Below are positions 1-64,000 of a DNA stretch of 64,000 nucleotides, one piece after another (the first letter of the stretch is position 1; the number at the start of each line of letters is the position of its first letter). The position numbers were made by a program, and so were the translations under genes. The DNA is from a virus. The stretch is from the IMG/VR virus record IMGVR_UViG_3300007609_000008, positions 61,422 through 125,421 of that record; one strand, written 5' to 3'. Under the pieces are notes generated by a model. It worked only from the letters and a program-made list of their open reading frames with translations. It ran no database searches and was not told where the DNA came from.

Positions 1-9
1 GAATTTTCT

Positions 10-759
10 ATGCCAAAGAAGAATCTTCAGTTAGTACAAAACGAAAAAAATGAAAGACGCCCCTCAAACAGTCTCAAGATTACTCTTGACGACATGATTA
101 CGATTTCAGCAAAGACCGAAAATCAAGGCCAGTTTATGTCCCAATACAGACATAACCCGGCCTTTTTATTGCATGGCTGTGCTGGAACGGGAAAAACTTT
201 CATTGCCTTATATCGTGCGTTAGAAGAAGTGTTAGATAAACAAAACGGTTATGGTAAAGTAGTTGTTGTGCGATCCGCAGTACCTAGCAGAGACATTGGT
301 CACTTACCTGGAAGCGAGGAGGAGAAAACAGAAGTTTACAGTGCGCCTTATCAATCTATGTGTCAGGAATTTTTTCCCACAAAAGATAAGCCGTATCAAC
401 GATTAGTGGAGCAGAAACATTTAGAGTTTATGTGTACATCTTATGTAAGAGGCATTACATTAGACCACGCAATCGTTATTGTTGATGAGTGTCAGAACTT
501 GAATGACATGGAACTTAATAGTATAATGACACGAGTAGGCGTTAATACAAAGATTATTTTTTGCGGAGACTTCCGACAAACAGATTTGTCTAAACGCTAC
601 GATATGTCAGGCATGCGTCAGTTTATGATTACAACCGAAGCTATGCCGTCATTCTGCTCAGTTGAGTTTGGCCCGGAAGATATTGTCAGATCCGAGCTAG
701 TCAAAGAGTATATCTTAGCCAGAATGCAGTATGAGGACGACTATGGCGTAAGTATCTGA
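10..759 (+). CDS. phoH: PhoH-like P-loop ATPase
   Basis: This 249-residue protein has a Walker A motif GCAGTGKT at residues 56-63 and a Walker B motif VIVDE at residues 156-160, in the spacing expected for the PhoH family of cytoplasmic ATPases. PhoH is common in marine T4-like phages and is linked to phosphate starvation or RNA metabolism, but its function is not settled. The ATG lies near the window edge, so nothing can be said about the promoter. The gene ends 21 bases before a strong terminator hairpin, so it is probably the last gene of its transcription unit. Confidence 0.9.
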   Translation: MPKKNLQLVQNEKNERRPSNSLKITLDDMITISAKTENQGQFMSQYRHNPAFLLHGCAGTGKTFIALYRALEEVLDKQNGYGKVVVVRSAVPSRDIGHLPGSEEEKTEVYSAPYQSMCQEFFPTKDKPYQRLVEQKHLEFMCTSYVRGITLDHAIVIVDECQNLNDMELNSIMTRVGVNTKIIFCGDFRQTDLSKRYDMSGMRQFMITTEAMPSFCSVEFGPEDIVRSELVKEYILARMQYEDDYGVSI

Positions 760-780
760 TTTAATTGAAGTAATTAATTT

Positions 781-820
781 AGAGTCCCTAAGGAAATCAA
801 GTACTTAGGGACTCTTTTTT
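781..820 (+). terminator. Rho-independent terminator after phoH
   Basis: An 11-bp perfect stem (AGAGTCCCTAA pairing with TTAGGGACTCT) encloses a 13-base loop and is followed by a run of T residues to position 821. It separates phoH from the promoter that drives the next gene. Confidence 0.9.
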
Positions 821-823
821 TGC

Positions 824-852
824 TTGACATTTAGGCAAACACTTGCTATAAT
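824..852 (+). promoter_or_regulatory. Consensus sigma70 promoter with extended -10
   Basis: TTGACA at 824-829 and TATAAT at 847-852 are separated by exactly 17 bases, and TGC directly precedes the -10, giving an extended -10. Every consensus base of host sigma70 is present. It lies between a terminator and a ribosome binding site, as expected for a strong early promoter read by unmodified host polymerase. Confidence 0.88.
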
Positions 853-881
853 AGCTATACAAAATGAAAAAGGAGATTGAC

Positions 882-1097
882 ATGTGGAATTTAGAAGGTA
901 TGCGAGTTACAGGCACTTACCTAGACGTAGTAGAAGTCTCTGGTAAAGTCACTCACAGCCGAGTAGCATACGGTGGTGGTGTTGAGCATCATGTTAAAAT
1001 TGATGAGGGATTCACCGCAGTAAATGGTCGCTTGACACGACCCGCAGGTGATGTTATAATTATTCATCACAAACACATTACGGGAGTGCGTGACTAA
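882..1097 (+). CDS. Small early protein, unknown function
   Basis: This 71-residue ORF begins MWNLEGMRV. I chose the ATG at 882 over an in-frame ATG at 864 because AAGGAG at 870-875 sits six bases upstream of 882 and overlaps the other candidate. It follows a perfect consensus promoter, so it is probably made early and in quantity. The sequence is rich in beta-branched residues and His, with no membrane segment or recognised motif. Its stop codon overlaps the start of the next ORF (TAATG). The function is unknown. Confidence 0.75.
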   Translation: MWNLEGMRVTGTYLDVVEVSGKVTHSRVAYGGGVEHHVKIDEGFTAVNGRLTRPAGDVIIIHHKHITGVRD

Positions 1098-1240
1098 TGA
1101 TTATTTTAAGCAATGGCCAGTCACAACAATTCTTTTCTTGTTATGCAGAAATTATAGATTTCATTGGCAACAGTGAGTTCAATTCAGTGATGAGTGGTGA
1201 TCATCCACAGTACACATTGTCGTATGTGTCAATAACTTAA
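1097..1240 (+). CDS. 47-aa ORF, coupled at both ends
   Basis: An ATG at 1097 overlaps the preceding stop (TAATG) and opens a 47-residue frame beginning MIILSNGQSQQFF. The stop at 1238-1240 in turn overlaps the ATG of the glycosyltransferase gene. Overlaps on both sides suggest translational coupling in one operon. There is no recognisable motif and no Shine-Dalgarno sequence of its own. It may be a real small protein or only a coupling leader for the downstream gene. Confidence 0.5.
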   Translation: MIILSNGQSQQFFSCYAEIIDFIGNSEFNSVMSGDHPQYTLSYVSIT

Positions 1241-2088
1241 TGAAAATATTCATTCCAACAGTAAATAGACCTGACAACCAGATTACTTACAATAATCTTC
1301 CAGATTCTTTGAAGAAAAATGTAACCATGGTTGTTCAAGCATGGGAAAGAGATAAGTATAATTACGATTGTGATTATCTTGTTCTTCCAGACACTGAAGA
1401 ATTTCATTTCAGTCACTACTACTGTATATCAAAAACTCGCAAATTTATTTACGAAGCGGGTAAAGATATAAAGTATGCTGTATTAGACGATGACTTGTTG
1501 TTTGGCAGAAGAAATGCAAAATACTGGACAGGCATTTCTAATATGGAAATGTCAAAAAGAAAGTCTACCGAGCAAGATGTTTTAGACATGTTTGCGATGT
1601 ATGAAAAATGGTTAGATGAAGAAGAAGTCACTGTTTGTGGTTGTTCACATTCAGAAAATCCTCCTGGCAACAAAGCGTTTACTCGTAACAGTTCTTTAGG
1701 CAGTGCATTGTGGATCAATGGTAAAGACTTCAAAGATGAGTTGCCAGAACTTGATCTTACTTCTGTTAAAGTTATGGAAGATACCTACTTTTTACTTCAG
1801 TTATTGAGTAGAGGTTATGGAAATAAAGTCAGCCAAGAATTTGTATTCTTTAATCAAAGTGTGCATAAGAAGAGTATGCAGTCTACTATATGGGACGAGC
1901 AGACGTTTCAGAATACACTGAAAGATCATAAAATAGTAGAAGCAGCCTTTCCTGGCATATTTACTATATTATACGATGAAAATGGTGAAAGAGTTAAAGG
2001 CGGCTTCAGAGATTTTGGTAAAGTTCGTGTACAGTGGAGTAAGGCATACAATAAAAAGTATGATTCATTGGACCACTTGTTTGATTAA
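1240..2088 (+). CDS. Glycosyltransferase-like protein (GT-A type)
   Basis: The 282-residue product begins MKIFIPTVNRP, a first beta strand typical of phage GT-A glycosyltransferases that modify DNA bases or virion proteins. It carries a DDD metal/nucleotide-binding motif in YAVLDDDLLFGRR near residue 85. The fold assignment rests on these features only, and donor and acceptor are unknown. It is coupled to the 47-aa ORF upstream, and its stop lies two bases before a tRNA gene, so the tRNA is probably processed from the same transcript. A sugar-nucleotide epimerase lies 2 kb downstream. Confidence 0.65.
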   Translation: MKIFIPTVNRPDNQITYNNLPDSLKKNVTMVVQAWERDKYNYDCDYLVLPDTEEFHFSHYYCISKTRKFIYEAGKDIKYAVLDDDLLFGRRNAKYWTGISNMEMSKRKSTEQDVLDMFAMYEKWLDEEEVTVCGCSHSENPPGNKAFTRNSSLGSALWINGKDFKDELPELDLTSVKVMEDTYFLLQLLSRGYGNKVSQEFVFFNQSVHKKSMQSTIWDEQTFQNTLKDHKIVEAAFPGIFTILYDENGERVKGGFRDFGKVRVQWSKAYNKKYDSLDHLFD

Positions 2089-2089
2089 T

Positions 2090-2164
2090 GCGCTTGTGGT
2101 GAAAGGGATATCACAGGAGCCTTCTAAGCTCTTATTCCAGGTTCGAATCCTGGCAGGCGTACCA
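2090..2164 (+). tRNA. tRNA-Arg (UCU)
   Basis: The cloverleaf is complete: acceptor GCGCTTG pairs with CAGGCGT, the D stem GTGA pairs with TCAC, the anticodon stem GGAGC pairs with GCTCT around loop CTTCTAA (anticodon TCT at 2123-2125), and the T arm is CCAGG-TTCGAAT-CCTGG. Discriminator A is followed by an encoded CCA. It reads AGA, which is visibly the dominant arginine codon in the structural genes of this window, so it probably supplements the host pool. Confidence 0.95.
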
Positions 2165-2178
2165 AATTTAGGAATATT

Positions 2179-2841
2179 ATGAAAAATTTTATACACATTG
2201 AAGCTCCAACATTACCATCTCTGTCTCGTAAAAACATAGACGGCAAGAGAGTATATGTAAATGGAGATGGAGATAAATATCCATCTGTCACTTCAGTTCT
2301 TTCTGTTCGTGGTAAGAAAGGTATATTTGAGTGGCGCCAACGAGTTGGTGCAGAAGAAGCAGATAGAGTTTCACGTAAAGCCTCTACTCGAGGCACAAGA
2401 ATACATAAATTGTGTGAAACATACTTGCTTAACGAAGAACTACCTGAATTGTTGCCACTAGACTTAGATACTTGGAAAAAATTTCGACCTATTGTTGAGC
2501 GCATAGATAATATTCATTACGTTGAACCATTTCTGTATAGTAATCATTTAGGAATGGCAGGTCAGTGTGACTGTATTGCAGAGTTTGATGGTAAGTTGTC
2601 GGTCATTGACTTTAAGACTTCACGCCGTCTCAAAAAGCATGAAGGCATTTCAGGTTACTTTGCTCAATGTGCTGCATATGCTGTTATGTATGAGGAACTA
2701 ACTGGAATCGCTATAAATAGAACAGTTGTCCTTATTGCAGTAGATGGTGAAGAGCCACAAATCTTTATAGAGAAGCGTGACAATTACACTGACTATCTTT
2801 TAGAGTCAAAAAGAATGTTTGAAAATGGCGAATACGACTAG
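2179..2841 (+). CDS. PD-(D/E)XK exonuclease (RecB/Cas4-like)
   Basis: This 220-residue protein contains the ordered motifs of the RecB-like nuclease fold: RGTRIH with His76, GMAGQCD with Asp131, IDFKTS with Asp144 and Lys146, and Gln163 in the following helix. Such phage nucleases act on DNA ends in recombination or host DNA breakdown. It lies between tRNA-Arg and an exported glycine-zipper protein, with nine bases to the next gene. The exact substrate polarity cannot be read from sequence. Confidence 0.8.
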   Translation: MKNFIHIEAPTLPSLSRKNIDGKRVYVNGDGDKYPSVTSVLSVRGKKGIFEWRQRVGAEEADRVSRKASTRGTRIHKLCETYLLNEELPELLPLDLDTWKKFRPIVERIDNIHYVEPFLYSNHLGMAGQCDCIAEFDGKLSVIDFKTSRRLKKHEGISGYFAQCAAYAVMYEELTGIAINRTVVLIAVDGEEPQIFIEKRDNYTDYLLESKRMFENGEYD

Positions 2842-2850
2842 GAGAAACAT

Positions 2851-3240
2851 ATGAGAGCATTACTTTTTATAGCAGCACTAGTACCATCAATCGCATTTGC
2901 TCAGATTGAGATAGTTTCAAAGCGACCTTACTATGTTATGGTTACTCAGCAAGAATGTGAGATACGAGAAGTCTATGTTGAGAATACTACAGGCGCATCA
3001 ATCGTAGGTGGTGTCATCGGAGCAGCTATCGGCAATGAGATTGGCGGCGGTTCGGGTAGAAAGATTGCTACTGTAGTCGGTGCAATTACTGGCGCTAATG
3101 TTGGACGCACTCGTGCCCAGAACAATGGCAGAATAGAACAACGACAGATTTGCCGTGATGTGCAAGTGCAAGAGCAGCGTGGTGAATATGTCACAATGCG
3201 ATACAACGGCAAGTTGTTTACACAATTATTTAATTTTTAG
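2851..3240 (+). CDS. Exported glycine-zipper protein
   Basis: The 129-residue product begins with a likely signal peptide (MRALLFIAALVPSIAFA, cleavage before QIE) and has a glycine-zipper segment at about residues 50-85 with repeated GxxxG spacing (VGGVIGAAIGNEIGGGSG). Such proteins insert in or associate with the envelope in Gram-negative bacteria. AGGAGAAACAT precedes the ATG. It sits directly before the tmRNA gene and a cell wall hydrolase, so a role in lysis or superinfection exclusion is possible, but this is inference. Confidence 0.7.
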   Translation: MRALLFIAALVPSIAFAQIEIVSKRPYYVMVTQQECEIREVYVENTTGASIVGGVIGAAIGNEIGGGSGRKIATVVGAITGANVGRTRAQNNGRIEQRQICRDVQVQEQRGEYVTMRYNGKLFTQLFNF

Positions 3241-3244
3241 AATT

Positions 3245-3530
3245 CGTTGAAGCATGTAATAGGAAGTTTGGACAGGGGTGCAACTCCCCTCGCCTCCACC
3301 ATAAGCACATTGGCTTATGTTCGTATCAAGACCGTAAGTGGAACAATACGATCCCAGTGTGTTTATGATGGGGGCGATTTAGATTCGACAGACAACTGAA
3401 AGCATGTGGAGAATAGGTGCGGGAGCTACCTTAAATGCAACAAACTTAATAAATGCCAACGATGAAGCATTTTCTCTAGCCGCTTAGGTTAGATGAGGTA
3501 TGGGTACCGCCTTATAACCAAATGGGCCCA
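3245..3530 (+). ncRNA. ssrA: Circularly permuted (two-piece) tmRNA
   Basis: The acceptor piece comes first: GGACAGGGGTGCAACTCCCC forms the T arm and CGCCTCC-A-CCA ends at 3301. The coding piece starts at 3370 with GGGGGCG, which pairs over seven positions with CGCCTCC, followed by the tmRNA D-loop signature GATTTAGATTCGAC. P2 pairings between the pieces are visible (CAACT with AGTTTG, GCATGT with GCATGT). The tag frame ends GCC GCT TAG and encodes ANDEAFSLAA, or ATNLINANDEAFSLAA if resumption is at the earlier GCA. The stop lies in a CTAGCC/GGTTAG hairpin like P5. Such RNA rescues stalled ribosomes. The outer limits are approximate. Confidence 0.9.
3302..3369 (+). other. Structured intervening segment of the permuted tmRNA
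   Basis: The spacer between the acceptor CCA and the coding-piece 5' end folds on itself. Thirteen pairs join ATAAGCACATTGG (starting within CCA at 3301) to CCCAGTGTGTTTAT (ending at 3368), with an inner six-pair stem TCGTAT/ATACGA. Permuted tmRNA precursors are trimmed here so that the mature RNA is two molecules. The hairpin brings the two processing sites together. Confidence 0.75.
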
Positions 3531-3548
3531 CAACTAAGGAAGACAATC

Positions 3549-4145
3549 ATGAATCTAGTAAGAGAAACACTTCCTATGATTGCAGCAGTAGTAGTGCTCG
3601 TCATAGTAAGTAAGTTAGCTTATAATGAAAATGATGTTCAAGCGGCACCTGTAGCTAAAGACACTACAAGTGTAGCTAGACCTAATTCGTTCTATCAAGT
3701 AGCACAAAAAGAGACTCACTGTCTTGCTACTAATATGTATTTTGAAGCACGAGGTGAATCATTTGAAGGCAAGAAAGCAGTCGCCTTCGTGACTCTCAAT
3801 CGTGTAGACAGCGATAAATTCCCAAACAACATTTGTGATGTAGTGTATCAAGCACAACACTCTTATTGGTGGAAGACCCAGAGAGATCGTCTTGTGCCGA
3901 TTCGTCACAAGTGTCAGTTCAGTTGGTATTGTGATGGCAAATCAGATACTATCAGAAACACGCATGAATATGAATCACTATATAGATTAGCAAGTGAAAT
4001 TATTGTTGGCAAACACCAAGACAACACAGGCGGTGCTGATTACTATCATGCAACACATGTAAAGCCTAAGTGGCGCACAGCTTTTAATCAGACTACACAA
4101 ATAGATGAGCACATATTCTATTCCTCGCTTGACAAGAAAATCTAA
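3549..4145 (+). CDS. SleB-like cell wall hydrolase with N-terminal anchor
   Basis: The 198-residue protein has a hydrophobic segment at residues 9-22, suggesting a signal anchor, followed by a Hydrolase_2/SleB-type domain. NMYFEARGE holds the likely catalytic Glu66, and LNRVDSDKFPN and CQFSWYCDG are typical family motifs. It probably cleaves peptidoglycan and acts as an export-competent endolysin. The ATG at 3549 is preceded by AAGGAAG. An upstream ATG at 3522 falls inside the tmRNA and was rejected. No holin is recognised nearby unless the glycine-zipper protein has that role. Confidence 0.8.
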   Translation: MNLVRETLPMIAAVVVLVIVSKLAYNENDVQAAPVAKDTTSVARPNSFYQVAQKETHCLATNMYFEARGESFEGKKAVAFVTLNRVDSDKFPNNICDVVYQAQHSYWWKTQRDRLVPIRHKCQFSWYCDGKSDTIRNTHEYESLYRLASEIIVGKHQDNTGGADYYHATHVKPKWRTAFNQTTQIDEHIFYSSLDKKI

Positions 4146-4156
4146 TAGTGTATAAT
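4129..4156 (+). promoter_or_regulatory. sigma70-like promoter for the epimerase operon
   Basis: TTGACA at 4129-4134 and TATAAT at 4151-4156 are separated by 16 bases. It lies in the last codons of the hydrolase gene, directly upstream of the epimerase ATG at 4164. The transcript start would fall at or very near that ATG. Confidence 0.6.
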
Positions 4157-4163
4157 AAAATAT

Positions 4164-5018
4164 ATGAGTGAAAAAGCAAGAATTGTTGTTACAGGTGGAT
4201 GTGGATTTATTGGTTCACATTTAGTGCAAAGATTAGCCGAAATTGGTTTCTATGTTTATGTAGTAGACGACATGAGGCAAGGAGATTATGTGTTTGATCT
4301 TCCTAATGTCGAGTATTTTTTTGAAGATGTTGCTACGTGTCAACTAACAGAAAAAATAAAACGTCCACTTGGAATTATTCACCTAGCAAATAGTCCTCGT
4401 GTTCGGCGTTCTTTTGAAGAGCCTAGAGACACTATAAATAATAATATAACTACAACGACTGCTGTTTGTGATTGGGCAAGATACTGGCAAACTTTTCTGT
4501 TCTTCGCCACATCTTCAAGCACACAGTATAAAGATTCGGTCAATCCTTATACTTGGAGCAAAGCAGCGTGTGAAGGAATATTGGACTTGTACAAAGAACT
4601 TTATGATTTAAAATTCATGAAAATGTTCTTCTACAATGTTTACGGACCTGGTGAAGCAGATTATGGTCCATACAGTACAGTAATAAGAAAGTTTAAGAAA
4701 GATTATTTGAAAGGTAATTCTCTTACTATTTTTGGAAACGGAAGCAAAGAAAGAGACTTTACTCATGTTGATGATGTTGTACAAGGCATATTGCAATTAT
4801 TAGTAGATCCTAGGCACTTAGAAGAAGTACACTTCGGTAAAGGTGATCCTAAGACTATACTATCAATTGCTCAAGCATTTAATACCTCAATCGTTCACAG
4901 TTTTGATAAACCAGGAGAAGCGCAGACAACACTCTGTACAAATCCTTATATAGAATGTCCTAATGATGTATTCAGTTACATAGATAACTGGATTAAGGAG
5001 AACAAGATTGACAATTAG
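4164..5018 (+). CDS. NAD-dependent sugar epimerase/dehydratase
   Basis: The 284-residue protein is an extended short-chain dehydrogenase. The nucleotide-binding motif GGCGFIGS is at residues 11-18, and the catalytic YTWSK (Tyr129, Lys133) follows a Ser/Thr-rich stretch. The family includes UDP-glucose 4-epimerase and dTDP-glucose 4,6-dehydratase, and the substrate here is not determinable. It would supply nucleotide sugars to the many glycosyltransferases in the window. There is no clear Shine-Dalgarno sequence. Its end overlaps the gp33 start by 11 bases. Confidence 0.85.
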   Translation: MSEKARIVVTGGCGFIGSHLVQRLAEIGFYVYVVDDMRQGDYVFDLPNVEYFFEDVATCQLTEKIKRPLGIIHLANSPRVRRSFEEPRDTINNNITTTTAVCDWARYWQTFLFFATSSSTQYKDSVNPYTWSKAACEGILDLYKELYDLKFMKMFFYNVYGPGEADYGPYSTVIRKFKKDYLKGNSLTIFGNGSKERDFTHVDDVVQGILQLLVDPRHLEEVHFGKGDPKTILSIAQAFNTSIVHSFDKPGEAQTTLCTNPYIECPNDVFSYIDNWIKENKIDN

Positions 5019-5298
5019 AGTAGTAAACGAATTTATGGCGAACTTAGATAAACTTACCGACGTTTTTATCATAACAAAAAAGTTTAATACGCCCGCAGAA
5101 TTTTCTCAGCATATAGAAAGACGAGCTGTTCATACAAAATCAAGTTGCATGGATATTTTAATAGAATATTGTATGAGTAATGATATTGAAATTGAAAGTG
5201 TCAATAAACTGCTGAGTTCTAGTCTCAAAGAAAAACTTGAGGCAGAGGCGCAAGAATTAAATCTTCTTAAGGTGAAATCAAATAAACTACCTTTTTAA
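5008..5298 (+). CDS. 33: Late promoter transcription coactivator gp33
   Basis: This 96-residue protein matches the gp33 family, whose C-terminal part resembles EAEAQELNLL followed by a short tail ending KLPF. In T4, gp33 bridges RNA polymerase beta-flap and the sliding clamp to activate late promoters. I chose the TTG at 5008 because AAGGAG at 4995-5000 lies seven bases upstream, and the first ATG (5035) has no ribosome binding site. Its presence fits the TATAAATA late promoters throughout the window. The partner gp55 is not in this window. Confidence 0.8.
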   Translation: MTIRVVNEFMANLDKLTDVFIITKKFNTPAEFSQHIERRAVHTKSSCMDILIEYCMSNDIEIESVNKLLSSSLKEKLEAEAQELNLLKVKSNKLPF

Positions 5299-5299
5299 T

Positions 5300-5896
5300 A
5301 TGGAACCATTTGAAGTATATAGATTATACTTAGCTCTAAAGTTGCACTTCACTACAAAGGGCTACGATATAACCAAAACTCTTGGTGCTGTTACTGGTAA
5401 AAAAGAAACTTTTCTAAAACGTAAAGACTTAACATCGATACGTAAGTTAGCACGGGATCATAAAAGATCTGAAATTATTGATATTCTAGTAGCAAACTTT
5501 GCAAGTGGAGACAAATGGGGCGGAGTATTCGACTCAGAATGTGTAGAAACTTACAAAAAATGGTTGACAACCAAGCAAAGAATGTTATATAATTTTAGTA
5601 CAGACTTAGATAATATTCTGTTTCGAATGGAAAAAGATGAAGTCAAGTCTGCTATACAAGAAGGCGCACATCCTCTGATATTTAGAATGTACATGGGTCG
5701 TGATATTAATCTAGAAACATTAGTAATGCTAGAAAAAATAAGACCCTTTGTTGACAAGTATAGTGGTGATTTTGTACTTGAGGATATATGTCTTCTTATA
5801 ACGAAGTATAAGCCCTTTGTCAGATTTGACAAAGAGAAAGTTAATTTACAACACATGGAGAAATTGATTTCAATTTACGGTCATGAGCAAATCTAA
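5300..5896 (+). CDS. 59: DNA helicase loader gp59
   Basis: The 198-residue product matches the gp59 helicase assembly factor family (T4 protein 217 aa). It begins MEPFEVYRLYLALKLHF and has the helical two-domain character of gp59 with many Lys/Arg residues. In T4 it loads gp41 helicase on gp32-coated DNA at forks. The gene lies one base after gp33 and is followed by gp32, as in T4-like replication clusters. There is no strong Shine-Dalgarno sequence, so translation is probably coupled to gp33. Confidence 0.85.
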   Translation: MEPFEVYRLYLALKLHFTTKGYDITKTLGAVTGKKETFLKRKDLTSIRKLARDHKRSEIIDILVANFASGDKWGGVFDSECVETYKKWLTTKQRMLYNFSTDLDNILFRMEKDEVKSAIQEGAHPLIFRMYMGRDINLETLVMLEKIRPFVDKYSGDFVLEDICLLITKYKPFVRFDKEKVNLQHMEKLISIYGHEQI

Positions 5897-6035
5897 CAAA
5901 TATAAGCCACAAGAAAAGCGCATCAAGCGTGTGGAGAAGAAGCCTGGCAAGAACATTGACAGGGAATTAAAGCGTATAAATAAGATGGATACATCAAAGC
6001 TAGACGATGTATTTGAAGACCTTTATACAAAGTAA
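5883..6035 (+). CDS. Small basic protein between gp59 and gp32
   Basis: A 50-residue frame starts at ATG 5883, overlapping the end of gp59 by 14 bases, and begins MSKSNKYKPQEKR. It is about a third Lys plus Arg, with an acidic C-terminal patch (DDVFEDLYTK). No motif is recognised. Its position between two ssDNA-handling proteins suggests a nucleic-acid-binding accessory, which is inference. A late promoter octamer lies inside it at 5975. Confidence 0.6.
   Translation: MSKSNKYKPQEKRIKRVEKKPGKNIDRELKRINKMDTSKLDDVFEDLYTK
5975..5982 (+). promoter_or_regulatory. T4-type late promoter octamer upstream of gp32
   Basis: TATAAATA occurs 110 bases before the gp32 ATG. It lies within the small basic-protein gene, so chance occurrence through codon content is possible. 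In T4, gene 32 has late as well as earlier promoters. Confidence 0.4.
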
Positions 6036-6085
6036 TATAACGCAATATAACGCAATACAAACTATACAACGCATACACAGGAGAT
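6034..6085 (+). promoter_or_regulatory. A/T-rich repeat leader of gp32, possible autoregulatory operator
   Basis: The unit AATATAACGC is repeated exactly at 6034-6043 and 6044-6053, followed by related AATACAAAC and CAACGC elements and the ribosome binding site AGGAGA. The stretch has almost no self-complementarity. T4 gp32 represses its own mRNA by cooperative binding to an unstructured A/U-rich leader, so this may be the counterpart. Confidence 0.4.
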
Positions 6086-6091
6086 ATCTAT

Positions 6092-7012
6092 ATGTCGTTT
6101 AACTCACTATCCGAGCTACGTAATGCACGTGGCAACTTTGACTCTCTAATGAAAGAAGTAGAGAAACTTGATTCACCACAGCAAGGCAACAAAGGTGATG
6201 ACAGAGAATGGAAGCCTACAGTAGACCAAGCAGGTAATGGTTATGCTGTCATTCGCTTCTTGCCAGCACCTCAAGGTGAAGACATGCCTTGGGCTCAACT
6301 TTGGAATCATGGCTTCCAAGGTCCAACAGGTAAGTGGTACATTGAAAACTCACTTACAACTCTCAAGCAAACTGACCCTGTATCAGAACTCAACTCCGAG
6401 CTTTGGAATAGCGGCGTAGAAGCTAACAAAGAAATCGCTCGTAAGCAAAAGCGCCGTCTCTCTTATTACGCTAACATTCTAGTCGTAGAAGATTCGGGCA
6501 ATCCTGCTAACAATGGCAAAGTCTTTCTTTACAAGTTCGGTAAGAAAATCTTCGACAAGATCAAGGACGCTATGCAGCCTGAGTTCCAAGATGAAGCTCC
6601 AATGAATCCATTCGACTTCTGGGACGGTGCTAACTTCAAGCTGAAGATTCGTCAAGTAGAAGGCTATCGTAACTACGACAAGTCAGAGTTTGCAGCTCCT
6701 AGTGCTGTAGCTGAATCAGACGAAGCTATCGAGGCTATCTGGAAGCAGCAACACTCACTTGCTGAAATCATTGCTCCTTCTAACTTCAAGTCATACGATG
6801 AACTCAAGAAGAAGCTAGACTTTGTACTTGGTTCAGGTGCTAAAGTAGGTACAGCAGAGAGCATCTCAGCTACTACTGGTGATTCATCTGATGATGACTT
6901 TCTAAAAGATGTCACAGCAGCAGTTGAGAGTCGGCAAGACACTTCTACCGCTGTTGCTGACGATGAAGATGATACAATGTCATACTTCGCTAAACTAGCT
7001 CAAGATGACTAG
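6092..7012 (+). CDS. 32: Single-stranded DNA-binding protein gp32
   Basis: The 306-residue product is close to the T4 length (301 aa) and matches the gp32 family. It has a basic N-terminal LAST-type segment, an OB-fold core with the conserved SYYANILVVEDSGNP region, and an acidic C-terminal tail (DDDF, DDEDDTMSYF). It coats ssDNA and organises replication and recombination. AGGAGA precedes the ATG. The gene ends at a bidirectional terminator that also serves the convergent operon on the other strand. Confidence 0.95.
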   Translation: MSFNSLSELRNARGNFDSLMKEVEKLDSPQQGNKGDDREWKPTVDQAGNGYAVIRFLPAPQGEDMPWAQLWNHGFQGPTGKWYIENSLTTLKQTDPVSELNSELWNSGVEANKEIARKQKRRLSYYANILVVEDSGNPANNGKVFLYKFGKKIFDKIKDAMQPEFQDEAPMNPFDFWDGANFKLKIRQVEGYRNYDKSEFAAPSAVAESDEAIEAIWKQQHSLAEIIAPSNFKSYDELKKKLDFVLGSGAKVGTAESISATTGDSSDDDFLKDVTAAVESRQDTSTAVADDEDDTMSYFAKLAQDD

Positions 7013-7026
7013 TAATTTTATTTAAG

Positions 7027-7053
7027 AAAAAGGGGCCTCTAGCCCCTTTTTTT
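7027..7053. terminator. Bidirectional terminator between gp32 and the convergent operon
   Basis: AAAAAGGGGC, loop CTCTA, GCCCCTTTTT forms a GC-rich stem with A and T tails, so it can terminate in both directions. It lies 15 bases after the gp32 stop and touches the stop codon of the convergent 606-aa gene (7052-7054). Confidence 0.88.
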
Positions 7054-8872
7054 ATCTCGTATTTTGGCCATTCTGATAGAATCTAAACGAGCTATCGTTA
7101 TTCCTCACAGAGCTAGGAGATACTAGAATAGGAGTCGATTGATTGCCTGAAGTATTGTTAGTAGTATTATTAAATATATTCGTTACGTTATTCACTACTT
7201 GATTGAACGCTTCTGTCATATTTCCTACAGCGTCAGCAGTTGGAGTTACTTGAGGATCAATACCTTGAGCATCCAAAGTCTTGACACCAGAACCAGGAAT
7301 AGTTAGCATATCTGGTTCTGTGCTTTCGTTGTATCCATTTTCTAGTGCTGGTACTATAACGGCTGAACGCATGTGTGGATTTTGTTCTAAAAATACTTCT
7401 CTCTGTTGTGGATTCATGTTTTTAACAGCTTGTATCAAAGCAGGATTATTTTTTTGCTTTTCTTGAATTTCTGTTTTTGATAACTGTGTTGTTGGACTAG
7501 ACGCAACAACATCTGGTTCAGTATATCCTGCTCTTTCCATTTGTATTTTTTGTATTTCTTCACGATCAATTGTTCCATATTCTTCCATGTTTCGTCTTTC
7601 TACTGAACTCAATGGGGCAGTTGTAGTAGTTTCTTTTCCGCCCGCTGTTCTTCTAGTTCTTTCTGGTCCATCAGGGAGAGAATTCTCTCCTATAGGATTT
7701 TCAATCAATATGTTTGCTGCTGCTGCGAGTAATCCACCCACAACTATAAGTGGAGCAGCAACCGCCGCCGTTGTTCCAGTTGCTCCGGCTGCTACAGCAG
7801 TTCCAACCAGTGATGCACCAGTTACCAATGCTCTGGCAGCTCTACGAAATAAACCTGGCTTTGGCTTTTTATTATTAGGTCTTCTATTATTTCCGCCATT
7901 TCTATTTGAGTTTACATTATTTAAATCCATATCCATATCAGGCATAAAACCGTTCATACCACCACTCGAATTGAAAGACTCCATCTCCTTCAATTGCGCT
8001 AGAATCTGCTCTAGTAATTCTACCTGTTGATTGGCTAATGATTCTCTGTCAGTGCCAGATACAAAAGTCTCACCTCCTTCAGCATTTTGTTGAGATATAG
8101 TAGCTTTAGAAGTATTAGTAGCTTTAGAAGTATTAGTAGATGGGTTCTTTTCAATTTTTTCAATTACAGTATTTTCTGATTTTGTGTTCTCTGACAAGCC
8201 TGTCATTTGTGCGACTTCTGATAACGCTGCCATTTGAGATGCTCTTAGATTTTCATCCTCTAGATCTCTTCTTTCTTTTTTTATTATACTGTTAGCGGTG
8301 GGCTTCAATCCAAACATTTTTTCCAAGGTAAACGCTTGTTTCAATGAATCTTTGACGCCAAGTCCTTCGTCTGTTTTCATAAATTTACGAAAAACACTTC
8401 CGGTTATACTTCCTCTTCCTGCATCTTTTGCTAGAGTTTTCTGTGCCTTATCTAGACCTAAATTTTTAACAAGAGCATCGCCCTGATCTCCTGCAGAGAG
8501 TTTTATTTTTTCAATTTGTTTTACTAAATCTTTAATCGCTCTAACATTTGACTTACCTGTTTTTTCCTGAGCTTCTGCCATTTTTTTGATGAGAAGGCTC
8601 AATTCTTTTTTTGTATCATCGTCTGAATCTTCTAATATACTTTGTACTGCTTCTGTGTTATCTCCTAAATTTTTTGCCATAATAGAAGATGCAGATGAAA
8701 TTTTGTTTTTTGCGGACAGAGAAGATTTACCAGGATTGATGGCAGTTCTAATAGTTTCAACAAGTGCCGTTTTACCATCTTTAGTAAAGCGATTATTATT
8801 CTCAGTATCTTGCACATTAGCACCAGAAAATCCTTCGTCTAATATGTTTTTGCCTGATATTTTATATGACAT
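7052..8872 (-). CDS. Candidate tape measure / tail length protein (gp29-like)
   Basis: The 606-residue protein has charged helical stretches in its first 300 residues, an NTSKAT repeat near 247-258, a low-complexity Asn/Gly linker, a hydrophobic segment at about 346-391, and an Asn/Thr-rich C-terminus. I cannot recognise it by direct similarity. It comes directly after gp26 and its frameshift extension, the position tape measures hold after tail assembly chaperones, and its length is near T4 gp29 (590 aa). The ATG overlaps the upstream stop (TAATG). A general virion protein is the alternative. Confidence 0.5.
   Translation of the reverse strand: MSYKISGKNILDEGFSGANVQDTENNNRFTKDGKTALVETIRTAINPGKSSLSAKNKISSASSIMAKNLGDNTEAVQSILEDSDDDTKKELSLLIKKMAEAQEKTGKSNVRAIKDLVKQIEKIKLSAGDQGDALVKNLGLDKAQKTLAKDAGRGSITGSVFRKFMKTDEGLGVKDSLKQAFTLEKMFGLKPTANSIIKKERRDLEDENLRASQMAALSEVAQMTGLSENTKSENTVIEKIEKNPSTNTSKATNTSKATISQQNAEGGETFVSGTDRESLANQQVELLEQILAQLKEMESFNSSGGMNGFMPDMDMDLNNVNSNRNGGNNRRPNNKKPKPGLFRRAARALVTGASLVGTAVAAGATGTTAAVAAPLIVVGGLLAAAANILIENPIGENSLPDGPERTRRTAGGKETTTTAPLSSVERRNMEEYGTIDREEIQKIQMERAGYTEPDVVASSPTTQLSKTEIQEKQKNNPALIQAVKNMNPQQREVFLEQNPHMRSAVIVPALENGYNESTEPDMLTIPGSGVKTLDAQGIDPQVTPTADAVGNMTEAFNQVVNNVTNIFNNTTNNTSGNQSTPILVSPSSVRNNDSSFRFYQNGQNTR
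8101..8136. repeat. 18-bp exact tandem duplication inside the tape measure candidate
   Basis: The unit TAGCTTTAGAAGTATTAG occurs twice in a row and duplicates six residues in frame. It looks like a recent slippage or recombination event. Confidence 0.85.
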
Positions 8873-9054
8873 TACTGTTTACTCTGTTGTTTATCTGCTT
8901 TCTTTTTTAGATGTGTTATTAGCATACCAACATAAACTTCTCTTTCCCAAGGCATCATATTTTCCAATTCAGTTAAGCTATAATGATGCTCTTGCATTAA
9001 CAAAAAATTCGTTTTGTAATAGTTTTCCATCGAATCTTGAGAAAGAGTTAGGCG
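8872..9054 (-). CDS. -1 frameshift extension of gp26 (tail assembly chaperone T-domain)
   Basis: This frame lies -1 relative to gp26 and opens at the slippery site. It adds 60 residues to the first 229 of gp26. It contains HHYSLTELENMMPWEREVY, which resembles the Trp-Glu-Arg motif of tail assembly chaperone downstream domains (lambda GT, and Myoviridae counterparts). An internal ATG at 9030 could start a free 52-residue protein, but it has no convincing Shine-Dalgarno sequence. The stop overlaps the ATG of the tape measure candidate, the usual order of chaperone pair then tape measure. Confidence 0.68.
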   Translation of the reverse strand, partial: RLTLSQDSMENYYKTNFLLMQEHHYSLTELENMMPWEREVYVGMLITHLKKKADKQQSKQ

Positions 9055-9740
9055 AAAAAATGATCATATCCGTTGATCATTATTTTATTTCTAGTGTTAC
9101 ACTCTGAGCATTCATAATCTACTTCATGTATTAACGCCGGAATATTTTTAAAAAATTCTGATGCTTTGTTAATTACTTCAACTGGCAAATTGTCAATAAA
9201 TTCTATCATTTCCTCTGATGTTTCATCTGCAGGGTTTATAACTTCTTCGCCTTGGTAGATATAAGAAATAGAATTTAGCAATATTTCTATATCATCTAAT
9301 TCATTTTCTTTCATTTGAATTTCAGCAGAAGGATACTTCAGTACAATGCCCGTTGTCTCTGATAGTTCTATTTTTGTTTCGGTATTTTCTTGATCTCCTA
9401 CTACCTCAAACTCAGATACGTCCATCTCATAATTTATTTGATTGTTGCAGTTTCCACAGCTCAATACAAAAGACTGTTCGTTGCCAATAGATTTTGTTCT
9501 TAATTGCAAGAAAGTCCATTGCAATTGATACATTGCTAATTTTCTTGCATCTATCTCGCCAAAAGAACAATTTTCTACTACTTGGCAACAGGCAGAATAC
9601 ATATCTTCCATGACTTCTGATGCTGCTGCCAGTGTCAAAATTTTATTTTCTTTCACTAAGAAAGGTCTAAATTTAATTTTATCTTTTATGCCTGGTATTA
9701 CTAAATCAAATGTTGGCACATCAATTACGGGTAAAGCCAT
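9048..9740 (-). CDS. 26: Baseplate hub assembly protein gp26
   Basis: The 230-residue protein matches the T4_baseplate family (gp26, 208 aa in T4) with the characteristic N-terminal FRPFLVKE stretch. Four cysteines (CGNC around residue 120, CSEC near 215) could bind a metal. I chose the ATG at 9740 (MALPVIDV) over one at 9752 because GGAG lies seven bases before it. The coding end contains a slippery heptamer five bases before the stop. It follows a tube-like baseplate gene and precedes the tape measure candidate. Confidence 0.82.
   Translation of the reverse strand: MALPVIDVPTFDLVIPGIKDKIKFRPFLVKENKILTLAAASEVMEDMYSACCQVVENCSFGEIDARKLAMYQLQWTFLQLRTKSIGNEQSFVLSCGNCNNQINYEMDVSEFEVVGDQENTETKIELSETTGIVLKYPSAEIQMKENELDDIEILLNSISYIYQGEEVINPADETSEEMIEFIDNLPVEVINKASEFFKNIPALIHEVDYECSECNTRNKIMINGYDHFFA
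9054..9060 (-). promoter_or_regulatory. Slippery heptamer T TTT TTC for -1 frameshifting
   Basis: In the gp26 frame the minus strand reads CAT TTT TTC GCC TAA, giving an X XXY YYZ heptamer one codon before the stop. Slipping back one base joins gp26 to a frame that is open for 60 codons. No strong downstream hairpin or pseudoknot is visible by eye. Confidence 0.65.
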
Positions 9741-9761
9741 TATAATCTCCAATAATTTACA

Positions 9762-10403
9762 TTAACTTGACTGTGAAATTCTTCTCACAAATTCTTCTAA
9801 TACTGTTAATTCTGTTGTTTCGTCTGTCACTTCTTGTTCCCGAACAACAGTTGTTCCTACTTCATCGTAAACTCTTTCCCAATACTTAGCTGAAAAGGAA
9901 ACAGACATACGTAAAAACCCAGAATTACTCCATGATACTGGTGTTATATTTATTAGCTTTGGTATAGCTTCGTATATTTTCCATTTAGCTATTACGTTGT
10001 CTCTGATATTTAGAGATCTTACTTCTAGATCTGCAACAGAGTTTTCATAGAACGCAATTTCTTTTGATCTAGGGTTTACACTTGCTTTTATCCAATTTTC
10101 AAAAAGTTCTCTGCCCTTCCAGTCCTCGTCAATCAAAAAAGTAAAAACAATATCAGTTGACAAGAACTCAAGATTTTGTGTTCTGTATTCTGTCCATGCA
10201 CCTATTTTTATGGGCAAATTAGTTGCAGAAAATCCTGGTATCTGTGCTTCTTCGCAAAATAAAGATAGTCTTCTTATATCTCCGCCATCTGGTTTGTAAT
10301 TTCGGGGAAAAGAAAAGGTTGCCTCAAATCTATCAGAACGAGGCGTATGTTGTTTTCTTATATCAGAGATAAAAGTTTTTAGATTTGATTGGGAATTAGC
10401 CAT
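9762..10403 (-). CDS. 54: Tail-tube-fold baseplate protein, gp54-like
   Basis: The 213-residue protein belongs by appearance to the gp19/gp54 tube-fold family, with the FEATFSF first strand, LFCEEAQIPGF, and FTFLIDEDWKGRELFENWI typical of tube monomers. The true tail tube gp19 is elsewhere (56035-56550) and the tube cap gp48 at 16693, so this is most likely the tube initiator gp54, though it is shorter than T4 gp54 (320 aa). It overlaps the upstream gene by eight bases. Confidence 0.6.
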   Translation of the reverse strand: MANSQSNLKTFISDIRKQHTPRSDRFEATFSFPRNYKPDGGDIRRLSLFCEEAQIPGFSATNLPIKIGAWTEYRTQNLEFLSTDIVFTFLIDEDWKGRELFENWIKASVNPRSKEIAFYENSVADLEVRSLNIRDNVIAKWKIYEAIPKLINITPVSWSNSGFLRMSVSFSAKYWERVYDEVGTTVVREQEVTDETTELTVLEEFVRRISQSS

Positions 10404-10971
10404 TGATTATGTCTCTACTGTCTCTGTATACTTTTTGTAGTGAAGCGCCTTCGAAGTTATGTGTCGGCAAAAATATTGCTGCTTTCCAATGTTCTGGATT
10501 AATTTTAAAAAATCTACTGTTCACTTGGCTATACAAATATTTTTTAACAGATGGCTGAACTTGAGGAAACTTGCCAAAGTTTTTCAGCAAGCTCCAACTC
10601 ACTTCTATCTTACTTTTTTCTGATATATTTTTATCAGTGTAATTTAGAAGTTCGCCTAATAGTTTTGCTCGCTGTAGATAAGGTAAGTAATGCATGTTGA
10701 TGCCCACAAACCCTCCTGATATATCATCGAAGGGCAAGCAAAGTGGAAATTGATCCCAATAAGGAAGAGTGTTTTTGTGTTTAGGATCATAGACATACAT
10801 GTACATGTTGCCTGGTTCAAGCCTAGTTACAAATTCTCCCAAGTCTGTTTTAGACGCATCGCTGAATGAGTCTATGTTGCTCGCAACTTTACGAACATTA
10901 TCTTGATACCACCTAAACGACCTGTCTTGATCGCCAGCGTTGGTTCTTATATTTTCAAAAGGATTAGCCAT
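10396..10971 (-). CDS. Conserved T4-like tail/virion protein, unknown function
   Basis: The 191-residue product has a central motif set MYVYDPKHKNTLPYWDQFP followed by GFVGINMHYLPYLQRAKLL, which I associate with proteins widespread in T4-like phages but cannot name securely. A DNA end protector (gp2-like) or a baseplate component is possible, given gp4 upstream and gp54-like downstream. A late octamer TATAAATA on the same strand (10984-10977) ends six bases before the ATG, which would give a leaderless transcript. Confidence 0.6.
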   Translation of the reverse strand: MANPFENIRTNAGDQDRSFRWYQDNVRKVASNIDSFSDASKTDLGEFVTRLEPGNMYMYVYDPKHKNTLPYWDQFPLCLPFDDISGGFVGINMHYLPYLQRAKLLGELLNYTDKNISEKSKIEVSWSLLKNFGKFPQVQPSVKKYLYSQVNSRFFKINPEHWKAAIFLPTHNFEGASLQKVYRDSRDIING

Positions 10972-10976
10972 ACTCT

Positions 10977-10984
10977 TATTTATA
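10977..10984 (-). promoter_or_regulatory. Late promoter octamer close to a start codon
   Basis: TATAAATA on the minus strand ends at 10977. With T4 geometry (-13 to -6), transcription would begin at about 10971, the A of the ATG. It lies between gp4 and the 191-aa gene. Confidence 0.55.
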
Positions 10985-10985
10985 A

Positions 10986-11432
10986 TCAGATTCCAAGTTC
11001 TTTCTCAGTAATAATCATAAATTCCCAGTTTCTATCAAGACAGAATTCTTTAGCTGCTTCCCACTTTGCTAGATTTACGCCCCACTGTTTGACTTCGTTG
11101 ATGAATCTTTTTGTAGTTCTTTTAGGTTTTTTGGGTTCTTGTGTAAATCGTTTAGGCTTTACTTCAACTAAACAATATCTAACCTTGTCTTTGCTTCTGA
11201 CTTTCACAAAGAAGTCAACGAAATATCTGTGTACTTTGTTGTCTAATGGTGAACGATAAGGAATCACAATTTCTTCTGATCCCCACTCTAAAACTGAGCC
11301 ACTAATATCACACCAATTCATGAACTTGAGTTCGTAGCTAGAACGATAAATAATTTGTGTTACATTGCCTTTGTACTTTGCAGGATTTCTTGGCTGAAAT
11401 CTGCCCGAATAAACTTCTTTTGAATATGTCAT
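10986..11432 (-). CDS. 4: Head completion protein gp4
   Basis: The 148-residue protein matches the gp4 (gp50) head completion family (T4 150 aa). Typical features are SYELKFMNWCD, IPYRSPLDNK, HRYFVDFFV and CLVEVKPKR, which together form a TnsA/PD-(D/E)XK-like fold with Asp and Glu-x-Lys residues. In T4 it is needed to finish filled heads so that tails can join. It is the first gene of the minus-strand tail operon. A GATAAATA late-like octamer (11483-11476) lies upstream. Confidence 0.85.
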   Translation of the reverse strand: MTYSKEVYSGRFQPRNPAKYKGNVTQIIYRSSYELKFMNWCDISGSVLEWGSEEIVIPYRSPLDNKVHRYFVDFFVKVRSKDKVRYCLVEVKPKRFTQEPKKPKRTTKRFINEVKQWGVNLAKWEAAKEFCLDRNWEFMIITEKELGI

Positions 11433-11451
11433 CTACTGAATCTTTTTCTGT

Positions 11452-11459
11452 TATAAATA
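11452..11459 (+). promoter_or_regulatory. T4-type late promoter
   Basis: TATAAATA occurs in non-coding DNA 41 bases before the fibre gene ATG. The divergent GATAAATA at 11483-11476 on the other strand could serve gp4, making this a divergent late control region. Confidence 0.75.
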
Positions 11460-11500
11460 AATAAAAATAATACACTATTTATCAAATAGGAAATTAAAAA

Positions 11501-12028
11501 ATGGCCACTATAGTTACAAGAGCGAGTCTTCCAAGAGCCCTTACCACTGAGGAAATGGATGCTAACTTTACTAATTTGAATGATGAACTGGCAGCAGTCG
11601 ATTCTGCTGGTAAACTTGATGCAGCAGACGGCACTGCAACAGGAACATTGACCGCAGAAGATATCGTTGCAGATAATGTGACTGCTGATCTTAAAGGCTA
11701 CGGCGAAGCAATGCTGACTACTAGCTCCGCTTCAGGTGCAATCAGTCTAGATTTATCTGCTGCTAATATATTTAAACTAGAATTGGCCGGAGATGTCACT
11801 GTAACATTTACAAATCCTCCTGAAGCAGGTTCTACTTCTGTAGCAACAATTATCGCAATTCAAGATGGCTCTGGTGGACACTCAATTACATGGACAGATG
11901 GAATTTTTGCAGGCGGCGTTGCTCCTCCTGATTCTACAGGAGCAAACGAAGTCGATATATGGACTGCTTTCACATATGATCAAGGCACTTCATATGTGGT
12001 TTCTTTATCGATGAAGGATGTTAGCTAA
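11501..12028 (+). CDS. Tail fibre-type structural protein
   Basis: The 175-residue product starts with the marine-phage fibre N-terminus pattern MATIVTRASLPRALTTEEMD followed by ANFTNLNDE, presumably an attachment domain. It continues with a beta-rich globular part (residues 70-175). A similar N-terminus is found in the 160-aa protein at 36727. A late promoter precedes it, and its stop overlaps the next gene's start (TAATG). Receptor binding or a fibre adaptor role is inferred. Confidence 0.6.
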   Translation: MATIVTRASLPRALTTEEMDANFTNLNDELAAVDSAGKLDAADGTATGTLTAEDIVADNVTADLKGYGEAMLTTSSASGAISLDLSAANIFKLELAGDVTVTFTNPPEAGSTSVATIIAIQDGSGGHSITWTDGIFAGGVAPPDSTGANEVDIWTAFTYDQGTSYVVSLSMKDVS

Positions 12029-13593
12029 TGCCAATTGGTAAGTTTGGATTAGAAAAAACCTGGAGAGCTAGTGGTACTGGTACTACTACTGTTAATACTT
12101 CTGGTAATTTTGATGTGCCATTCGGAAAACATGATATCACAGTAGAGGGTAAAGGTGGCTCAGGTACTGCCGCTGTTCCCTCTAACGTTGCATCTTATAA
12201 TGCCCCAACACCGGGCAACGTAGCGTCTTATAATGCCCCAACACCGGGCAACGTAGCGTCTTATAATGCAGAGTCTGGTGGTAACGTTGCTACTTACAAT
12301 TCAGAAGTAGCCGGCAATCCTGCAACTTACAATCCTGAGTCAGGTGGAAATGCTGCAACTTACAATGCTGACACGCCTGGTAACCCAGCAACTTACAATC
12401 CTGAAACGCCTGGTAACCCAGCAACATACAATGCTATAACTTACAATGCACCGACTTTTGAGCCTGGAAATGAGTCTGGTGGCGGCAATGTAGCGTCATT
12501 TAATTTAGCATTCTTTAGTCCAGGAAATCCGACTTATAATTCAATAAGTTACAATGCACCGACTTTTGAACCTGGCAATGTGTCTGGTGGTGGTAATGTT
12601 TCTGGTGGTGGTGATGTTGCATTTAGTAATCCACCTACGTACAATGCTGTAACGTATAATGCACCATCGTTCGAACCTGGCAATGTGTCTGGTGGTGGTA
12701 ATGTAGCGTCTTATAACTCTCCTACTAACACTCCGGGCAATGCGGCATCGTATAATGCACCATTGTTTGTTCCGGAGATTATATATGGCCCAGGATCTGG
12801 AATACCAAACGATCCATCAGTATATGAGCCTGGTAATCCGACAAGTTATAATCCACCAACATCAACACCTGGCAACCCAGCATCATACAATCCTATAACG
12901 TATAATGCACCATCGGTAACACCTGGTAACGTATCTGGTGGTGGTAATGTTGATTCGCCTGGGACAACAAACTACACTCCGACAACTTATAATCCAATAA
13001 CATATAATGCACCTAGCGTAGTGCCTGGCAACCAAGTAGGCGGAAATTTTGCTGGAAACAATTCAGGAACCTTTTCCCCAAGCAATCCAGCAACGTACAA
13101 TCCTATAACTTATAATGCACCATCGATAGAGCCTGGTAACGTATCTGGTGGTGGTAATGTTGCGTCAAATAATTCTCCTACTCCAGGTACTGTTGCAACT
13201 TATAACTCACCAATAGCTGGAAATGTGGCATCATATAACCCACCTACCGGAGGGAATGTAGCGACATATAATACAGGAGCGAGTAGTAATCCTGCGACAT
13301 ATAACCCAGAGATACCAGGAAATCCTGCTACATATAATGCAGAGGTAACAGGAAATCCTGCAACTTACAATGCGCCTGATGGTGGAAACATAGCGACATA
13401 CAACGCTGCTCAGCCAGCTGTACCTGGAGAACCAGCAACTGCTATGGGAGTAACTTTACCTGGATCTAATGTCGGAGGAACAGATGCTCCGTTCACTCCT
13501 CCACAAAAAGTATCTTATTATGACTATCCAGATTCAGAAACATATCCAGTTACTGTGCCTGATGGAGGCAATGTAGTCATAAAAAGTAATTGA
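12028..13593 (+). CDS. Pro/Asn/Tyr-rich repeat fibre protein
   Basis: The 521-residue protein is made almost wholly of short repeats from about residue 52 to 470. Units resemble GNPATYNPETP, with an interspersed longer unit ITYNAPSFEPGNVSGGGNV. Proline follows Asn or Thr at regular intervals, and every unit carries a YN pair. The N-terminus (WRASGTGTTTVNTSGNFDVP) looks like a folded attachment domain. A fibrous virion protein is the natural reading. It is followed 51 bases later by a prolyl-hydroxylase-type enzyme and a GlcNAc transferase, so it is a candidate substrate for both. No homologue can be named. Confidence 0.65.
   Translation: MPIGKFGLEKTWRASGTGTTTVNTSGNFDVPFGKHDITVEGKGGSGTAAVPSNVASYNAPTPGNVASYNAPTPGNVASYNAESGGNVATYNSEVAGNPATYNPESGGNAATYNADTPGNPATYNPETPGNPATYNAITYNAPTFEPGNESGGGNVASFNLAFFSPGNPTYNSISYNAPTFEPGNVSGGGNVSGGGDVAFSNPPTYNAVTYNAPSFEPGNVSGGGNVASYNSPTNTPGNAASYNAPLFVPEIIYGPGSGIPNDPSVYEPGNPTSYNPPTSTPGNPASYNPITYNAPSVTPGNVSGGGNVDSPGTTNYTPTTYNPITYNAPSVVPGNQVGGNFAGNNSGTFSPSNPATYNPITYNAPSIEPGNVSGGGNVASNNSPTPGTVATYNSPIAGNVASYNPPTGGNVATYNTGASSNPATYNPEIPGNPATYNAEVTGNPATYNAPDGGNIATYNAAQPAVPGEPATAMGVTLPGSNVGGTDAPFTPPQKVSYYDYPDSETYPVTVPDGGNVVIKSN
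12193..12258 (+). repeat. 33-bp exact tandem repeat in the fibre gene
   Basis: A 33-base unit starting TCTTATAATGCCCC is present twice in perfect tandem (12193-12225 and 12226-12258), with a further partial copy from 12259. Each copy encodes one 11-residue fibre repeat, showing that the array expands by exact duplication. Confidence 0.9.
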
Positions 13594-13618
13594 CAATTAA
13601 CTAAATATGTTATAGAAT
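13590..13618 (+). promoter_or_regulatory. sigma70-like promoter for the hydroxylase/glycosyltransferase genes
   Basis: TTGACA (13590-13595) is followed after 17 bases by TAGAAT (13613-13618), a five-of-six match to the -10. It overlaps the fibre stop codon and would start transcription about 20 bases before the oxygenase ATG, giving the modification genes their own early expression. Confidence 0.55.
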
Positions 13619-13644
13619 TGTATATTATTTAAAAGTGAAAAATT

Positions 13645-14235
13645 ATGACTGCAATAAACAAGTATGTTGGTGAGTTACAGTGTTACGCTCACATGAATCG
13701 AGCTTTCACAGAAGAAGAAGTCGAAAAAATTCGAGAAATCGAAGAGCTTCAATCATTTCAAAAAGGCACAGTTGGTGGCAAACTAACTGGTGCTGCATTA
13801 AAAAAAGCCAGAGATTCTGACGTATTCTTTATGGACCATGACGATAATACGGATTGGTTATATCAAAGAATGTCTTATCTAATAGCACAAGCTAATAAAG
13901 ACCACTTTTTATATAATGTAGATGATTTTGGTCCAATGCAGTATACTAAATATCAGATAGATGGTCATTATACATGGCACTGGGATGTTTTCTTTGGCTG
14001 GCAGAAAAACACAAGAAAAATATCAGTTGTAGTATTTCTCAACGAACCTGAAGATTATGAAGGCGGAGAATTTGAAATAGTCACTAATGGAAATCTAGAT
14101 GAAATCAAACAGTTAAAGCCTTTGAAGGGCGATGTATTGTTTTTTGCATCTTGGATGCCACATCGAGTTTTGCCTGTAACTTCAGGCGAAAGAAATACAC
14201 TTGTTACTTGGGTAACTGGTCCTAGAGAATCGTAA
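13645..14235 (+). CDS. 2OG-Fe(II) oxygenase, prolyl-hydroxylase type
   Basis: The 196-residue protein has the complete double-stranded beta-helix iron site: His112 and Asp114 in YTWHWD, distal His173 in MPHRV, and Arg183 as the 2-oxoglutarate ligand. The arrangement is that of the P4H/PKHD hydroxylases, with VFLNEPEDYEGGEFEI as the typical central strand. It should hydroxylate a protein side chain in the cytoplasm before assembly. It lies directly after the Pro-rich repeat fibre and before two paralogous unknowns and a GlcNAc transferase. Its stop overlaps the next ATG (TAATG). Confidence 0.85.
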   Translation: MTAINKYVGELQCYAHMNRAFTEEEVEKIREIEELQSFQKGTVGGKLTGAALKKARDSDVFFMDHDDNTDWLYQRMSYLIAQANKDHFLYNVDDFGPMQYTKYQIDGHYTWHWDVFFGWQKNTRKISVVVFLNEPEDYEGGEFEIVTNGNLDEIKQLKPLKGDVLFFASWMPHRVLPVTSGERNTLVTWVTGPRES

Positions 14236-14963
14236 TGTTTAATTTTTTGAAAAGAAAAGAAAAGCCAATAATTGAATTTTATTGTCATCCAAATGTTGAG
14301 GGTACTATTCCAACTCCTAGGCCAGCGAGCAAACATGTACCAGACTGGTTTAAAAGTATACCACCTACAATGCCTGGGCGTGATGCTAGAAATAGAAAAG
14401 GACTCACTGCAAAAAAATGTATGCCAATGCTGGATGCAATGACACTAGGTTATGTTATACCTCTGTGCGGCGATCTTGGACTGAAGTCTTCTGAAGACTG
14501 TAATACAATTGAAGTTTTTAATCCTGATGAGCTTAAATTGGCAGAGTTTCATGACCTCAATCAGTTGGGGCCAAAAGCTCCAGGAATGCCAGCACCACCT
14601 GTAAAATTTATTAATCATTGGGTGATAAAAACAGCACCAGGCTGGAGCACCCTAATAATACCTCTAGTCAATAATAGTCTTGCAAATCCTCACTTTACTT
14701 GTTTAGGAGGTCTAGTAGACACTGACACCTATCCAAAAGAAATCAACTTTCCTGCTGTCTGGCACACTCCTAATTTTGATGGTTTTCTACCTGCAGGCAC
14801 TCCATTGGTTGTAGCTATACCTATAAAAAGATCTTCTGTTCCGAGAGAATGTGTGACTAGACCAATGACGGATAAAGAATTTAAAGACATTGATATCATA
14901 CATCGAAAACAATGTAATAAATTGCATGTGTATACCGATGAATTGAGAGAGAAAAGAAAATAA
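14235..14963 (+). CDS. Unknown protein, paralogue A of a pair (DUF6065-like?)
   Basis: The 242-residue product contains PDWFKSIPP near the N-terminus, LGYVIPLCGDL, then a block PGWSTLIIP, GGLVDTD, LPAGTPLVVAIPIKR. The same order (GYVIP-CD, PWNIF, GVVDY, AGEPLIHVIPF) recurs in the next gene, so the two are distant paralogues. The blocks recall DUF6065-type proteins of unknown function that accompany 2OG oxygenases, an association from memory and uncertain. It overlaps both neighbours by one base, so it is in the same translational unit as the oxygenase. Confidence 0.55.
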   Translation: MFNFLKRKEKPIIEFYCHPNVEGTIPTPRPASKHVPDWFKSIPPTMPGRDARNRKGLTAKKCMPMLDAMTLGYVIPLCGDLGLKSSEDCNTIEVFNPDELKLAEFHDLNQLGPKAPGMPAPPVKFINHWVIKTAPGWSTLIIPLVNNSLANPHFTCLGGLVDTDTYPKEINFPAVWHTPNFDGFLPAGTPLVVAIPIKRSSVPRECVTRPMTDKEFKDIDIIHRKQCNKLHVYTDELREKRK

Positions 14964-15685
14964 TGTTTTCAATATTTAAGAAAGAAAAAGATATCGAGTT
15001 TGTAGACGTAACTAGAAATGCGTATTTAGATTTTCCTGTTATGATGGCTAAAGATGTTCCTGTGCTAGGAAAAGACGAAAGAATAGAGAAGTTTGGAGTA
15101 AATAAATTTGTACATTGTCCTGGTATGGTAGATTATGCTAAACTAGGTTACGTAATACCTGCTTGGTGCGATATGCGAATTAAAGCAAATAAAGCAGGAG
15201 TAGTGGCTACTATTGGAGACAACAGAAGAGGCACAAGAGGATTTCATTTACCTAAAAAAATGGATCAAACTATTGTCGATGGAATAATAGAACCAGAAGA
15301 CGGTGTTCCCTTGACAGTTCTTCATATAGGCGCCCCTTGGAATATTTTTGTAAATAAAAATATATCTGCATTACTGATGCCTGCAGTTTATCATTCGAAG
15401 GTTTTTGATGATTTACATGTCTGGCCAGGAGTAGTTGATTACAAAAATTTTACTACTGCTAATTTAATTTGTACTCCGAAGCGCAAGTGTGAATTTACAA
15501 TTAAAGCAGGCGAGCCACTCATACATGTGATACCTTTTCTAAATACTCATTTAGAAGCTGGATATGGTCCAGGAACTGAACAACAGGTAGATAAGAGTAG
15601 AAATACTATACTAGGAGGAGACAGTCAATATTACAGAAAGTTTCTTTCTGTAAAAAAAATATTTAGACTGGAAAAAGAAGAATGA
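14963..15685 (+). CDS. Unknown protein, paralogue B of a pair
   Basis: The 240-residue product shares with the preceding gene the order MF-x-x-x-K start, LGYVIPAWCD, PWNIFVN, WPGVVDYKNF and IKAGEPLIHVIPF. The spacing suggests a common beta-rich fold with a duplicated gene origin. No catalytic motif is evident. It is embedded between the oxygenase and the GlcNAc-transferase-type gene with overlapping stop and start codons, so it probably works with them. Confidence 0.55.
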   Translation: MFSIFKKEKDIEFVDVTRNAYLDFPVMMAKDVPVLGKDERIEKFGVNKFVHCPGMVDYAKLGYVIPAWCDMRIKANKAGVVATIGDNRRGTRGFHLPKKMDQTIVDGIIEPEDGVPLTVLHIGAPWNIFVNKNISALLMPAVYHSKVFDDLHVWPGVVDYKNFTTANLICTPKRKCEFTIKAGEPLIHVIPFLNTHLEAGYGPGTEQQVDKSRNTILGGDSQYYRKFLSVKKIFRLEKEE

Positions 15686-16632
15686 AAATATTTGTTAGCA
15701 TAGTATCTTTTAGAGATCCCTTATTAAAATACACTGTTAAAAGCCTGTTAGAAGAACAGTCAGGCGACAATGAAATTATAATAGGCATATTCGAACAGAC
15801 AAAATTAGAAGACAGTCTTGTTACTATCGATAAAGAGCTAACAGAGAAGCATAATATTAGATATAAGCGAATTGATCCTGAGTATGCAGCAGGAGTAGTT
15901 TGGGCCAGAAAAATAAATGCAACTCAAATTGAAGATGAAGACTTCTTCTATCAAGTAGATTCACACATTCTATACGATAGAAACTGGGACAGATACTTGT
16001 TGCAAGATTGGGAACTCGCTAGACAAAAAGCAGAAAGTAGTAGAGTAATTTTGACTGCGGCATGTTATATTTACACGCTCGATGAGGACGGCATTCCTAA
16101 TAAAGTAACACATAAAGATAATCCATACACCACTTCTTCTAAGTATTTTACTTTCCAAAGACACAATAGATTACCTGCTGCTCATGGTGAATGGATACCT
16201 AAGACTGATGAGGTCATGCCAGCAATTCATATTTTTGCAGGCAATTTTTTTGCTCCTGTAAAGTGGGTTGATGATGTAGGGTATGACGCTAGAATATTCT
16301 TCGAAGGCGAAGAGCAATATATGGTATTAAAATCTTTCATACAAGGTTGGAATTTATATCATTCACGAGAAATGCATTGTTATCATTATGCAGAAGCGCA
16401 CAATCACGTAACAAAGCACTGGATAGATCCTGTTTCAAACAATTACACTACCATGATGGCAAAGGGACTCTTGTATTGGAAGAAATTTTTAGAGAGCATA
16501 TCCGAAGAAGACTTAAAAAAATATTATGAATATTCTGGTGTTGATTATATAAATGGTATAATTGAAGAAAGAGCATTCACCCGCCAAATCATAGATCCTA
16601 ACGCAACTGGTACTCCAGACTCAGAAGACTAG
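15682..16632 (+). CDS. Glycosyltransferase, GlcNAc (Skp1-HyPro type) family
   Basis: The 316-residue protein begins MKIFVSIVSFRDPLL and carries FFYQVDSHILYDRNWD near residue 90, the DxH nucleotide-sugar motif of the GlcNAc transferase family (PF11397). AGNFFAPVKWVDDVGYD and FFEGEEQYM follow in the expected order. That family includes the enzyme that adds GlcNAc to hydroxyproline in Skp1 of Dictyostelium. It overlaps the preceding gene by four bases and closes the operon that starts with a prolyl-hydroxylase-type enzyme. Confidence 0.75.
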   Translation: MKIFVSIVSFRDPLLKYTVKSLLEEQSGDNEIIIGIFEQTKLEDSLVTIDKELTEKHNIRYKRIDPEYAAGVVWARKINATQIEDEDFFYQVDSHILYDRNWDRYLLQDWELARQKAESSRVILTAACYIYTLDEDGIPNKVTHKDNPYTTSSKYFTFQRHNRLPAAHGEWIPKTDEVMPAIHIFAGNFFAPVKWVDDVGYDARIFFEGEEQYMVLKSFIQGWNLYHSREMHCYHYAEAHNHVTKHWIDPVSNNYTTMMAKGLLYWKKFLESISEEDLKKYYEYSGVDYINGIIEERAFTRQIIDPNATGTPDSED

Positions 16633-16651
16633 TCTAACTTTATAATTCTGT

Positions 16652-16659
16652 TATAAATA
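16652..16659 (+). promoter_or_regulatory. T4-type late promoter upstream of gp48
   Basis: TATAAATA lies in the intergenic gap, 34 bases before the gp48 ATG. It heads the baseplate operon. Confidence 0.8.
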
Positions 16660-16692
16660 AACAAGAAGTCATATTTAAAAACAGGAATTATA

Positions 16693-17964
16693 ATGCCAGA
16701 TTTTTTCACCAATCTAGTAGGTCAATTCGGAGATGCTCTTGAAAGTGGAGCTGAGGCTGTTTCGAATGCTGTTTCGGATATTGCGGATGAGGCATTCGAC
16801 AAAGCTAGAGCATTAGGCAGTAAACTAGACGGAGAAAATGTCTGGGAAGACGATCAGCCTCTGACTGGTGACGAAAAAAATAGACTAGACAAGTATATTT
16901 TCTCATCTGCAACTTCGCTTGAATATCCTTTAAAAGTAGGCGAAGAAGATTCAAGAGCGCCAGAACAACTTCACAGCGTCCGTTTTAGTATTCTTGCAAG
17001 AGAAAATAGTAGAGTTGCTCAAGAAACTACCGGTCTTGGTCAAGATCTGGAACGAGAATGGGCAGGACCAGTTGCACCAAGTACGACTCTCGCAGAATCA
17101 GCACCTGTAGATGACACTGATCGAAACAGGCTATCAGCAGATCAAAGACGAGCAGTTGCCCTTCTGAGTTCTGGTGTAGCAGGCGCAGCTCTTGGACTTT
17201 CTGTCGTAGGATCAAAAGGAAATCTACCAGGAAAGGCTGTTTCTGGCTTACTAGGCGGCACATTGGCAGCTGGAGGCGGAGCTGCCGTGATAGAGAGTGT
17301 AAGAACTGTCAGAACCCTTGGTCAAATCAATCTTTTCATATCTCAGCCACCTATCTCTAAGTACAGCGCAAACTGGGAAAACAAAGAATTAGGAGCACTT
17401 GCAGGACTAAGTGACACTGAATTCAATATTTCTGATCTTTTGAAGGGCGCTGGAGGAGTTGGAGAATTAGGAATAAGAGGCGCAATTAAAGCAGCAGCTA
17501 ACTTGCCTTCACAATTTGGTTTAACAGGAGAACTAGGAGCGGCTGTTGATTTAGCTTCTGCTAAGGTCGCTAACCCATACAAAGAACAACTATTTACTAG
17601 TATGGGATTTCGTCAATTCGCATTTAATTATAAATTTGCTCCCAAAAATTTACCAGAATATGAAAATGTAAAAAGGATTATTGATCTGTTTAAGTATCAT
17701 ATGCATCCTGAAAATGATCCTACCGGTCTATTCTTAGAATATCCTTCTGAATTTGAAATAGAATATTGCTATAAAGGAAACAGAAACAAACATCTAAATA
17801 AAATATCTGCGTGTGCTTTAACAGACATAAAAATAACATATGGCAATCAAGATGCTTTTACTACATTTATGGGAACAGATGGTGCACCAGTAGAAATTAA
17901 TTTAGAGTTAGCATTTACCGAACTTGAAACCCTAACCAATAATAGAATAGCGGATGGATTCTAA
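16693..17964 (+). CDS. 48: Baseplate tail tube cap gp48
   Basis: The 423-residue protein ends with the gp48 signature: a tube-fold domain with GFRQFAFNYKFAPKN, LFKYHMHPEND, FEIEYCYKG and LELAFTELETL. The N-terminal half has a Gly/Ala-rich hydrophobic stretch at about 150-205, absent or different in T4 gp48 (364 aa). gp48 caps the central hub and, with gp54, starts tube polymerisation. It overlaps gp53 by one base. Confidence 0.88.
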   Translation: MPDFFTNLVGQFGDALESGAEAVSNAVSDIADEAFDKARALGSKLDGENVWEDDQPLTGDEKNRLDKYIFSSATSLEYPLKVGEEDSRAPEQLHSVRFSILARENSRVAQETTGLGQDLEREWAGPVAPSTTLAESAPVDDTDRNRLSADQRRAVALLSSGVAGAALGLSVVGSKGNLPGKAVSGLLGGTLAAGGGAAVIESVRTVRTLGQINLFISQPPISKYSANWENKELGALAGLSDTEFNISDLLKGAGGVGELGIRGAIKAAANLPSQFGLTGELGAAVDLASAKVANPYKEQLFTSMGFRQFAFNYKFAPKNLPEYENVKRIIDLFKYHMHPENDPTGLFLEYPSEFEIEYCYKGNRNKHLNKISACALTDIKITYGNQDAFTTFMGTDGAPVEINLELAFTELETLTNNRIADGF

Positions 17965-18470
17965 TGTTTTTTAAAGCAATGCCACGATTATCTTATAAAG
18001 CTGGCGATAAAACAATACTATCAAAAGATATATTCAGACGAGTTGGTCTGGATAGAAGAATAAATAGTAAATTAGCATTACAAGCATATTATGTAAAAGA
18101 CGGCGAGACGCCTGAAATGTTGGCGAACAACTTTTACAGCACCTCTAAATATCATTGGATATTATTAACGGTCAATGATATTGTAAATGTAAACGAAGAG
18201 TGGCCTAAAAGCCAGGCGCTACTTTATGATTATGCCCAACTAAAATATGGAACAGAGAACATTCTCAATGATCACCATTATCGACTTACTGCTAACACTT
18301 CGATTACAGTAGATTATGATGCAACTGCAATTAATGACGGAACAATACAAGCAGTTTCAAATTTAGATTATGAGATAGATGAGAATGAAAAAAAGAGACA
18401 GATATATATTTTGAAGCCAGAATTTTTGGCACAGTTTGTTACTAATTATAAGAGTTTGATGGCACAATAA
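17964..18470 (+). CDS. 53: Baseplate wedge protein gp53
   Basis: The 168-residue product matches gp53 (T4 196 aa). AYYVKDGETPEMLANNFY is the LysM-like segment and KYHWILLTVNDIVNVNEEWP the conserved core. gp53 joins baseplate wedges around the hub. Its start overlaps the gp48 stop, and gp27 follows one base later. Confidence 0.88.
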   Translation: MFFKAMPRLSYKAGDKTILSKDIFRRVGLDRRINSKLALQAYYVKDGETPEMLANNFYSTSKYHWILLTVNDIVNVNEEWPKSQALLYDYAQLKYGTENILNDHHYRLTANTSITVDYDATAINDGTIQAVSNLDYEIDENEKKRQIYILKPEFLAQFVTNYKSLMAQ

Positions 18471-18471
18471 A

Positions 18472-19833
18472 ATGGAAGAAGAAGTTCTCATACATGCGGG
18501 TGACTTTAAGTTAGAAAAGTTAATCATCTCAAGTCTTAGCACTGAAACATCTGCTGATATTACAGATTTTATGATGGAGATAAATCTCTATGAGGACTTA
18601 TTTTCGCCCTGCATGACTGGCAACTTAATTATAGCAGACGCAGCTAATCTAATATCAAACCTTCCTATTTTAGGAAACGAATACATCACAATAAAACTTA
18701 GAACTCCTTCACTTGAAGATAGTCCAGAAAATGTGATAGAAAAAACTTTTCAGATATATGCTATCTATGATAGAATCTTGAATGATGATAGATCTCAATA
18801 TTATAACATTTCATTCATGTCTATTGAAGGATATGAACAGCAAACAACTACGATAACAAAGTCTTACAGCGGTACAACTGATGCTGTCGCACAGAGCATA
18901 TATGAAGAATACTTAGAACTCGACAGACCTTTGGTAATTCTTGATACTCCTCATACAAGAAAAGTTAAGTATGTTTCTAATCATTGGTCTCCTTTTAAAA
19001 ATATGAATTTTATAGCAAAAAAAGCAAAAGGATCTTCGTTATTAGGATCTGATTATCTTTTCTTTGAATCAAATAAGGCATTTTATTTTACAAGCATAGA
19101 AAGTTTAATATATGCACAGAGAAATGAATCAGTCTTTGATGAATATGTTTTAGAAAGAGATGGTGCAAAGATGCCAAGAAGAATAAGTGATTTAGGTTTT
19201 GTTGGCAATAAAATGCCAGATGATATGACTCGGATTGAAAATCTAAAAATGCTTACCTCTGTTGATGTTATGGATGGAAACAACAAAGGAGCATTTTCTT
19301 CTAGTCTAGATGGTTATGATTTGTACACAAAAAAAATTGTGAGTAAAACATTTGACTTTACAAAAGACATGAACAAATTTTACAAGACTGGTCCTACAAA
19401 CATAGTACCATCAAATATAAAAAGAAATCCATTAGCAAAAAAAGATTTTTACTCTTTAAACACTGGTCTATATAACGATTACGGACTAACAGACGAAGAA
19501 GATTTGCCTGATGGATCTACAGCAAACTATACAGTAGACAGAATTCTTTTTAGACAAAGCTATCTTAATTCGTTTGAAAACAATAAATTTTTAATGACGA
19601 TTCCTGGTAGAACTGACATACAAGTAGGCAACTTAATAAGTCTATTGCATCCGTCTCCTGAGCCACCATCTGATGATTTGACTGCGGTTTTAGATCCTAT
19701 GTTGTCTGGTCTTTATATTATTTCAGCTATTCGACACAAGATAACTTCTGATAGACATGTGATGGAAACAGAATTGATAAAGAATGGATTATCTTCTTCC
19801 CCTGAAAATGGTAATCTTGAAGGAGAAGAATAG
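18472..19833 (+). CDS. 27: Baseplate hub protein gp27
   Basis: The 453-residue protein matches the gp27 hub family (T4 391 aa): an early tail-protein domain with DFMMEINLYEDLFSPCMTGNL, and a later beta domain with FLMTIPGRTDIQVGNLI and SGLYIISAIRHKI. In T4 a gp27 trimer forms the cup that carries the gp5 spike. It directly precedes gp5 with no intergenic gap, consistent with one-to-one complex formation. Confidence 0.88.
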   Translation: MEEEVLIHAGDFKLEKLIISSLSTETSADITDFMMEINLYEDLFSPCMTGNLIIADAANLISNLPILGNEYITIKLRTPSLEDSPENVIEKTFQIYAIYDRILNDDRSQYYNISFMSIEGYEQQTTTITKSYSGTTDAVAQSIYEEYLELDRPLVILDTPHTRKVKYVSNHWSPFKNMNFIAKKAKGSSLLGSDYLFFESNKAFYFTSIESLIYAQRNESVFDEYVLERDGAKMPRRISDLGFVGNKMPDDMTRIENLKMLTSVDVMDGNNKGAFSSSLDGYDLYTKKIVSKTFDFTKDMNKFYKTGPTNIVPSNIKRNPLAKKDFYSLNTGLYNDYGLTDEEDLPDGSTANYTVDRILFRQSYLNSFENNKFLMTIPGRTDIQVGNLISLLHPSPEPPSDDLTAVLDPMLSGLYIISAIRHKITSDRHVMETELIKNGLSSSPENGNLEGEE

Positions 19834-21354
19834 ATGTATCCTAATTTTAAATGGTGGATAGGTGTAGTAGAAGATAGAGCTGATCCCGCTCAGTTGGGTA
19901 GATGTAAAGTAAGAATCATAGGTTATCACACCAATAATACAACTGATTTACCAAAGAGCGAATTGCCCTGGGCAGTTCCTATGATGCCTATGACATCTGC
20001 CAGTATCTCTGGTGTAGGAGAAACTCCTTCTTATGTCGAAGGATCTACCGTAGTCGGTTTTTTTAGTGATGGAGATGACGAACAAGTTCCTATAATTTTT
20101 GGCACTCTTCCTGGAAAGCCAAGAAACAAAAGAGATCCATCAGAAGGATTTGCTGATCCTCATGGAGTATTTCCTAGAGAAGGCGAAAATGGTCTTAACG
20201 GTCTTCAAGAATCAGACATGTCAAGACTTGCTAGAAATGCAGTTGCAGAAGGTCATTTAACGCTAGTTAATAAAAGAGCAACTCGTCTAGGTGAAAAGAA
20301 ACAACCAGACCCTGAAGCAAATGAAGTGCCAAGAGCAACTGCTCCTCGTGTAACGTCTATCAGTGAAGATATACCAGGGGCAGTTTATGATCGAGAGATG
20401 TGGGAAGAGCCTCATCCAAGATTTGGAGATACAGATACTGGTGATTATAATGCGCCGAATCAAGTACCAAATCTGAATGGCAAGACCTCGGCATATCCTT
20501 ATAACAAAGTAACTGAAACTGAAACTGGCCATGTTTTTGAAGTAGATGACACACCCAACAATGGTAGAATACACGAATATCATAATGCAGGTACTTTTTA
20601 TGAGATACAGGCAGATGGATCTAAAATTACAAAAGTTGTCGGTGATGAATACGAGATAACTCTGCTGGACAAAAAAGTTTATGTTAAGGGTACATGTGAT
20701 GTTACTATTGGAGGCGATGCTAGACTTCTAGTGACCGGAGACATGTATCAAGAAATTGGCGGCAATTTATATACAACAGTAGGAAAAAACCGAGTTACTA
20801 AAATTGTAGGAAATGATTTGACAGAAGTTTTGTCAGGACAGAGCACCAACGTCACTCGGGATTCTTCTTTTAAAACTACTGGCAATCATACAGTAAATAT
20901 ATCAAAAGATTATACAGAAACAACTGTCGGTAATAAATTTTCTTTTGTGGCAGAAAGCAGCAGATCACATGTACTGAAAAGCACAAGTATTGTCTCGGGA
21001 CTAGGAGTTAAAATTCTTAGTGCAACTGGCAATCTGAAACTACTAGCGCCGATTGGAACATTAAAGGCTATTAGTTTAAATATGTCACTTAAGGCTACTT
21101 TAAATCAATCTATCACCGGTTCTGTGCAGCTAGTAGAAGCAAAGTCGTTGCAGACTCTATCTTCATTAGGAGCACAAGTATTGACATCAACGGCACAGCA
21201 GACAGTAGCACCTGCTAGAAGTATTATAGGCAACACAACCCACACAGGAAACTATACTGTGATTGGTGTTGCTAGTGGCACTATAGTTAGACAAGGCGCA
21301 ATTGTACTAGGAACACATAGACATCCAGCTAACATGACACCACCGGTACCGTAG
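19834..21354 (+). CDS. 5: Central spike protein gp5 without lysozyme domain
   Basis: The 506-residue product has the N-terminal OB fold of gp5 (WWIGVVEDRADPAQLGRCKVR; residues 1-105) and a C-terminal triple beta-helix made of VGxx-type repeats (about 270-430). The end GTHRHPANMTPPVP is a tip motif. I see no T4-type lysozyme catalytic residues in the linker, unlike T4 gp5 (575 aa). It pierces the outer membrane; peptidoglycan cutting would need another enzyme. Confidence 0.88.
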   Translation: MYPNFKWWIGVVEDRADPAQLGRCKVRIIGYHTNNTTDLPKSELPWAVPMMPMTSASISGVGETPSYVEGSTVVGFFSDGDDEQVPIIFGTLPGKPRNKRDPSEGFADPHGVFPREGENGLNGLQESDMSRLARNAVAEGHLTLVNKRATRLGEKKQPDPEANEVPRATAPRVTSISEDIPGAVYDREMWEEPHPRFGDTDTGDYNAPNQVPNLNGKTSAYPYNKVTETETGHVFEVDDTPNNGRIHEYHNAGTFYEIQADGSKITKVVGDEYEITLLDKKVYVKGTCDVTIGGDARLLVTGDMYQEIGGNLYTTVGKNRVTKIVGNDLTEVLSGQSTNVTRDSSFKTTGNHTVNISKDYTETTVGNKFSFVAESSRSHVLKSTSIVSGLGVKILSATGNLKLLAPIGTLKAISLNMSLKATLNQSITGSVQLVEAKSLQTLSSLGAQVLTSTAQQTVAPARSIIGNTTHTGNYTVIGVASGTIVRQGAIVLGTHRHPANMTPPVP

Positions 21355-21363
21355 GAATAATAT

Positions 21364-21993
21364 ATGAGTTTATGCGGCGCAACTGAAAAACTAGTAGAAC
21401 TTACTGATAGTTTTTTGACACAAGACGAACTGATAGATAAAGTTATCGATGAGCTTCCTATCACTCCTGCACAAGGCCAGTCTATTCAAGATGCAATTGA
21501 AATCGCTCTTATTGCAACCGATGCAGCGGCTTTGCAGTCTTTAGTCACTGCAAAAATAAAAGAACATCTTCCAGAAATAGAAGTGCCAGAAGAAATAAAA
21601 GGACTTCAATCTGATATTCAGTCTTTTGCTTCTGACATTTTAGCAGCCAAACTGGCAGCGGAAGATATTGCAAACGAAGTCAATAATTTAAAAACAAAAT
21701 ACAGCGGATTAGATTTAGGAGATGTTGATATTCAAGATATTCCTAAACTCTTAAAACAAGGTGCTCTTGATCTGAATAATCTTTGTAAAAAGATACCTAA
21801 CTTCGAAGAGGACGGTGCTGGATTTGTCTTGAAAGGTACTCCAATAACTACACCAAATTCTAGTCCTGTGTTCGATCTATTAGGAATAGAAATACCAGAA
21901 ATACAAGATTTTGTTTATAGAATACAAGAAGTAAAACAAGCGAAAGAAGAATCTTTTATTGACGTAGAACTCCCAGAATCTATAGGACTATAA
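21364..21993 (+). CDS. Baseplate-associated helical protein, unknown
   Basis: The 209-residue protein is mostly predicted helix (residues 20-140), rich in Glu, Leu and Lys, with ILAAKLAAEDIANEVNNL typical of a coiled coil. It lies between the spike gp5 and gp25. AGGAATAAT provides a weak ribosome binding site. I do not recognise a family. A role in the hub or spike complex follows only from position. Confidence 0.55.
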   Translation: MSLCGATEKLVELTDSFLTQDELIDKVIDELPITPAQGQSIQDAIEIALIATDAAALQSLVTAKIKEHLPEIEVPEEIKGLQSDIQSFASDILAAKLAAEDIANEVNNLKTKYSGLDLGDVDIQDIPKLLKQGALDLNNLCKKIPNFEEDGAGFVLKGTPITTPNSSPVFDLLGIEIPEIQDFVYRIQEVKQAKEESFIDVELPESIGL

Positions 21994-22003
21994 CAAAAAG
22001 AGT

Positions 22004-22011
22004 TATAAATA
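22004..22011 (+). promoter_or_regulatory. Late promoter octamer next to the gp25 start
   Basis: TATAAATA ends six bases before the gp25 ATG, so the predicted transcript start coincides with the start codon. The short gap before gp25 has no good Shine-Dalgarno sequence. Confidence 0.55.
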
Positions 22012-22016
22012 CTAAA

Positions 22017-22421
22017 ATGGCAAACGACACTCTTAAAGTATCTAGACTATATAAAGATTTGGACTTAGCATTTAGTGCTAATCCACTGACCAGTGATGTC
22101 TCCAAAAAAATAGATGCAAATGCAGTAAAGCAAGCAATCAAAATATTAATGCTTACTAATTTCTATGAGCGCCCATTTGCTCCTCAAAAAGGAGCTAATT
22201 TAAGAGGGCTCTTGTTTGAGCCAATGAGTGCAAACTTTGCCAGCGTAATTGAAAGAACTATAACTGATTTAATTGGAAATTACGAACCAAGAGCTAGAAT
22301 TCAGTCTTTAATAGTAACTCCCAATTTTGATACAAATGCGTATGAAGTAACTTTGACATTTTTTATTGTAGGTATAACCAGACCTCAAACACTTACGGCC
22401 AACTTAAAAAGATTAAGGTAG
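22017..22421 (+). CDS. 25: Baseplate wedge protein gp25
   Basis: The 134-residue product is nearly the T4 length (132 aa) and matches the gp25/lysozyme-like wedge family. Features are NAVKQAIKILMLTNFYERPFAPQKGANLRGLLFEP, shown here only as the NFYERPF core near residue 50, and the later NYEPRARI strand. gp25 joins gp6 to the sheath in the wedge. It precedes gp6 by four bases. Confidence 0.9.
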   Translation: MANDTLKVSRLYKDLDLAFSANPLTSDVSKKIDANAVKQAIKILMLTNFYERPFAPQKGANLRGLLFEPMSANFASVIERTITDLIGNYEPRARIQSLIVTPNFDTNAYEVTLTFFIVGITRPQTLTANLKRLR

Positions 22422-22425
22422 AACA

Positions 22426-24348
22426 ATGGCACAACTCAATGTAACAGAATTAGATTTCGATCAAATAAAACAGTCTTTAAAAACTTTCATGCAAGCGCAA
22501 GATGAATTTAGAGATTACGATTTTGAGGGTTCTGCGCTGTCTGTTTTATTGGATACGTTAGCTTACAATACTCATTACAATGCTGTCCTTGCTCACATGA
22601 TTGCAAACGAATCTTTTTTAGATTCCGCCATAAAAAGAAATTCAGTAGTCTCTATTGCAAAGTCTCTCGGGTATACTCCAAGGTCGAATAGAGCTGCTAC
22701 AGCATATGTTGATTTTTCTGTAAAGCCTGCTTCATCTTATACTAATATTAACTTTACTCTTTCTAGAGATACTGTTTTTACTTCACGTAATGGCACTACT
22801 TCTTTTAATTTTTACCCAGAGTCAGATGTCACTGCCGTGCTAGAGACTGTTGATGGGGTAGATAAATTTGTCTTCAATAATCTTGCTTTAAAAGAAGGCA
22901 CAAGAGTTACAAACAGATTCTTTATAGACTTAAATACTGTTTCGGGACCTCTTACTATACCAAATGAATCCATAGATACCAGTTCTTTGCGTGTTAGAGT
23001 TCAAACTTCTAATACAGATCTATCTATTCAAACATACACGTTGTCTACGGGCCTTCTAGATTTAAAAAGCGACACCCGAGCATATTTTGTAGAAGAGGGA
23101 CACGATGGAAAATATATCATTAGATTTGGTGATGATGTATTTGGCAAAAAGCTAGAACCAGGAAATATTGTAATTGTAGATTATCTGGTCTCATCGGGCG
23201 AAGCTGCCAACGGAGCTAGATCTTTTAGTGTCGCAGGGACATTGACTGCTGATGATGGAGCCGAGCTAGACAAAGAATTGAAGTTTTTTGAAAACACAGT
23301 TAGAGCTGCAGGCGGATCTGCTAGAGAAAGTATCGATAGCATAAGAAAAACAGCTCCAATCTATAACCAGACAAAAGAAAGAGCGGTAGCAGCATCAGAC
23401 TATAGAAGTCTTATCCTCGCAGAAAATCCTAGCGTTCAGTCGTGCTCTGTATGGGGAGGAGAAAATAATGATCCTCCTATTTATGGTAAAGTTTTTATTT
23501 CGTTGGATCCTGTTCAAGGCCAAATCATTACCGATGAGCTAAAAGACAACATTATAAACACTCTGATTTCTCCAAGAGCTCCCGTTGCTGTATTGCCAGA
23601 GTTTGTTGATCCTGAATATACCTATATAGGTTTAAGAGCTGGTATTGTTTACGATCCATCAAGAACATCTTTGACTTCTGGGCAAATATCTCAAGCAGCT
23701 AATACTGCAATTATAAACTATTTTAATACTGATTTGAATCAGTTGAATAAAAACTTTTACTACTCTGCTGTACATAATGTAGTTAAAGCTGTATCAGAAT
23801 CTATTGTTTCTGTAAATATAACTCCAACTTTACAAAAAAGAATTACTGCAATACTTGGAGAGAAAAGTAATTACAATTTTACATTTAATAGCAGAATACA
23901 ACCCAGAGAACTGCATAGTACATGGGCAAATATTAAAGTAACAGATACAATATATAAAGTTAAATTTCAAGATGTTCCAAATTCAGGTGTTGTACCTCCT
24001 GCTTACAATGGCACGGGAACGGTTTTCCTTGTAGATACAAGTGGAACTAGAATAGCAAATGTGGGTACAATAGACTACAGCACAGGAAAATTATCTTTAA
24101 ATGGAGTCAATGTAACTTCATTGTATGGTAATGAGAGTGAGTTAAAATTTAGAACTAGACCGCATGATGATTCGAAAGATATTGTAACTAGTACATTAAC
24201 ACGCCAATCTGACGTATCAAACGAAGCAGTGGTTGCAAAGCCTTCAAAAAATACAATTCTTACTCTTGACAATAGTGTATTTGACAGCACTGTAGGATTA
24301 AGAAAAGGATTGGAAATAGTAGTAACGACTGAAACCGAAGGTTATTAA
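22426..24348 (+). CDS. 6: Baseplate wedge protein gp6
   Basis: The 640-residue protein matches gp6 (T4 660 aa; Baseplate_J family). Recognisable parts are [20 protein letters not shown] near residue 42, the beta-rich middle, and [20 protein letters not shown] near 310 that marks the Baseplate_J core. gp6 dimers build the continuous ring of the baseplate. The stop overlaps the start of the next wedge gene (TAATG). Confidence 0.92.
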
Positions 24349-27020
24349 TGGCACATCAAATACCAGAACATTTAAAATATGTATCTAGTATCACTATTGT
24401 AGATGGTGGTTCTAGTTACAGTAACAACAGCGATACTCCGCCAACCATAACAATTACTGGCGGAGGTGGTTCTGGTGCTACTGCTACGGCTTCGGTTTTT
24501 GATGGAGTAATAAACGCAGTAAATATAACAAACATAGGCACAGGTTATACAAGTATTCCTACTGTAACAGTAACGGATACAGAAGGAGGATCAGGATCTG
24601 GGGCTGTGCTTGAAGCTGTTCTTGCTTCTGCTATTGCAACACCAACAGAATATGAAGAGAAGAGCAGTGTTGGTGCAAAATATACTGTACCAGAATTTAT
24701 CCGTGAAGAATATTCTAAATTTGTTTCGTTTATTGAAAAGTATTACGAGTATATGGATTCAGATGGCAATCCTGCAAATCTTCTTTTAAATAAAAAGTAT
24801 TCAGATTTAGATGATATTAATGATGAAGAACTTAATCAAAGAGCACTTGAACTAGCTAAAGATTTTCCTCAGATACTACAAGCTGACAGAAAAAGTTTAC
24901 TCAAGAATATAAAAAGTATATATGAATCTAAAGGTTCTGCTAGATCAATTAAAGCATATTTTAAACTTATATACAATGAAGAAATCGAAGTTATTTATCC
25001 CAGTAAAAATATACTACGTGCTTCAGATGGTATATGGCTGCAAGATTCATATGTTTTTGCTTCTACGGGTTATAACAATTTTGAAGTTCAAAATTTAAAT
25101 GGAACAATTGCTGATTTAAAATATCATGAAACGGTGGGCTCGTTAGATTTAATCAGAACAATTCCCATAACTATTCCTCAAGTTTCTAAAATATCATACA
25201 CTTCTCCGCAAGTTTATTCTCTTCAAATAAAATTGCCAGAAGGAATAACTTCTATTCCCGGTCCAGGAGTAGGAGCAGAAGCAACAGCAACAGTATCCGG
25301 TGGTAAAGTCACAAATATAGAAGTGACGAATGGTGGCTTACAGTATTCAGCAGCTCCTGCTGTAGTGTTGTCTGGTGCTGGCAGCGGCGAAGATTTCTCA
25401 GCAAGAGCAGTTTTGACTGATGGAGTTATAACCTCAGTTGTTATACTCGATGCTGGTTCGGGTTATACAGATGGAACTTATTCTCTTACATTCGATACTT
25501 CTAATCTTCGTACAGTTATTGTTGACAGAGGAGCAAGCACTGATCTAGAAAATATTAAAGCCTATGTAGATCGTTGCTTGACGTCCGTATCTGCTGCTCC
25601 GTATACGGGCATAATAATAGCTACTAGAATTGTTGTTGGTAGAGAATATAGAATTGTTACTTCAGGATCAAGCGACTTTACTTTGATCGGCGCTGAAGAC
25701 AATGACATAGGAACAGTTTTTACAGCAACAGCATCAGGTAGCGGCTCGGGTACAGTTATTCGTACTGGAACTCTAGATGCAGGATTTTCTATAGGACAAA
25801 TCTATAGAATCAACGAAATAGATGGCAACAACAATGCTATAATTCGAATTCAATCTATTGATAATAGAAATGCTCCCACTGCATTTTCAATTATAAATCC
25901 TGGAAGACAATTTACCGAAGCAGAATTTAACGTAGGAATAGGCTCTAATTTACGAGAATCTGTTATTCTAACATTAAACACTGGATATCTGTATGCAGAA
26001 GAAGGTAAGTTTAAAGACGATAGAGGCAAACTTTCAGACGCCAACCGTATACAAGACAATTTTAGATATCAAAGTTATTCTTATATAATTAAGTCCACCC
26101 TGCCTGAAAGCACTTGGAAAAAAAGATTTAAAGACATAATGCATCCTGCTGGCATGGAAGTGTTTGGTGATCTAATTATCAAACATAATGTTGGTTTTGG
26201 TCAATTCTTTACAATAGAAGCTGAAGGATTACATTTACACGAGTTTAAGACTGAAGACATCGTTACTTCACCAGATGTCGTAACAATTGTTGTTCAATGG
26301 GTAAGAGCATTCCCAAATCTTGATGATAACGGATTTGATCCAGTAGATCCAGACAGCGAAACAGTATATACAACAGATGCAGAATCATTCAATTTTGGTA
26401 AAAACCCTGTAGACATAGCTACTACGAGTGATGATTACGCAGACGATTTATATGTAGAATCAGACTATTTACCTTTTGCATATCATGGTCCAGGTGTATT
26501 CAAACTGATCAATAAAGTGTTGACATCACAGGCAGAAGCGTCAGAGTTGTTGAGTATAGCAATGGATTATTCTAGGTCATTTGCAGATACTTTTACTGCG
26601 ACCGAATCTTTTTCTGCGCTAGTTGAAAAGCCTTTCACTGAGGTTGTAAATATATCTGAAGTATTTGATTATTCATATTTATTACAAAGATTCTTCTCAG
26701 ACACGGTAGGAACGTCTGACGAGTATGACAACTCTCTATATGTTGAGCTAGGGTATTTACCAGATTTATACCATGGTCCAGGTGTGTTTAAACACGTGGA
26801 TAAAGTCTTTTCTAATAATCTTACAGCAGGTTCAACATCTGTTATAAATACAACTAAGCTATTTACAGAAACAAAAACAATTAGTGAAGAAGTAGTCAAA
26901 ACAATTTCTTTACCAAATTCAGAAGATATTACTGCATCAGATTCTGGTGTAGCAACCATACAAGACTATGCGCCAACATACTTTGCTGAAGATTATGTTG
27001 GAGCAAGTTACTCTTTTTAA
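24348..27020 (+). CDS. 7: Large baseplate wedge protein, gp7-like
   Basis: The 890-residue product follows gp6 as gp7 does in T4 (1032 aa). The segment from about 112 to 235 ([20 protein letters not shown] and [14 protein letters not shown]) is typical of the wedge protein of marine T4-like phages. Beta modules of the type [18 protein letters not shown] occur at 13-92 and 300-385, another repeat module at 430-475, and a C-terminal duplication with YHGPGVFK at about 690-725 and 788-822. It joins wedge to fibre attachment proteins. The gp7 name rests partly on synteny. Confidence 0.7.
26843..26850 (+). promoter_or_regulatory. Late promoter octamer upstream of the 147-aa protein
   Basis: TATAAATA lies inside the 3' part of the gp7-like gene, 187 bases before the next start. 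It is plausible as an internal late promoter but in coding sequence. Confidence 0.4.
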
Positions 27021-27036
27021 ACAACGGAGAAACAAA

Positions 27037-27480
27037 ATGATCACAAATGAAAAAACTAAGGCCACTGGAATGGTTAACATTGTTGTGTCTGACAGCAATG
27101 GTAAAGTAAAGCAAGAAGTTACTGTTCCAAATCTAGTAGTTACTACTGGACTGAATTTTATTGCATCGAGAATGGAAGGCACTGATGCTGACATTATGTC
27201 TCACATGGCAGTAGGCACAGACGATACTGCTGCTGCTGTTTCTGATACAGCTCTCTTAAACGAAGAAGCACGAGTTTCATTAGATAGTGGAGAGGCTACT
27301 GGCAATGATATGGTATATACAGCTACTTATCCTGCCGGAACAGGAACCGCTTCATTGACTGAAGCAGGTATCTTCAATGATGCTACAGCTGGCACTATGC
27401 TTTGCCGTACCGTATTTGCAGTAATCAACAAAGGTGCAGCAGATTCAATGACCGTCACCTGGACCATTACAATCTCTTAA
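27037..27480 (+). CDS. Virion/tail structural protein, small
   Basis: The 147-residue protein starts at ATG 27037 (MITNEKTKATG) because CGGAGA lies seven bases upstream. A longer frame from 26968 overlaps gp7-like and lacks a site. The sequence is beta-rich, with HMAVGTDDTAA, TLTEAGIF-like (SLTEAGIFND) and VTWTITIS at the end, a pattern seen in phage tail-fibre-associated proteins. It sits between two wedge genes, so it is probably part of the baseplate periphery. Confidence 0.6.
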   Translation: MITNEKTKATGMVNIVVSDSNGKVKQEVTVPNLVVTTGLNFIASRMEGTDADIMSHMAVGTDDTAAAVSDTALLNEEARVSLDSGEATGNDMVYTATYPAGTGTASLTEAGIFNDATAGTMLCRTVFAVINKGAADSMTVTWTITIS

Positions 27481-27492
27481 TAGGTAAACATA

Positions 27493-29250
27493 GTGGCTAT
27501 TTTATTAACTAGACTGGCTAGAGTTGAACTAGCGAGATCATTTGTTCGAGAAGTTAAAAATGTAATAGACTCGGAGACTAATAAGCTCTATGACTATTAT
27601 AATTTTGCACTTGCCAGAACTACTGCCTGGACAGATGAAGACGCTCCAGAGACGGCATATGATTCTCAGAAGTATATTAATCAGTTTAGAAATAATATTT
27701 TGTTTACACAAAAAGTTAATCCTTCAGATGTATGTAACTTAATTGAAAAAAAAGAATGGGATACGTCAGGTACCACAGTATACGATCCGTATGATGATGA
27801 CTATTCTATTGCTAATCCAGCTCCTTCTGGAGCAACTACTTTAGCAGATGCTGACTTTTATGTTTACAACGAAGCAAACTTTAGCGTGTATAAATGCATA
27901 GACAATAATGGCGGGGCTTTTAGTACAGATGCCCCTGTCCTTACTACAGATGTTATTTTTTCTACCGACGATGGTTATAAATGGAAATTTATGTATCAAG
28001 TATCGGAAGCAGATCGAAATAAGTTTGTAGATTCTAGATATATTCCCGTCAGAAAACTTACCACAGATAGTCCATCATACGGAACTCTTGTGGGTGAAGT
28101 AAAGTCTATTACAGTCACAGATGGTGGGGCAGGTTACACGGCAGCTCCTAATGTTTACATACAGGGTGACGGCACAGGTGCCGCCGCTACTGCAACGATC
28201 AATGAAAGCGGCGAGGTTGTCTCTATAGATATTGATGTCACTGACGGAGAAACCTTTGAAGGACTAGGTTATACTTTCGCATTTATTCAATTCGACAACG
28301 GAGACGATGCGGAAAACGAAGGCTTTCGAAGTGCTGAAGCAATTGTTAATTTAGGAGATGCTGATCCAGAGAATACTGTTTTACAAAAAGCGGTAGAAGA
28401 TGCAGCTATTGAAGGAACAATAGATAGAATAATCATTCCACCTGGCGGCGGAGGTAACGACTATGTTATTGGAGACACTTTTGTTAAAATAACAGGTGAC
28501 AGTGTTCTAGAAGAAGATCAAGCAGCAGCTACAGTTAATATAGCAGAAAATTCTGGTTCTATAACGTCAATTGATGTTGCTGATGTAGGCGCAAACTACA
28601 CATATGCAGACATAACTTTTGTTGACTCAAACGGCGATGAAATTCATACTGCTGAAGATGATCTTAGCAAAAAAGCGACAGCCAGGGCAATCATTTCTCC
28701 TATACACGGTCACGGAAGTAATCCTGTAAAAGAACTTTTTAGTACAACAGTAGCAATAGTATCTTCTCTATCTGACAATACCAATAGAGATTTGATGGTA
28801 GATAATGATTTTAGACAAGTGGGACTGATTAAAAATATTTATGACTATGATGAGCAAAATATATGGAGAGAAGCGACAGCTACATCTTGTTTCATAGTAA
28901 ACATAAATAGTGCTGACTCAAATAAATATGATATTGATGACATAATAGTTACAGATTTAGGCGATTCTGATGAAGGTAGATTTAGAGTAATACAAGTTGT
29001 CGAATCAAATCGTTCAGATATTGTTGACGAAGGAACTTTTGATGTATACTTACAGTCAATAGTACCAAATATAAAAAATGCAAGCGTATTGACTAACATC
29101 ACACAAGACATATCGTCACTCGGTATAAATAGATATGATCAACCAGAGATAAGCACTTCATATGGCGAAGTTGTTTACATTGAAAATAGAACGTCTATAA
29201 CTAGAACGGCAGATCAAGTAGAAACAATTAAAGCAATAGTACAATTTTAG
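27493..29250 (+). CDS. 8: Baseplate wedge protein gp8
   Basis: The 585-residue protein matches gp8 of marine T4-like phages, with AFVREVKNVID-like start, YNFALARTTAW and NNILFTQKVNPSDV. T4 gp8 is only 334 aa. The extra length includes a beta module at about 205-260 (ITVTDGGAGYTAAPNVYI) related to modules in the gp7-like and 2404-aa proteins. The start is GTG at 27493. gp8 connects the wedge to the short-fibre complex. Confidence 0.8.
   Translation: MAILLTRLARVELARSFVREVKNVIDSETNKLYDYYNFALARTTAWTDEDAPETAYDSQKYINQFRNNILFTQKVNPSDVCNLIEKKEWDTSGTTVYDPYDDDYSIANPAPSGATTLADADFYVYNEANFSVYKCIDNNGGAFSTDAPVLTTDVIFSTDDGYKWKFMYQVSEADRNKFVDSRYIPVRKLTTDSPSYGTLVGEVKSITVTDGGAGYTAAPNVYIQGDGTGAAATATINESGEVVSIDIDVTDGETFEGLGYTFAFIQFDNGDDAENEGFRSAEAIVNLGDADPENTVLQKAVEDAAIEGTIDRIIIPPGGGGNDYVIGDTFVKITGDSVLEEDQAAATVNIAENSGSITSIDVADVGANYTYADITFVDSNGDEIHTAEDDLSKKATARAIISPIHGHGSNPVKELFSTTVAIVSSLSDNTNRDLMVDNDFRQVGLIKNIYDYDEQNIWREATATSCFIVNINSADSNKYDIDDIIVTDLGDSDEGRFRVIQVVESNRSDIVDEGTFDVYLQSIVPNIKNASVLTNITQDISSLGINRYDQPEISTSYGEVVYIENRTSITRTADQVETIKAIVQF
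29124..29131 (+). promoter_or_regulatory. Late promoter octamer upstream of the giant virion protein
   Basis: TATAAATA lies 129 bases before the 2404-aa gene, within the gp8 3' end. Confidence 0.4.
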
Positions 29251-29259
29251 GAAAAAATA

Positions 29260-32200
29260 ATGGCCCTCAATTTAAGTTCTTCACCTTATTATGACGATTT
29301 TGATCCACAAAAGAACTATCATCGTGTTCTTTTTAAGCCTGGCGTTGCGGTTCAAGCTAGAGAGCTTACTCAACTTCAAACAGTGCTTTCTGATCAATTA
29401 TCTCAGCTGGGTAGCTTTAGCCTTAAAGAAGGCGCAGTCATCAGTGGCTGTGAGCAAAAAATTGAAAACTTTAAATTTATCAAAATTCTTGATGAAGATG
29501 CCAATGAAGATCCTGTAGCTAATGCAGATCTAGCTTCGTATGAGGGTGCGATTCTAGTTGGACAAACAACTGGACTACGAGCAAAGATTCTTACACACAA
29601 AACTGGTCAAATAACAGTAAGCGATACTATCAACGCAAAAGCCTTATATATTGTGTATGTAGATGAAAATGCACAAGCAGCAGACTTGACTGTAAATCAA
29701 TACAAAAGATTTTCTCAGGGGGAAACACTTACTGTAGAATCTGTGAACCCTAATTTAAATGGTAAGACATTCGTAACTCAAACTACACCTAGCGGATCAT
29801 ATGGAAAAAGAAATTTCTATGCGGGCGTAGCTCCTCACTTAACCATGACACCTGGTATAATATATGCACTAGGTAACTTTATCAGAACTAAAAACTTGTC
29901 AGTATTCATTGATAAGTTTAGTCCATCAACTGATAAAAAAATAGGCTTTATAGTAAATGAAGCTATAAAACAAGCATCAGTAGATGGTACGTTGTACGAT
30001 AATGCCAGAGGCACATTCAATCAAGGAGCTCCGGGCGCAGATAGACTGGAGCATACTGTATCGCTCATTTCTTATAATAAAGATACACAGGTAGCGGATA
30101 ACTATTTTCAGATTGCAACCTATTCTAATGGTAGAATTATAAGGTCTGATATTAAAAATGATCCTCTAGGAAATCTTAGAGATATATTAGCACGAGAAAC
30201 ATATGATCGTCATGGTAATTATGTTTCAAAAGGTATGCAAGTATATTTCAAAGAGCATCTCCGTTCTGCTAAAGGCAAAAATGGTGGAATATTGCCTCCT
30301 GCTGCGGGTGGTGATGCAAGTAAACTTGTTCTAGGAGTCAAGGCTGGTGTAGGAAGCGTTTCTGGTTATCCTATAGAATTGTTACAAGATATTGAAACTT
30401 CTTTTGACAAACCAAGCGCAACACAGACAGAAGAAACTGTATCACAATCTACTACGTTTGGTAATTATGTAATTGTCGATGACGTTTGTGGTGCATGGGA
30501 CACAGATGGAGCTGACGAAAACGCTAATGGCATAGTAAATTTACATAGCGTTGAATCTAATGGAGTTTCAGGTGCTGCATATTCTAATACTTCTGTGCCT
30601 AGCGGTATCATAGGAACTGCAAAAGTCAGACACATCTCTTTGCAATCAGGCACTCCTGGCTCTGCATCTGCTCAATATAGGCTTTATCTTTTTGACATTA
30701 AAATGTTTGATGGCGACTTCAGTACAGTCAAATCTATTTCATATGAAAATTCTAAAGCAAATGCGTTTGCAGATATTGTTTTAAATGATGCTGGTGTCGC
30801 TCAAGTTTATGAAAAAAATTCAAACAAATTACTCTGGAATCTTCCTTATCGTTTCTTAAAAACTTTAAAAGCAAATGAAGGTGCATATAGATATAATTTT
30901 AAATTCATAAAAGAATTTGATGTATCTTCTGCTGCTGCTGAGACTGGAGAAATTAATCTTAATTCTACTTCATCAGATCAAACTTTCTTTTTTAGCACTG
31001 AAACAATTGGTGGTGTTGAAGACAGCGTTTCTGAATCTGATGTAAGAAATCACATAAAACTAGTAGCAACTGAAACTTTTGATATAGATGGCACTACAGT
31101 AGAAAAAGGAGAGTTTATTGATGTTGTCGGCAAGGTAAGAAAAACCAGTGAAGATCGTTTAACTATAACTCTAGGAGCTTTAACAGGCGCCGGTCCTTAT
31201 AGTGTTAGAGCATATATAAATATGCAAGTAGAAAATACTGCTCCTTTTTCCAAGTCTTTCGTAAAAAGTAAATATGTCAAAATAAAGGCAGACGAGAATG
31301 AGAATTTTGGCTCTAATAAGTTTTGTCTAGGTGTACCTGATGTATTTAGAGTAACAAGTATAACAGCGACATCGAATTCTGATTATACAACAAATGCAAG
31401 AAACGTCTCTGAATCATTCAAACTTGACAATGGTCAACGAGATAATTTCTATGGGTTATCATATATTGTAAAAAATTCTAGCAGCACAATAGACCTTACA
31501 GTAGAAAAATATATTACTGTGAAGTTTGATTACTTTGACAACGAAACTATCACAGGACCATCTTTTGCTTGTTTAGATTCTTATCCTGTTGATGACACCG
31601 GAGACGAGGGAATCAGAACAGAAGAGATTCCTCTTTACGTGTCTGCTTCATCTGGACAAGTTTTTGATTTAAGAAATGCTATTGACTTTAGACCTTTTAT
31701 GAGATCTACAGTCACTCCTTCTTCTACGGTTGCAGGTGCACCTGAGAACCCAAGTGCATTTGAAGAAGTTAATAGACCAGAAGTAGGTTTGACTAATCCT
31801 ATTCCTACAGCGACATTTACAACTGATTTAGAGTTTTACTTAGCTGAAGCATATAGAGTAGTTGTTACTCCGTCTAGAGCAGTAAAAATTATTAAAGGTC
31901 TTCCTTCTGTATCTCCTAAAACACCTTCTTCTCCTGAGGGTGCTATGACGTTGGCTACTGGCGTATTGCCTCCATATCCTTCTCTTTCAAAAACAGCTGG
32001 AAGAAATTTTGGACGTGAAGATTTATCAATGTCAATTGTGCCTGTCAAAAATAAAAAATACACGATGAAGGATATTGGAGCACTAGAACAAAGAATATCA
32101 AATCTAGAGTACTATACTACTCTTACTCTTTTAGAGAAAGAGGCAGGAAAAGTAGTTATTGCAGACTCAGATGGTATTGATAGATTCAAAAATGGTTTTC

Positions 32201-35200
32201 TTGTTGACTCTTTCTCTAACTTTAGTGTCAATCATGTCAATAATCCTGACAATAAGTGCTCTATTGATACCAGAAAACGAGAATTGAGAGCTGCCTTTAG
32301 AACTTCACAGATAGGCTTTAAACCTATAGCTACAGGATCTACTGCTGGACAGTCTGGTTATTTCTGGCATGTTCCTTATAATGAAACAATATACACACAA
32401 CAAACTCAAGCAAGTTCATATAGAAATGTCGTGGGTGAATTGTTCATAACTCCTCCTCCTGCTACAGAACAAGAAGCAGAAGAAGTTGCTACTGAAAATG
32501 GTGGGACTGGCGAAGACGTAACAGAAACAGAGCCATCTACGAATGACACAGAATCAACTCAGCAAGGAACTACTCCAACTGCTCCTAGCTATTATCTCAT
32601 TAGATCAAAAACAACTGCAAATGAAGGCGATACATTTACTATAACTTTAGAAACTACCAATGTACCGGAAGGCACAGAATTAGGATATACTGTATTTGGT
32701 ACTGGTATCACAAACGCAGACTACACTACAGTTCCTACTACAGCCAGTGACGGTACAGGAACACTTACAGTAGACGCAACCGGTTCTGCTTTTTTGACAG
32801 TTACTTTATCAAGTGATTTGAGCACTGAAGGACAAGAAACCTGGGGTATTACACTTTCTGACATAGGAATATCTGCAAGCACTTCTGTAGTGATTAATGA
32901 TACTTCTATCACTCCAGGAGAAGAAGAAGAAGTTGAAGACACTACTCCTGTTGTTCCTGTCGCAACAGGACCGTGGACGGGAAGTTTGAATATAGATCCT
33001 CCTGTTTCTAATTTCATAGATACCAATTATAATGGCGAGCCACTTCAAAACGTAAACGGTGAATATGATCATCTGGTTCAGGGTGATGTTTTTGATGACG
33101 ATGGAATTCGTTCTGGGTGGGAATTGGAATGGTCTAACTGGGAATATGCAACTAGTACTATAGGCGGACAAGATCCTGGTGAAAACTTTGGAGATTCCGC
33201 AGATATAAACAATGCAGTAGAAACTCCCGACGGGCTCTACATTCCAGAATATGGTGGCACTTGGGTTAATCCAGGCACTTTGCCTCCTAGCTCTTCTACC
33301 GTGTGGGAAACAAGAGAGCTTGATTATGTATGGAAAGGAAGCGAAACAGTAGAAGATCTCGTAACTATTCCAGTCGATACATTAGCAAGGGAAGAAAATC
33401 TTGTTCTACAAGTATGGGGTCTTAAGCCCAACACTCTTCATACTATTCTAGTTGATGGTAGACCATTTAAAACCAGCACTAGCTTTCCTAACGGAAGATT
33501 TTCTACGGGATTGATATTACCTGCAGGACAATTTAATACCGGCGCCATAAAAATTGAGATTACAAATCACAATGATGTATCTCAAGCAGATTCATATGCG
33601 GTTAATTATTTTTTATCCGCTCATTCGGTACAAAAAACTGTTGTAACAAATTTAACTACTAGAGCACCAAAACCCTCTTATTCAGTAGAAACTCAAATTA
33701 AAAGCAACACATATTATACGAATAGCAATAGAGAAGAACAACAGCGTCAAGAAGAGGCTGCTAACCGAGCAAAATTAGCCAGTGGCAACAAAGATCCCTG
33801 GGTTCAAGTTCATACTCTAGATAATCAATCTCTAGTCCGGGCAGATAGAGTTCCTATTGAGCAGCTGGACATTAGTGATGAAGTTCTTGGTGTAGAATGT
33901 GGTATACCAGCCGGCTTAGATGGATTAACTACTGGTATTTCTAGGGCTGTGCTACAGAGACCAGACGGTAGTAGATACAGTGTGGAAACAGACGATCCTG
34001 GCTGCGCTACTTATAACGATTACTTGCAGAATCAAGCTCCTGCCTCTGTAAAAGATCAGCGTGAAGTGTATACTGAAATAGATACTACAGTTACAGGCAC
34101 CGTTCAGGCTGCTACTACAAATGTAATTCTTGTAGACGATAGCGGAACTATTGATACAGATACTGGTTCAGTTCAGGTTATTGATGCTACGTTATACACA
34201 CATGAAGATGCAGATGAAGATGCTCCTGTAATCAACACAAGTACAGAGACAAATAGCATAGGCGAAACTAATATAAGATTAGATTCTTCTACCACTAATA
34301 GCGATTTAGAAACTACAGAAGTTATTAACATTCCTAATGCTGTTACTGTAACTGGAATAAACGATCTAGGAATAGATTTGGCAGCGATTGCAGCTCTTGA
34401 TTTTAATATTTCAGAAATAGATTTATTCTGTGGTAGTCCTGGTCAAGATCCATTAGCACAATCTTTCTTGGTAGAGGGTTTACCTGGTGGTATGTTTACA
34501 ACCTCTGTCGATGTCTTCTTTAGAAATAAGTCTTCAGAAGAAAATAACAGCGGCATCACTCTACAGCTTAGAGAGATGATAAATGGAATACCAGGAACAG
34601 ACATTATAGCAGAAAGTCACAAGTCTCGTTCTGAATGCCTTGTCAGTACTGAAGATGAAAACGGCAATATAACGTTTAACTCTACTAACTTTAAATTTAG
34701 TGGCCCCGTTCACCTACAAAATAATACTGAGTACTGTATAGTGCTCAAGCCAGACGGAAATGATCGTGGTTATGAAGTTTGGATAGGTAAATTAGGAGAA
34801 ACTAGAAAAGGTTCTTCTGAGATTATAACAGAACAAACACATTCGGGAGTTCTGTTCACATCTGCAAACAATAGAACCTGGTCTCCGCATCAATCTGAAG
34901 ACTTAATGTTTACTGTACGCAGAGCCAGCTTCGCAGTGGATCAAGATTACATTGTAAATACTGTGAACAAAAATATTGACTGGATTAAGTTTGATGCAGA
35001 CGAGTGGGATCGTACTCCGAATTCAGCTCTAGGTACAGATGGTGATGGTAATCCATTGACACCAGCAAGTTATTTTTCTACAGGCGATTTTGTACATGGT
35101 TTCAAACCAACCATAACCAATACAGGAACGCTTTATTCTGATGGTACATATAATTTATCATTTGATAATACTGGAACAGGCGGCAGCAATGCAGCTGGAA

Positions 35201-36474
35201 CTTATGAAGTGTCAGGCAATGAAGTTACTTCAGTGACAATTACGAATCCTGGTACTGGATATACATCTGCTCCTACTGTTTCTCTTGCAGCAGGAGCATC
35301 AGAAACTAGTGAAACAGCTAGAGTAACGCTCGCTTTAAATCGTGCTAAAGTTTCAAGATTTGATAGGCGTCTATCTACTTACGAACTAGAAGTTACTAAC
35401 GGAAGTTTCGTAACAGGAAACTTAGTTGGTAATGGAAAAACATTTACCAAGATTTCTGCGATCGAAAACAGAGATTTGACTGCTCATGTTATTCAATATC
35501 ATTCTATCAATCCAGATGAAATTGGTACAATTACTCCTAAAATTGCTTTGACTAAAAAAGATGCTTCTACTGCAAACACTACACTAACTAATGCTGTTTT
35601 GCAATCAACAATAGAGCTTCCTGAAGTTAAAACTGTATACAGTTATTCGAATGAAATTGCAAGAGATGGAGAAAAGACTGCTAGGCTGCAATTTACTCTG
35701 AGAACAACTTCTAATAATGTCAGTCCTATTCTAGATTTAGCGGCACTTGATATGTTAGCCGTTGCTAATAAGATAAACAATACTTCAGCAGAAGAAGAAA
35801 CACGCTCAGGCGGTGATGCTCAAAGTAAATACATAACAAAAAAGGTTATCTTAGCTGAAGGTCAAGATGCAGAAGACTTGAAGGTCTTCTTAGAAAATGC
35901 AATTCCTTCAATATCAGATGTTGAAGTATACGCTAAACTACAGAATGCAGAAGATGACGGAGATTTTTCTAACGATATATATTGGAGAAAATTGGAAGTA
36001 GAATCTTCACCATTTATTGCAACAACAGGTCTAGCAGAATACACATATAAAATTCCAGAAAAATCTTCTGGAACGTGGGGCGTTGATGGCGACACAGGAA
36101 TATTTGAATATGATTTAACACGAGTTGATTCTATACCAGTGTCGTCAGGTGGAACATATGTTTCAGCGCCTATTGTTAAGATCACTGACGATCTTGGTGT
36201 TGGTTACGGAGCATCCGCAGAAGCAGTGATGACCGGTACTACAATCTCTAAGATTAGAATTACTAATCCAGGCAGAGATTATACCGCAGGTAATATTTCA
36301 GTAGAACTTATAGGAGGCAGTCCCTCAGTAGACGCTGTATTAGGAACTCCTACAGTATCGACTGTTACCTACAAATCCTTCAAACACTTTGCTATAAAGA
36401 TAGTACACTTGAGTGAAAACAGAGCTATATTGCCTAAGACAAAATCGCTTAGAGCGTATGCACTACAGGTATAA
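29260..36474 (+). CDS. Giant baseplate/fibre-attachment protein (DUF4815-type)
   Basis: The 2404-residue protein begins with the DUF4815-type domain of marine myoviruses (SPYYDDFDPQKNYHRVLFKP, then VAVQARELTQLQ). A Calx-beta-like domain spans about 1112-1215 (TTANEGDTFTITLET). Beta modules with ITNPGTGYTSAPTV lie near 1955-2020, and a related one near 2300-2365. It occupies the gp9/gp10 position at the baseplate rim and probably carries the tail fibres. Its size makes it one of the largest virion proteins expected in such a phage. Confidence 0.75.
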   Translation: MALNLSSSPYYDDFDPQKNYHRVLFKPGVAVQARELTQLQTVLSDQLSQLGSFSLKEGAVISGCEQKIENFKFIKILDEDANEDPVANADLASYEGAILVGQTTGLRAKILTHKTGQITVSDTINAKALYIVYVDENAQAADLTVNQYKRFSQGETLTVESVNPNLNGKTFVTQTTPSGSYGKRNFYAGVAPHLTMTPGIIYALGNFIRTKNLSVFIDKFSPSTDKKIGFIVNEAIKQASVDGTLYDNARGTFNQGAPGADRLEHTVSLISYNKDTQVADNYFQIATYSNGRIIRSDIKNDPLGNLRDILARETYDRHGNYVSKGMQVYFKEHLRSAKGKNGGILPPAAGGDASKLVLGVKAGVGSVSGYPIELLQDIETSFDKPSATQTEETVSQSTTFGNYVIVDDVCGAWDTDGADENANGIVNLHSVESNGVSGAAYSNTSVPSGIIGTAKVRHISLQSGTPGSASAQYRLYLFDIKMFDGDFSTVKSISYENSKANAFADIVLNDAGVAQVYEKNSNKLLWNLPYRFLKTLKANEGAYRYNFKFIKEFDVSSAAAETGEINLNSTSSDQTFFFSTETIGGVEDSVSESDVRNHIKLVATETFDIDGTTVEKGEFIDVVGKVRKTSEDRLTITLGALTGAGPYSVRAYINMQVENTAPFSKSFVKSKYVKIKADENENFGSNKFCLGVPDVFRVTSITATSNSDYTTNARNVSESFKLDNGQRDNFYGLSYIVKNSSSTIDLTVEKYITVKFDYFDNETITGPSFACLDSYPVDDTGDEGIRTEEIPLYVSASSGQVFDLRNAIDFRPFMRSTVTPSSTVAGAPENPSAFEEVNRPEVGLTNPIPTATFTTDLEFYLAEAYRVVVTPSRAVKIIKGLPSVSPKTPSSPEGAMTLATGVLPPYPSLSKTAGRNFGREDLSMSIVPVKNKKYTMKDIGALEQRISNLEYYTTLTLLEKEAGKVVIADSDGIDRFKNGFLVDSFSNFSVNHVNNPDNKCSIDTRKRELRAAFRTSQIGFKPIATGSTAGQSGYFWHVPYNETIYTQQTQASSYRNVVGELFITPPPATEQEAEEVATENGGTGEDVTETEPSTNDTESTQQGTTPTAPSYYLIRSKTTANEGDTFTITLETTNVPEGTELGYTVFGTGITNADYTTVPTTASDGTGTLTVDATGSAFLTVTLSSDLSTEGQETWGITLSDIGISASTSVVINDTSITPGEEEEVEDTTPVVPVATGPWTGSLNIDPPVSNFIDTNYNGEPLQNVNGEYDHLVQGDVFDDDGIRSGWELEWSNWEYATSTIGGQDPGENFGDSADINNAVETPDGLYIPEYGGTWVNPGTLPPSSSTVWETRELDYVWKGSETVEDLVTIPVDTLAREENLVLQVWGLKPNTLHTILVDGRPFKTSTSFPNGRFSTGLILPAGQFNTGAIKIEITNHNDVSQADSYAVNYFLSAHSVQKTVVTNLTTRAPKPSYSVETQIKSNTYYTNSNREEQQRQEEAANRAKLASGNKDPWVQVHTLDNQSLVRADRVPIEQLDISDEVLGVECGIPAGLDGLTTGISRAVLQRPDGSRYSVETDDPGCATYNDYLQNQAPASVKDQREVYTEIDTTVTGTVQAATTNVILVDDSGTIDTDTGSVQVIDATLYTHEDADEDAPVINTSTETNSIGETNIRLDSSTTNSDLETTEVINIPNAVTVTGINDLGIDLAAIAALDFNISEIDLFCGSPGQDPLAQSFLVEGLPGGMFTTSVDVFFRNKSSEENNSGITLQLREMINGIPGTDIIAESHKSRSECLVSTEDENGNITFNSTNFKFSGPVHLQNNTEYCIVLKPDGNDRGYEVWIGKLGETRKGSSEIITEQTHSGVLFTSANNRTWSPHQSEDLMFTVRRASFAVDQDYIVNTVNKNIDWIKFDADEWDRTPNSALGTDGDGNPLTPASYFSTGDFVHGFKPTITNTGTLYSDGTYNLSFDNTGTGGSNAAGTYEVSGNEVTSVTITNPGTGYTSAPTVSLAAGASETSETARVTLALNRAKVSRFDRRLSTYELEVTNGSFVTGNLVGNGKTFTKISAIENRDLTAHVIQYHSINPDEIGTITPKIALTKKDASTANTTLTNAVLQSTIELPEVKTVYSYSNEIARDGEKTARLQFTLRTTSNNVSPILDLAALDMLAVANKINNTSAEEETRSGGDAQSKYITKKVILAEGQDAEDLKVFLENAIPSISDVEVYAKLQNAEDDGDFSNDIYWRKLEVESSPFIATTGLAEYTYKIPEKSSGTWGVDGDTGIFEYDLTRVDSIPVSSGGTYVSAPIVKITDDLGVGYGASAEAVMTGTTISKIRITNPGRDYTAGNISVELIGGSPSVDAVLGTPTVSTVTYKSFKHFAIKIVHLSENRAILPKTKSLRAYALQV

Positions 36475-36476
36475 TT

Positions 36477-36722
36477 ATGAGTATAAATAAGTTTGTAAGA
36501 GTAAAGGACGATATTACGATTGCTAGAGATGTTGAATCAAAGGCAATCGTGAACATAGACAATTCTTCTCTGGCTGAATATAAAAAGATAAAAGAAAAAA
36601 GACTTGCAAAAAGTAGAAAAATTCTTGAATGTGAAAATGATATAAATACATTAAAAGATGAAGTCACCGATATTAAAGACTCGTTGAGATTAATACTAGA
36701 AAAGTTGAATTCTCGGGAATAA
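36477..36722 (+). CDS. Small coiled-coil protein
   Basis: The 81-residue product is strongly helical, with KKIKEKRLAKSRKILE and a heptad-like C-terminus (LKDEVTDIKDSLRLILEKL). It follows the giant protein by two bases and precedes a fibre-type gene. It may be an oligomerisation or trimerisation factor for fibres. No family is recognised. Confidence 0.6.
   Translation: MSINKFVRVKDDITIARDVESKAIVNIDNSSLAEYKKIKEKRLAKSRKILECENDINTLKDEVTDIKDSLRLILEKLNSRE
36482..36489 (+). promoter_or_regulatory. Possible late promoter octamer
   Basis: TATAAATA lies in the first codons of the coiled-coil gene (AGT ATA AAT AAG). It could drive the fibre genes at 36727 and 37219, but may be a coding coincidence. Confidence 0.3.
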
Positions 36723-36726
36723 CTAA

Positions 36727-37209
36727 ATGGCAACAATTACATTAAGAACTGTTAAAGGTGTTCCTTTATCTAATACCGAGGTTGACGACAACTTTACTAA
36801 TTTAAATGACGAAAAATATGAGTCTGGCGATGATGTTAGTTTTGGTAATATGTCTGTTTCCGGAGAAAGTACCTTTAGTACAGCAGCGGCGGTGAGTGCT
36901 GCAGGGAATAATCAGGGAACCGCTACTTCTTTATCTGAAAGTTATAATATTGTAACTACTGCCACAACAGATCAAGGAGTTATTTTACCAAGCGCATCAA
37001 CAGGAAAAACTGTTAAGGTCATAAACGCAACATCAGAAAATATTAAAATATATCCAGCATCATCAGAAGCAATAGATTCCTTAGGAAGTAATGTCGCTAA
37101 AAACTTGGCACCTGGTGCTAGTTTAGATTTAGTATGTGCGTCAGGATCTCTTTGGAAATCTTTATTGCCTGTTGTTGTATTTGACTCTTCTGGAACTCAA
37201 TTAAATTAG
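36727..37209 (+). CDS. Fibre-type structural protein
   Basis: The 160-residue protein opens with LSNTEVDDNFTNLNDEKY, the same attachment-like N-terminus as the protein at 11501. Its body is a beta-rich domain with VILPSASTGKTVKVINA, common in phage fibre tips. It lies just before the Tyr/Gly repeat fibre, and the two presumably form one fibre complex. Confidence 0.6.
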   Translation: MATITLRTVKGVPLSNTEVDDNFTNLNDEKYESGDDVSFGNMSVSGESTFSTAAAVSAAGNNQGTATSLSESYNIVTTATTDQGVILPSASTGKTVKVINATSENIKIYPASSEAIDSLGSNVAKNLAPGASLDLVCASGSLWKSLLPVVVFDSSGTQLN

Positions 37210-37218
37210 GAATAAAAA

Positions 37219-38547
37219 ATGCAACCTATACGTATTAAAGCCTCATCCAGTCCTATCAGTTCAGGGAACTTTGAAGGACTTCAGGAAATGTCAGATGCTC
37301 AGATCAATCAGTATCTTTCATATGTAATAACAAACAAATTTGCAAGTGATACAGACGGTACTGGCACAGCAGAGCTTAATGTTGACACATCAAATGCGTT
37401 GACTGGTACTAGTATTGGTACTTGGACAAACCAAATCAGAGATGACGCAATCGGAACTCATCCTACTGATGGCGCAACTACAGATACTACTTACTACTTT
37501 AAGCAAGTAACCGCAGCGGCTTCTGAAAGCATTACTAATCGTCCAGTAGGTTACGATTCAGGTATTAAAGAATTCTCTGATGCTGCACTAGACACTGACG
37601 TTTTGGATAAAGTAATTGAAGACATGGTGACAGGCACAGGTTACACTGTAGGTCAATACAGTCTAGCGGCATCTGCTCCTGCTGGTGGTACTTGGACGTC
37701 AAGATACACAATCACAGACAGCAATCAAGGTGGCAGTACTAATCTTTACTTGTGGCAAAAAACTACTCCTACTACTTCTGCAAATGAAGACTTAGCATCT
37801 CTCAAACTTGACGGCACAAACGTTAAGATGATGTCTGCTGCTGAAATTGAGCAGATGGTTCCTAACTTCAGAAATAGAATTATTGATAGCGAGATAGGCA
37901 CATACAAGTTGCAATCAACAGCTCCTGGTACAGGTACTTGGACTCAGATGGGCGATTCACTTGTTGATACTAGACAAGAAGTTGCATCAGAAAATTATGC
38001 AGGTACATACACTGGCTCGTTCTCTGGCGGATATGTAGGAAACTATGTAGGCAATTTCAGTGGCAACTATGTAGGCGACTATGTAGGCAGTTATGTTGGT
38101 GCAAAAACTTACACGGGTTCTTATACTGGATCATTCTCTGGAAGTTATGCAGGTAACTATGTAGGCACATCTGCATATGCAGGAACTTATGCAGGAACTT
38201 ATGCAAGAACTGAAGGATACACTCTATTCTACTCTGGATTTGCTGGCGGTACTAATTTCTACACTGGATTCTATACTGGTTATTATACTGGATTCTATAC
38301 GGGTGCAAAGTCATACACTGGTTTCTACACCGGCGCTTATAATAGAAACTTTTCAGGTAACTATGTAGGAACTTCTGCTTTCTCTGGCACATATTCGGGA
38401 ACTTATACTGGATACTATTCAAACACGTTCTCTGGCACTTATATTGGAAGCTATAGCAACGACTTTACAGGCAATTATGCAGGTGATACTATCCAAGCTA
38501 CTACTGAGAATGTATCTACTGTTAAACTCTGGCTGAGAACAGCTTAA
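37219..38547 (+). CDS. Tyr/Gly tetrapeptide-repeat fibre protein
   Basis: The 442-residue product has a folded N-terminal part (1-255) and then a tetrapeptide array (about 257-425) in which an aromatic residue and a Gly recur every four positions, for example FYTGYYTGFYTG and SGNYVGNFSGNY. Such regular spacing fits a beta-solenoid or intertwined trimeric fibre. The last residues (STVKLWLRTA) look like a cap. It is followed by a possible assembly protein, a glycosyltransferase and a 2OG-like enzyme, and its Thr, Ser and Tyr are possible modification sites. Confidence 0.65.
   Translation: MQPIRIKASSSPISSGNFEGLQEMSDAQINQYLSYVITNKFASDTDGTGTAELNVDTSNALTGTSIGTWTNQIRDDAIGTHPTDGATTDTTYYFKQVTAAASESITNRPVGYDSGIKEFSDAALDTDVLDKVIEDMVTGTGYTVGQYSLAASAPAGGTWTSRYTITDSNQGGSTNLYLWQKTTPTTSANEDLASLKLDGTNVKMMSAAEIEQMVPNFRNRIIDSEIGTYKLQSTAPGTGTWTQMGDSLVDTRQEVASENYAGTYTGSFSGGYVGNYVGNFSGNYVGDYVGSYVGAKTYTGSYTGSFSGSYAGNYVGTSAYAGTYAGTYARTEGYTLFYSGFAGGTNFYTGFYTGYYTGFYTGAKSYTGFYTGAYNRNFSGNYVGTSAFSGTYSGTYTGYYSNTFSGTYIGSYSNDFTGNYAGDTIQATTENVSTVKLWLRTA
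37990..38490 (+). repeat. Degenerate 12-bp coding repeats (aromatic-x-Gly)
   Basis: The DNA has a 12-base period corresponding to the tetrapeptide fibre repeat, with units such as TTCTACACTGGA. Copies are degenerate, unlike the exact copies in the fibre gene at 12193. Confidence 0.8.
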
Positions 38548-38593
38548 AAAATTGACTATATAGTATTGAAGATTTATTATTTGGAGTTACATT

Positions 38594-39085
38594 ATGACAG
38601 ATTTAAACGTTTCTTCGGACACCTCTGTAAAACAAGTGTCCGAAGAGATTACCCCTAAAAAGAAATATCTTAATCCTTATTGGTCTAATAAGGAAAATAG
38701 ACACCTCATCGTTACTATTGAGCAACCTGATGGCAATCATAACATTGCTTCTGTAATGGATCCTGACGGCACTAATCGTGACATGAAGGCAATCTTAGAA
38801 CAATACACAGAAGAAGAAATTGATAAAAATACTCAAGACGGATTAGATCGCCGTAATGAAAATATCAAACAACAAATGGAAAGGCGTGAGTCTCAGCAAG
38901 TTAGAGCTAAACAAGAAGCATTGTTTAATTGTAAACTTGAAGCGTTTGAAGTAGAAGGGATTAAAAATTCTAAAAACGCAGAACTAAAAAGAAAGATTCG
39001 TAAGTCTAAATCTATCATGGAAGTTCAAGCATACGCTACTATTTTGTTGATGAAGGAAATTGAGAATGGCGAAGAAACAAACTAA
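38594..39085 (+). CDS. Possible tail fibre assembly protein
   Basis: The 163-residue product has a beta-type N-terminal half (YLNPYWSNKENRHLIVTIEQ) and a charged helical C-terminal half (RRNENIKQQMERRESQQ). Its position directly behind a repeat fibre and its length fit a fibre assembly chaperone of the gp38/Caudo_TAP kind, which is an inference. GGAG lies ten bases before the ATG. It overlaps the next gene by 20 bases. Confidence 0.5.
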   Translation: MTDLNVSSDTSVKQVSEEITPKKKYLNPYWSNKENRHLIVTIEQPDGNHNIASVMDPDGTNRDMKAILEQYTEEEIDKNTQDGLDRRNENIKQQMERRESQQVRAKQEALFNCKLEAFEVEGIKNSKNAELKRKIRKSKSIMEVQAYATILLMKEIENGEETN

Positions 39086-39770
39086 AGGGTTTGTCATTGT
39101 TGCTTCTGTCAGGAAAGGTTTTTATCGTTATGCAAAAGTTCTTGCTGAATCTGTAAGAGATTTCTATCCAGAAGCTAATATCACTTTCTTCACACACGAA
39201 GAGTGGGTAGAGCCTGAAGACTACACTCTGTTCGATAACATCGTGACTGAAGGTATACCACGGCACATTCGTGCTAAGTTGTGGGCGCTCAACAAAACTC
39301 CATACGACATTACTTGCTATCTAGACGCTGACATGATGTGTGAGCACGAAGATATTGTAAATGTATGGGACGAGTTACCTGATGATCTAGATATTGTATT
39401 TACTAAGAATCGTCCCTACAATGCTAAACTGACTAAGTTAGCAGAAGGCGAAGAGATGACTTGTCACTGTGGATTTTTTATCTACAGAAAGAATGAAGCG
39501 ACAATGGATCTCATGGGTGCATGGTACACTGAGTATCTAGCACAGTGGGAACCAGACTATGACATGCAACATTATCCAGAAGATGCTCGTAAGTGGGACA
39601 CATTCACTATGTGGCGTCTACTGACTTACGGCGAAAAAGGTGTGAAGTGGGGATATATCAAAGAGCCTGATGCTCGTTGGAACTTTGTCAATGGATACCA
39701 CTTTGAAGAACTACAAGGAACCGATGTCGTTCTTTATCATCACACAATTCCTAAAGACAAGTTAGACTAG
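39066..39770 (+). CDS. Glycosyltransferase-like protein (GT8-like)
   Basis: The 234-residue protein has an N-terminal KGFVIVASVRKGFYRYAKVL strand-helix unit and the DxD motif in CYLDADMMCEHEDI near residue 80, as in GT8-type galactosyl/glucosyltransferases. I chose the ATG at 39066 because AAGGAA lies six bases upstream. The reported TTG six bases earlier overlaps that site. It sits between the fibre assembly candidate and a 2OG-like enzyme in one operon. Confidence 0.7.
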   Translation: MAKKQTKGFVIVASVRKGFYRYAKVLAESVRDFYPEANITFFTHEEWVEPEDYTLFDNIVTEGIPRHIRAKLWALNKTPYDITCYLDADMMCEHEDIVNVWDELPDDLDIVFTKNRPYNAKLTKLAEGEEMTCHCGFFIYRKNEATMDLMGAWYTEYLAQWEPDYDMQHYPEDARKWDTFTMWRLLTYGEKGVKWGYIKEPDARWNFVNGYHFEELQGTDVVLYHHTIPKDKLD

Positions 39771-39781
39771 GAGTTTATATT

Positions 39782-40438
39782 ATGAAATGGATTAGTATTA
39801 ATAGTACTGAAATCTCAGAAATTTTAAACTCTTACAGCGATTGGTTCTTTGGGCAAGACTTATCTGATCTAGATAAAATTTCACATCACGAAGGAAGGCA
39901 TCAAGGATTTACTCTGCCTAAAGGATGTAGTCTAGAACATTTGCAGGAAATTATAGAGAAAGATGCTGAACACATCGGCTATCCTGAGAAGACTATTTCA
40001 GTAGACATTGCTTCAGAAGAAAGAGTTTCGTCTGAACACAAAAGCAAAGTACGAGAACTATCTACTAACCTTTGCTCACTTCTCGGTGCTAGAAATCAAG
40101 CAGTCAATGTGTACTATCCAGAAGGCGGATTCATGGGATGGCATAATAACTGGAATGCATCTGGTTATAATATTCTGTTTAGTTACTCTGAGAAGGGCAA
40201 TGGCTTCTTTAGATACTTAGATCCTGTGACTAAAAAAGTAGTCAACATGCAAGACAAGCCAGGTTGGACATGTAAGGTAGGTTACTTCGGAAGAGGAAGA
40301 GAGCCAGACAAAGTGTTTTATCACTGTGCAGGCTCTCATGAAAAAAGAATCTCTTTAGGCTTTGTCATACCTCACTTAGAAATGTGGCAAGATATGATTG
40401 AAGATATATCAGGCGAAGACGCTACTTCTTATCAGTAA
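39782..40438 (+). CDS. 2OG-Fe(II) oxygenase-like protein with HxN motif
   Basis: The 218-residue protein has GWHNNWNASGYNILFSYS near residue 119 and HCAGSHEKRISLGFVI near 181, matching the order of a 2OG oxygenase core (first ligand pair, distal His181 or His186, Arg189). The usual HxD/E is HxN (His121, Asn123). Either the acidic ligand comes from elsewhere, the enzyme binds a halide or differs in chemistry, or it is inactive. It follows a glycosyltransferase and its 3' end overlaps the convergent operon by 17 bases. Confidence 0.6.
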   Translation: MKWISINSTEISEILNSYSDWFFGQDLSDLDKISHHEGRHQGFTLPKGCSLEHLQEIIEKDAEHIGYPEKTISVDIASEERVSSEHKSKVRELSTNLCSLLGARNQAVNVYYPEGGFMGWHNNWNASGYNILFSYSEKGNGFFRYLDPVTKKVVNMQDKPGWTCKVGYFGRGREPDKVFYHCAGSHEKRISLGFVIPHLEMWQDMIEDISGEDATSYQ

Positions 40439-40715
40439 GCCTGCTTTTTAATTCTTTAATCAGCGATTCTTTAGATTCTATATTGTAATGCTTAATAAGT
40501 TTAAGAAACTTTGCTTCATCATTTGATTCTAAGTCTCTTATATGCTTTTTTACTAACTTTTGATTATATTTTTTTCTAGGAGCATTTAAAAACGAATCAG
40601 CTATTTCATGCTCTTTTGACACATTGAAATCAATACCATCTAAAGAACGATCTTTTGGCATTTTTCCTTTTATAAATTTTTGTTTGCCTGTATGAAAGTC
40701 TGCTATCTTTGTCAT
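40422..40715 (-). CDS. Small basic protein, unknown
   Basis: The 97-residue product is rich in Lys, Arg, Asp and Glu and predicted helical, with KKYNQKLVKKHIRDLES in the middle. It is the last gene of the minus-strand glycosyltransferase operon and shares one base with the methyltransferase stop. Its 3' end overlaps the convergent 2OG-like gene. No family is recognised. Confidence 0.5.
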   Translation of the reverse strand: MTKIADFHTGKQKFIKGKMPKDRSLDGIDFNVSKEHEIADSFLNAPRKKYNQKLVKKHIRDLESNDEAKFLKLIKHYNIESKESLIKELKSRLTDKK

Positions 40716-41371
40716 TACTTCTTTCCAATAGCCATAAATCTGTCAAAGAAAACTTTACCTTCCCAGTTATAATAAAACTGCTCTACTTTTCCTTCGTAGA
40801 GTGGTTTTGTTATACCAGTATTCTCTAAGTGTTCTTCGTTGTTAGACACACAGTTGATACCGTACATTTCTTGAATCACATTACTAGACTGTAAAGCAAA
40901 CAGACAGTCTGGATTTGCAGTTGTAAGTTCCTTGAGAGGATACATTTGCTCACACCCCAATGAAATAACAATGTCAGTATCAAGTGCATTGATATCATGA
41001 AACGCAAAAGGTATATCTAGATTCAAGTGATTGATATCCATGCCTTGATCTGTGTAGTGCTTGTTGAATACTTTAGACAGTTCTAATGCTTCTTTGTCAA
41101 TATCAATCAAGTCCATATGTTTAACTTTGATGTTCTCACAAATCAATGGCACAAGAGGAAAGCCTAGCCAAGAATTTAGAACAATAATATTGTATTCTTT
41201 GTCTGGGTCTAGTTGTTTTACTAACTCTTCCATCAACCAGACAGCAGCATCCATTGTATTTGGATTCATTGACTTTCTAAAATCATCGTGTTTGTGGGGC
41301 ATCTCATGCTCTATCTTATCTAGAGCTAAACCCCAGTATCTAAAGCTAGTCAGAAAATTCAAGTTTAACAT
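40715..41371 (-). CDS. SAM-dependent methyltransferase-like protein
   Basis: The 218-residue product has a class I methyltransferase pattern: IIVLNSWLGFPLVP at motif I and HMDLIDIDKEALEL with the acidic ribose-binding Asp, followed by DTDIVISLGCEQM. I chose the ATG at 41371 (MLNLNFLTSF) over 41407, as GAAG lies closer to it. It overlaps the upstream glycosyltransferase. It may methylate a sugar in the glycan or another small substrate. The specificity is unknown. Confidence 0.6.
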   Translation of the reverse strand: MLNLNFLTSFRYWGLALDKIEHEMPHKHDDFRKSMNPNTMDAAVWLMEELVKQLDPDKEYNIIVLNSWLGFPLVPLICENIKVKHMDLIDIDKEALELSKVFNKHYTDQGMDINHLNLDIPFAFHDINALDTDIVISLGCEQMYPLKELTTANPDCLFALQSSNVIQEMYGINCVSNNEEHLENTGITKPLYEGKVEQFYYNWEGKVFFDRFMAIGKK

Positions 41372-42050
41372 CTTCAGGTCTCTCCATTGAATCAAATAAA
41401 CACACAAAGGGTGTTTTACGAATTAAGTTTTCTTCTGTGTCGCTAGGATACATGTAGCCATAATTATAACTGTACACCCATCCTTGCGGAAAATATTTTA
41501 TATGATCGTGATTGAATCTGTTGTAAAATAAATTGTCTAGTCCTCTATAATAAAAAAATATTTGACTAGGATAATCTCTTAACAGTTTCCAAAAACTTTT
41601 CATCTCTTCTGTATTGAGTACTTCATCGTTCCATCTCAATATGCTTGAATTTAAATCAGTATATTTGTTTGGAATATGTCTTGTATCTTTGTACATTTTT
41701 TCTAAATTATGCCAATGAGTGTGTACAAAAACAATTTTATCTTGACACGAATATTGTATAAATGCATCTAAGTTAGATTGTACGATGACATCTAAATCTA
41801 GAAATATTTTTTCACCTTTTTGTGTTACAACATTTTCGTCAAACAAGTAAAGTTTGTTCCACCACTTCTCATAGTAGTTATCTTCAGGGAATGCTATTGC
41901 TTCTATGTCTTTGTGTAAACCCTTAGGGTCTTCAGTCAAGCAATAGAATTTAAAATAACTAGTAGAATGTTTTTTACACTGTTGATAAATTTTATTGACA
42001 TGCTTACTAGAATATTTTGTTCCCCATTTAACAGTATAGATATGTATCAT
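41346..42050 (-). CDS. Glycosyltransferase-like protein, tandem copy 4
   Basis: The 234-residue protein begins MIHIYTVKWGTKYSSKHVNKI and has FLDLDVIVQ with the DxD motif near residue 82. It is a paralogue of the next three genes on the same strand, all sharing the KWGxKY start and the D-L-D-V motif. Such enzymes use nucleotide sugars. It overlaps both neighbours. Confidence 0.72.
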   Translation of the reverse strand: MIHIYTVKWGTKYSSKHVNKIYQQCKKHSTSYFKFYCLTEDPKGLHKDIEAIAFPEDNYYEKWWNKLYLFDENVVTQKGEKIFLDLDVIVQSNLDAFIQYSCQDKIVFVHTHWHNLEKMYKDTRHIPNKYTDLNSSILRWNDEVLNTEEMKSFWKLLRDYPSQIFFYYRGLDNLFYNRFNHDHIKYFPQGWVYSYNYGYMYPSDTEENLIRKTPFVCLFDSMERPEDVKLEFSD

Positions 42051-42865
42051 TGCCAGTGTGCCAATAGATCAGGATCTGCTAGATCATCTTGTTTTGTGCT
42101 GCCTCTGCTCTTGTCTTCGAAAGGCAACAAGTCAATATTGAATACACAGAGAATAGCACCTGGGCGATAAGTATCTACCCGCAAATCATCTTCGTCCCAA
42201 GATCGTCCTCTATTGTATGAGTAAGCCATCCAACTAGGAAAGTGTCCCCATAGAGGCGTGTTGCTAAACTCGCCCCATCTCCAACTGTGATAGTTGTCTG
42301 TACCGTCAGTGAATGTGAACCAAATTTGTTCTTGATGCTTGAGAACATCTTTCCAAATTACTTCACACTGATCATCACTCCACACTTGACAGCTACCATT
42401 CGTATAAGCACCGTGCGCTAGTTTGAACTGTCGAGTTTTCATTGGGCGAGGATCTTGCCAGTGACTACGAAGTTTAGTAGGACGGTCTAGATCATATGTA
42501 ATGATAGGACCCATATCGTTTTGAATGATAACATCTAAATCTAGAAAGACAAAGCGACCAGTAGGCTTATCTTCAGCAAAGTTATGAGTGTTGAAGACAA
42601 AAGTCTTAGGACGGTCCCAACAACGAGCCATACCATATTTAAAATTATCACCGCCAAACCAATACTTAGGATGAATGCTATCAATGTCAGGAAAGTCAAT
42701 CACTTTGATATCGTCATCTAAACCTTCAGGGTGCTCAGTATAACAATAAAAGTGAAAGTCAAACTTATCAGGATCAGTATGACGCTTCGCCATGTTCTTG
42801 AGTTTGTTTACAAAGTGAGGGCCGTACTTAGTTCCCCACTTACAACACACGTAATTTACTCGCAT
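42047..42865 (-). CDS. Glycosyltransferase-like protein, tandem copy 3
   Basis: The 272-residue protein starts MRVNYVCCKWGTKYGP at the ATG at 42865, preceded by GAGG at eight bases. An ATG two codons earlier sits too close to that site. FLDLDVIIQ marks the sugar-nucleotide site near residue 100. DGTDNYHSWRWGEF and YSYNRG are shared with copy 2, indicating that copies 2 and 3 are closest. It overlaps copy 4 by four bases. Confidence 0.72.
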   Translation of the reverse strand: MRVNYVCCKWGTKYGPHFVNKLKNMAKRHTDPDKFDFHFYCYTEHPEGLDDDIKVIDFPDIDSIHPKYWFGGDNFKYGMARCWDRPKTFVFNTHNFAEDKPTGRFVFLDLDVIIQNDMGPIITYDLDRPTKLRSHWQDPRPMKTRQFKLAHGAYTNGSCQVWSDDQCEVIWKDVLKHQEQIWFTFTDGTDNYHSWRWGEFSNTPLWGHFPSWMAYSYNRGRSWDEDDLRVDTYRPGAILCVFNIDLLPFEDKSRGSTKQDDLADPDLLAHWQ

Positions 42866-43611
42866 TTCCATAACCTCAATAAATCTTCATCTTCAAGTTG
42901 CTCTAGCTTTATTTGACTTTTTGCTCTTGGGTCAGGCGTCAAATCAGTATTAAACACACAGAGTTTAGCGTCAGGACGATACGTTTTAGTTTCAATGTCA
43001 TCTGGAAAACTCATTCCTCTGTTGTAAGAATACACCCAATCGAAAGGAATATTTTTCCAGAAGTTTCTCTGTCGCCAATAATGATAGTTGTCAGAGCCTT
43101 TGTAGAAAGTTTTGAAGACTATCTCGTCTTCAAACAATACTTCATGATATATTTTTTCACACTGTTTTTCATTCCAACACATCATACTAGAGTTAAAAAA
43201 TGTGCCTCTAATATCAATAAACAACCTTTCGTGTATCTGTTTAGGATCTTGCCACTTAGAATGTACTATTCGTGGTCTTTCTGCCAGCTCATCAATGGCA
43301 TCTATATTGTTTTGAATGATAACATCTAGATCAAAGTAGCACCACTTGCCTTCGTATCCTAGCCATTGGTGTGAATTGAACACAAGAAACTTAGCACGAT
43401 CCCAGCAATAGTTTTCTTTGCCAAACCAATGATCTGGGTGAAGAACGCCGTCATCTGGAATAGGATGTGTATCACACTCTAGTCCTTCAGCGTCATCTGT
43501 GTAGCATGTGAATGTAAAAGGCTTCGTATAGTTCTTTTCAACCATACGATAGAGATTGTTCACATAGTCTGGAGTGTATTTGTCACCCCACTTGATGCAT
43601 ACAAAATTCAT
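42856..43611 (-). CDS. Glycosyltransferase-like protein, tandem copy 2
   Basis: The 251-residue protein starts MNFVCIKWGDKYTP. I placed the start at the second of two adjacent ATGs because GAGAAAG is six bases upstream, and the register aligns with the paralogues. YFDLDVIIQ near residue 95, GSDNYHYWRQRNF and VYSYNRGMSF match copy 3. Product and linkage are not predictable. Confidence 0.72.
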   Translation of the reverse strand: MNFVCIKWGDKYTPDYVNNLYRMVEKNYTKPFTFTCYTDDAEGLECDTHPIPDDGVLHPDHWFGKENYCWDRAKFLVFNSHQWLGYEGKWCYFDLDVIIQNNIDAIDELAERPRIVHSKWQDPKQIHERLFIDIRGTFFNSSMMCWNEKQCEKIYHEVLFEDEIVFKTFYKGSDNYHYWRQRNFWKNIPFDWVYSYNRGMSFPDDIETKTYRPDAKLCVFNTDLTPDPRAKSQIKLEQLEDEDLLRLWKCE

Positions 43612-44230
43612 CATATTCTTTCTCAATGTCGGGAAAGTCAGCTTGCCCGTTTAATAATGCTATTGTTTTATCTGGCTGATATTTACCACCAGAAAATTTA
43701 AATGAGTATATCTCATCTTCTGGAAAGTGTTCGAAAGTAAAGTTCTCATGGTACAGAAATCTATCATCACCTGCGTATTTAACCATGTAGTAATCTTCGT
43801 TTTCTTTCCAGTAATTATATATATGTCTTGCATCTTCCCACAGCATCACACTAGAATTAAAGTTACTGAGATAGTTAAACGACCATCTAGCGTCTTTGTG
43901 ATAAGGAAAGTTTTTATCTTTCCAATAAGTATAGCAAATGACTGGTGTGTTGTCAAGATAATCCCACAAATGATCTATATCTTTTTGTATGCGAACATCT
44001 AGGTCTAGATACAGAATCTTGCCGTAAGTATGAAGTTTAAATAGTTTTATCTTTTCCCAGTGACCTTCTATCTCGTTGTCTAACGGCAATGTATAAATAT
44101 CTGGGTGAAGACCAGAAGCATCGTCTGTCACGCAAACATAGTTGTATCTACCTTGAGTAGTATGATAGATACGATTCACATCTTCTGCTGAGTACTTATC
44201 GCCGTATTTTAATAATAAAATTGTTTTCAT
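43583..44230 (-). CDS. Glycosyltransferase-like protein, tandem copy 1
   Basis: The 215-residue protein begins MKTILLLKYGDKYSAEDVNRI, with YLDLDVRIQ at about residue 72. It is the first gene of the minus-strand cassette of four paralogues. An AATAAATA octamer on the same strand ends six bases before its ATG. It overlaps copy 2 by 29 bases, so the cassette is tightly packed and probably co-expressed. Confidence 0.72.
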   Translation of the reverse strand: MKTILLLKYGDKYSAEDVNRIYHTTQGRYNYVCVTDDASGLHPDIYTLPLDNEIEGHWEKIKLFKLHTYGKILYLDLDVRIQKDIDHLWDYLDNTPVICYTYWKDKNFPYHKDARWSFNYLSNFNSSVMLWEDARHIYNYWKENEDYYMVKYAGDDRFLYHENFTFEHFPEDEIYSFKFSGGKYQPDKTIALLNGQADFPDIEKEYDEFCMHQVG

Positions 44231-44235
44231 AAAGA

Positions 44236-44253
44236 TATTTATTCTTATAAATA
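44236..44253. promoter_or_regulatory. Divergent late promoters
   Basis: TATAAATA on the plus strand (44246-44253) lies 25 bases before the fibre-adaptor gene at 44278. AATAAATA on the minus strand (44243-44236) lies immediately before the glycosyltransferase cassette. The two octamers are almost back to back. Confidence 0.6.
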
Positions 44254-44277
44254 AAAGAGTAAATTAAGGATACATAT

Positions 44278-44604
44278 ATGGCTGGCATACAAAATTTAGT
44301 TATAGATCAAGGCACGAGTTTTGAGATAACTATTAACGTGACTTTGGATGATGGATCAGAGAAAGATCTAACTGATTATACAGTCTCATCACAGATTCGT
44401 AAAAGTTATTATACTAATACTTATACTGAATTTACAACTTCAAAAGTAGATCTGTTTGGTGAAATTACATTATCTTTGAATCCAACTCAAACCTCAGCAC
44501 TCAAAGCTGGTCGATATGTTTACGATGTTGAAATAGCGTCTGATGAAGAAACTGTTAGAATCATAGAAGGGATTGTAACAGTAACTCCGGAGGTAACTAG
44601 GTAA
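44278..44604 (+). CDS. Small beta-sandwich virion protein
   Basis: The 108-residue protein starts with IDQGTSFEITINVT and includes LTDYTVSSQIRK and LKAGRYVYDVEI, the pattern of Ig-like or BppU-type domains found in phage fibre adaptors. It overlaps the next gene start by one base. It is the first gene of the fibre nest. AAGGATACAT precedes the ATG. Confidence 0.6.
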   Translation: MAGIQNLVIDQGTSFEITINVTLDDGSEKDLTDYTVSSQIRKSYYTNTYTEFTTSKVDLFGEITLSLNPTQTSALKAGRYVYDVEIASDEETVRIIEGIVTVTPEVTR

Positions 44605-44831
44605 TGGCAATTAAAGTTTCGGTTCCATCTAGCAATCCAAGATTAGTTTCTACAGTTGCTACTGGATCTAAAAGAGTAACCAGCGCTAAAGTAGAGCAGT
44701 TGGCAAATGTTGACTCAACTACTTTGGAAGATGGTTATACACTAGTGTATGATGAAACGACAGGAAAGTGGGTAGCGCAAGCGCAAGAAACAATAGTTGA
44801 TATTGATTCTTTGGACGGTGGTACTTACTAA
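44604..44831 (+). CDS. Small fibre-associated protein with DGGTY end
   Basis: The 75-residue product ends IDSLDGGTY, nearly identical to the end of the next protein (DLDGGTY) and like DCGTYS at 47796. It has no hydrophobic segment. A short adaptor between fibre parts is possible. Its role is otherwise unknown. Confidence 0.55.
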   Translation: MAIKVSVPSSNPRLVSTVATGSKRVTSAKVEQLANVDSTTLEDGYTLVYDETTGKWVAQAQETIVDIDSLDGGTY

Positions 44832-44884
44832 AAAAATTATATTATAACAAAAAAAACTATAGTTTGTAAAGGAGAAAAGCCAAT

Positions 44885-46636
44885 ATGGCAACTGTAATTC
44901 AGATTAAACGCTCGGCACTAGCAACGGCACCTACGACATCACAACTTGAACAGTCGGAAATGGCGTATGCACAAGACAAAGCTAATGACGGCGACAGTGC
45001 GATTCTATATATCGAATCCGTCAATAACGACAACTCAGCAGCTATTCACAAAGTTGGTGGTAAGTACTACACTGACCTCGTAGACGCTGCAACTTCATCT
45101 AAAACTAACAACGCTATTGTTAAGCGTGATGGTTCTGGTGCAATCTCTGCTGACGTAACGGGTGACCTCACTGGTAATGTTACAGGCGATGTGACTGGTG
45201 ACCTCACTGGTAACGCTGACACAGCAAGCGCATGGGCAACTGCTCGTACTATTACACTCGCTGGTGATCTTTCTGGTTCCGTAGAAATCGACGGTTCTGG
45301 CGATGTTACTCTTACTGGTAGTGTATCAGGCGCAGAAGCAACTTCACTAACTGGTGATGTGTTTGCAAACGACGGTACTTCTAAAATACTAGAAAATGGT
45401 ACTGACGGATCAGACGCTACTTTCACTGGTGCCGTAACTGGTGACGTAACTGGTAACGTAACAGGTGATGTGACTGGCGATCTTACTGGTAATGTTACTG
45501 GTGACGTAACTGGTGATGTGACTGGCAACGTAACAGGTGACGTAACTGGTAACGCTGACACTGCAACTGCTCTTGAAACTGCACGTACTATCGGTGGTGT
45601 TTCATTCGACGGTTCTGCAAACATCGATCTTCCTGGTGTAAACACTGCGGGTAACCAAGACACTTCAGGCAACGCTGCTACTGCATCTGCTCTTGAAACT
45701 GCTCGTGCAATCAGCACTTCAGGTGACGCAACTGGTACTGTAAACTTTGACGGTTCTGCTGATGCAGACATCGCTCTTACACTTGCAAACTCAGGCGTTT
45801 CTGCTGGTGACTACGGTTCAACTACTGCTGTTCCTGTAATCACTGTTGACGCAAAAGGTCGTGTTACTTCTGCAACAACTGCTGCAATCGCAACTTCATT
45901 TGACATCTCTGACGGTTCAAACAGCGACACTGTTGCTGGTGGCGAAACTCTTACTTTCTCTGGTACTACTAACGAGACTAATGTAACTGTTTCAGACAAC
46001 GAAGTAACTGTAGGTCTCGTAGACAACCCAACTATTGGTGGTAACCTAACTGTATCTGGTAACTTGACTGTTTCTGGTACTACTACTCAGGTTAATACTA
46101 CTAACATGGCTGTTGAAGATTCACTCGTAGCTTACGCTACTGGCAACTCTTCAGACGCAGTTGACATCGGTTTCTTCGGTAAGTTCAACGACGGCGCTGC
46201 TAAGACTACTGGTCTATTCCGTGATGCAAACGATGGCAAGTTCCATATGTTTGAATCAGAAGAAGACATTACTGGCAACACTATCGATAAGTCTGCAACT
46301 GGCTACACTGTTGCTACTTTGGTTGCTAACCTCGAAGGTAACGTAACTGGCGATCTTACTGGTGACGTAACTGGTGATGTCACTGGTAATGTTACAGGTA
46401 ACCTAACTGGCGATGTGACTGGTTCACTCTCAGGCGGTACTGTTTCAGGTCTATCTGCTGCAATCGCAGTCGCAGACGGTGGTACTGGCGCAGGCACATT
46501 CACTAGCAACGGTATCATCTTTGGTAACGGCACTGGTGCAATGCAAGTAACTGCTGCTGGTACAGAAGGTAAAGTACTGATTGCTGGTTCAGGTGGTACA
46601 CCTGAGTTCGCTGACCTCGATGGCGGTACATACTAA
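44885..46636 (+). CDS. Tail fibre protein with [DN][VL]TG repeats
   Basis: The 583-residue protein begins VIQIKRSALATAPTTSQLEQ, the fibre N-terminus type with an early acidic patch. It contains tetrapeptide arrays of DVTGNVTG-type at about 85-115, 185-235 and 480-510, which suggest a triple beta-helix shaft, and a C-terminal ending DLDGGTY. AAGGAG lies nine bases before the ATG. A strong terminator follows directly. It is likely a receptor-binding fibre or a shaft with later-gene adaptors. Confidence 0.7.
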   Translation: MATVIQIKRSALATAPTTSQLEQSEMAYAQDKANDGDSAILYIESVNNDNSAAIHKVGGKYYTDLVDAATSSKTNNAIVKRDGSGAISADVTGDLTGNVTGDVTGDLTGNADTASAWATARTITLAGDLSGSVEIDGSGDVTLTGSVSGAEATSLTGDVFANDGTSKILENGTDGSDATFTGAVTGDVTGNVTGDVTGDLTGNVTGDVTGDVTGNVTGDVTGNADTATALETARTIGGVSFDGSANIDLPGVNTAGNQDTSGNAATASALETARAISTSGDATGTVNFDGSADADIALTLANSGVSAGDYGSTTAVPVITVDAKGRVTSATTAAIATSFDISDGSNSDTVAGGETLTFSGTTNETNVTVSDNEVTVGLVDNPTIGGNLTVSGNLTVSGTTTQVNTTNMAVEDSLVAYATGNSSDAVDIGFFGKFNDGAAKTTGLFRDANDGKFHMFESEEDITGNTIDKSATGYTVATLVANLEGNVTGDLTGDVTGDVTGNVTGNLTGDVTGSLSGGTVSGLSAAIAVADGGTGAGTFTSNGIIFGNGTGAMQVTAAGTEGKVLIAGSGGTPEFADLDGGTY

Positions 46637-46648
46637 ATAGTAGAAAGA

Positions 46649-46674
46649 GAGAGGGGAGTTCGCTCCCCTCTTTT
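46649..46674 (+). terminator. UUCG-loop terminator after the fibre gene
   Basis: GAGGGGAG, loop TTCG, CTCCCCTC, then TTTT gives a very stable hairpin. It lies 15 bases after the fibre stop. Confidence 0.9.
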
Positions 46675-46701
46675 ACTTAACATATAACAGGTGATATTAT
46701 A

Positions 46702-47274
46702 ATGGAAAACGAAAACTTAGTTAATGCATACATTGCAAACCTTGCGAAGAGCGTAAATGATTTAACGCTTGAAAATCTTCTTTTAAAATCAAAGCAGCAA
46801 AATGCTGCTACAGAAACAAATGAGATTAGAGAACAAGTAAACAATCAAGCTCAAGATATTCAAGAGCTAAAGGACACTGAAGAAAAACTGAGAAATGAAA
46901 TTTTTGATTTGCAAAGAAAATCAAAAGATGACGCTGAATTCATTGAAAGATTAGAAGGCGGCATCGAACAAGCTAACCAAATTATAGCTCAGTTTGAAGA
47001 AGAGAAAGATGGAGCACTAGCTAAAGTAGCGAGACTCGAAAAAGAAGCTAAACAAGCAGTAGTTTCTGCACCATCTACAAGTAAATTAAAAGAAGAAAAA
47101 GATACATTATTTAAACAAAATGTTAAGTTGCTAAAAGATTTAGATTATGCCGAGAACAAAATTAAAGAGCTTAAAACTAAGCTCAGAGAAAAATCAAAAG
47201 AGGAATCGGTAAATGGCGACAATAATCAAACCGAAACGGTCGGAAGTAGCGGACTCGATACCGAGTTCAGGTGA
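46702..47274 (+). CDS. Coiled-coil protein, unknown
   Basis: The 190-residue protein is almost entirely a predicted coiled coil, with regular leucines and acidic/basic heptads from residue 10 to 170 (for example IQELKDTEEKLRNEIFDLQR). It may be a fibre-associated oligomerisation or chaperone protein. Its 3' end overlaps the next gene by 62 bases in another frame, an unusually long overlap for this genome. AGGTGAT is a weak site. Confidence 0.65.
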   Translation: MENENLVNAYIANLAKSVNDLTLENLLLKSKQQNAATETNEIREQVNNQAQDIQELKDTEEKLRNEIFDLQRKSKDDAEFIERLEGGIEQANQIIAQFEEEKDGALAKVARLEKEAKQAVVSAPSTSKLKEEKDTLFKQNVKLLKDLDYAENKIKELKTKLREKSKEESVNGDNNQTETVGSSGLDTEFR

Positions 47275-47566
47275 TCTGGCAGTCGGAGAAATTGCACTAA
47301 ACCCTACTGACAAAAAGATTTACACGAAGAAAGCAGATGGTACTGTTGTAGATATGAATCCTGGAGTAACTGCTTCAGACACAGATTCTACCCAAGCAGT
47401 TGAAAAGTTTACGTTTGCAGATACTAGTACTGGCAACATGTTTGTAGATTTTGATTCAGAGTCTGGAACAGCTATTGTTAAAGTATCTATTAATGCAGAC
47501 CAAGACTACGGCTCTATCACTCAGGAAGTCGGCGACTTCAATGCAATCGATTACGGGAGTCTCTAA
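47213..47566 (+). CDS. Small fibre protein, IKPKRSEV family copy 1
   Basis: The 117-residue product begins with IIKPKRSEVADSIPSSGDLA and VGEIALNPTDKKIYTKKADG, the N-terminal domain type seen in phage fibre tips. The 102-aa protein at 49094 is a paralogue. It overlaps the coiled-coil gene by 62 bases. A GGAATCGG stretch lies upstream of its ATG, but the coupling with the upstream gene could matter more. Confidence 0.65.
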   Translation: MATIIKPKRSEVADSIPSSGDLAVGEIALNPTDKKIYTKKADGTVVDMNPGVTASDTDSTQAVEKFTFADTSTGNMFVDFDSESGTAIVKVSINADQDYGSITQEVGDFNAIDYGSL

Positions 47567-47568
47567 CA

Positions 47569-47796
47569 ATGGCGAGTAGAATTAAGTTTAGAAGAGGCAC
47601 TACCACCGAACATGCAACTTTTACAGGTGCTGAAGGTGAGATTACTGTAAACACAACTAAAGATACTCTTGTGGTACATGACGGAGCTACTGCTGGTGGT
47701 TTTGAAATGATGAGAGCAGATTTAAACAACTTGGATAGTGGAACAGCTATTCCTGCGGCAAACATAACCGACATTGACTGCGGCACTTATAGCTAG
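47569..47796 (+). CDS. Small fibre protein, RRGTTTEH family copy 1
   Basis: The 75-residue product starts SRIKFRRGTTTEH and contains TTKDTLVVHDGATAGG, a fold found at the N-terminus of phage receptor-binding proteins. It ends DIDCGTYS, a variant of the DGGTY end. It looks like a stand-alone N-terminal module of the 424-aa fibre that follows. Confidence 0.65.
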   Translation: MASRIKFRRGTTTEHATFTGAEGEITVNTTKDTLVVHDGATAGGFEMMRADLNNLDSGTAIPAANITDIDCGTYS

Positions 47797-47807
47797 GAGA
47801 TTAAAAA

Positions 47808-49082
47808 ATGCCAACAATATTACAACTAAGAAGAGGTACTACTACCGAGCACAACAGTTTTACTGGTGCAGTAGGTGAAGTTACCGTAGATACAACTAAA
47901 GATACTCTCGTAGTCCATGATGGATCTACACAAGGTGGCTTTGAACTTGCACTAGCAGACGGCTCAAACGTGTCAGTATCAACTGAACAAGTGCAAGACG
48001 CTGCTGCAAGTATGTTTACTTCAGCTACTCACACTAATATCACTGCAACGTATGATGATGGGGCTGGCACTCTTTCTCTTGCAGCAGCAGAGGGCTACGG
48101 CGACTCTGATGCTAGAGATGCAGTAAGTGCGAGTGGAGATCTTTCATACAACAGCTCTACTGGTGTGTTCTCATTCACTGAAAGAACTGATGCAGAAGTA
48201 CGTGGATTAGTAAGTGCTTCAGGCGACTTAGCATACAACAGTACTACAGGTGTTATTAGTTATACTGAACCTACTATGTACGCTGACTCTGATGCTAGAG
48301 CAGCAATTAGTGCTTCAGGCGACTTAGCATACAACAGTACTACAGGTGTTGTTAGTTTTACTGAAAGAACTGATGCAGAAGTACAAGGACTTATCACTGG
48401 CGGTACTGGTATAGATGTTAGTTCAGGAGAAGTTTCTATTGATTCTACTGTTGCTACTAAGACCTATGCAGATAGTGCTGCGACAACTGCTGTAGCTGCT
48501 GTAATTGATTCTTCACCAGATGCTTTGAACACTCTAAATGAGTTGGCTGCTGCATTAGGTGATGATGCTAATTTCTCTACTACAGTAACTAATAGTATTG
48601 CAACAAAGCTGAATTCATCTGCTGTAAGTGCATTTGGTCTTACGCTTGTAGATGATGCTGATGCCGCTGCTGCAAGGACTACATTGGGTTTAGGTACTGC
48701 TGCGACAACTGCTGCAAGTGCTTATGCTACTGCTTCACAAGGCTCTAAAGCAGACTCCGCTGTTCAAGACTTAGGCGATCTTAGTATTACTGCAACAGCA
48801 GCAGAGATCAATAAGCTAGATGGTGTTACTGCTACTACCGCTGAGTTGAATTATGTTGATGGTGTTACTAGCAACATTCAAACTCAGTTAAATGCTAAGT
48901 TGGCTTCAAGCTCTTACACTGCCGCAGATGTTTTAAGCAAAATCAAAACAGTTGACGGTTCTGGTTCAGGACTAGATGCTGATTTGCTTGATGGTCAGTC
49001 AAGTGCTTACTATGCAACTGCTGCAACTGTGACAGCAAATAGAATTGATATCTATAATGCTGCTGGCACTCTGCTAAACTAA
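47808..49082 (+). CDS. Tail fibre protein, RRGTTTEH family copy 2
   Basis: The 424-residue protein has the N-terminal RRGTTTEH and TTKDTLVVHDG module (1-50), then direct repeats of about 30 residues with ASGDLAYNSTTGV (residues 110-200), and a helical/beta C-terminal part with TAAEINKLDGVT and AELNYVDGVT, typical of phage fibre shafts. It ends with IYNAAGTLLN. This and its small neighbours form a fibre module. Confidence 0.7.
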   Translation: MPTILQLRRGTTTEHNSFTGAVGEVTVDTTKDTLVVHDGSTQGGFELALADGSNVSVSTEQVQDAAASMFTSATHTNITATYDDGAGTLSLAAAEGYGDSDARDAVSASGDLSYNSSTGVFSFTERTDAEVRGLVSASGDLAYNSTTGVISYTEPTMYADSDARAAISASGDLAYNSTTGVVSFTERTDAEVQGLITGGTGIDVSSGEVSIDSTVATKTYADSAATTAVAAVIDSSPDALNTLNELAAALGDDANFSTTVTNSIATKLNSSAVSAFGLTLVDDADAAAARTTLGLGTAATTAASAYATASQGSKADSAVQDLGDLSITATAAEINKLDGVTATTAELNYVDGVTSNIQTQLNAKLASSSYTAADVLSKIKTVDGSGSGLDADLLDGQSSAYYATAATVTANRIDIYNAAGTLLN

Positions 49083-49093
49083 GGTAGTATCTT

Positions 49094-49402
49094 ATGGCTA
49101 TAGTAATAAAACCTAAAAGAAGTGAAGTGACCGGTGCGCCTACCTCGGAAGATTTAGAGGTAGGCGAAATCGCTATGAACTTAGATGACAAATCATTGTA
49201 TTCAAAGAAGTCAGACGGAAGTATTGTCGAAATTGCAAATTTTTCTGTGGGTGATCCATCAGTTCAGTTTCCTTCAGGAGATTTAGGAACTTTGTCTGGA
49301 GCTTCTACAGATGCATTTGGACAATCTTTGACTCGTGAATACGATTCTTTAGATACTCCTAATGGAGTACTTACTACAGAAGATTTAGGAACACTGGCGT
49401 AA
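49094..49402 (+). CDS. Small fibre protein, IKPKRSEV family copy 2
   Basis: The 102-residue product begins AIVIKPKRSEVTGAP and contains VGEIAMNLDDKSLYSKK, so it is a paralogue of the protein at 47213. The C-terminal part differs (SGDLGTLSG). It ends one base into gp13 (TAATG), which couples the fibre nest to the neck operon. Confidence 0.65.
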   Translation: MAIVIKPKRSEVTGAPTSEDLEVGEIAMNLDDKSLYSKKSDGSIVEIANFSVGDPSVQFPSGDLGTLSGASTDAFGQSLTREYDSLDTPNGVLTTEDLGTLA

Positions 49403-50367
49403 TGGCATTATCAACAAGACAGGAACTAATAGACTATTGTTTGCGTAGGCTAGGCTTTCCTGTAATTGAAATTAATGTCGATGAAGATCAAGTCAACGAC
49501 AGAATAGATGATGCAATTCAAAGATGGCAAGAGTATCACTTTGATGGAACTGAACGCACATATGTTCAGCACAGAATAACTGGATCTACTCTTAATTTAA
49601 CTACATCGGTTGGCGATACGTTTACAAACAACGATAGAGTTACTGGTTCAACCTCTGGCGCAAGTGCATTAGTTAAAGGAGGAGATGGCTCCACTCTTAC
49701 TATTGAAGATACAGCAGGAGAGTTTCAAGCAGGAGAGAGCATAACAGGATCTCTGTCTGGTTCTACTGCAATACTTGATACGACTCCTTATGTTGCAGGT
49801 GATATGGATAACAAATATATTCCTATCAGCAACGGCATTACAGGTATTGTCAGACTGTTTAACTTCGGCGGCGCTGCAACTGCAAACACACGAGACGGCA
49901 ACCTATTTGATCTACAGTATCAATTCAGACAGAATGATCTGTACAATCTGATGGGCGCTGATATGATTTACTATTCAATGGTACAATCACATCTACAAAC
50001 ACTTGAAGAACTTCTCATAAGTGACAGACAGATTAGATGGAACAGAAAAACAGATAGACTCTACATTGACACTGACTGGGACAAGACATTCAACCCAGGC
50101 GACTATGTAGTAGCAGAAGCGTATGCTATATTAGATCCAGCAGAATACTCAGAAGTTTATGATGACATGTGGTTGAAGAAATATGCTACCGCTCTTATCA
50201 AAAGACAGTGGGGCGAAAACATGAAGAAGTTTGGCGGTATTCAAATGCCTGGTGGCGTTACACTAAACGGCGACAAAATATTTGAAGAAGCTATTACAGA
50301 AATCAATGCTATAGAAGACGAGATGCAGTCTCGCTACGAACTACCACCTTCGTTCTATGTAGGATAG
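49402..50367 (+). CDS. 13: Neck protein gp13
   Basis: The 321-residue protein matches gp13 (T4 309 aa), with MALSTRQELIDYCLRRLGFP, IQRWQEYHFDGTE and, near the C-terminus, VYDDMWLKKYATALIKRQW. gp13 and gp14 close the portal and join head and tail. An insertion at about 58-128 (VTGSTSGASA) carries a beta module absent from T4. The order gp13-14-15-16-17 is the T4 order. Confidence 0.88.
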   Translation: MALSTRQELIDYCLRRLGFPVIEINVDEDQVNDRIDDAIQRWQEYHFDGTERTYVQHRITGSTLNLTTSVGDTFTNNDRVTGSTSGASALVKGGDGSTLTIEDTAGEFQAGESITGSLSGSTAILDTTPYVAGDMDNKYIPISNGITGIVRLFNFGGAATANTRDGNLFDLQYQFRQNDLYNLMGADMIYYSMVQSHLQTLEELLISDRQIRWNRKTDRLYIDTDWDKTFNPGDYVVAEAYAILDPAEYSEVYDDMWLKKYATALIKRQWGENMKKFGGIQMPGGVTLNGDKIFEEAITEINAIEDEMQSRYELPPSFYVG

Positions 50368-50371
50368 TCTT

Positions 50372-51118
50372 ATGCCTACTAACTTTTATTTTCAAAGTGG
50401 ACTGACAAGCGGAACTACTAATGAGCAGCGTCTTGTAGAAGACCTTGTCATTGAGAGCTTGAAGATTTACGGCCACGATATTTACTATCTTCCTCGAACC
50501 CGGGTAAATACAGACGATATCTTTGATGAAGATACTTTGTCTCAGTTTACTCAAGCATATCCTCTTGAAATGTATTTTGAGAATGTAGATGGATTCGAAG
50601 GTCAAGGAGATCTGTTTACCAAGTTTGGCATTGAGATAAGAGACCAAGCAACATTTGTTCTAGCAAAAAGAAGATGGGAAGACTTGGTTCTGACATCAGG
50701 CGGCGTATTTCCTTTAGAAGCAAGACCGTCTGAAGGAGACTTATTATTCTTTCCTCTGACTGGTTCGATGTTTGAAATAAAACTAGTAGACTTTCAGAAT
50801 CCTTTCTATCAATTAAGTAAAATAAATATATTTAAGATGCAATGTGAATTGTTTGAATATTCTTCAGAAGTTATTCAGACTGGTATTTCTATTATTGATA
50901 ACATTTATGCTGAACAAAACATCGACATGTTCTTGTATCAATTCTTATTAGAAGACGACACATTATTACTCCAAGAAGATGGCACTTCTATTATATTAGA
51001 AGACTATGCTCTTACCAAGGCTAATGCAAATACTGATAATACTAACTTCATTACGGAAAATGAAGCATCTGATATTTTAGATTTCTCTGAAGTTAATCCA
51101 TTCGGGGAGATTGGCTAA
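50372..51118 (+). CDS. 14: Neck protein gp14
   Basis: The 248-residue product matches gp14 (T4 256 aa), with LVEDLVIESLKIYGHDIYYL near residue 20 and FPLTGSMFEIKLVDFQNPFY. It forms the neck with gp13, preventing DNA leakage and receiving the tail. The stop overlaps the gp15 start (TAATG). Confidence 0.88.
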   Translation: MPTNFYFQSGLTSGTTNEQRLVEDLVIESLKIYGHDIYYLPRTRVNTDDIFDEDTLSQFTQAYPLEMYFENVDGFEGQGDLFTKFGIEIRDQATFVLAKRRWEDLVLTSGGVFPLEARPSEGDLLFFPLTGSMFEIKLVDFQNPFYQLSKINIFKMQCELFEYSSEVIQTGISIIDNIYAEQNIDMFLYQFLLEDDTLLLQEDGTSIILEDYALTKANANTDNTNFITENEASDILDFSEVNPFGEIG

Positions 51119-51915
51119 TGTTTAAAGATACACAGTTCTATCATGAGCACATCAGAAAGGCTATTGTAGCCTTTGGTATGATTTTTAATAATATTAGAAT
51201 TGAAAGACAAACTTCTGAGGGAGAGACTGCTCAAGTTATGCGAGTTCCTCTTGCTTACTCTACAAAACAGAAGTTCTTGTCTCGTATTGCATTGATCCCT
51301 GATGCAGAATCTCGTGGTGAAGTAGCTATAGTTCTGCCTCGTATGGGCTTTGAGATACAACAACTGACTTATGATCCTACACGTAAAGTTTCTCCTATAC
51401 AAAGAAATAAAGCAGTAGGAGAAGGCGATAACACAAACACAGTAAGAACATCATACGTGGCTACTCCATACAATATGTCACTTGCGTTGTATGTGTTTGC
51501 AAAAAATCAAGAAGATGGTCTAAGAATCGTAGAGCAAATATTACCATTCTTTAATCCAGATTTCAATATCACGGTAAATGAGTTGCCTGTTCTTGGAATT
51601 AAGCGTGATATTAAAATCACAATGGATAGCATAGATTATGATGATAATTACGAAGGCGATTTAGCAGATAGACAGAGTATTATTTGGACTTTTAATTTTA
51701 CAATGAGACTTAACTTTTATGGTCCAGTAGAAAATACTGGAGTAATTAAGGAGTCAATTGCCAAATTATATGAGAATGATGATTTGTTAGATGTTAGAGT
51801 AAAAAGTACATCGACAATAGGAAATAATGGTGTTGTAGATAAATCTCTGACACCTGCAGATGAATATGAATATATAACTAGTATACTTGAGAGTTTTGGT
51901 GACCCAATTGAATAA
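51118..51915 (+). CDS. 15: Tail sheath terminator gp15
   Basis: The 265-residue product matches gp15 (T4 272 aa), with the start MFKDTQFYHEHIRKAIVAFG and MDSIDYDDNYEGDLADRQS. gp15 forms a hexamer that ends the sheath and joins the neck. Its last codons overlap the start of gp16. Confidence 0.88.
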   Translation: MFKDTQFYHEHIRKAIVAFGMIFNNIRIERQTSEGETAQVMRVPLAYSTKQKFLSRIALIPDAESRGEVAIVLPRMGFEIQQLTYDPTRKVSPIQRNKAVGEGDNTNTVRTSYVATPYNMSLALYVFAKNQEDGLRIVEQILPFFNPDFNITVNELPVLGIKRDIKITMDSIDYDDNYEGDLADRQSIIWTFNFTMRLNFYGPVENTGVIKESIAKLYENDDLLDVRVKSTSTIGNNGVVDKSLTPADEYEYITSILESFGDPIE

Positions 51916-52354
51916 TCCATTTGACAGTTTAGACGAAACATTTGACACAAAAGATAAGACAAAAGCTCTTGAGTCTAATCTAAAGAAGACAAGAGAAGAG
52001 AATAACTTGCCTGCTCCTCCTGCTGATGCAGCAAAGGACCTTGAAACTGATTTTCAGGAAGCAAGAGATATTCTGAGAAGGACTGCTGACTACAGTGAAG
52101 AAGCTATCAAAGGCATGCTACACATCGCAAAGAACAGCGATCAGCCTAGAGCGTATGAAGTCGCAGGTCAGCTAATCAAAGCGTTACAAGACAATGCAAA
52201 CGCTATGATGGAAGTACAAGAGAAAGCAAAGAAAGTGAAAGGCGAAGAGATTAAAGCAAGCAATGCTGCCGTGACAAATAATAATTTGTTTGTCGGTAGC
52301 ACAAAAGATTTATTGAGAGCTTTAAAAGACGAGCAAGTAATAGAACATGAGTGA
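51908..52354 (+). CDS. 16: Small terminase subunit gp16
   Basis: The 148-residue protein matches gp16 (T4 164 aa), with NNPFDSLDETFDTKDK at the start, a helical core (AREILRR-like, ALQDNANAM), and a basic end. I chose the TTG at 51908, because LNNPFD is where relatives begin and GGTGA lies five bases upstream. Earlier in-frame starts (51887, 51899) remain possible. It recognises DNA and regulates packaging. It overlaps gp15 by eight bases and gp17 by eight. Confidence 0.8.
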   Translation: MNNPFDSLDETFDTKDKTKALESNLKKTREENNLPAPPADAAKDLETDFQEARDILRRTADYSEEAIKGMLHIAKNSDQPRAYEVAGQLIKALQDNANAMMEVQEKAKKVKGEEIKASNAAVTNNNLFVGSTKDLLRALKDEQVIEHE

Positions 52355-54002
52355 AGAAACTTCTTATCATGGCAATCCTAATCTAAAATCTATTGGTCAC
52401 AAGCACGACTTCACTCAAGAACAAATTAAAGAGTATTTAAAGTGTCAAGATGATCCAATTTATTTTATTGAGAATTATTGCCACATTGTAACTCTGGACA
52501 ACGGTCTTCAGTTGTTCAAGCTCTACGACTGTCAAAAGACAAAAGTAGATATCATTATGAATAATCGTAAGGTTATTCTTATGGAAGGCAGACAGCAGGG
52601 TAAGACTGTAACTGCTGCTGCATGTATTCTACACTATACTATTTTCAACGCTGACAAAACTGTAGCTATCATGGCAAACAAAACTGCCTCTGCTAGAGAA
52701 GTGTTGTTGCGTTATCAGACCATGTATGAGAACTTGCCGATATGGATGCAGCAAGGCGTAAAGACATGGAACAAAGGTGATGTTGATTTAGAAAACAACT
52801 GTCGTGTATTCACAGCAGCGACAACAACATCAGGTATTCGTGGTAAGTCTGTAAACTGGTTGTACATTGACGAAGCGGCAATTATTCCAAACAATGTAGC
52901 AGACGAGTTTTTTGCATCAGTATATCCTACAATTTCTGCTGGTGAAACTACAAAGATTCTACTGACATCTACGCCTTTGGGATACAATCATTTCTGGAAG
53001 TTTTGGAACGAGGCAGAAAAGAATGCGAATGGATTTGTAAATCACTTCATTCACTATACAGAGATACCTGGAAGAGACGAGAAGTGGGCAGAAGAACAAC
53101 TTAAACTACTAGGCGAACTCAAGTTCACGCAGGAAGTTCTATGTGAGTTCTTGGGTTCATCAAACACACTCATCAATGCGAGAACGATTGGAGCATTGAG
53201 TTCAGTAGATCCTCTGTATGACAATCACGAAGGTACTGGTATTGACATATACGAAGACCCGAAAGAGAATCATTTTTATTGTATTACAGTAGACACTGCC
53301 AGAGGAATAGGCGGTGACTACTCAGCATTTGTTGTTGTTGATATTACTGACATGCCATATAAAGTGGTAGCAAAATACAGAAACAACAAAATAGCTCCGA
53401 TGTTATATCCTAACGTCATAGCAAAGGTAGGACAAGATTATAATAACGCATTTGTCTTGATTGAAAACAACGACATAGGCGGGCAAGTAGTAGAGATATT
53501 ACACGAAGAAATAGAATACGACAATATCTTTAGTACGGTGACAGAAAAATCTAGACAGTATGTATCTCCAGGCTTTGGTAAATCTACAAGACTCGGTGTC
53601 AATACATCTAAACAAGTAAAGAGACAAGGTTGTTTTAACTTCAAGTCTCTTATGGAAGAAAAAAAATTATTAGTATTTGACGCTGACATCATCAGTGAAA
53701 TCTCTACATTTGTTGAGAAAGGCAATACTTATCAAGCAGACGAAGGCTACAATGACGACTGTGTGATGTGTATGGTCTTGTTCGGTTGGCTATCTACTAT
53801 GCCGTTCTTCAAAGAATTAGTAGATGTGAACACACGAGAAGGTCTTTATAATCAACAGATGGAAAGTATTACTCAAAATCTCACGCCTTTTGTAATGAGA
53901 AAGAGTAATGAAGAACCTCAGGCATGGGTTGCAGGGGGAGATTATTGGTTGATGGATGATGAGTACAGTAAACGACTCAAAGACAGCGGGTTCAAATATT
54001 AA
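52347..54002 (+). CDS. 17: Large terminase subunit gp17
   Basis: The 551-residue protein matches gp17 (T4 610 aa). The ATPase has Walker A GRQQGKT (81-87), Walker B LYIDEA (172-177) with the catalytic Glu, and LTSTPLGYNHFWK. The nuclease domain has VDTARGIGGDYSAF (Asp316), LIENND (Glu373) and GYNDDCVM. It pumps and cuts DNA at the portal. It overlaps gp16 and is followed by a late promoter. Confidence 0.94.
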   Translation: MSEETSYHGNPNLKSIGHKHDFTQEQIKEYLKCQDDPIYFIENYCHIVTLDNGLQLFKLYDCQKTKVDIIMNNRKVILMEGRQQGKTVTAAACILHYTIFNADKTVAIMANKTASAREVLLRYQTMYENLPIWMQQGVKTWNKGDVDLENNCRVFTAATTTSGIRGKSVNWLYIDEAAIIPNNVADEFFASVYPTISAGETTKILLTSTPLGYNHFWKFWNEAEKNANGFVNHFIHYTEIPGRDEKWAEEQLKLLGELKFTQEVLCEFLGSSNTLINARTIGALSSVDPLYDNHEGTGIDIYEDPKENHFYCITVDTARGIGGDYSAFVVVDITDMPYKVVAKYRNNKIAPMLYPNVIAKVGQDYNNAFVLIENNDIGGQVVEILHEEIEYDNIFSTVTEKSRQYVSPGFGKSTRLGVNTSKQVKRQGCFNFKSLMEEKKLLVFDADIISEISTFVEKGNTYQADEGYNDDCVMCMVLFGWLSTMPFFKELVDVNTREGLYNQQMESITQNLTPFVMRKSNEEPQAWVAGGDYWLMDDEYSKRLKDSGFKY

Positions 54003-54007
54003 AAAGT

Positions 54008-54015
54008 TATAAATA
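54008..54015 (+). promoter_or_regulatory. T4-type late promoter upstream of gp18
   Basis: TATAAATA lies in the intergenic gap 53 bases before the sheath gene. The GGAG ribosome site is downstream. Confidence 0.82.
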
Positions 54016-54068
54016 ATCAGACGAAATAACAATAAAATGTTGTCTGTTTTTTAACGAGGAGAATAAAT

Positions 54069-56003
54069 ATGGCTTTTCAGCTATCACCTGGAGTCCAGGT
54101 AACAGAGAGAGACCTCACTTCAGTAGTTCCTGCAGTCGGATCATCTATTGGTGGCACTGCAGGAATATTTAAATGGGGGCCAGCTAATGAAGTTGTTACT
54201 ATTAGTTCTGAAAACGAATTAGCTCGCCGATTTGGCGAACCATCTAAAACTGGCACTGACTATAGAACATGGTTAGCTGCTGCTTCATTTCTAGCATATA
54301 CTAGCACTCTTAAAGTAGTACGAGCAATTCATGCAGATTCCTTGAATGCAACAGTAGGTGTAGCTGGCGCTTCTGCGACAGGTAAACTCATTGCAAATGA
54401 AGTTGATTATGATCAGAATCATTCTAGTGGTAATACCGATGACTCTGACGGTATGTTTGCTGCCAAATGGCCAGGTGATATTGGTGATTCATTAAAAATT
54501 TCATTTGCTGACGCTTCTGATTTTGCTGCTAATGATGCATCAGGAACAATCACTGCTGCTGTTGACAGTACTACAGTAACTGGTGTTGACACAGCATTTG
54601 ACGATGAGCTTTTAGTAGGAGATACTATTCAAAATGCTGACGGTGACACGATTGGTACTATTTCAGCAATCGCTTCAGCCACTTCTCTTACTCTTGCTGC
54701 TAATGCAGCAGTGGCAGTTGCAGGAGCAGCATTCAAAAGAGGCCCATGGCAATACGCATCACAGTTTGACTATGCACCTTCTGAGACCACATATGCAGCA
54801 ACAGCCGGTGCTTCAAGTGATGAGATGCATATCATTGTAATCGATGAAGACGGCTTGTTTAGCGGATCACCAGGAACTATTTTAGAAAAATTTGCTGGTG
54901 TTTCTAAAGCATCTGATGCAAAAGATTCGGTTGGTCGTTCAAACTATTACAAGAATGTATTGAATCAAAGATCACAATACGTTTGGTGGACACATCATCC
55001 AGATGCAGACAATAACTGGGGTAGTGTAGCAAATGGCGTAACTTTTGATAGTAACCATGTTCCAGCAGAATCTATGGCTTCTTTTGATGCTGGTCAAGAC
55101 GGAGCATCTGATTCAGAAGATCCGACCGTAGCAGACGGAGATAAAACAACTGCGTTTGACTTGTTTGCTAACGATGAACTTGTAGATGTTAATCTTATTT
55201 TTGTTGCTGATGCATCTATTTTTGTTGCTGACTATGTTATTGATAATATCGCAGAAGTTCGCAAAGATTGTATGGTATTTATTTCACCACAAGCAGCTTC
55301 GGTTGTAGACAATGTAGGTGCAGAAGCTACTTCTATTGTAGCAGAAGTCGCACAATATACTAGAAGTTCTTATGCAGTATTTGATTCTGGTTACAAGTAC
55401 ATGTACAACAGATACACTGACCAATTTGTTTTTGTTCCTTGTAATGGAGACACTGCAGGTGTTTGTGCTAATACTGATACTGTTGCTGATCCTTGGTTCT
55501 CTCCTGCTGGATTGAATAGAGGCGCAATCAAAAATGCTGTAAGGCTTGCATACTCTCCTGTCAAAGCTGATAGAGACTCTCTATATAAAGCAGGAGTTAA
55601 TCCTGTTGTTGGCTTCCCTGGATCAGGTATTGTTTTGTTTGGTGATAAAACAATGCTCGAAAAGCCAAGCGCATTTGACAGAATTAATGTTCGCAGACTG
55701 TTTATTGTTCTTGAAAAGGCAATTGCAACTGCTGCTAAGTTCCAGCTCTTTGAGTTTAACGATGCCTTTACACGAGCACAGTTTAAAAATCTAGTTGAGC
55801 CTTTCCTGCGTGATGTACAAGGTCGCAGAGGCATCTATGATTTCCGTGTTGTGTGTGACGGTACAAACAATACAGCGCAAGTTGTAGACTCGAATCAGTT
55901 TGTAGCTGATATCTTTATACAGCCAGCGAAGTCAATCAACTTTATCCAACTAAACTTCATTGCTACTCGAACTGGTATTGCGTTTGAAGAAGTTGGTGCC
56001 TAG
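54069..56003 (+). CDS. 18: Contractile tail sheath gp18
   Basis: The 644-residue protein matches gp18 (T4 659 aa). It begins MAFQLSPGVQVTERDLTSV and ends with the sheath core (FQLFEFNDAFTRAQFKNLV, GRRGIYDFRVVCD). A module at about 159-222 (VTGVDTAFDDELLVGDTI) appears to be an insertion of a beta domain used elsewhere in phage fibres. The protein polymerises around gp19 and contracts. GAGGAGAATAAAT precedes the ATG. Confidence 0.93.
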   Translation: MAFQLSPGVQVTERDLTSVVPAVGSSIGGTAGIFKWGPANEVVTISSENELARRFGEPSKTGTDYRTWLAAASFLAYTSTLKVVRAIHADSLNATVGVAGASATGKLIANEVDYDQNHSSGNTDDSDGMFAAKWPGDIGDSLKISFADASDFAANDASGTITAAVDSTTVTGVDTAFDDELLVGDTIQNADGDTIGTISAIASATSLTLAANAAVAVAGAAFKRGPWQYASQFDYAPSETTYAATAGASSDEMHIIVIDEDGLFSGSPGTILEKFAGVSKASDAKDSVGRSNYYKNVLNQRSQYVWWTHHPDADNNWGSVANGVTFDSNHVPAESMASFDAGQDGASDSEDPTVADGDKTTAFDLFANDELVDVNLIFVADASIFVADYVIDNIAEVRKDCMVFISPQAASVVDNVGAEATSIVAEVAQYTRSSYAVFDSGYKYMYNRYTDQFVFVPCNGDTAGVCANTDTVADPWFSPAGLNRGAIKNAVRLAYSPVKADRDSLYKAGVNPVVGFPGSGIVLFGDKTMLEKPSAFDRINVRRLFIVLEKAIATAAKFQLFEFNDAFTRAQFKNLVEPFLRDVQGRRGIYDFRVVCDGTNNTAQVVDSNQFVADIFIQPAKSINFIQLNFIATRTGIAFEEVGA

Positions 56004-56006
56004 GGT

Positions 56007-56014
56007 TATAAATA
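56007..56014 (+). promoter_or_regulatory. T4-type late promoter upstream of gp19
   Basis: TATAAATA lies 21 bases before the gp19 ATG, in the short gap after gp18. Separate expression of tube protein fits its high copy number. Confidence 0.82.
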
Positions 56015-56034
56015 AAAGTAAACAGGAGAATTAA

Positions 56035-56550
56035 ATGAACATTACAGAGTTTAAAGCTCGCCTAGGTGCCGGAGGAGCAAGACCTAATCAGTTTAGAGTC
56101 TTGCTAGGCTTTCCAAGCTATGTCACCGGCGTAGATACTTCAAATAGTATTTTGGTGACAGGAGCTGCTGTTCCTGCTTCTACTGTCAACCCAGCGATCC
56201 TTCAGTACAGAGGTCGTGAAGTTAAATTGGCAGGTGAGCGTATTTTTGATCCATGGACAATTACTATTGTGAACGACAGTCAGCAATCACTTCGACGGCC
56301 ATTTGAAGACTGGATGGAAGGATTGAATGCTACTGCTGAGAACACAGGCGTTTTAACACCTGCTGATTATCAAGCAGACATTACTGTCCAACACCTAGAC
56401 AGAAACGATGACGTTTTGCGTGGTGGTACTTATGTGCTACGTAACGCATTCCCAATTCAGATGTCTGAAATTGCATTACAGTATGCACAGAATGACGTTA
56501 TTGAAGAATTTACAGTGACATTCCAGTATCAGAACTACGACAACTTCTAG
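56035..56550 (+). CDS. 19: Tail tube protein gp19
   Basis: The 171-residue protein matches gp19 (T4 163 aa), with RPNQFRVLLGFPSYV near residue 17 and REVKLAGERIFDPWTITIV. Tube hexamers stack on the gp48/gp54 cap. CAGGAGAATTAA precedes the ATG. Confidence 0.92.
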   Translation: MNITEFKARLGAGGARPNQFRVLLGFPSYVTGVDTSNSILVTGAAVPASTVNPAILQYRGREVKLAGERIFDPWTITIVNDSQQSLRRPFEDWMEGLNATAENTGVLTPADYQADITVQHLDRNDDVLRGGTYVLRNAFPIQMSEIALQYAQNDVIEEFTVTFQYQNYDNF

Positions 56551-56581
56551 TCGTAGAATATGAAGAAGGACTTAATATAGA

Positions 56582-58135
56582 ATGAATATTTTTGGGTTTA
56601 ACATCACTCGGGAGCAGCCGCCTAAGACTGAAAAGTCTTTCGTGGCTCCTTCTGATGAAGGTGGTGTAGAGAGTATACGGGCAGGTGGGTATTACGGTAC
56701 CTACCTTGACCTCGAAGGCGTTGCTAATAACGAAGCCGAACTAATCAAACGATATAGAGATATCTCTTTGATGGCTGATGTTGACACGGCAATACAAGAC
56801 ATTATTGATGATGCAATTGCAAATCTTGACAATGAAGATCCAGTTACGCTGGACACTGACAAGTTAAAAGTTTCTAATGCGGTAAAGAAACAAATTCAGG
56901 ATGAGTTTGAGAACATAGTAGAGTTACTAGATTTTAAAAACAGATCCGCAGACTATTTCAGACGATGGTATGTTGACGGTCGTCTATACTTCCATAAAGT
57001 GATTGACACAGAAAATCCTAGAAAAGGTATTCGTGACATTCGCTATATTGATCCTCGTAAAATTACAAAGATCAAGCAAATACATAAAGAGAAAAACGAT
57101 CAAGGCGTACAGTTTGTTAAGAAAGTCGAAGAGTTTTATATCTTCAACGAGAAAGGACTTTCTTCTAAGCCTAGTCAATACAAAGCACCTGAGAACGACT
57201 CGGCGCTAAAGATTACGAAAGATGCTATTACTTATTGTCCATCTGGTCTAGTCGATCAAGATAAAAATATACCTCTTTCATATTTGCATAAAGCCATTCG
57301 CCCTGCGAATCAACTTAGAATGATGGAGAATGCCGTAGTCATCTATAGGATTACGAGAGCTCCTGAACGAAGAATATTTTATGTTGATGTTGGTAACCTA
57401 CCTACCAATAAAGCAGAACAATACTTGAAAGACATCATGGACAGATATCGCAATAAACTAGTATACGATGCTGGTAGCGGCGAGATTCGTGATGATAAAA
57501 AGTTTATGTCAATGCTAGAAGACTTCTGGTTGCCACGTAGAGAAGGTAGTAGCGGTACAAGTATCGATACTCTGCCTGCAGGCCAGAACTTAGGACAGAT
57601 TGAAGACGTAGAGTATTTCCAAAAGAAACTCTATCAGGCTTTGAACGTTCCTGTTTCTAGACTAGAGCAACAAGCAGGACTTAACTTCGGTCGTTCTGCT
57701 GAGATCAACAGAGACGAATTGAAATTTACAAAGTTTGTTTCTAGATTGCGTAAAAAGTTTGGAGTGATGTTTGATGATCTACTGAAGACGCAGCTCATTC
57801 TAAAGAACATTATCACAGAAGAAGATTGGACAGATATTAAAGATGATTTGATGTACAAGTTTGCACAAGATGCATACTACACCGAGTCAAAGAATCAGGA
57901 AATATTAAGAAGTCGAGTCGAAGTTTTGAATGGTATGGCAAGCTATATTGGAACTCTTTTCAGTAAGTCGTATGTTCAACGAGAAGTGTTAATGCTTACA
58001 GACGAAGAGATAGAACAAATTGAAACTGACTTGAGACTTGAGCAACCATTTGTTACTCAAGATCAACAACATCAAATGAATATGGCTCAACAGGAACAAG
58101 AAGAATCTCCGGTTGAGCCTACAGGAGAAGAATAA
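56582..58135 (+). CDS. 20: Portal protein gp20
   Basis: The 517-residue protein matches gp20 (T4 524 aa), with YRDISLMADVDTAIQDIIDD, YIDPRKITKIK and MLEDFWLPRREGSSGTSI. The dodecameric portal starts prohead assembly and is the motor's DNA gate. The C-terminus is Gln/Glu-rich. Its stop overlaps the following core gene. Confidence 0.94.
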   Translation: MNIFGFNITREQPPKTEKSFVAPSDEGGVESIRAGGYYGTYLDLEGVANNEAELIKRYRDISLMADVDTAIQDIIDDAIANLDNEDPVTLDTDKLKVSNAVKKQIQDEFENIVELLDFKNRSADYFRRWYVDGRLYFHKVIDTENPRKGIRDIRYIDPRKITKIKQIHKEKNDQGVQFVKKVEEFYIFNEKGLSSKPSQYKAPENDSALKITKDAITYCPSGLVDQDKNIPLSYLHKAIRPANQLRMMENAVVIYRITRAPERRIFYVDVGNLPTNKAEQYLKDIMDRYRNKLVYDAGSGEIRDDKKFMSMLEDFWLPRREGSSGTSIDTLPAGQNLGQIEDVEYFQKKLYQALNVPVSRLEQQAGLNFGRSAEINRDELKFTKFVSRLRKKFGVMFDDLLKTQLILKNIITEEDWTDIKDDLMYKFAQDAYYTESKNQEILRSRVEVLNGMASYIGTLFSKSYVQREVLMLTDEEIEQIETDLRLEQPFVTQDQQHQMNMAQQEQEESPVEPTGEE

Positions 58136-58395
58136 TGGATCAACAAGCAGCTATTAGAGATATGATGGACAGCATTGCACAAGGCAAGGCTTCCGAGGTA
58201 CAAGATAAATTCAATACACTTATGTTTGACAGAGCTAGTGATGCCGTCAACGACTACAAGCAAGAGCTTGCCAAGAGTGTGTTTAGTAATCCAGACTTAC
58301 AAGCAATGGGTCTAGCAGATGGCGAAGAGCATATCACAGAATTTGATCCTGCCGCTGAACCCGAAACAATTGGAGACGAAGATGAAAACGTTTAA
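58135..58395 (+). CDS. 67: Prohead core protein gp67-like
   Basis: The 86-residue product is acidic and helical, near the size of T4 gp67 (80 aa) and in the same place between portal and protease. It overlaps the next gene by 14 bases and the portal stop by one. It probably joins the scaffold core. Identification rests on size, acidity and synteny. Confidence 0.65.
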   Translation: MDQQAAIRDMMDSIAQGKASEVQDKFNTLMFDRASDAVNDYKQELAKSVFSNPDLQAMGLADGEEHITEFDPAAEPETIGDEDENV

Positions 58396-59296
58396 AGAAT
58401 TTAGAAATCTCAAAGAAGCTGCTAAGTGCAGCAAGTGTGGTTGCGATCCAATGAACCCTAAAGAAGGTTGCGATTGTTCACACAAAGAAATGAAAGAAGA
58501 GCCTATGGACGGTGTAGCTGCTGGCTCACTTGAAGGCGACAAGCACATGTGTGCAACTAAAATCTTTAAAGAAGGTCTAGGCGAAGGCACTCCTGTTCAC
58601 GGTGAGCATGCTATCCCTGACGAAGCAGGCAACATTTCTTGGTACAAAGTTATGTTTGAACATGGCATCGAGACTGTAGACGTTGAAGAAGAAGGCGTTG
58701 AGATTCTTATGTCAGAAGCTCATATGAACCATAAAAAAAAAGTAAAGGAAAATGTTGAGCTAGACGAAGTTTCAAATAAACTGGCAAAAAGCTATTACAA
58801 TAAAGCTGCTAAAGATATTGGCCGTCAAGCAGGCAACGCACAAGCATCAAGACATTTTGCGGCTGACTCAAAGCGTAAAGCTGGTAGCAGTTATCAATCG
58901 TCTTCACTGGGTGTTAGAAAAACCACAGATGACGATAAAAAGCAACACAGTGACTCAGCAGACAGTGCAACGGCTAGTGCTAAGAATGCCGAGCGAAAGA
59001 TTAAAAACCGTGCAACAGGTATGTCTAGGGCTGCTGATAGAATGAAAGAAGAAGTCGAAGAGATTGAAGAAGTCTCTAAGAAGACTTTAGGTTCTTACAT
59101 TAAAAAAGCAACTGCTAGTTACGGTACAAGAGAAAGAATCGGAAAGGATTTTGAAAGAGATTCTGAAACTGGTTCTGCAAAGTCAAGAAACTCAGCGGGC
59201 AGGCTAGCAAGAGAGTATAGAGCAGGCGCACAAAAAAGAAAAGTTGGTATTGAAAAAGCTACAGATAGACTAGTAAACAAAAAGAAAGACGACTAA
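58382..59296 (+). CDS. Prohead-region protein with N-terminal Cys cluster
   Basis: The 304-residue protein starts MKTFKEFRNLKEAAKCSK at the ATG at 58382; a longer frame from 58319 lies within gp67. A Cys-rich cluster (CSKCGCDPMNPKEGCDC) covers residues 16-32 and may bind zinc. The rest is Lys/Arg and Glu-rich, with LGSYIKKATASYGTRE near 240, a motif seen repeatedly in marine T4-like phage proteins. Its position suggests a prohead core or internal protein. Confidence 0.6.
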   Translation: MKTFKEFRNLKEAAKCSKCGCDPMNPKEGCDCSHKEMKEEPMDGVAAGSLEGDKHMCATKIFKEGLGEGTPVHGEHAIPDEAGNISWYKVMFEHGIETVDVEEEGVEILMSEAHMNHKKKVKENVELDEVSNKLAKSYYNKAAKDIGRQAGNAQASRHFAADSKRKAGSSYQSSSLGVRKTTDDDKKQHSDSADSATASAKNAERKIKNRATGMSRAADRMKEEVEEIEEVSKKTLGSYIKKATASYGTRERIGKDFERDSETGSAKSRNSAGRLAREYRAGAQKRKVGIEKATDRLVNKKKDD

Positions 59297-59309
59297 TTGG
59301 AGATAAGAG

Positions 59310-59699
59310 ATGGCGGCGGTAACTACAGTTCTTAAACTTACACAAGTACAGGGTGTTGTAAAAGTACATGGCGAGAATAGCGACTCTGCCACTATTGCTT
59401 TGGCAACTACTTTAAAGAAGACAACCGAGACTCAATCTTCACCAGTAGCAAATATTAGAAGAATTTATTGGTCAACTGACAAAAATGCGGACATTACTAT
59501 CACAAGAAATGGCGTAGTATGTTGGGATCTTTTTGGTTACGGTGATCTTGAGTTCAATGGCTTTGCAGACAACGAAGAAAATGATTCTGATGTCGTAGTA
59601 GATTTCAACAATGGCCACGGAACTATCATTATTGAATTTGCAAAAGTATCTGGATATGGACCACAAGATCATCAAGGCGCTGATGGAGACTTAGGATAA
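59310..59699 (+). CDS. Small beta-rich virion protein
   Basis: The 129-residue product begins MAAVTTVLKLTQVQGVVKVHG and contains RRIYWSTDKNADITITRNG and an acidic tail. It is beta-rich with no membrane segment. Proteins of this size at this place in marine T4-like phages are likely head or neck parts. I cannot name the family. Its stop overlaps gp21. Confidence 0.55.
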   Translation: MAAVTTVLKLTQVQGVVKVHGENSDSATIALATTLKKTTETQSSPVANIRRIYWSTDKNADITITRNGVVCWDLFGYGDLEFNGFADNEENDSDVVVDFNNGHGTIIIEFAKVSGYGPQDHQGADGDLG

Positions 59700-60358
59700 T
59701 GAAACTAATAAAAGAAGTTACAGAAGAGATTAAATATATCTCTGAACTCAATGAAGAGACAGGCAAGAAGAGTCACTTCATTGAAGGCGTTTTCTTACAA
59801 TCTAATCTGAAGAATCGTAACGGCAGAATGTATCCTAAAGAAGTGATGCAGAAAGAAGTTGCACGATACACTGCGGAATCTATTGATAAGAAAAGAGCAT
59901 ACGGTGAGCTTGGACACCCTGAAGGTCCTACAGTAAACCTTGATCGTGTTTCTCATATGATTGTTGGTCTTCGTGAAGACGGCGACAACTACATTGGTAG
60001 AGCAAAGATTCTTGATACACCTATGGGTCGTATTGTAAAAGAACTTATTGACGAGGGTGCCAGCTTAGGCGTTAGCTCTCGTGGATTGGGTTCACTCAAA
60101 GAAAGAAACGGTGTCAATGAAGTACAAGAAGACTTCATGTTAGCTACTGCTGCTGATATTGTCGCTGATCCTTCTGCTCCTGATGCGTATGTTCAAGGCA
60201 TCATGGAAAACAAAGAGTGGACATTTGTGAACGGCATCTTTCAAGAAAAAGAACTTGAAGAGTCTAAGGGTAAAATTCTAGCTGCATCTACAAAAGAGCT
60301 TGAAGCAGTTAAACTAGAAGTCTTTGAGAACTTTTTGAGCAAGTTGTCTAAAATTTAA
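59699..60358 (+). CDS. 21: Prohead protease gp21
   Basis: The 219-residue protein matches gp21 (T4 212 aa). The LGHPEGP motif with His73 and GVSSRGLGSL with Ser126/127 give the catalytic His and Ser of the herpes-protease-like fold. It cuts scaffold and gp23 at I/L-x-E sites. GLREDGDNYIGRAKIL is the conserved middle. It overlaps the preceding stop (TAATG). Confidence 0.92.
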   Translation: MKLIKEVTEEIKYISELNEETGKKSHFIEGVFLQSNLKNRNGRMYPKEVMQKEVARYTAESIDKKRAYGELGHPEGPTVNLDRVSHMIVGLREDGDNYIGRAKILDTPMGRIVKELIDEGASLGVSSRGLGSLKERNGVNEVQEDFMLATAADIVADPSAPDAYVQGIMENKEWTFVNGIFQEKELEESKGKILAASTKELEAVKLEVFENFLSKLSKI

Positions 60359-60363
60359 TTTTT

Positions 60364-60371
60364 TATAAATA
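60364..60371 (+). promoter_or_regulatory. T4-type late promoter upstream of gp22
   Basis: TATAAATA lies 42 bases before the gp22 ATG, in the intergenic gap. Confidence 0.8.
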
Positions 60372-60412
60372 TATATTGTACAAAAGTAATACAACCTAAT
60401 AGGAGAATAAAC

Positions 60413-61573
60413 ATGGGTGTAGAATCCAAAATCCGAGAGCTTATGGAAGGCGCTGCAAATCGCCCCAAAGATAAGCAACAAGGTGACGCTTCTAATCCTA
60501 CTCAAGGAGATTCAAACGCTAATCCCGAAATGCAAGACCTTAGTGGTACTGGCAACAAGGAAGGCGGATTGACTTCACCTGTAGGCAAAGCGGCTTCAGG
60601 CAAAGAATCTAAAGACACTACTCTTCCTAAGGGAGCTGGTGCTAAAGAGGCTCCTGCTAACTTCGAGAACGACAAGCCATCTGAGACTGACGTAATGAAA
60701 AAAGCATCAGCCGGTAACGTTGCTAAAGAAGACGTTGACGTAGATGACGAAGTTATTGCCGAAGACGAAGTAGTCGAAGAAGATGCAATCGTTGAAGACG
60801 AAGAAGTATCAGAAGAAGATGCGATCACTGAAGAAGAAGCACTAGAAGAAGCTGCTCTTTTCGAAGCTGATCTGTCTGCACTCTTTGCTGACGAAGAGCA
60901 TCTCACAGAAGAATTTAAAGTAAAAGCAGCCGAAGTATTTGAAGCTGTTGTTACATCACGAGTTAGTGCTGAAATTGCACAAATTGAAGAAGAGCTTACT
61001 GAGGCAGCAAACGTAGAGTTTGAGTCACAGTTGGAGCAAATGGTAGAAAACATTGATAAGTATCTTTCTTATGTTACAGAAAACTGGATGACTGAAAATC
61101 AAATCGCTGTCGAAAGCGGTATTCGTACAGAAGTAACTGAGTCATTTATCAAAGGTTTACAGCAAGTATTCTCAGAGCATTACATTGACGTTCCAGAAGA
61201 AAAGTATGATGTAATGACTGAAATGCAAAGTCAAATTGATGAGCTTACTGCAAAGCTAGACGAGCAAGTTGAGTCTAATATTGCAATTAAAGAAGAAGCC
61301 ATTATGCTGAAGAAGCAATCAGTGCTTGCTAAGATTTCAGAAGACCTTGCGTCTACTGAAGCAGAAAAGTTTGCCGCATTAGTCGAAGACATTACCTACA
61401 CAGGTATGGATTCATATGAGCAAAAACTTCAAGTCGTTAAAGAAAACTATTTTCCAGCCGAAAAGTCGTTGACTGAAGACAAACTTGAAGACACATTTGA
61501 AGCTACATCAGAAGTAACTAATACAGTTATGTCTAAGTATGCTCAAGCAATTTCAAAAACAGCTAAGTTCTAA
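60413..61573 (+). CDS. 22: Prohead scaffold gp22
   Basis: The 386-residue protein is highly acidic and helical, like gp22 (T4 269 aa) but longer. An Asp/Glu-rich N-terminal region (residues 105-150, for example EDEVVEEDAIVEDEE) precedes a coiled-coil core, and the C-terminus (YAQAISKTAKF) is the typical end of cyanophage and marine scaffolds. It forms the prohead core and is degraded by gp21. TAGGAGAATAAAC precedes the ATG. Confidence 0.85.
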   Translation: MGVESKIRELMEGAANRPKDKQQGDASNPTQGDSNANPEMQDLSGTGNKEGGLTSPVGKAASGKESKDTTLPKGAGAKEAPANFENDKPSETDVMKKASAGNVAKEDVDVDDEVIAEDEVVEEDAIVEDEEVSEEDAITEEEALEEAALFEADLSALFADEEHLTEEFKVKAAEVFEAVVTSRVSAEIAQIEEELTEAANVEFESQLEQMVENIDKYLSYVTENWMTENQIAVESGIRTEVTESFIKGLQQVFSEHYIDVPEEKYDVMTEMQSQIDELTAKLDEQVESNIAIKEEAIMLKKQSVLAKISEDLASTEAEKFAALVEDITYTGMDSYEQKLQVVKENYFPAEKSLTEDKLEDTFEATSEVTNTVMSKYAQAISKTAKF

Positions 61574-61584
61574 TATTAATTTTT

Positions 61585-61592
61585 TATAAATA
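61585..61592 (+). promoter_or_regulatory. T4-type late promoter upstream of gp23
   Basis: TATAAATA lies 46 bases before the gp23 ATG, the standard arrangement for T4 gene 23. Confidence 0.88.
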
Positions 61593-61637
61593 GTACTGTT
61601 ATTATAAAAACAAAACTGAAACAACAAGGAGACTTAA

Positions 61638-62912
61638 ATGTATCTTTCAGAGCAAATTGAGAGCAAGTGGGCACCAGTCCTCGAGCATGCAGACCTGCAG
61701 CCTATCGCAGATCCGTATAAGAAGGCCGTAACTGCTGTAGTTCTCGAAAACCAAGAAAAAGCCCTCGCTGAAGAGCGTGGCATCATGGAAGCAACTCACG
61801 CTAACCAAACTGGTGGCGGTGTTGATAACTACGACCCAATCCTAATCAGCCTTGTTAGACGAGCATTGCCTAACTTGATGGCTTATGACGTTGCTGGTGT
61901 TCAGCCAATGACTGGTCCTACTGGTTTGATCTTCGCTATGAAGTCACACTATGAAAGCCAGACTGGTACTGAAGCACTCTTCAACGAAGCTGATACTGAC
62001 TTCTCTGGTAGTTCTGCTGATGGCCCTAACCACGCAGGTTCTAACCCTGTTGACGGTACTTACACTACAGGTACTGGTGTATCTACTGCAACTGCTGAAG
62101 GCTTCGGCGACTCAACTACTCTTAACGAGATGGCTTTCTCAATCGAGAAGACTACTGTTACAGCTAAGTCTCGTGCATTGAAAGCTGAGTACACAATCGA
62201 ACTCGCACAAGACCTGAAAGCAATCCACGGTCTGGACGCTGAGTCTGAGCTTTCTAACATTCTTTCACAAGAAATTCTTGCTGAAATCAACCGTGAAGTA
62301 ATCCGTACTATCTACAAGGTAGCTAAGCCGGGTGCTGCTTCAACTGCAACTGCTGGTACTTTCGACCTTGACGTTGACTCAAACGGTCGTTGGTCAGTAG
62401 AGCGTTTCAAAGGTCTCTTGTTCAACATCGAGCGTGATGCGAACGTGATTGCACAAGATACTCGTAGAGGCAAAGGTAACTTCATCATCTGTTCATCAGA
62501 TGTTGCAAGTGCTCTCGCAATGGCTGGCGTACTCGATTACACACCTGCTCTCTCTACTAACCTAAACGTTGACGATACTGGTAACACTTTCGCTGGTGTT
62601 CTCAACGGTCGTTACAAAGTTTACATCGATCCATACAGTGCTAACACTGGTGCTGCATCGCAGTTCTACGTTGCTGGCTACAAAGGTACTAGCGCATATG
62701 ACGCTGGTCTCTTCTACTGCCCATACGTACCTCTGCAAATGGTTCGTGCGATTGACCCATCGACTTTCCAGCCTAAGATCGGCTTTAAGACTCGTTACGG
62801 CATGATCGCTAACCCATACGTAACTCAGTCTGACGGTACTACTGACGGTGATACATTCACTGCTTCACGTAACCAGTACTACAGAAAAGTTAAAGTCACG
62901 AATCTCATGTAA
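61638..62912 (+). CDS. 23: Major capsid protein gp23
   Basis: The 424-residue protein matches gp23 (T4 521 aa; shorter in marine relatives), with LVRRALPNLMAYDVAGVQPM near residue 73 and the C-terminal IGFKTRYGMIANPYV. The N-terminal propeptide holds GIME/A at residues 48-52, fitting the gp21 cleavage rule (I/L-x-E). CAAGGAGACTTAA precedes the ATG. A strong terminator follows. Codon choice is more host-like than its neighbours (C-ending codons), consistent with high expression. Confidence 0.95.
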   Translation: MYLSEQIESKWAPVLEHADLQPIADPYKKAVTAVVLENQEKALAEERGIMEATHANQTGGGVDNYDPILISLVRRALPNLMAYDVAGVQPMTGPTGLIFAMKSHYESQTGTEALFNEADTDFSGSSADGPNHAGSNPVDGTYTTGTGVSTATAEGFGDSTTLNEMAFSIEKTTVTAKSRALKAEYTIELAQDLKAIHGLDAESELSNILSQEILAEINREVIRTIYKVAKPGAASTATAGTFDLDVDSNGRWSVERFKGLLFNIERDANVIAQDTRRGKGNFIICSSDVASALAMAGVLDYTPALSTNLNVDDTGNTFAGVLNGRYKVYIDPYSANTGAASQFYVAGYKGTSAYDAGLFYCPYVPLQMVRAIDPSTFQPKIGFKTRYGMIANPYVTQSDGTTDGDTFTASRNQYYRKVKVTNLM

Positions 62913-62946
62913 GAATAAAAAGAATTGCTTAAAGCAATCACTTTTG

Positions 62947-62972
62947 AAAGGGCTCTTCGGAGCCCTTTTTTT
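62947..62972 (+). terminator. UUCG-loop terminator after gp23
   Basis: AAAGGGCTC, loop TTCG, GAGCCCTTT, then T residues form a very stable hairpin 35 bases after the gp23 stop. Confidence 0.92.
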
Positions 62973-63019
62973 ATGTCTGTAAAAAAGTGTGACAAACTAG
63001 TAATGTGATTTCAACGTAT

Positions 63020-63027
63020 TATAAATA
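63020..63027 (+). promoter_or_regulatory. T4-type late promoter upstream of the haem/copper enzyme gene
   Basis: TATAAATA lies 33 bases before the ATG at 63060, in non-coding DNA after the gp23 terminator. It places the metabolic gene under late control. Confidence 0.8.
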
Positions 63028-63059
63028 GTACACATTAATTCAATTAACGAAGGTGTATT

Positions 63060-64000
63060 ATGAAAAAACTACTATCGATGGTTACATTTTTTGCTGTAGG
63101 ATTTGTTGCAGGCGGAGTCAACGCACAAACATATACAGAAGAAGTGGCAAATATTATTAACGAGAACTGTGTAGTATGTCATCGTCAAGGCGGCATAGGA
63201 CCAATGAGTTTCGAAACATACGAGCAAGTTCGTCCATGGGCACCACTGATTGCTATGAAAGTAGCATCACGAGAAATGCCTCCTTATGCATACGATCACG
63301 GCATTGGCATTCAAGACCTACAAGGCGATTGGCGACTAGCACAAGAAGATATTGACACAGTAGTAGCATGGGTAAATGGCGGTTCTATTTATGGAGACGC
63401 TGACACAGTAGTACAAGCACCAGAGATGAGAGATCCAGAAGCATGGAACTTTGAAGGCGACTTCGGTGCACCTGACGCAATCATTCCTTCAGTTGCTATT
63501 GACATTCCTGCAAACGGCAATGATCTATGGCACAAGCATCTAGTACCAAGCGGTCTCAGCGAGGACAGATGCATCAAAGCAGTACAAGTGAAGCCACGAG
63601 GTGCAGCTAAGTCAGTAGTACATCACGCTAACTCAAGTATTCTCACAGCAGAAGGGCGTGAAGGCATGCTCACTGAGTACGCTATGGGAAAGTGGGGAGA
63701 GATTGTACCAGAAGGAGTCTGTCGTACGATCCCCGCAGACGCACAAATCAGTTGGGATATTCACATGTTCCCAGGTGGTCTTGGAGCAATGGCCCCAGGT
63801 TCTGTCATCAAAGACAATGTGGTAGAGATTGGTCTCTGGTTATACACAGAAGAGGAAAGCGAACAATTAAAATACAAACAAGATTTGAGTTTGTATCGCT
63901 TAGGGGATCAGGACGATCTGGTTATCCCACCCAATGGATATGCAATGACACAAGGTTTCCATTCTTTCGACCATCCTGTGCGTTTAGATAGTTTCCAACC
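63060..64000 (+). CDS. Exported cytochrome c-domain protein, Cu monooxygenase-like (3' partial)
   Basis: An open frame from the ATG at 63060 to the window edge encodes at least 313 residues. It has a signal peptide (MKKLLSMVTFFAVGF to VNA), then a c-type haem site CVVCH at residues 38-42 in a domain with YEQVRPWAPLI and ASREMPP. The next domain has VVHHANSS and ISWDIHMFPGG, resembling the copper sites of ascorbate-dependent monooxygenases (PHM/DBH type). Bacterial proteins with this two-domain plan occur in marine heterotrophs. AAGGTG precedes the ATG. It would work in the periplasm. The remaining copper ligands lie outside the window. Confidence 0.75.
   Translation, partial: MKKLLSMVTFFAVGFVAGGVNAQTYTEEVANIINENCVVCHRQGGIGPMSFETYEQVRPWAPLIAMKVASREMPPYAYDHGIGIQDLQGDWRLAQEDIDTVVAWVNGGSIYGDADTVVQAPEMRDPEAWNFEGDFGAPDAIIPSVAIDIPANGNDLWHKHLVPSGLSEDRCIKAVQVKPRGAAKSVVHHANSSILTAEGREGMLTEYAMGKWGEIVPEGVCRTIPADAQISWDIHMFPGGLGAMAPGSVIKDNVVEIGLWLYTEEESEQLKYKQDLSLYRLGDQDDLVIPPNGYAMTQGFHSFDHPVRLDSFQ

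Follow-up and report, generated by a model that had tools for sequence, protein, structure and literature searches.

Processing of tmRNAs is expected to involve RNase P together with a 3′ nuclease, and the RNA left over from permuted tmRNA genes has so far been treated as waste. Two-piece tmRNAs of the phage group considered here were described in 2022 from phages Mosig and Melnitz, in a study whose survey of public phage genomes yielded 53 two-piece calls, of which 50 came from aquatic or marine samples (PMC9004378). Foreign content within a permuted gene has been recorded as a tRNA-Ala in the intervening sequence of one gene and a repeat in that of another (PMC11915505). Outside tmRNA, the intervening sequences of 23S rRNA have complementary ends and, in Coxiella, carry the S23 reading frame (PMC4990558). 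The literature that we searched gave no account of exchangeable tmRNA spacers; coverage was partial, and absence is no proof of novelty. Here we describe a permuted tmRNA gene on a T4-type viral record whose spacer is one of many cassettes exchanged independently of the tmRNA that surrounds them, a feature that an initial sequence-only reading of the locus had missed.

The window, meaning the whole stretch of DNA that was analysed, covers 64 kb out of a viral record 125 kb long. The phage has baseplate, hub and major head proteins of T4 type, and in a tail protein it shares only about 25% identity with its nearest cultured phages. The tmRNA is preceded by a tRNA-Arg (UCU) along with genes for a PD-(D/E)XK exonuclease and for a glycine-zipper protein (PF05433), and is followed by one for a cell-wall hydrolase (Hydrolase_2, PF07486); the glycine-zipper protein and the hydrolase had been named as neighbours from the letters alone, and domain matches agree on both. 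A TET-associated glycosyltransferase (PF20691) at 1240–2088 of the window suggests that the phage DNA is hypermodified. SmpB was not found on the 125-kb record, which may be incomplete, and without it the host's SmpB would be needed. The features of the locus are as follows, in window coordinates:

2179–2841, plus strand: PD-(D/E)XK exonuclease, found as a conserved neighbour on the upstream side of many permuted tmRNAs of phages (PF12705, phrog_298).

3241–3301, plus strand: acceptor piece, with a 5′ extension (P2 strand), T-arm (3270–3290), acceptor 3′ strand (3291–3297) and A73 plus CCA (3298–3301); placed by ARAGORN, RF04321, the sequence and acceptor covariation.

3302–3369, plus strand: spacer (intervening sequence) cassette, predicted to be absent from the mature RNA, with a basal stem (3302–3313/3354–3365); recognised by its fold, basal-stem covariation and exchange.

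3310–3356, plus strand: conserved apical module with an inner stem (3321–3326/3346–3351), common to tmRNAs of other body types (whole spacer 85–94% identical).

3370–3454, plus strand: 5′ part of the coding piece, with the acceptor 5′ strand (3370–3376) and a D-loop-like UUCGAC region, up to the resume codon; placed by ARAGORN and Rfam.

3455–3487, plus strand: tag frame GCC AAC GAT GAA GCA TTT TCT CTA GCC GCT TAG, giving ANDEAFSLAA; from ARAGORN and the sequence.

3488–3531, plus strand: predicted H-type 3′ pseudoknot and probable end of the coding piece, with helices 3493–3499/3509–3515 crossed by 3501–3505/3526–3530; the beta_tmRNA model reaches 3537.

The sequence-only reading had identified 3241–3530 as a phage-encoded, circularly permuted two-piece tmRNA and had named a score below threshold as the result that would count against it. 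The identification is upheld by the full anatomy and by Rfam model RF04321 (tmRNA_permuted), which covers 3242–3487 with 108.4 bits (cut-off 47; E 3e-20, window search), and ARAGORN calls a permuted tmRNA at 3209–3578 with the tag ANDEAFSLAA. As had been read, the acceptor and T-arm piece, with its CCA ending at 3301, stands 5′ of the coding piece that begins at 3370; the acceptor stem pairs over seven positions across the spacer (CGCCUCC at 3291–3297 with GGGGGCG at 3370–3376), and the tag frame at 3455–3484 ends in LAA before a UAG stop (3485–3487). The third acceptor pair is G3–U70, the alanine identity pair, which is present in 139 of 141 distinct phage permuted tmRNA genes whose acceptor stems are widely different yet paired, and the tmRNA is presumably charged with alanine. 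The model alignment has some non-standard pairs in P2, as might be seen in a decaying gene from which no working tmRNA is made, but decay appears scarcely credible given that the core features are all intact and that, among relatives of the window tmRNA, the acceptor stem changes in a compensatory manner with G3–U70 kept and the tag frame is kept too. An unusual T-loop (UGC for UUC) was considered as a sign of decay and rejected, because many relatives and two bacterial genes have the same T-loop. We read the window tmRNA as functional, probably working in ribosome rescue during infection, and this reading forms part of the overall explanation set out below.

The window gene is a further member of an already known kind, the phage two-piece tmRNA, and the expectation that phage copies are rare was not borne out. 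The exonuclease–tmRNA neighbourhood recurs in the cultured phages Mosig and Melnitz and in the majority of IMG/VR loci that carry this exonuclease, and a pattern scan returned at least about 100 distinct phage permuted tmRNAs, a biased sample in that the large scan demanded TGATGGG (UGAUGGG in RNA) and the base of the stem was thereby fixed by selection. Tags without an LAA end were seen in L079, L080, L174 and L209 (ANDSEYRLVA, ANDSHFLQAANA, ANDSSFLMTANA), and ARAGORN gave tags of 28–31 amino acids, e.g. ANADTFDFSAMSFTGNTVRGAANESRFALAA, in L112, L169, L175 and L200, which may be real long tags or reflect a wrong resume codon. The beta/gamma-like look of the window's tag, remarked on earlier, agrees with the scores of the older models, with RF01850 (beta_tmRNA) covering 3205–3537 at 84.3 bits, barely above its cut-off of 84, versus 63.1 bits for RF01849 (alpha_tmRNA; cut-off 50). 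Beta_tmRNA being the best older model, and the tag resembling beta tags, the tmRNA might have been captured recently from a host with a beta- or gamma-like gene, in which case it would say little about phage biology. We consider such a capture very unlikely, as the shared neighbourhood extends from Mosig and Melnitz to dozens of uncultured phages whose tmRNAs have diverged, a pattern indicating that the gene has long been resident in phages. No bacterial tmRNA more than about 90% identical to the window body was seen in a limited bacterial search; an order-level survey of bacteria had little to offer for betas, where 5 of 150 genomes carried a permuted gene over the cut-off.

The spacer is structured, as had been claimed, and 3302–3369 folds better than 200 of 200 shuffles (z −3.3). 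The hairpin described at 13 pairs is present, although its count is 12 (3302–3313/3354–3365), within one pair of that claim, or 14 when C75–G3367 and A76–U3366 are included; through these two pairs the basal stem prolongs the acceptor stem, so that the precursor would form one rod. In long spacers the two ends are paired, and the basal stem is conserved by covariation: among 104 distinct phage spacers, a mean of 9.4 of the first 10 positions were paired, compared with 6.8 when the arms were taken from different loci (a chance level that is high because different loci partly resemble one another at the ten arm positions), and the positions of the stem each show several pair types. With complementary ends and a variable interior, the phage spacer is intervening-sequence-like by structure. 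The accompanying proposal that the hairpin aligns the two processing sites does not hold as a requirement, because three close relatives of the window tmRNA (L007–L009; coding piece 91% and acceptor piece 95% identical) have spacers of 11 nt and no hairpin. An Rfam search of the window spacer at a permissive threshold returned no family; the best other Rfam match, Hairpin-meta1, reached 18.2 bits against 40 and lay outside the spacer, and a match of 29 bases within a gene of the cultured phage Goslar was judged to be chance.

Spacer and body are inherited independently in these phages. We compared the identity of bodies (minus acceptor strands) with that of spacers for 145 distinct phage tmRNAs in 10,440 pairs, and the counts describe this sample and not rates, since the locus pairs are non-independent, the loci come almost entirely from uncultured metagenome contigs and the UGAUGGG pattern was imposed: 69 pairs had bodies at least 95% alike, 41% of which had spacers less than 60% alike, while 55 pairs, from 11 separate families, had bodies less than 75% alike despite spacers at least 85% alike. 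Vertical descent is insufficient to account for both patterns. The window is a case in point: its 68-nt spacer and the spacer of L337 share 94% identity while the acceptor and coding pieces are merely 65–66% alike, and the closest tmRNAs by body carry either an unrelated spacer of 67 nt (L006) or the 11-nt spacer of L007–L009. The motif of the window cassette occurs in nine IMG/VR stretches, eight of which place it in the spacers of four tmRNA types, the window's included, and its inner stem shows a single compensatory change (C–G to U–A in L332). Spacer lengths are distributed sporadically among close relatives, from these 11-nt examples to the 58, 88, 117 and 175 nt found within one lineage tagged ANDSRFALAA or ANDSQFALAA, whose upstream flanks are 84–94% alike; a tandem-repeat reading of the four lengths was dropped, their contents being unrelated. 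An 88-nt spacer is identical in L119 and in L314 (MAG UBA6191), where the tags differ, and the contig in question may come from a phage that was binned into the MAG.

Unbiased scans gave the same picture for three cassettes, nearly all copies of which lay in tmRNA spacers with varied acceptor stems and tags. For two cassettes other than the window's, the scans, run irrespective of tmRNA, recovered 18 and 21 loci that vary in acceptor stem and tag, all but one of them between CCACCA and GATGGG, and at loci that ARAGORN did not call the flanks were still a tmRNA acceptor stem or the contig started there. Two orphans were found off the tmRNA body. In L347 (8560–8640), a true orphan of the L104-type cassette is flanked by a terminator-like hairpin on one side and, directly 3′ of it, by a tRNA-Gly gene, and has a new palindromic flank (CATTTTC..GAAAATG); in L338 (5400–5480), a window-type cassette has kept the acceptor 3′ strand, CCA, CGCCUCCACCA and UGAUG with the rest missing, just after a permuted tmRNA that is complete and has another spacer. 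These orphans, together with complementary ends, variable interiors and occasional reading frames, are what would be expected if the cassettes were selfish mobile hairpins targeting the tips of RNA stems, as has been proposed for 23S rRNA intervening sequences. We regard this as improbable: orphans make up 2 of about 48 copies over the three scans, no common transposase or endonuclease was seen, interiors are unrelated between cassettes, and recombination, the means of exchange that we infer, is permitted by conserved flanks about 16 nt long on either side.

A clear cargo could be recognised in a minority of spacers. Of the 84 spacers that are 70 nt or longer, 12 had a reading frame significant against shuffles (p ≤0.02), where 1.7 would be expected; several encode 23–38 amino acids with a hydrophobic stretch, and others 39–68. 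One family of 50 amino acids occurs in 19 loci, most copies lying exactly in a 175-nt spacer, and is found as a free gene in L468 and L469; in L467 it lies 0.7 kb from a tmRNA with CACCAAAAGCAAATT still preceding it. Its dN/dS ranges from 0.07 to 0.53 (mostly <0.3), with synonymous change exceeding replacement change per site throughout, and the family is under purifying selection at the protein level. A search of the 50-aa protein against PHROGs and cultured phages gave no convincing match, and the spacer frame of Melnitz, at which the Melnitz annotation has no gene, was found among cultured phages in Melnitz itself only. Frames in the spacers of L003, L156 and L075 are associated with a Shine-Dalgarno-like sequence, extend into the coding piece in L003 and L075, and share YLSG. 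ARAGORN also called a tRNA-Arg (CCG) within the spacer of a permuted tmRNA (L022, 5881–5954), the only such call; a tRNA suspected by eye in the spacer of L100 was not called. In L120 and L121, inspection by eye found a T-arm and acceptor 3′ strand followed by an acceptor 5′ strand and D-arm, an arrangement resembling a nested permuted half tRNA.

Significant reading frames are absent from most spacers, bacterial permuted tmRNAs carry short simple hairpins at the same place, and L007–L009 manage, if working, with 11 nt, which argues that cargo is not needed. The spacer could accordingly be a mere processing hairpin topped with neutral filler, its cassettes shuffled by recombination without benefit. 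We think this unlikely, although it carries more weight with us than selfish mobility, because reading frames are in excess, the 50-aa family is under protein-level selection, cassettes are 85–100% alike across widely diverged tmRNAs, and phage spacers are the longer, with a median of 84 nt (131 spacers) compared with 36 nt for 58 bacterial spacers in which long ones were deliberately included. In our preferred explanation, which we consider probable, the tmRNA is a working one, and its spacer, discarded on processing, serves as a slot for cargo that is exchanged by recombination. The T4-like phage would use the two-piece tmRNA with host SmpB for ribosome rescue during infection, and cleavage after the CCA and before the 5′ acceptor strand would yield two mature pieces and a freed spacer. 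As the mature RNA would lack the spacer, any sequence with pairing ends would be tolerated there, creating an exchangeable cassette slot that structured RNAs, small reading frames or tRNA-like inserts may enter by recombination across the conserved flanks. The window's own cassette would be a short structured RNA and may be a cargo; cargoes in the slot would in general be expressed and bring a benefit. More tentatively, the phage tmRNA spacer may be a dedicated exchange site for functional RNA or microprotein cargo that is released on processing and moves independently of the tmRNA, a proposal that we find quite possible while stopping short of calling it likely. If true, it would constitute a new type of cargo locus hidden within a conserved RNA gene, where annotation pipelines put no genes, and a fresh supply of small RNAs and microproteins from phages; it would also help to account for the large variation in spacer length among permuted tmRNAs and allow a direct test of the role of the leftover spacer.

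Among described systems, Mosig and Melnitz resemble the window as T4-like aquatic phages with a permuted tmRNA and a PD-(D/E)XK nuclease shortly upstream, but they carry the tags GEDNFALAA and ANDNYVPVDYALAA, scored as alpha type, where the window scores as beta type, barely above the cut-off, and their spacers, of 44 and 142 nt respectively, are unlike the window's in content. A glutamine riboswitch lies just after the Melnitz tmRNA (L003, 4191–4239), confirming the published claim, whereas none adjoins the window tmRNA. The permuted tmRNAs of betaproteobacteria (RF01850; Cupriavidus, Advenella) share gene order, G3–U70, a similar tag and hairpin ends with the window; their spacers, in contrast, are short simple hairpins of 30–38 nt (the bacterial median being 36 nt), and no cassette exchange was seen in a small sample. 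Mobile regulatory cassettes, small stem-loop units attributed to Arbiol in 2010, reportedly shuffle among T4-type phages between protein genes, while the phage spacer cassettes lie inside an RNA gene. The tRNA-Ala and repeat insertions likewise represent foreign content within the spacer of a permuted tmRNA gene, but are two single cases listed under non-phage genomes, in a text that does not deal with exchange, reading frames or a general slot (PMC11915505). The closest analogue of the phage spacer is the 23S rRNA intervening sequence, which would be comparable as a removable insert at a stem tip with complementary ends, sometimes a reading frame, and a working RNA that is left fragmented; the phage spacer differs in residing in another RNA, in a phage and not a chromosome, and in presenting many unrelated interiors at one site.
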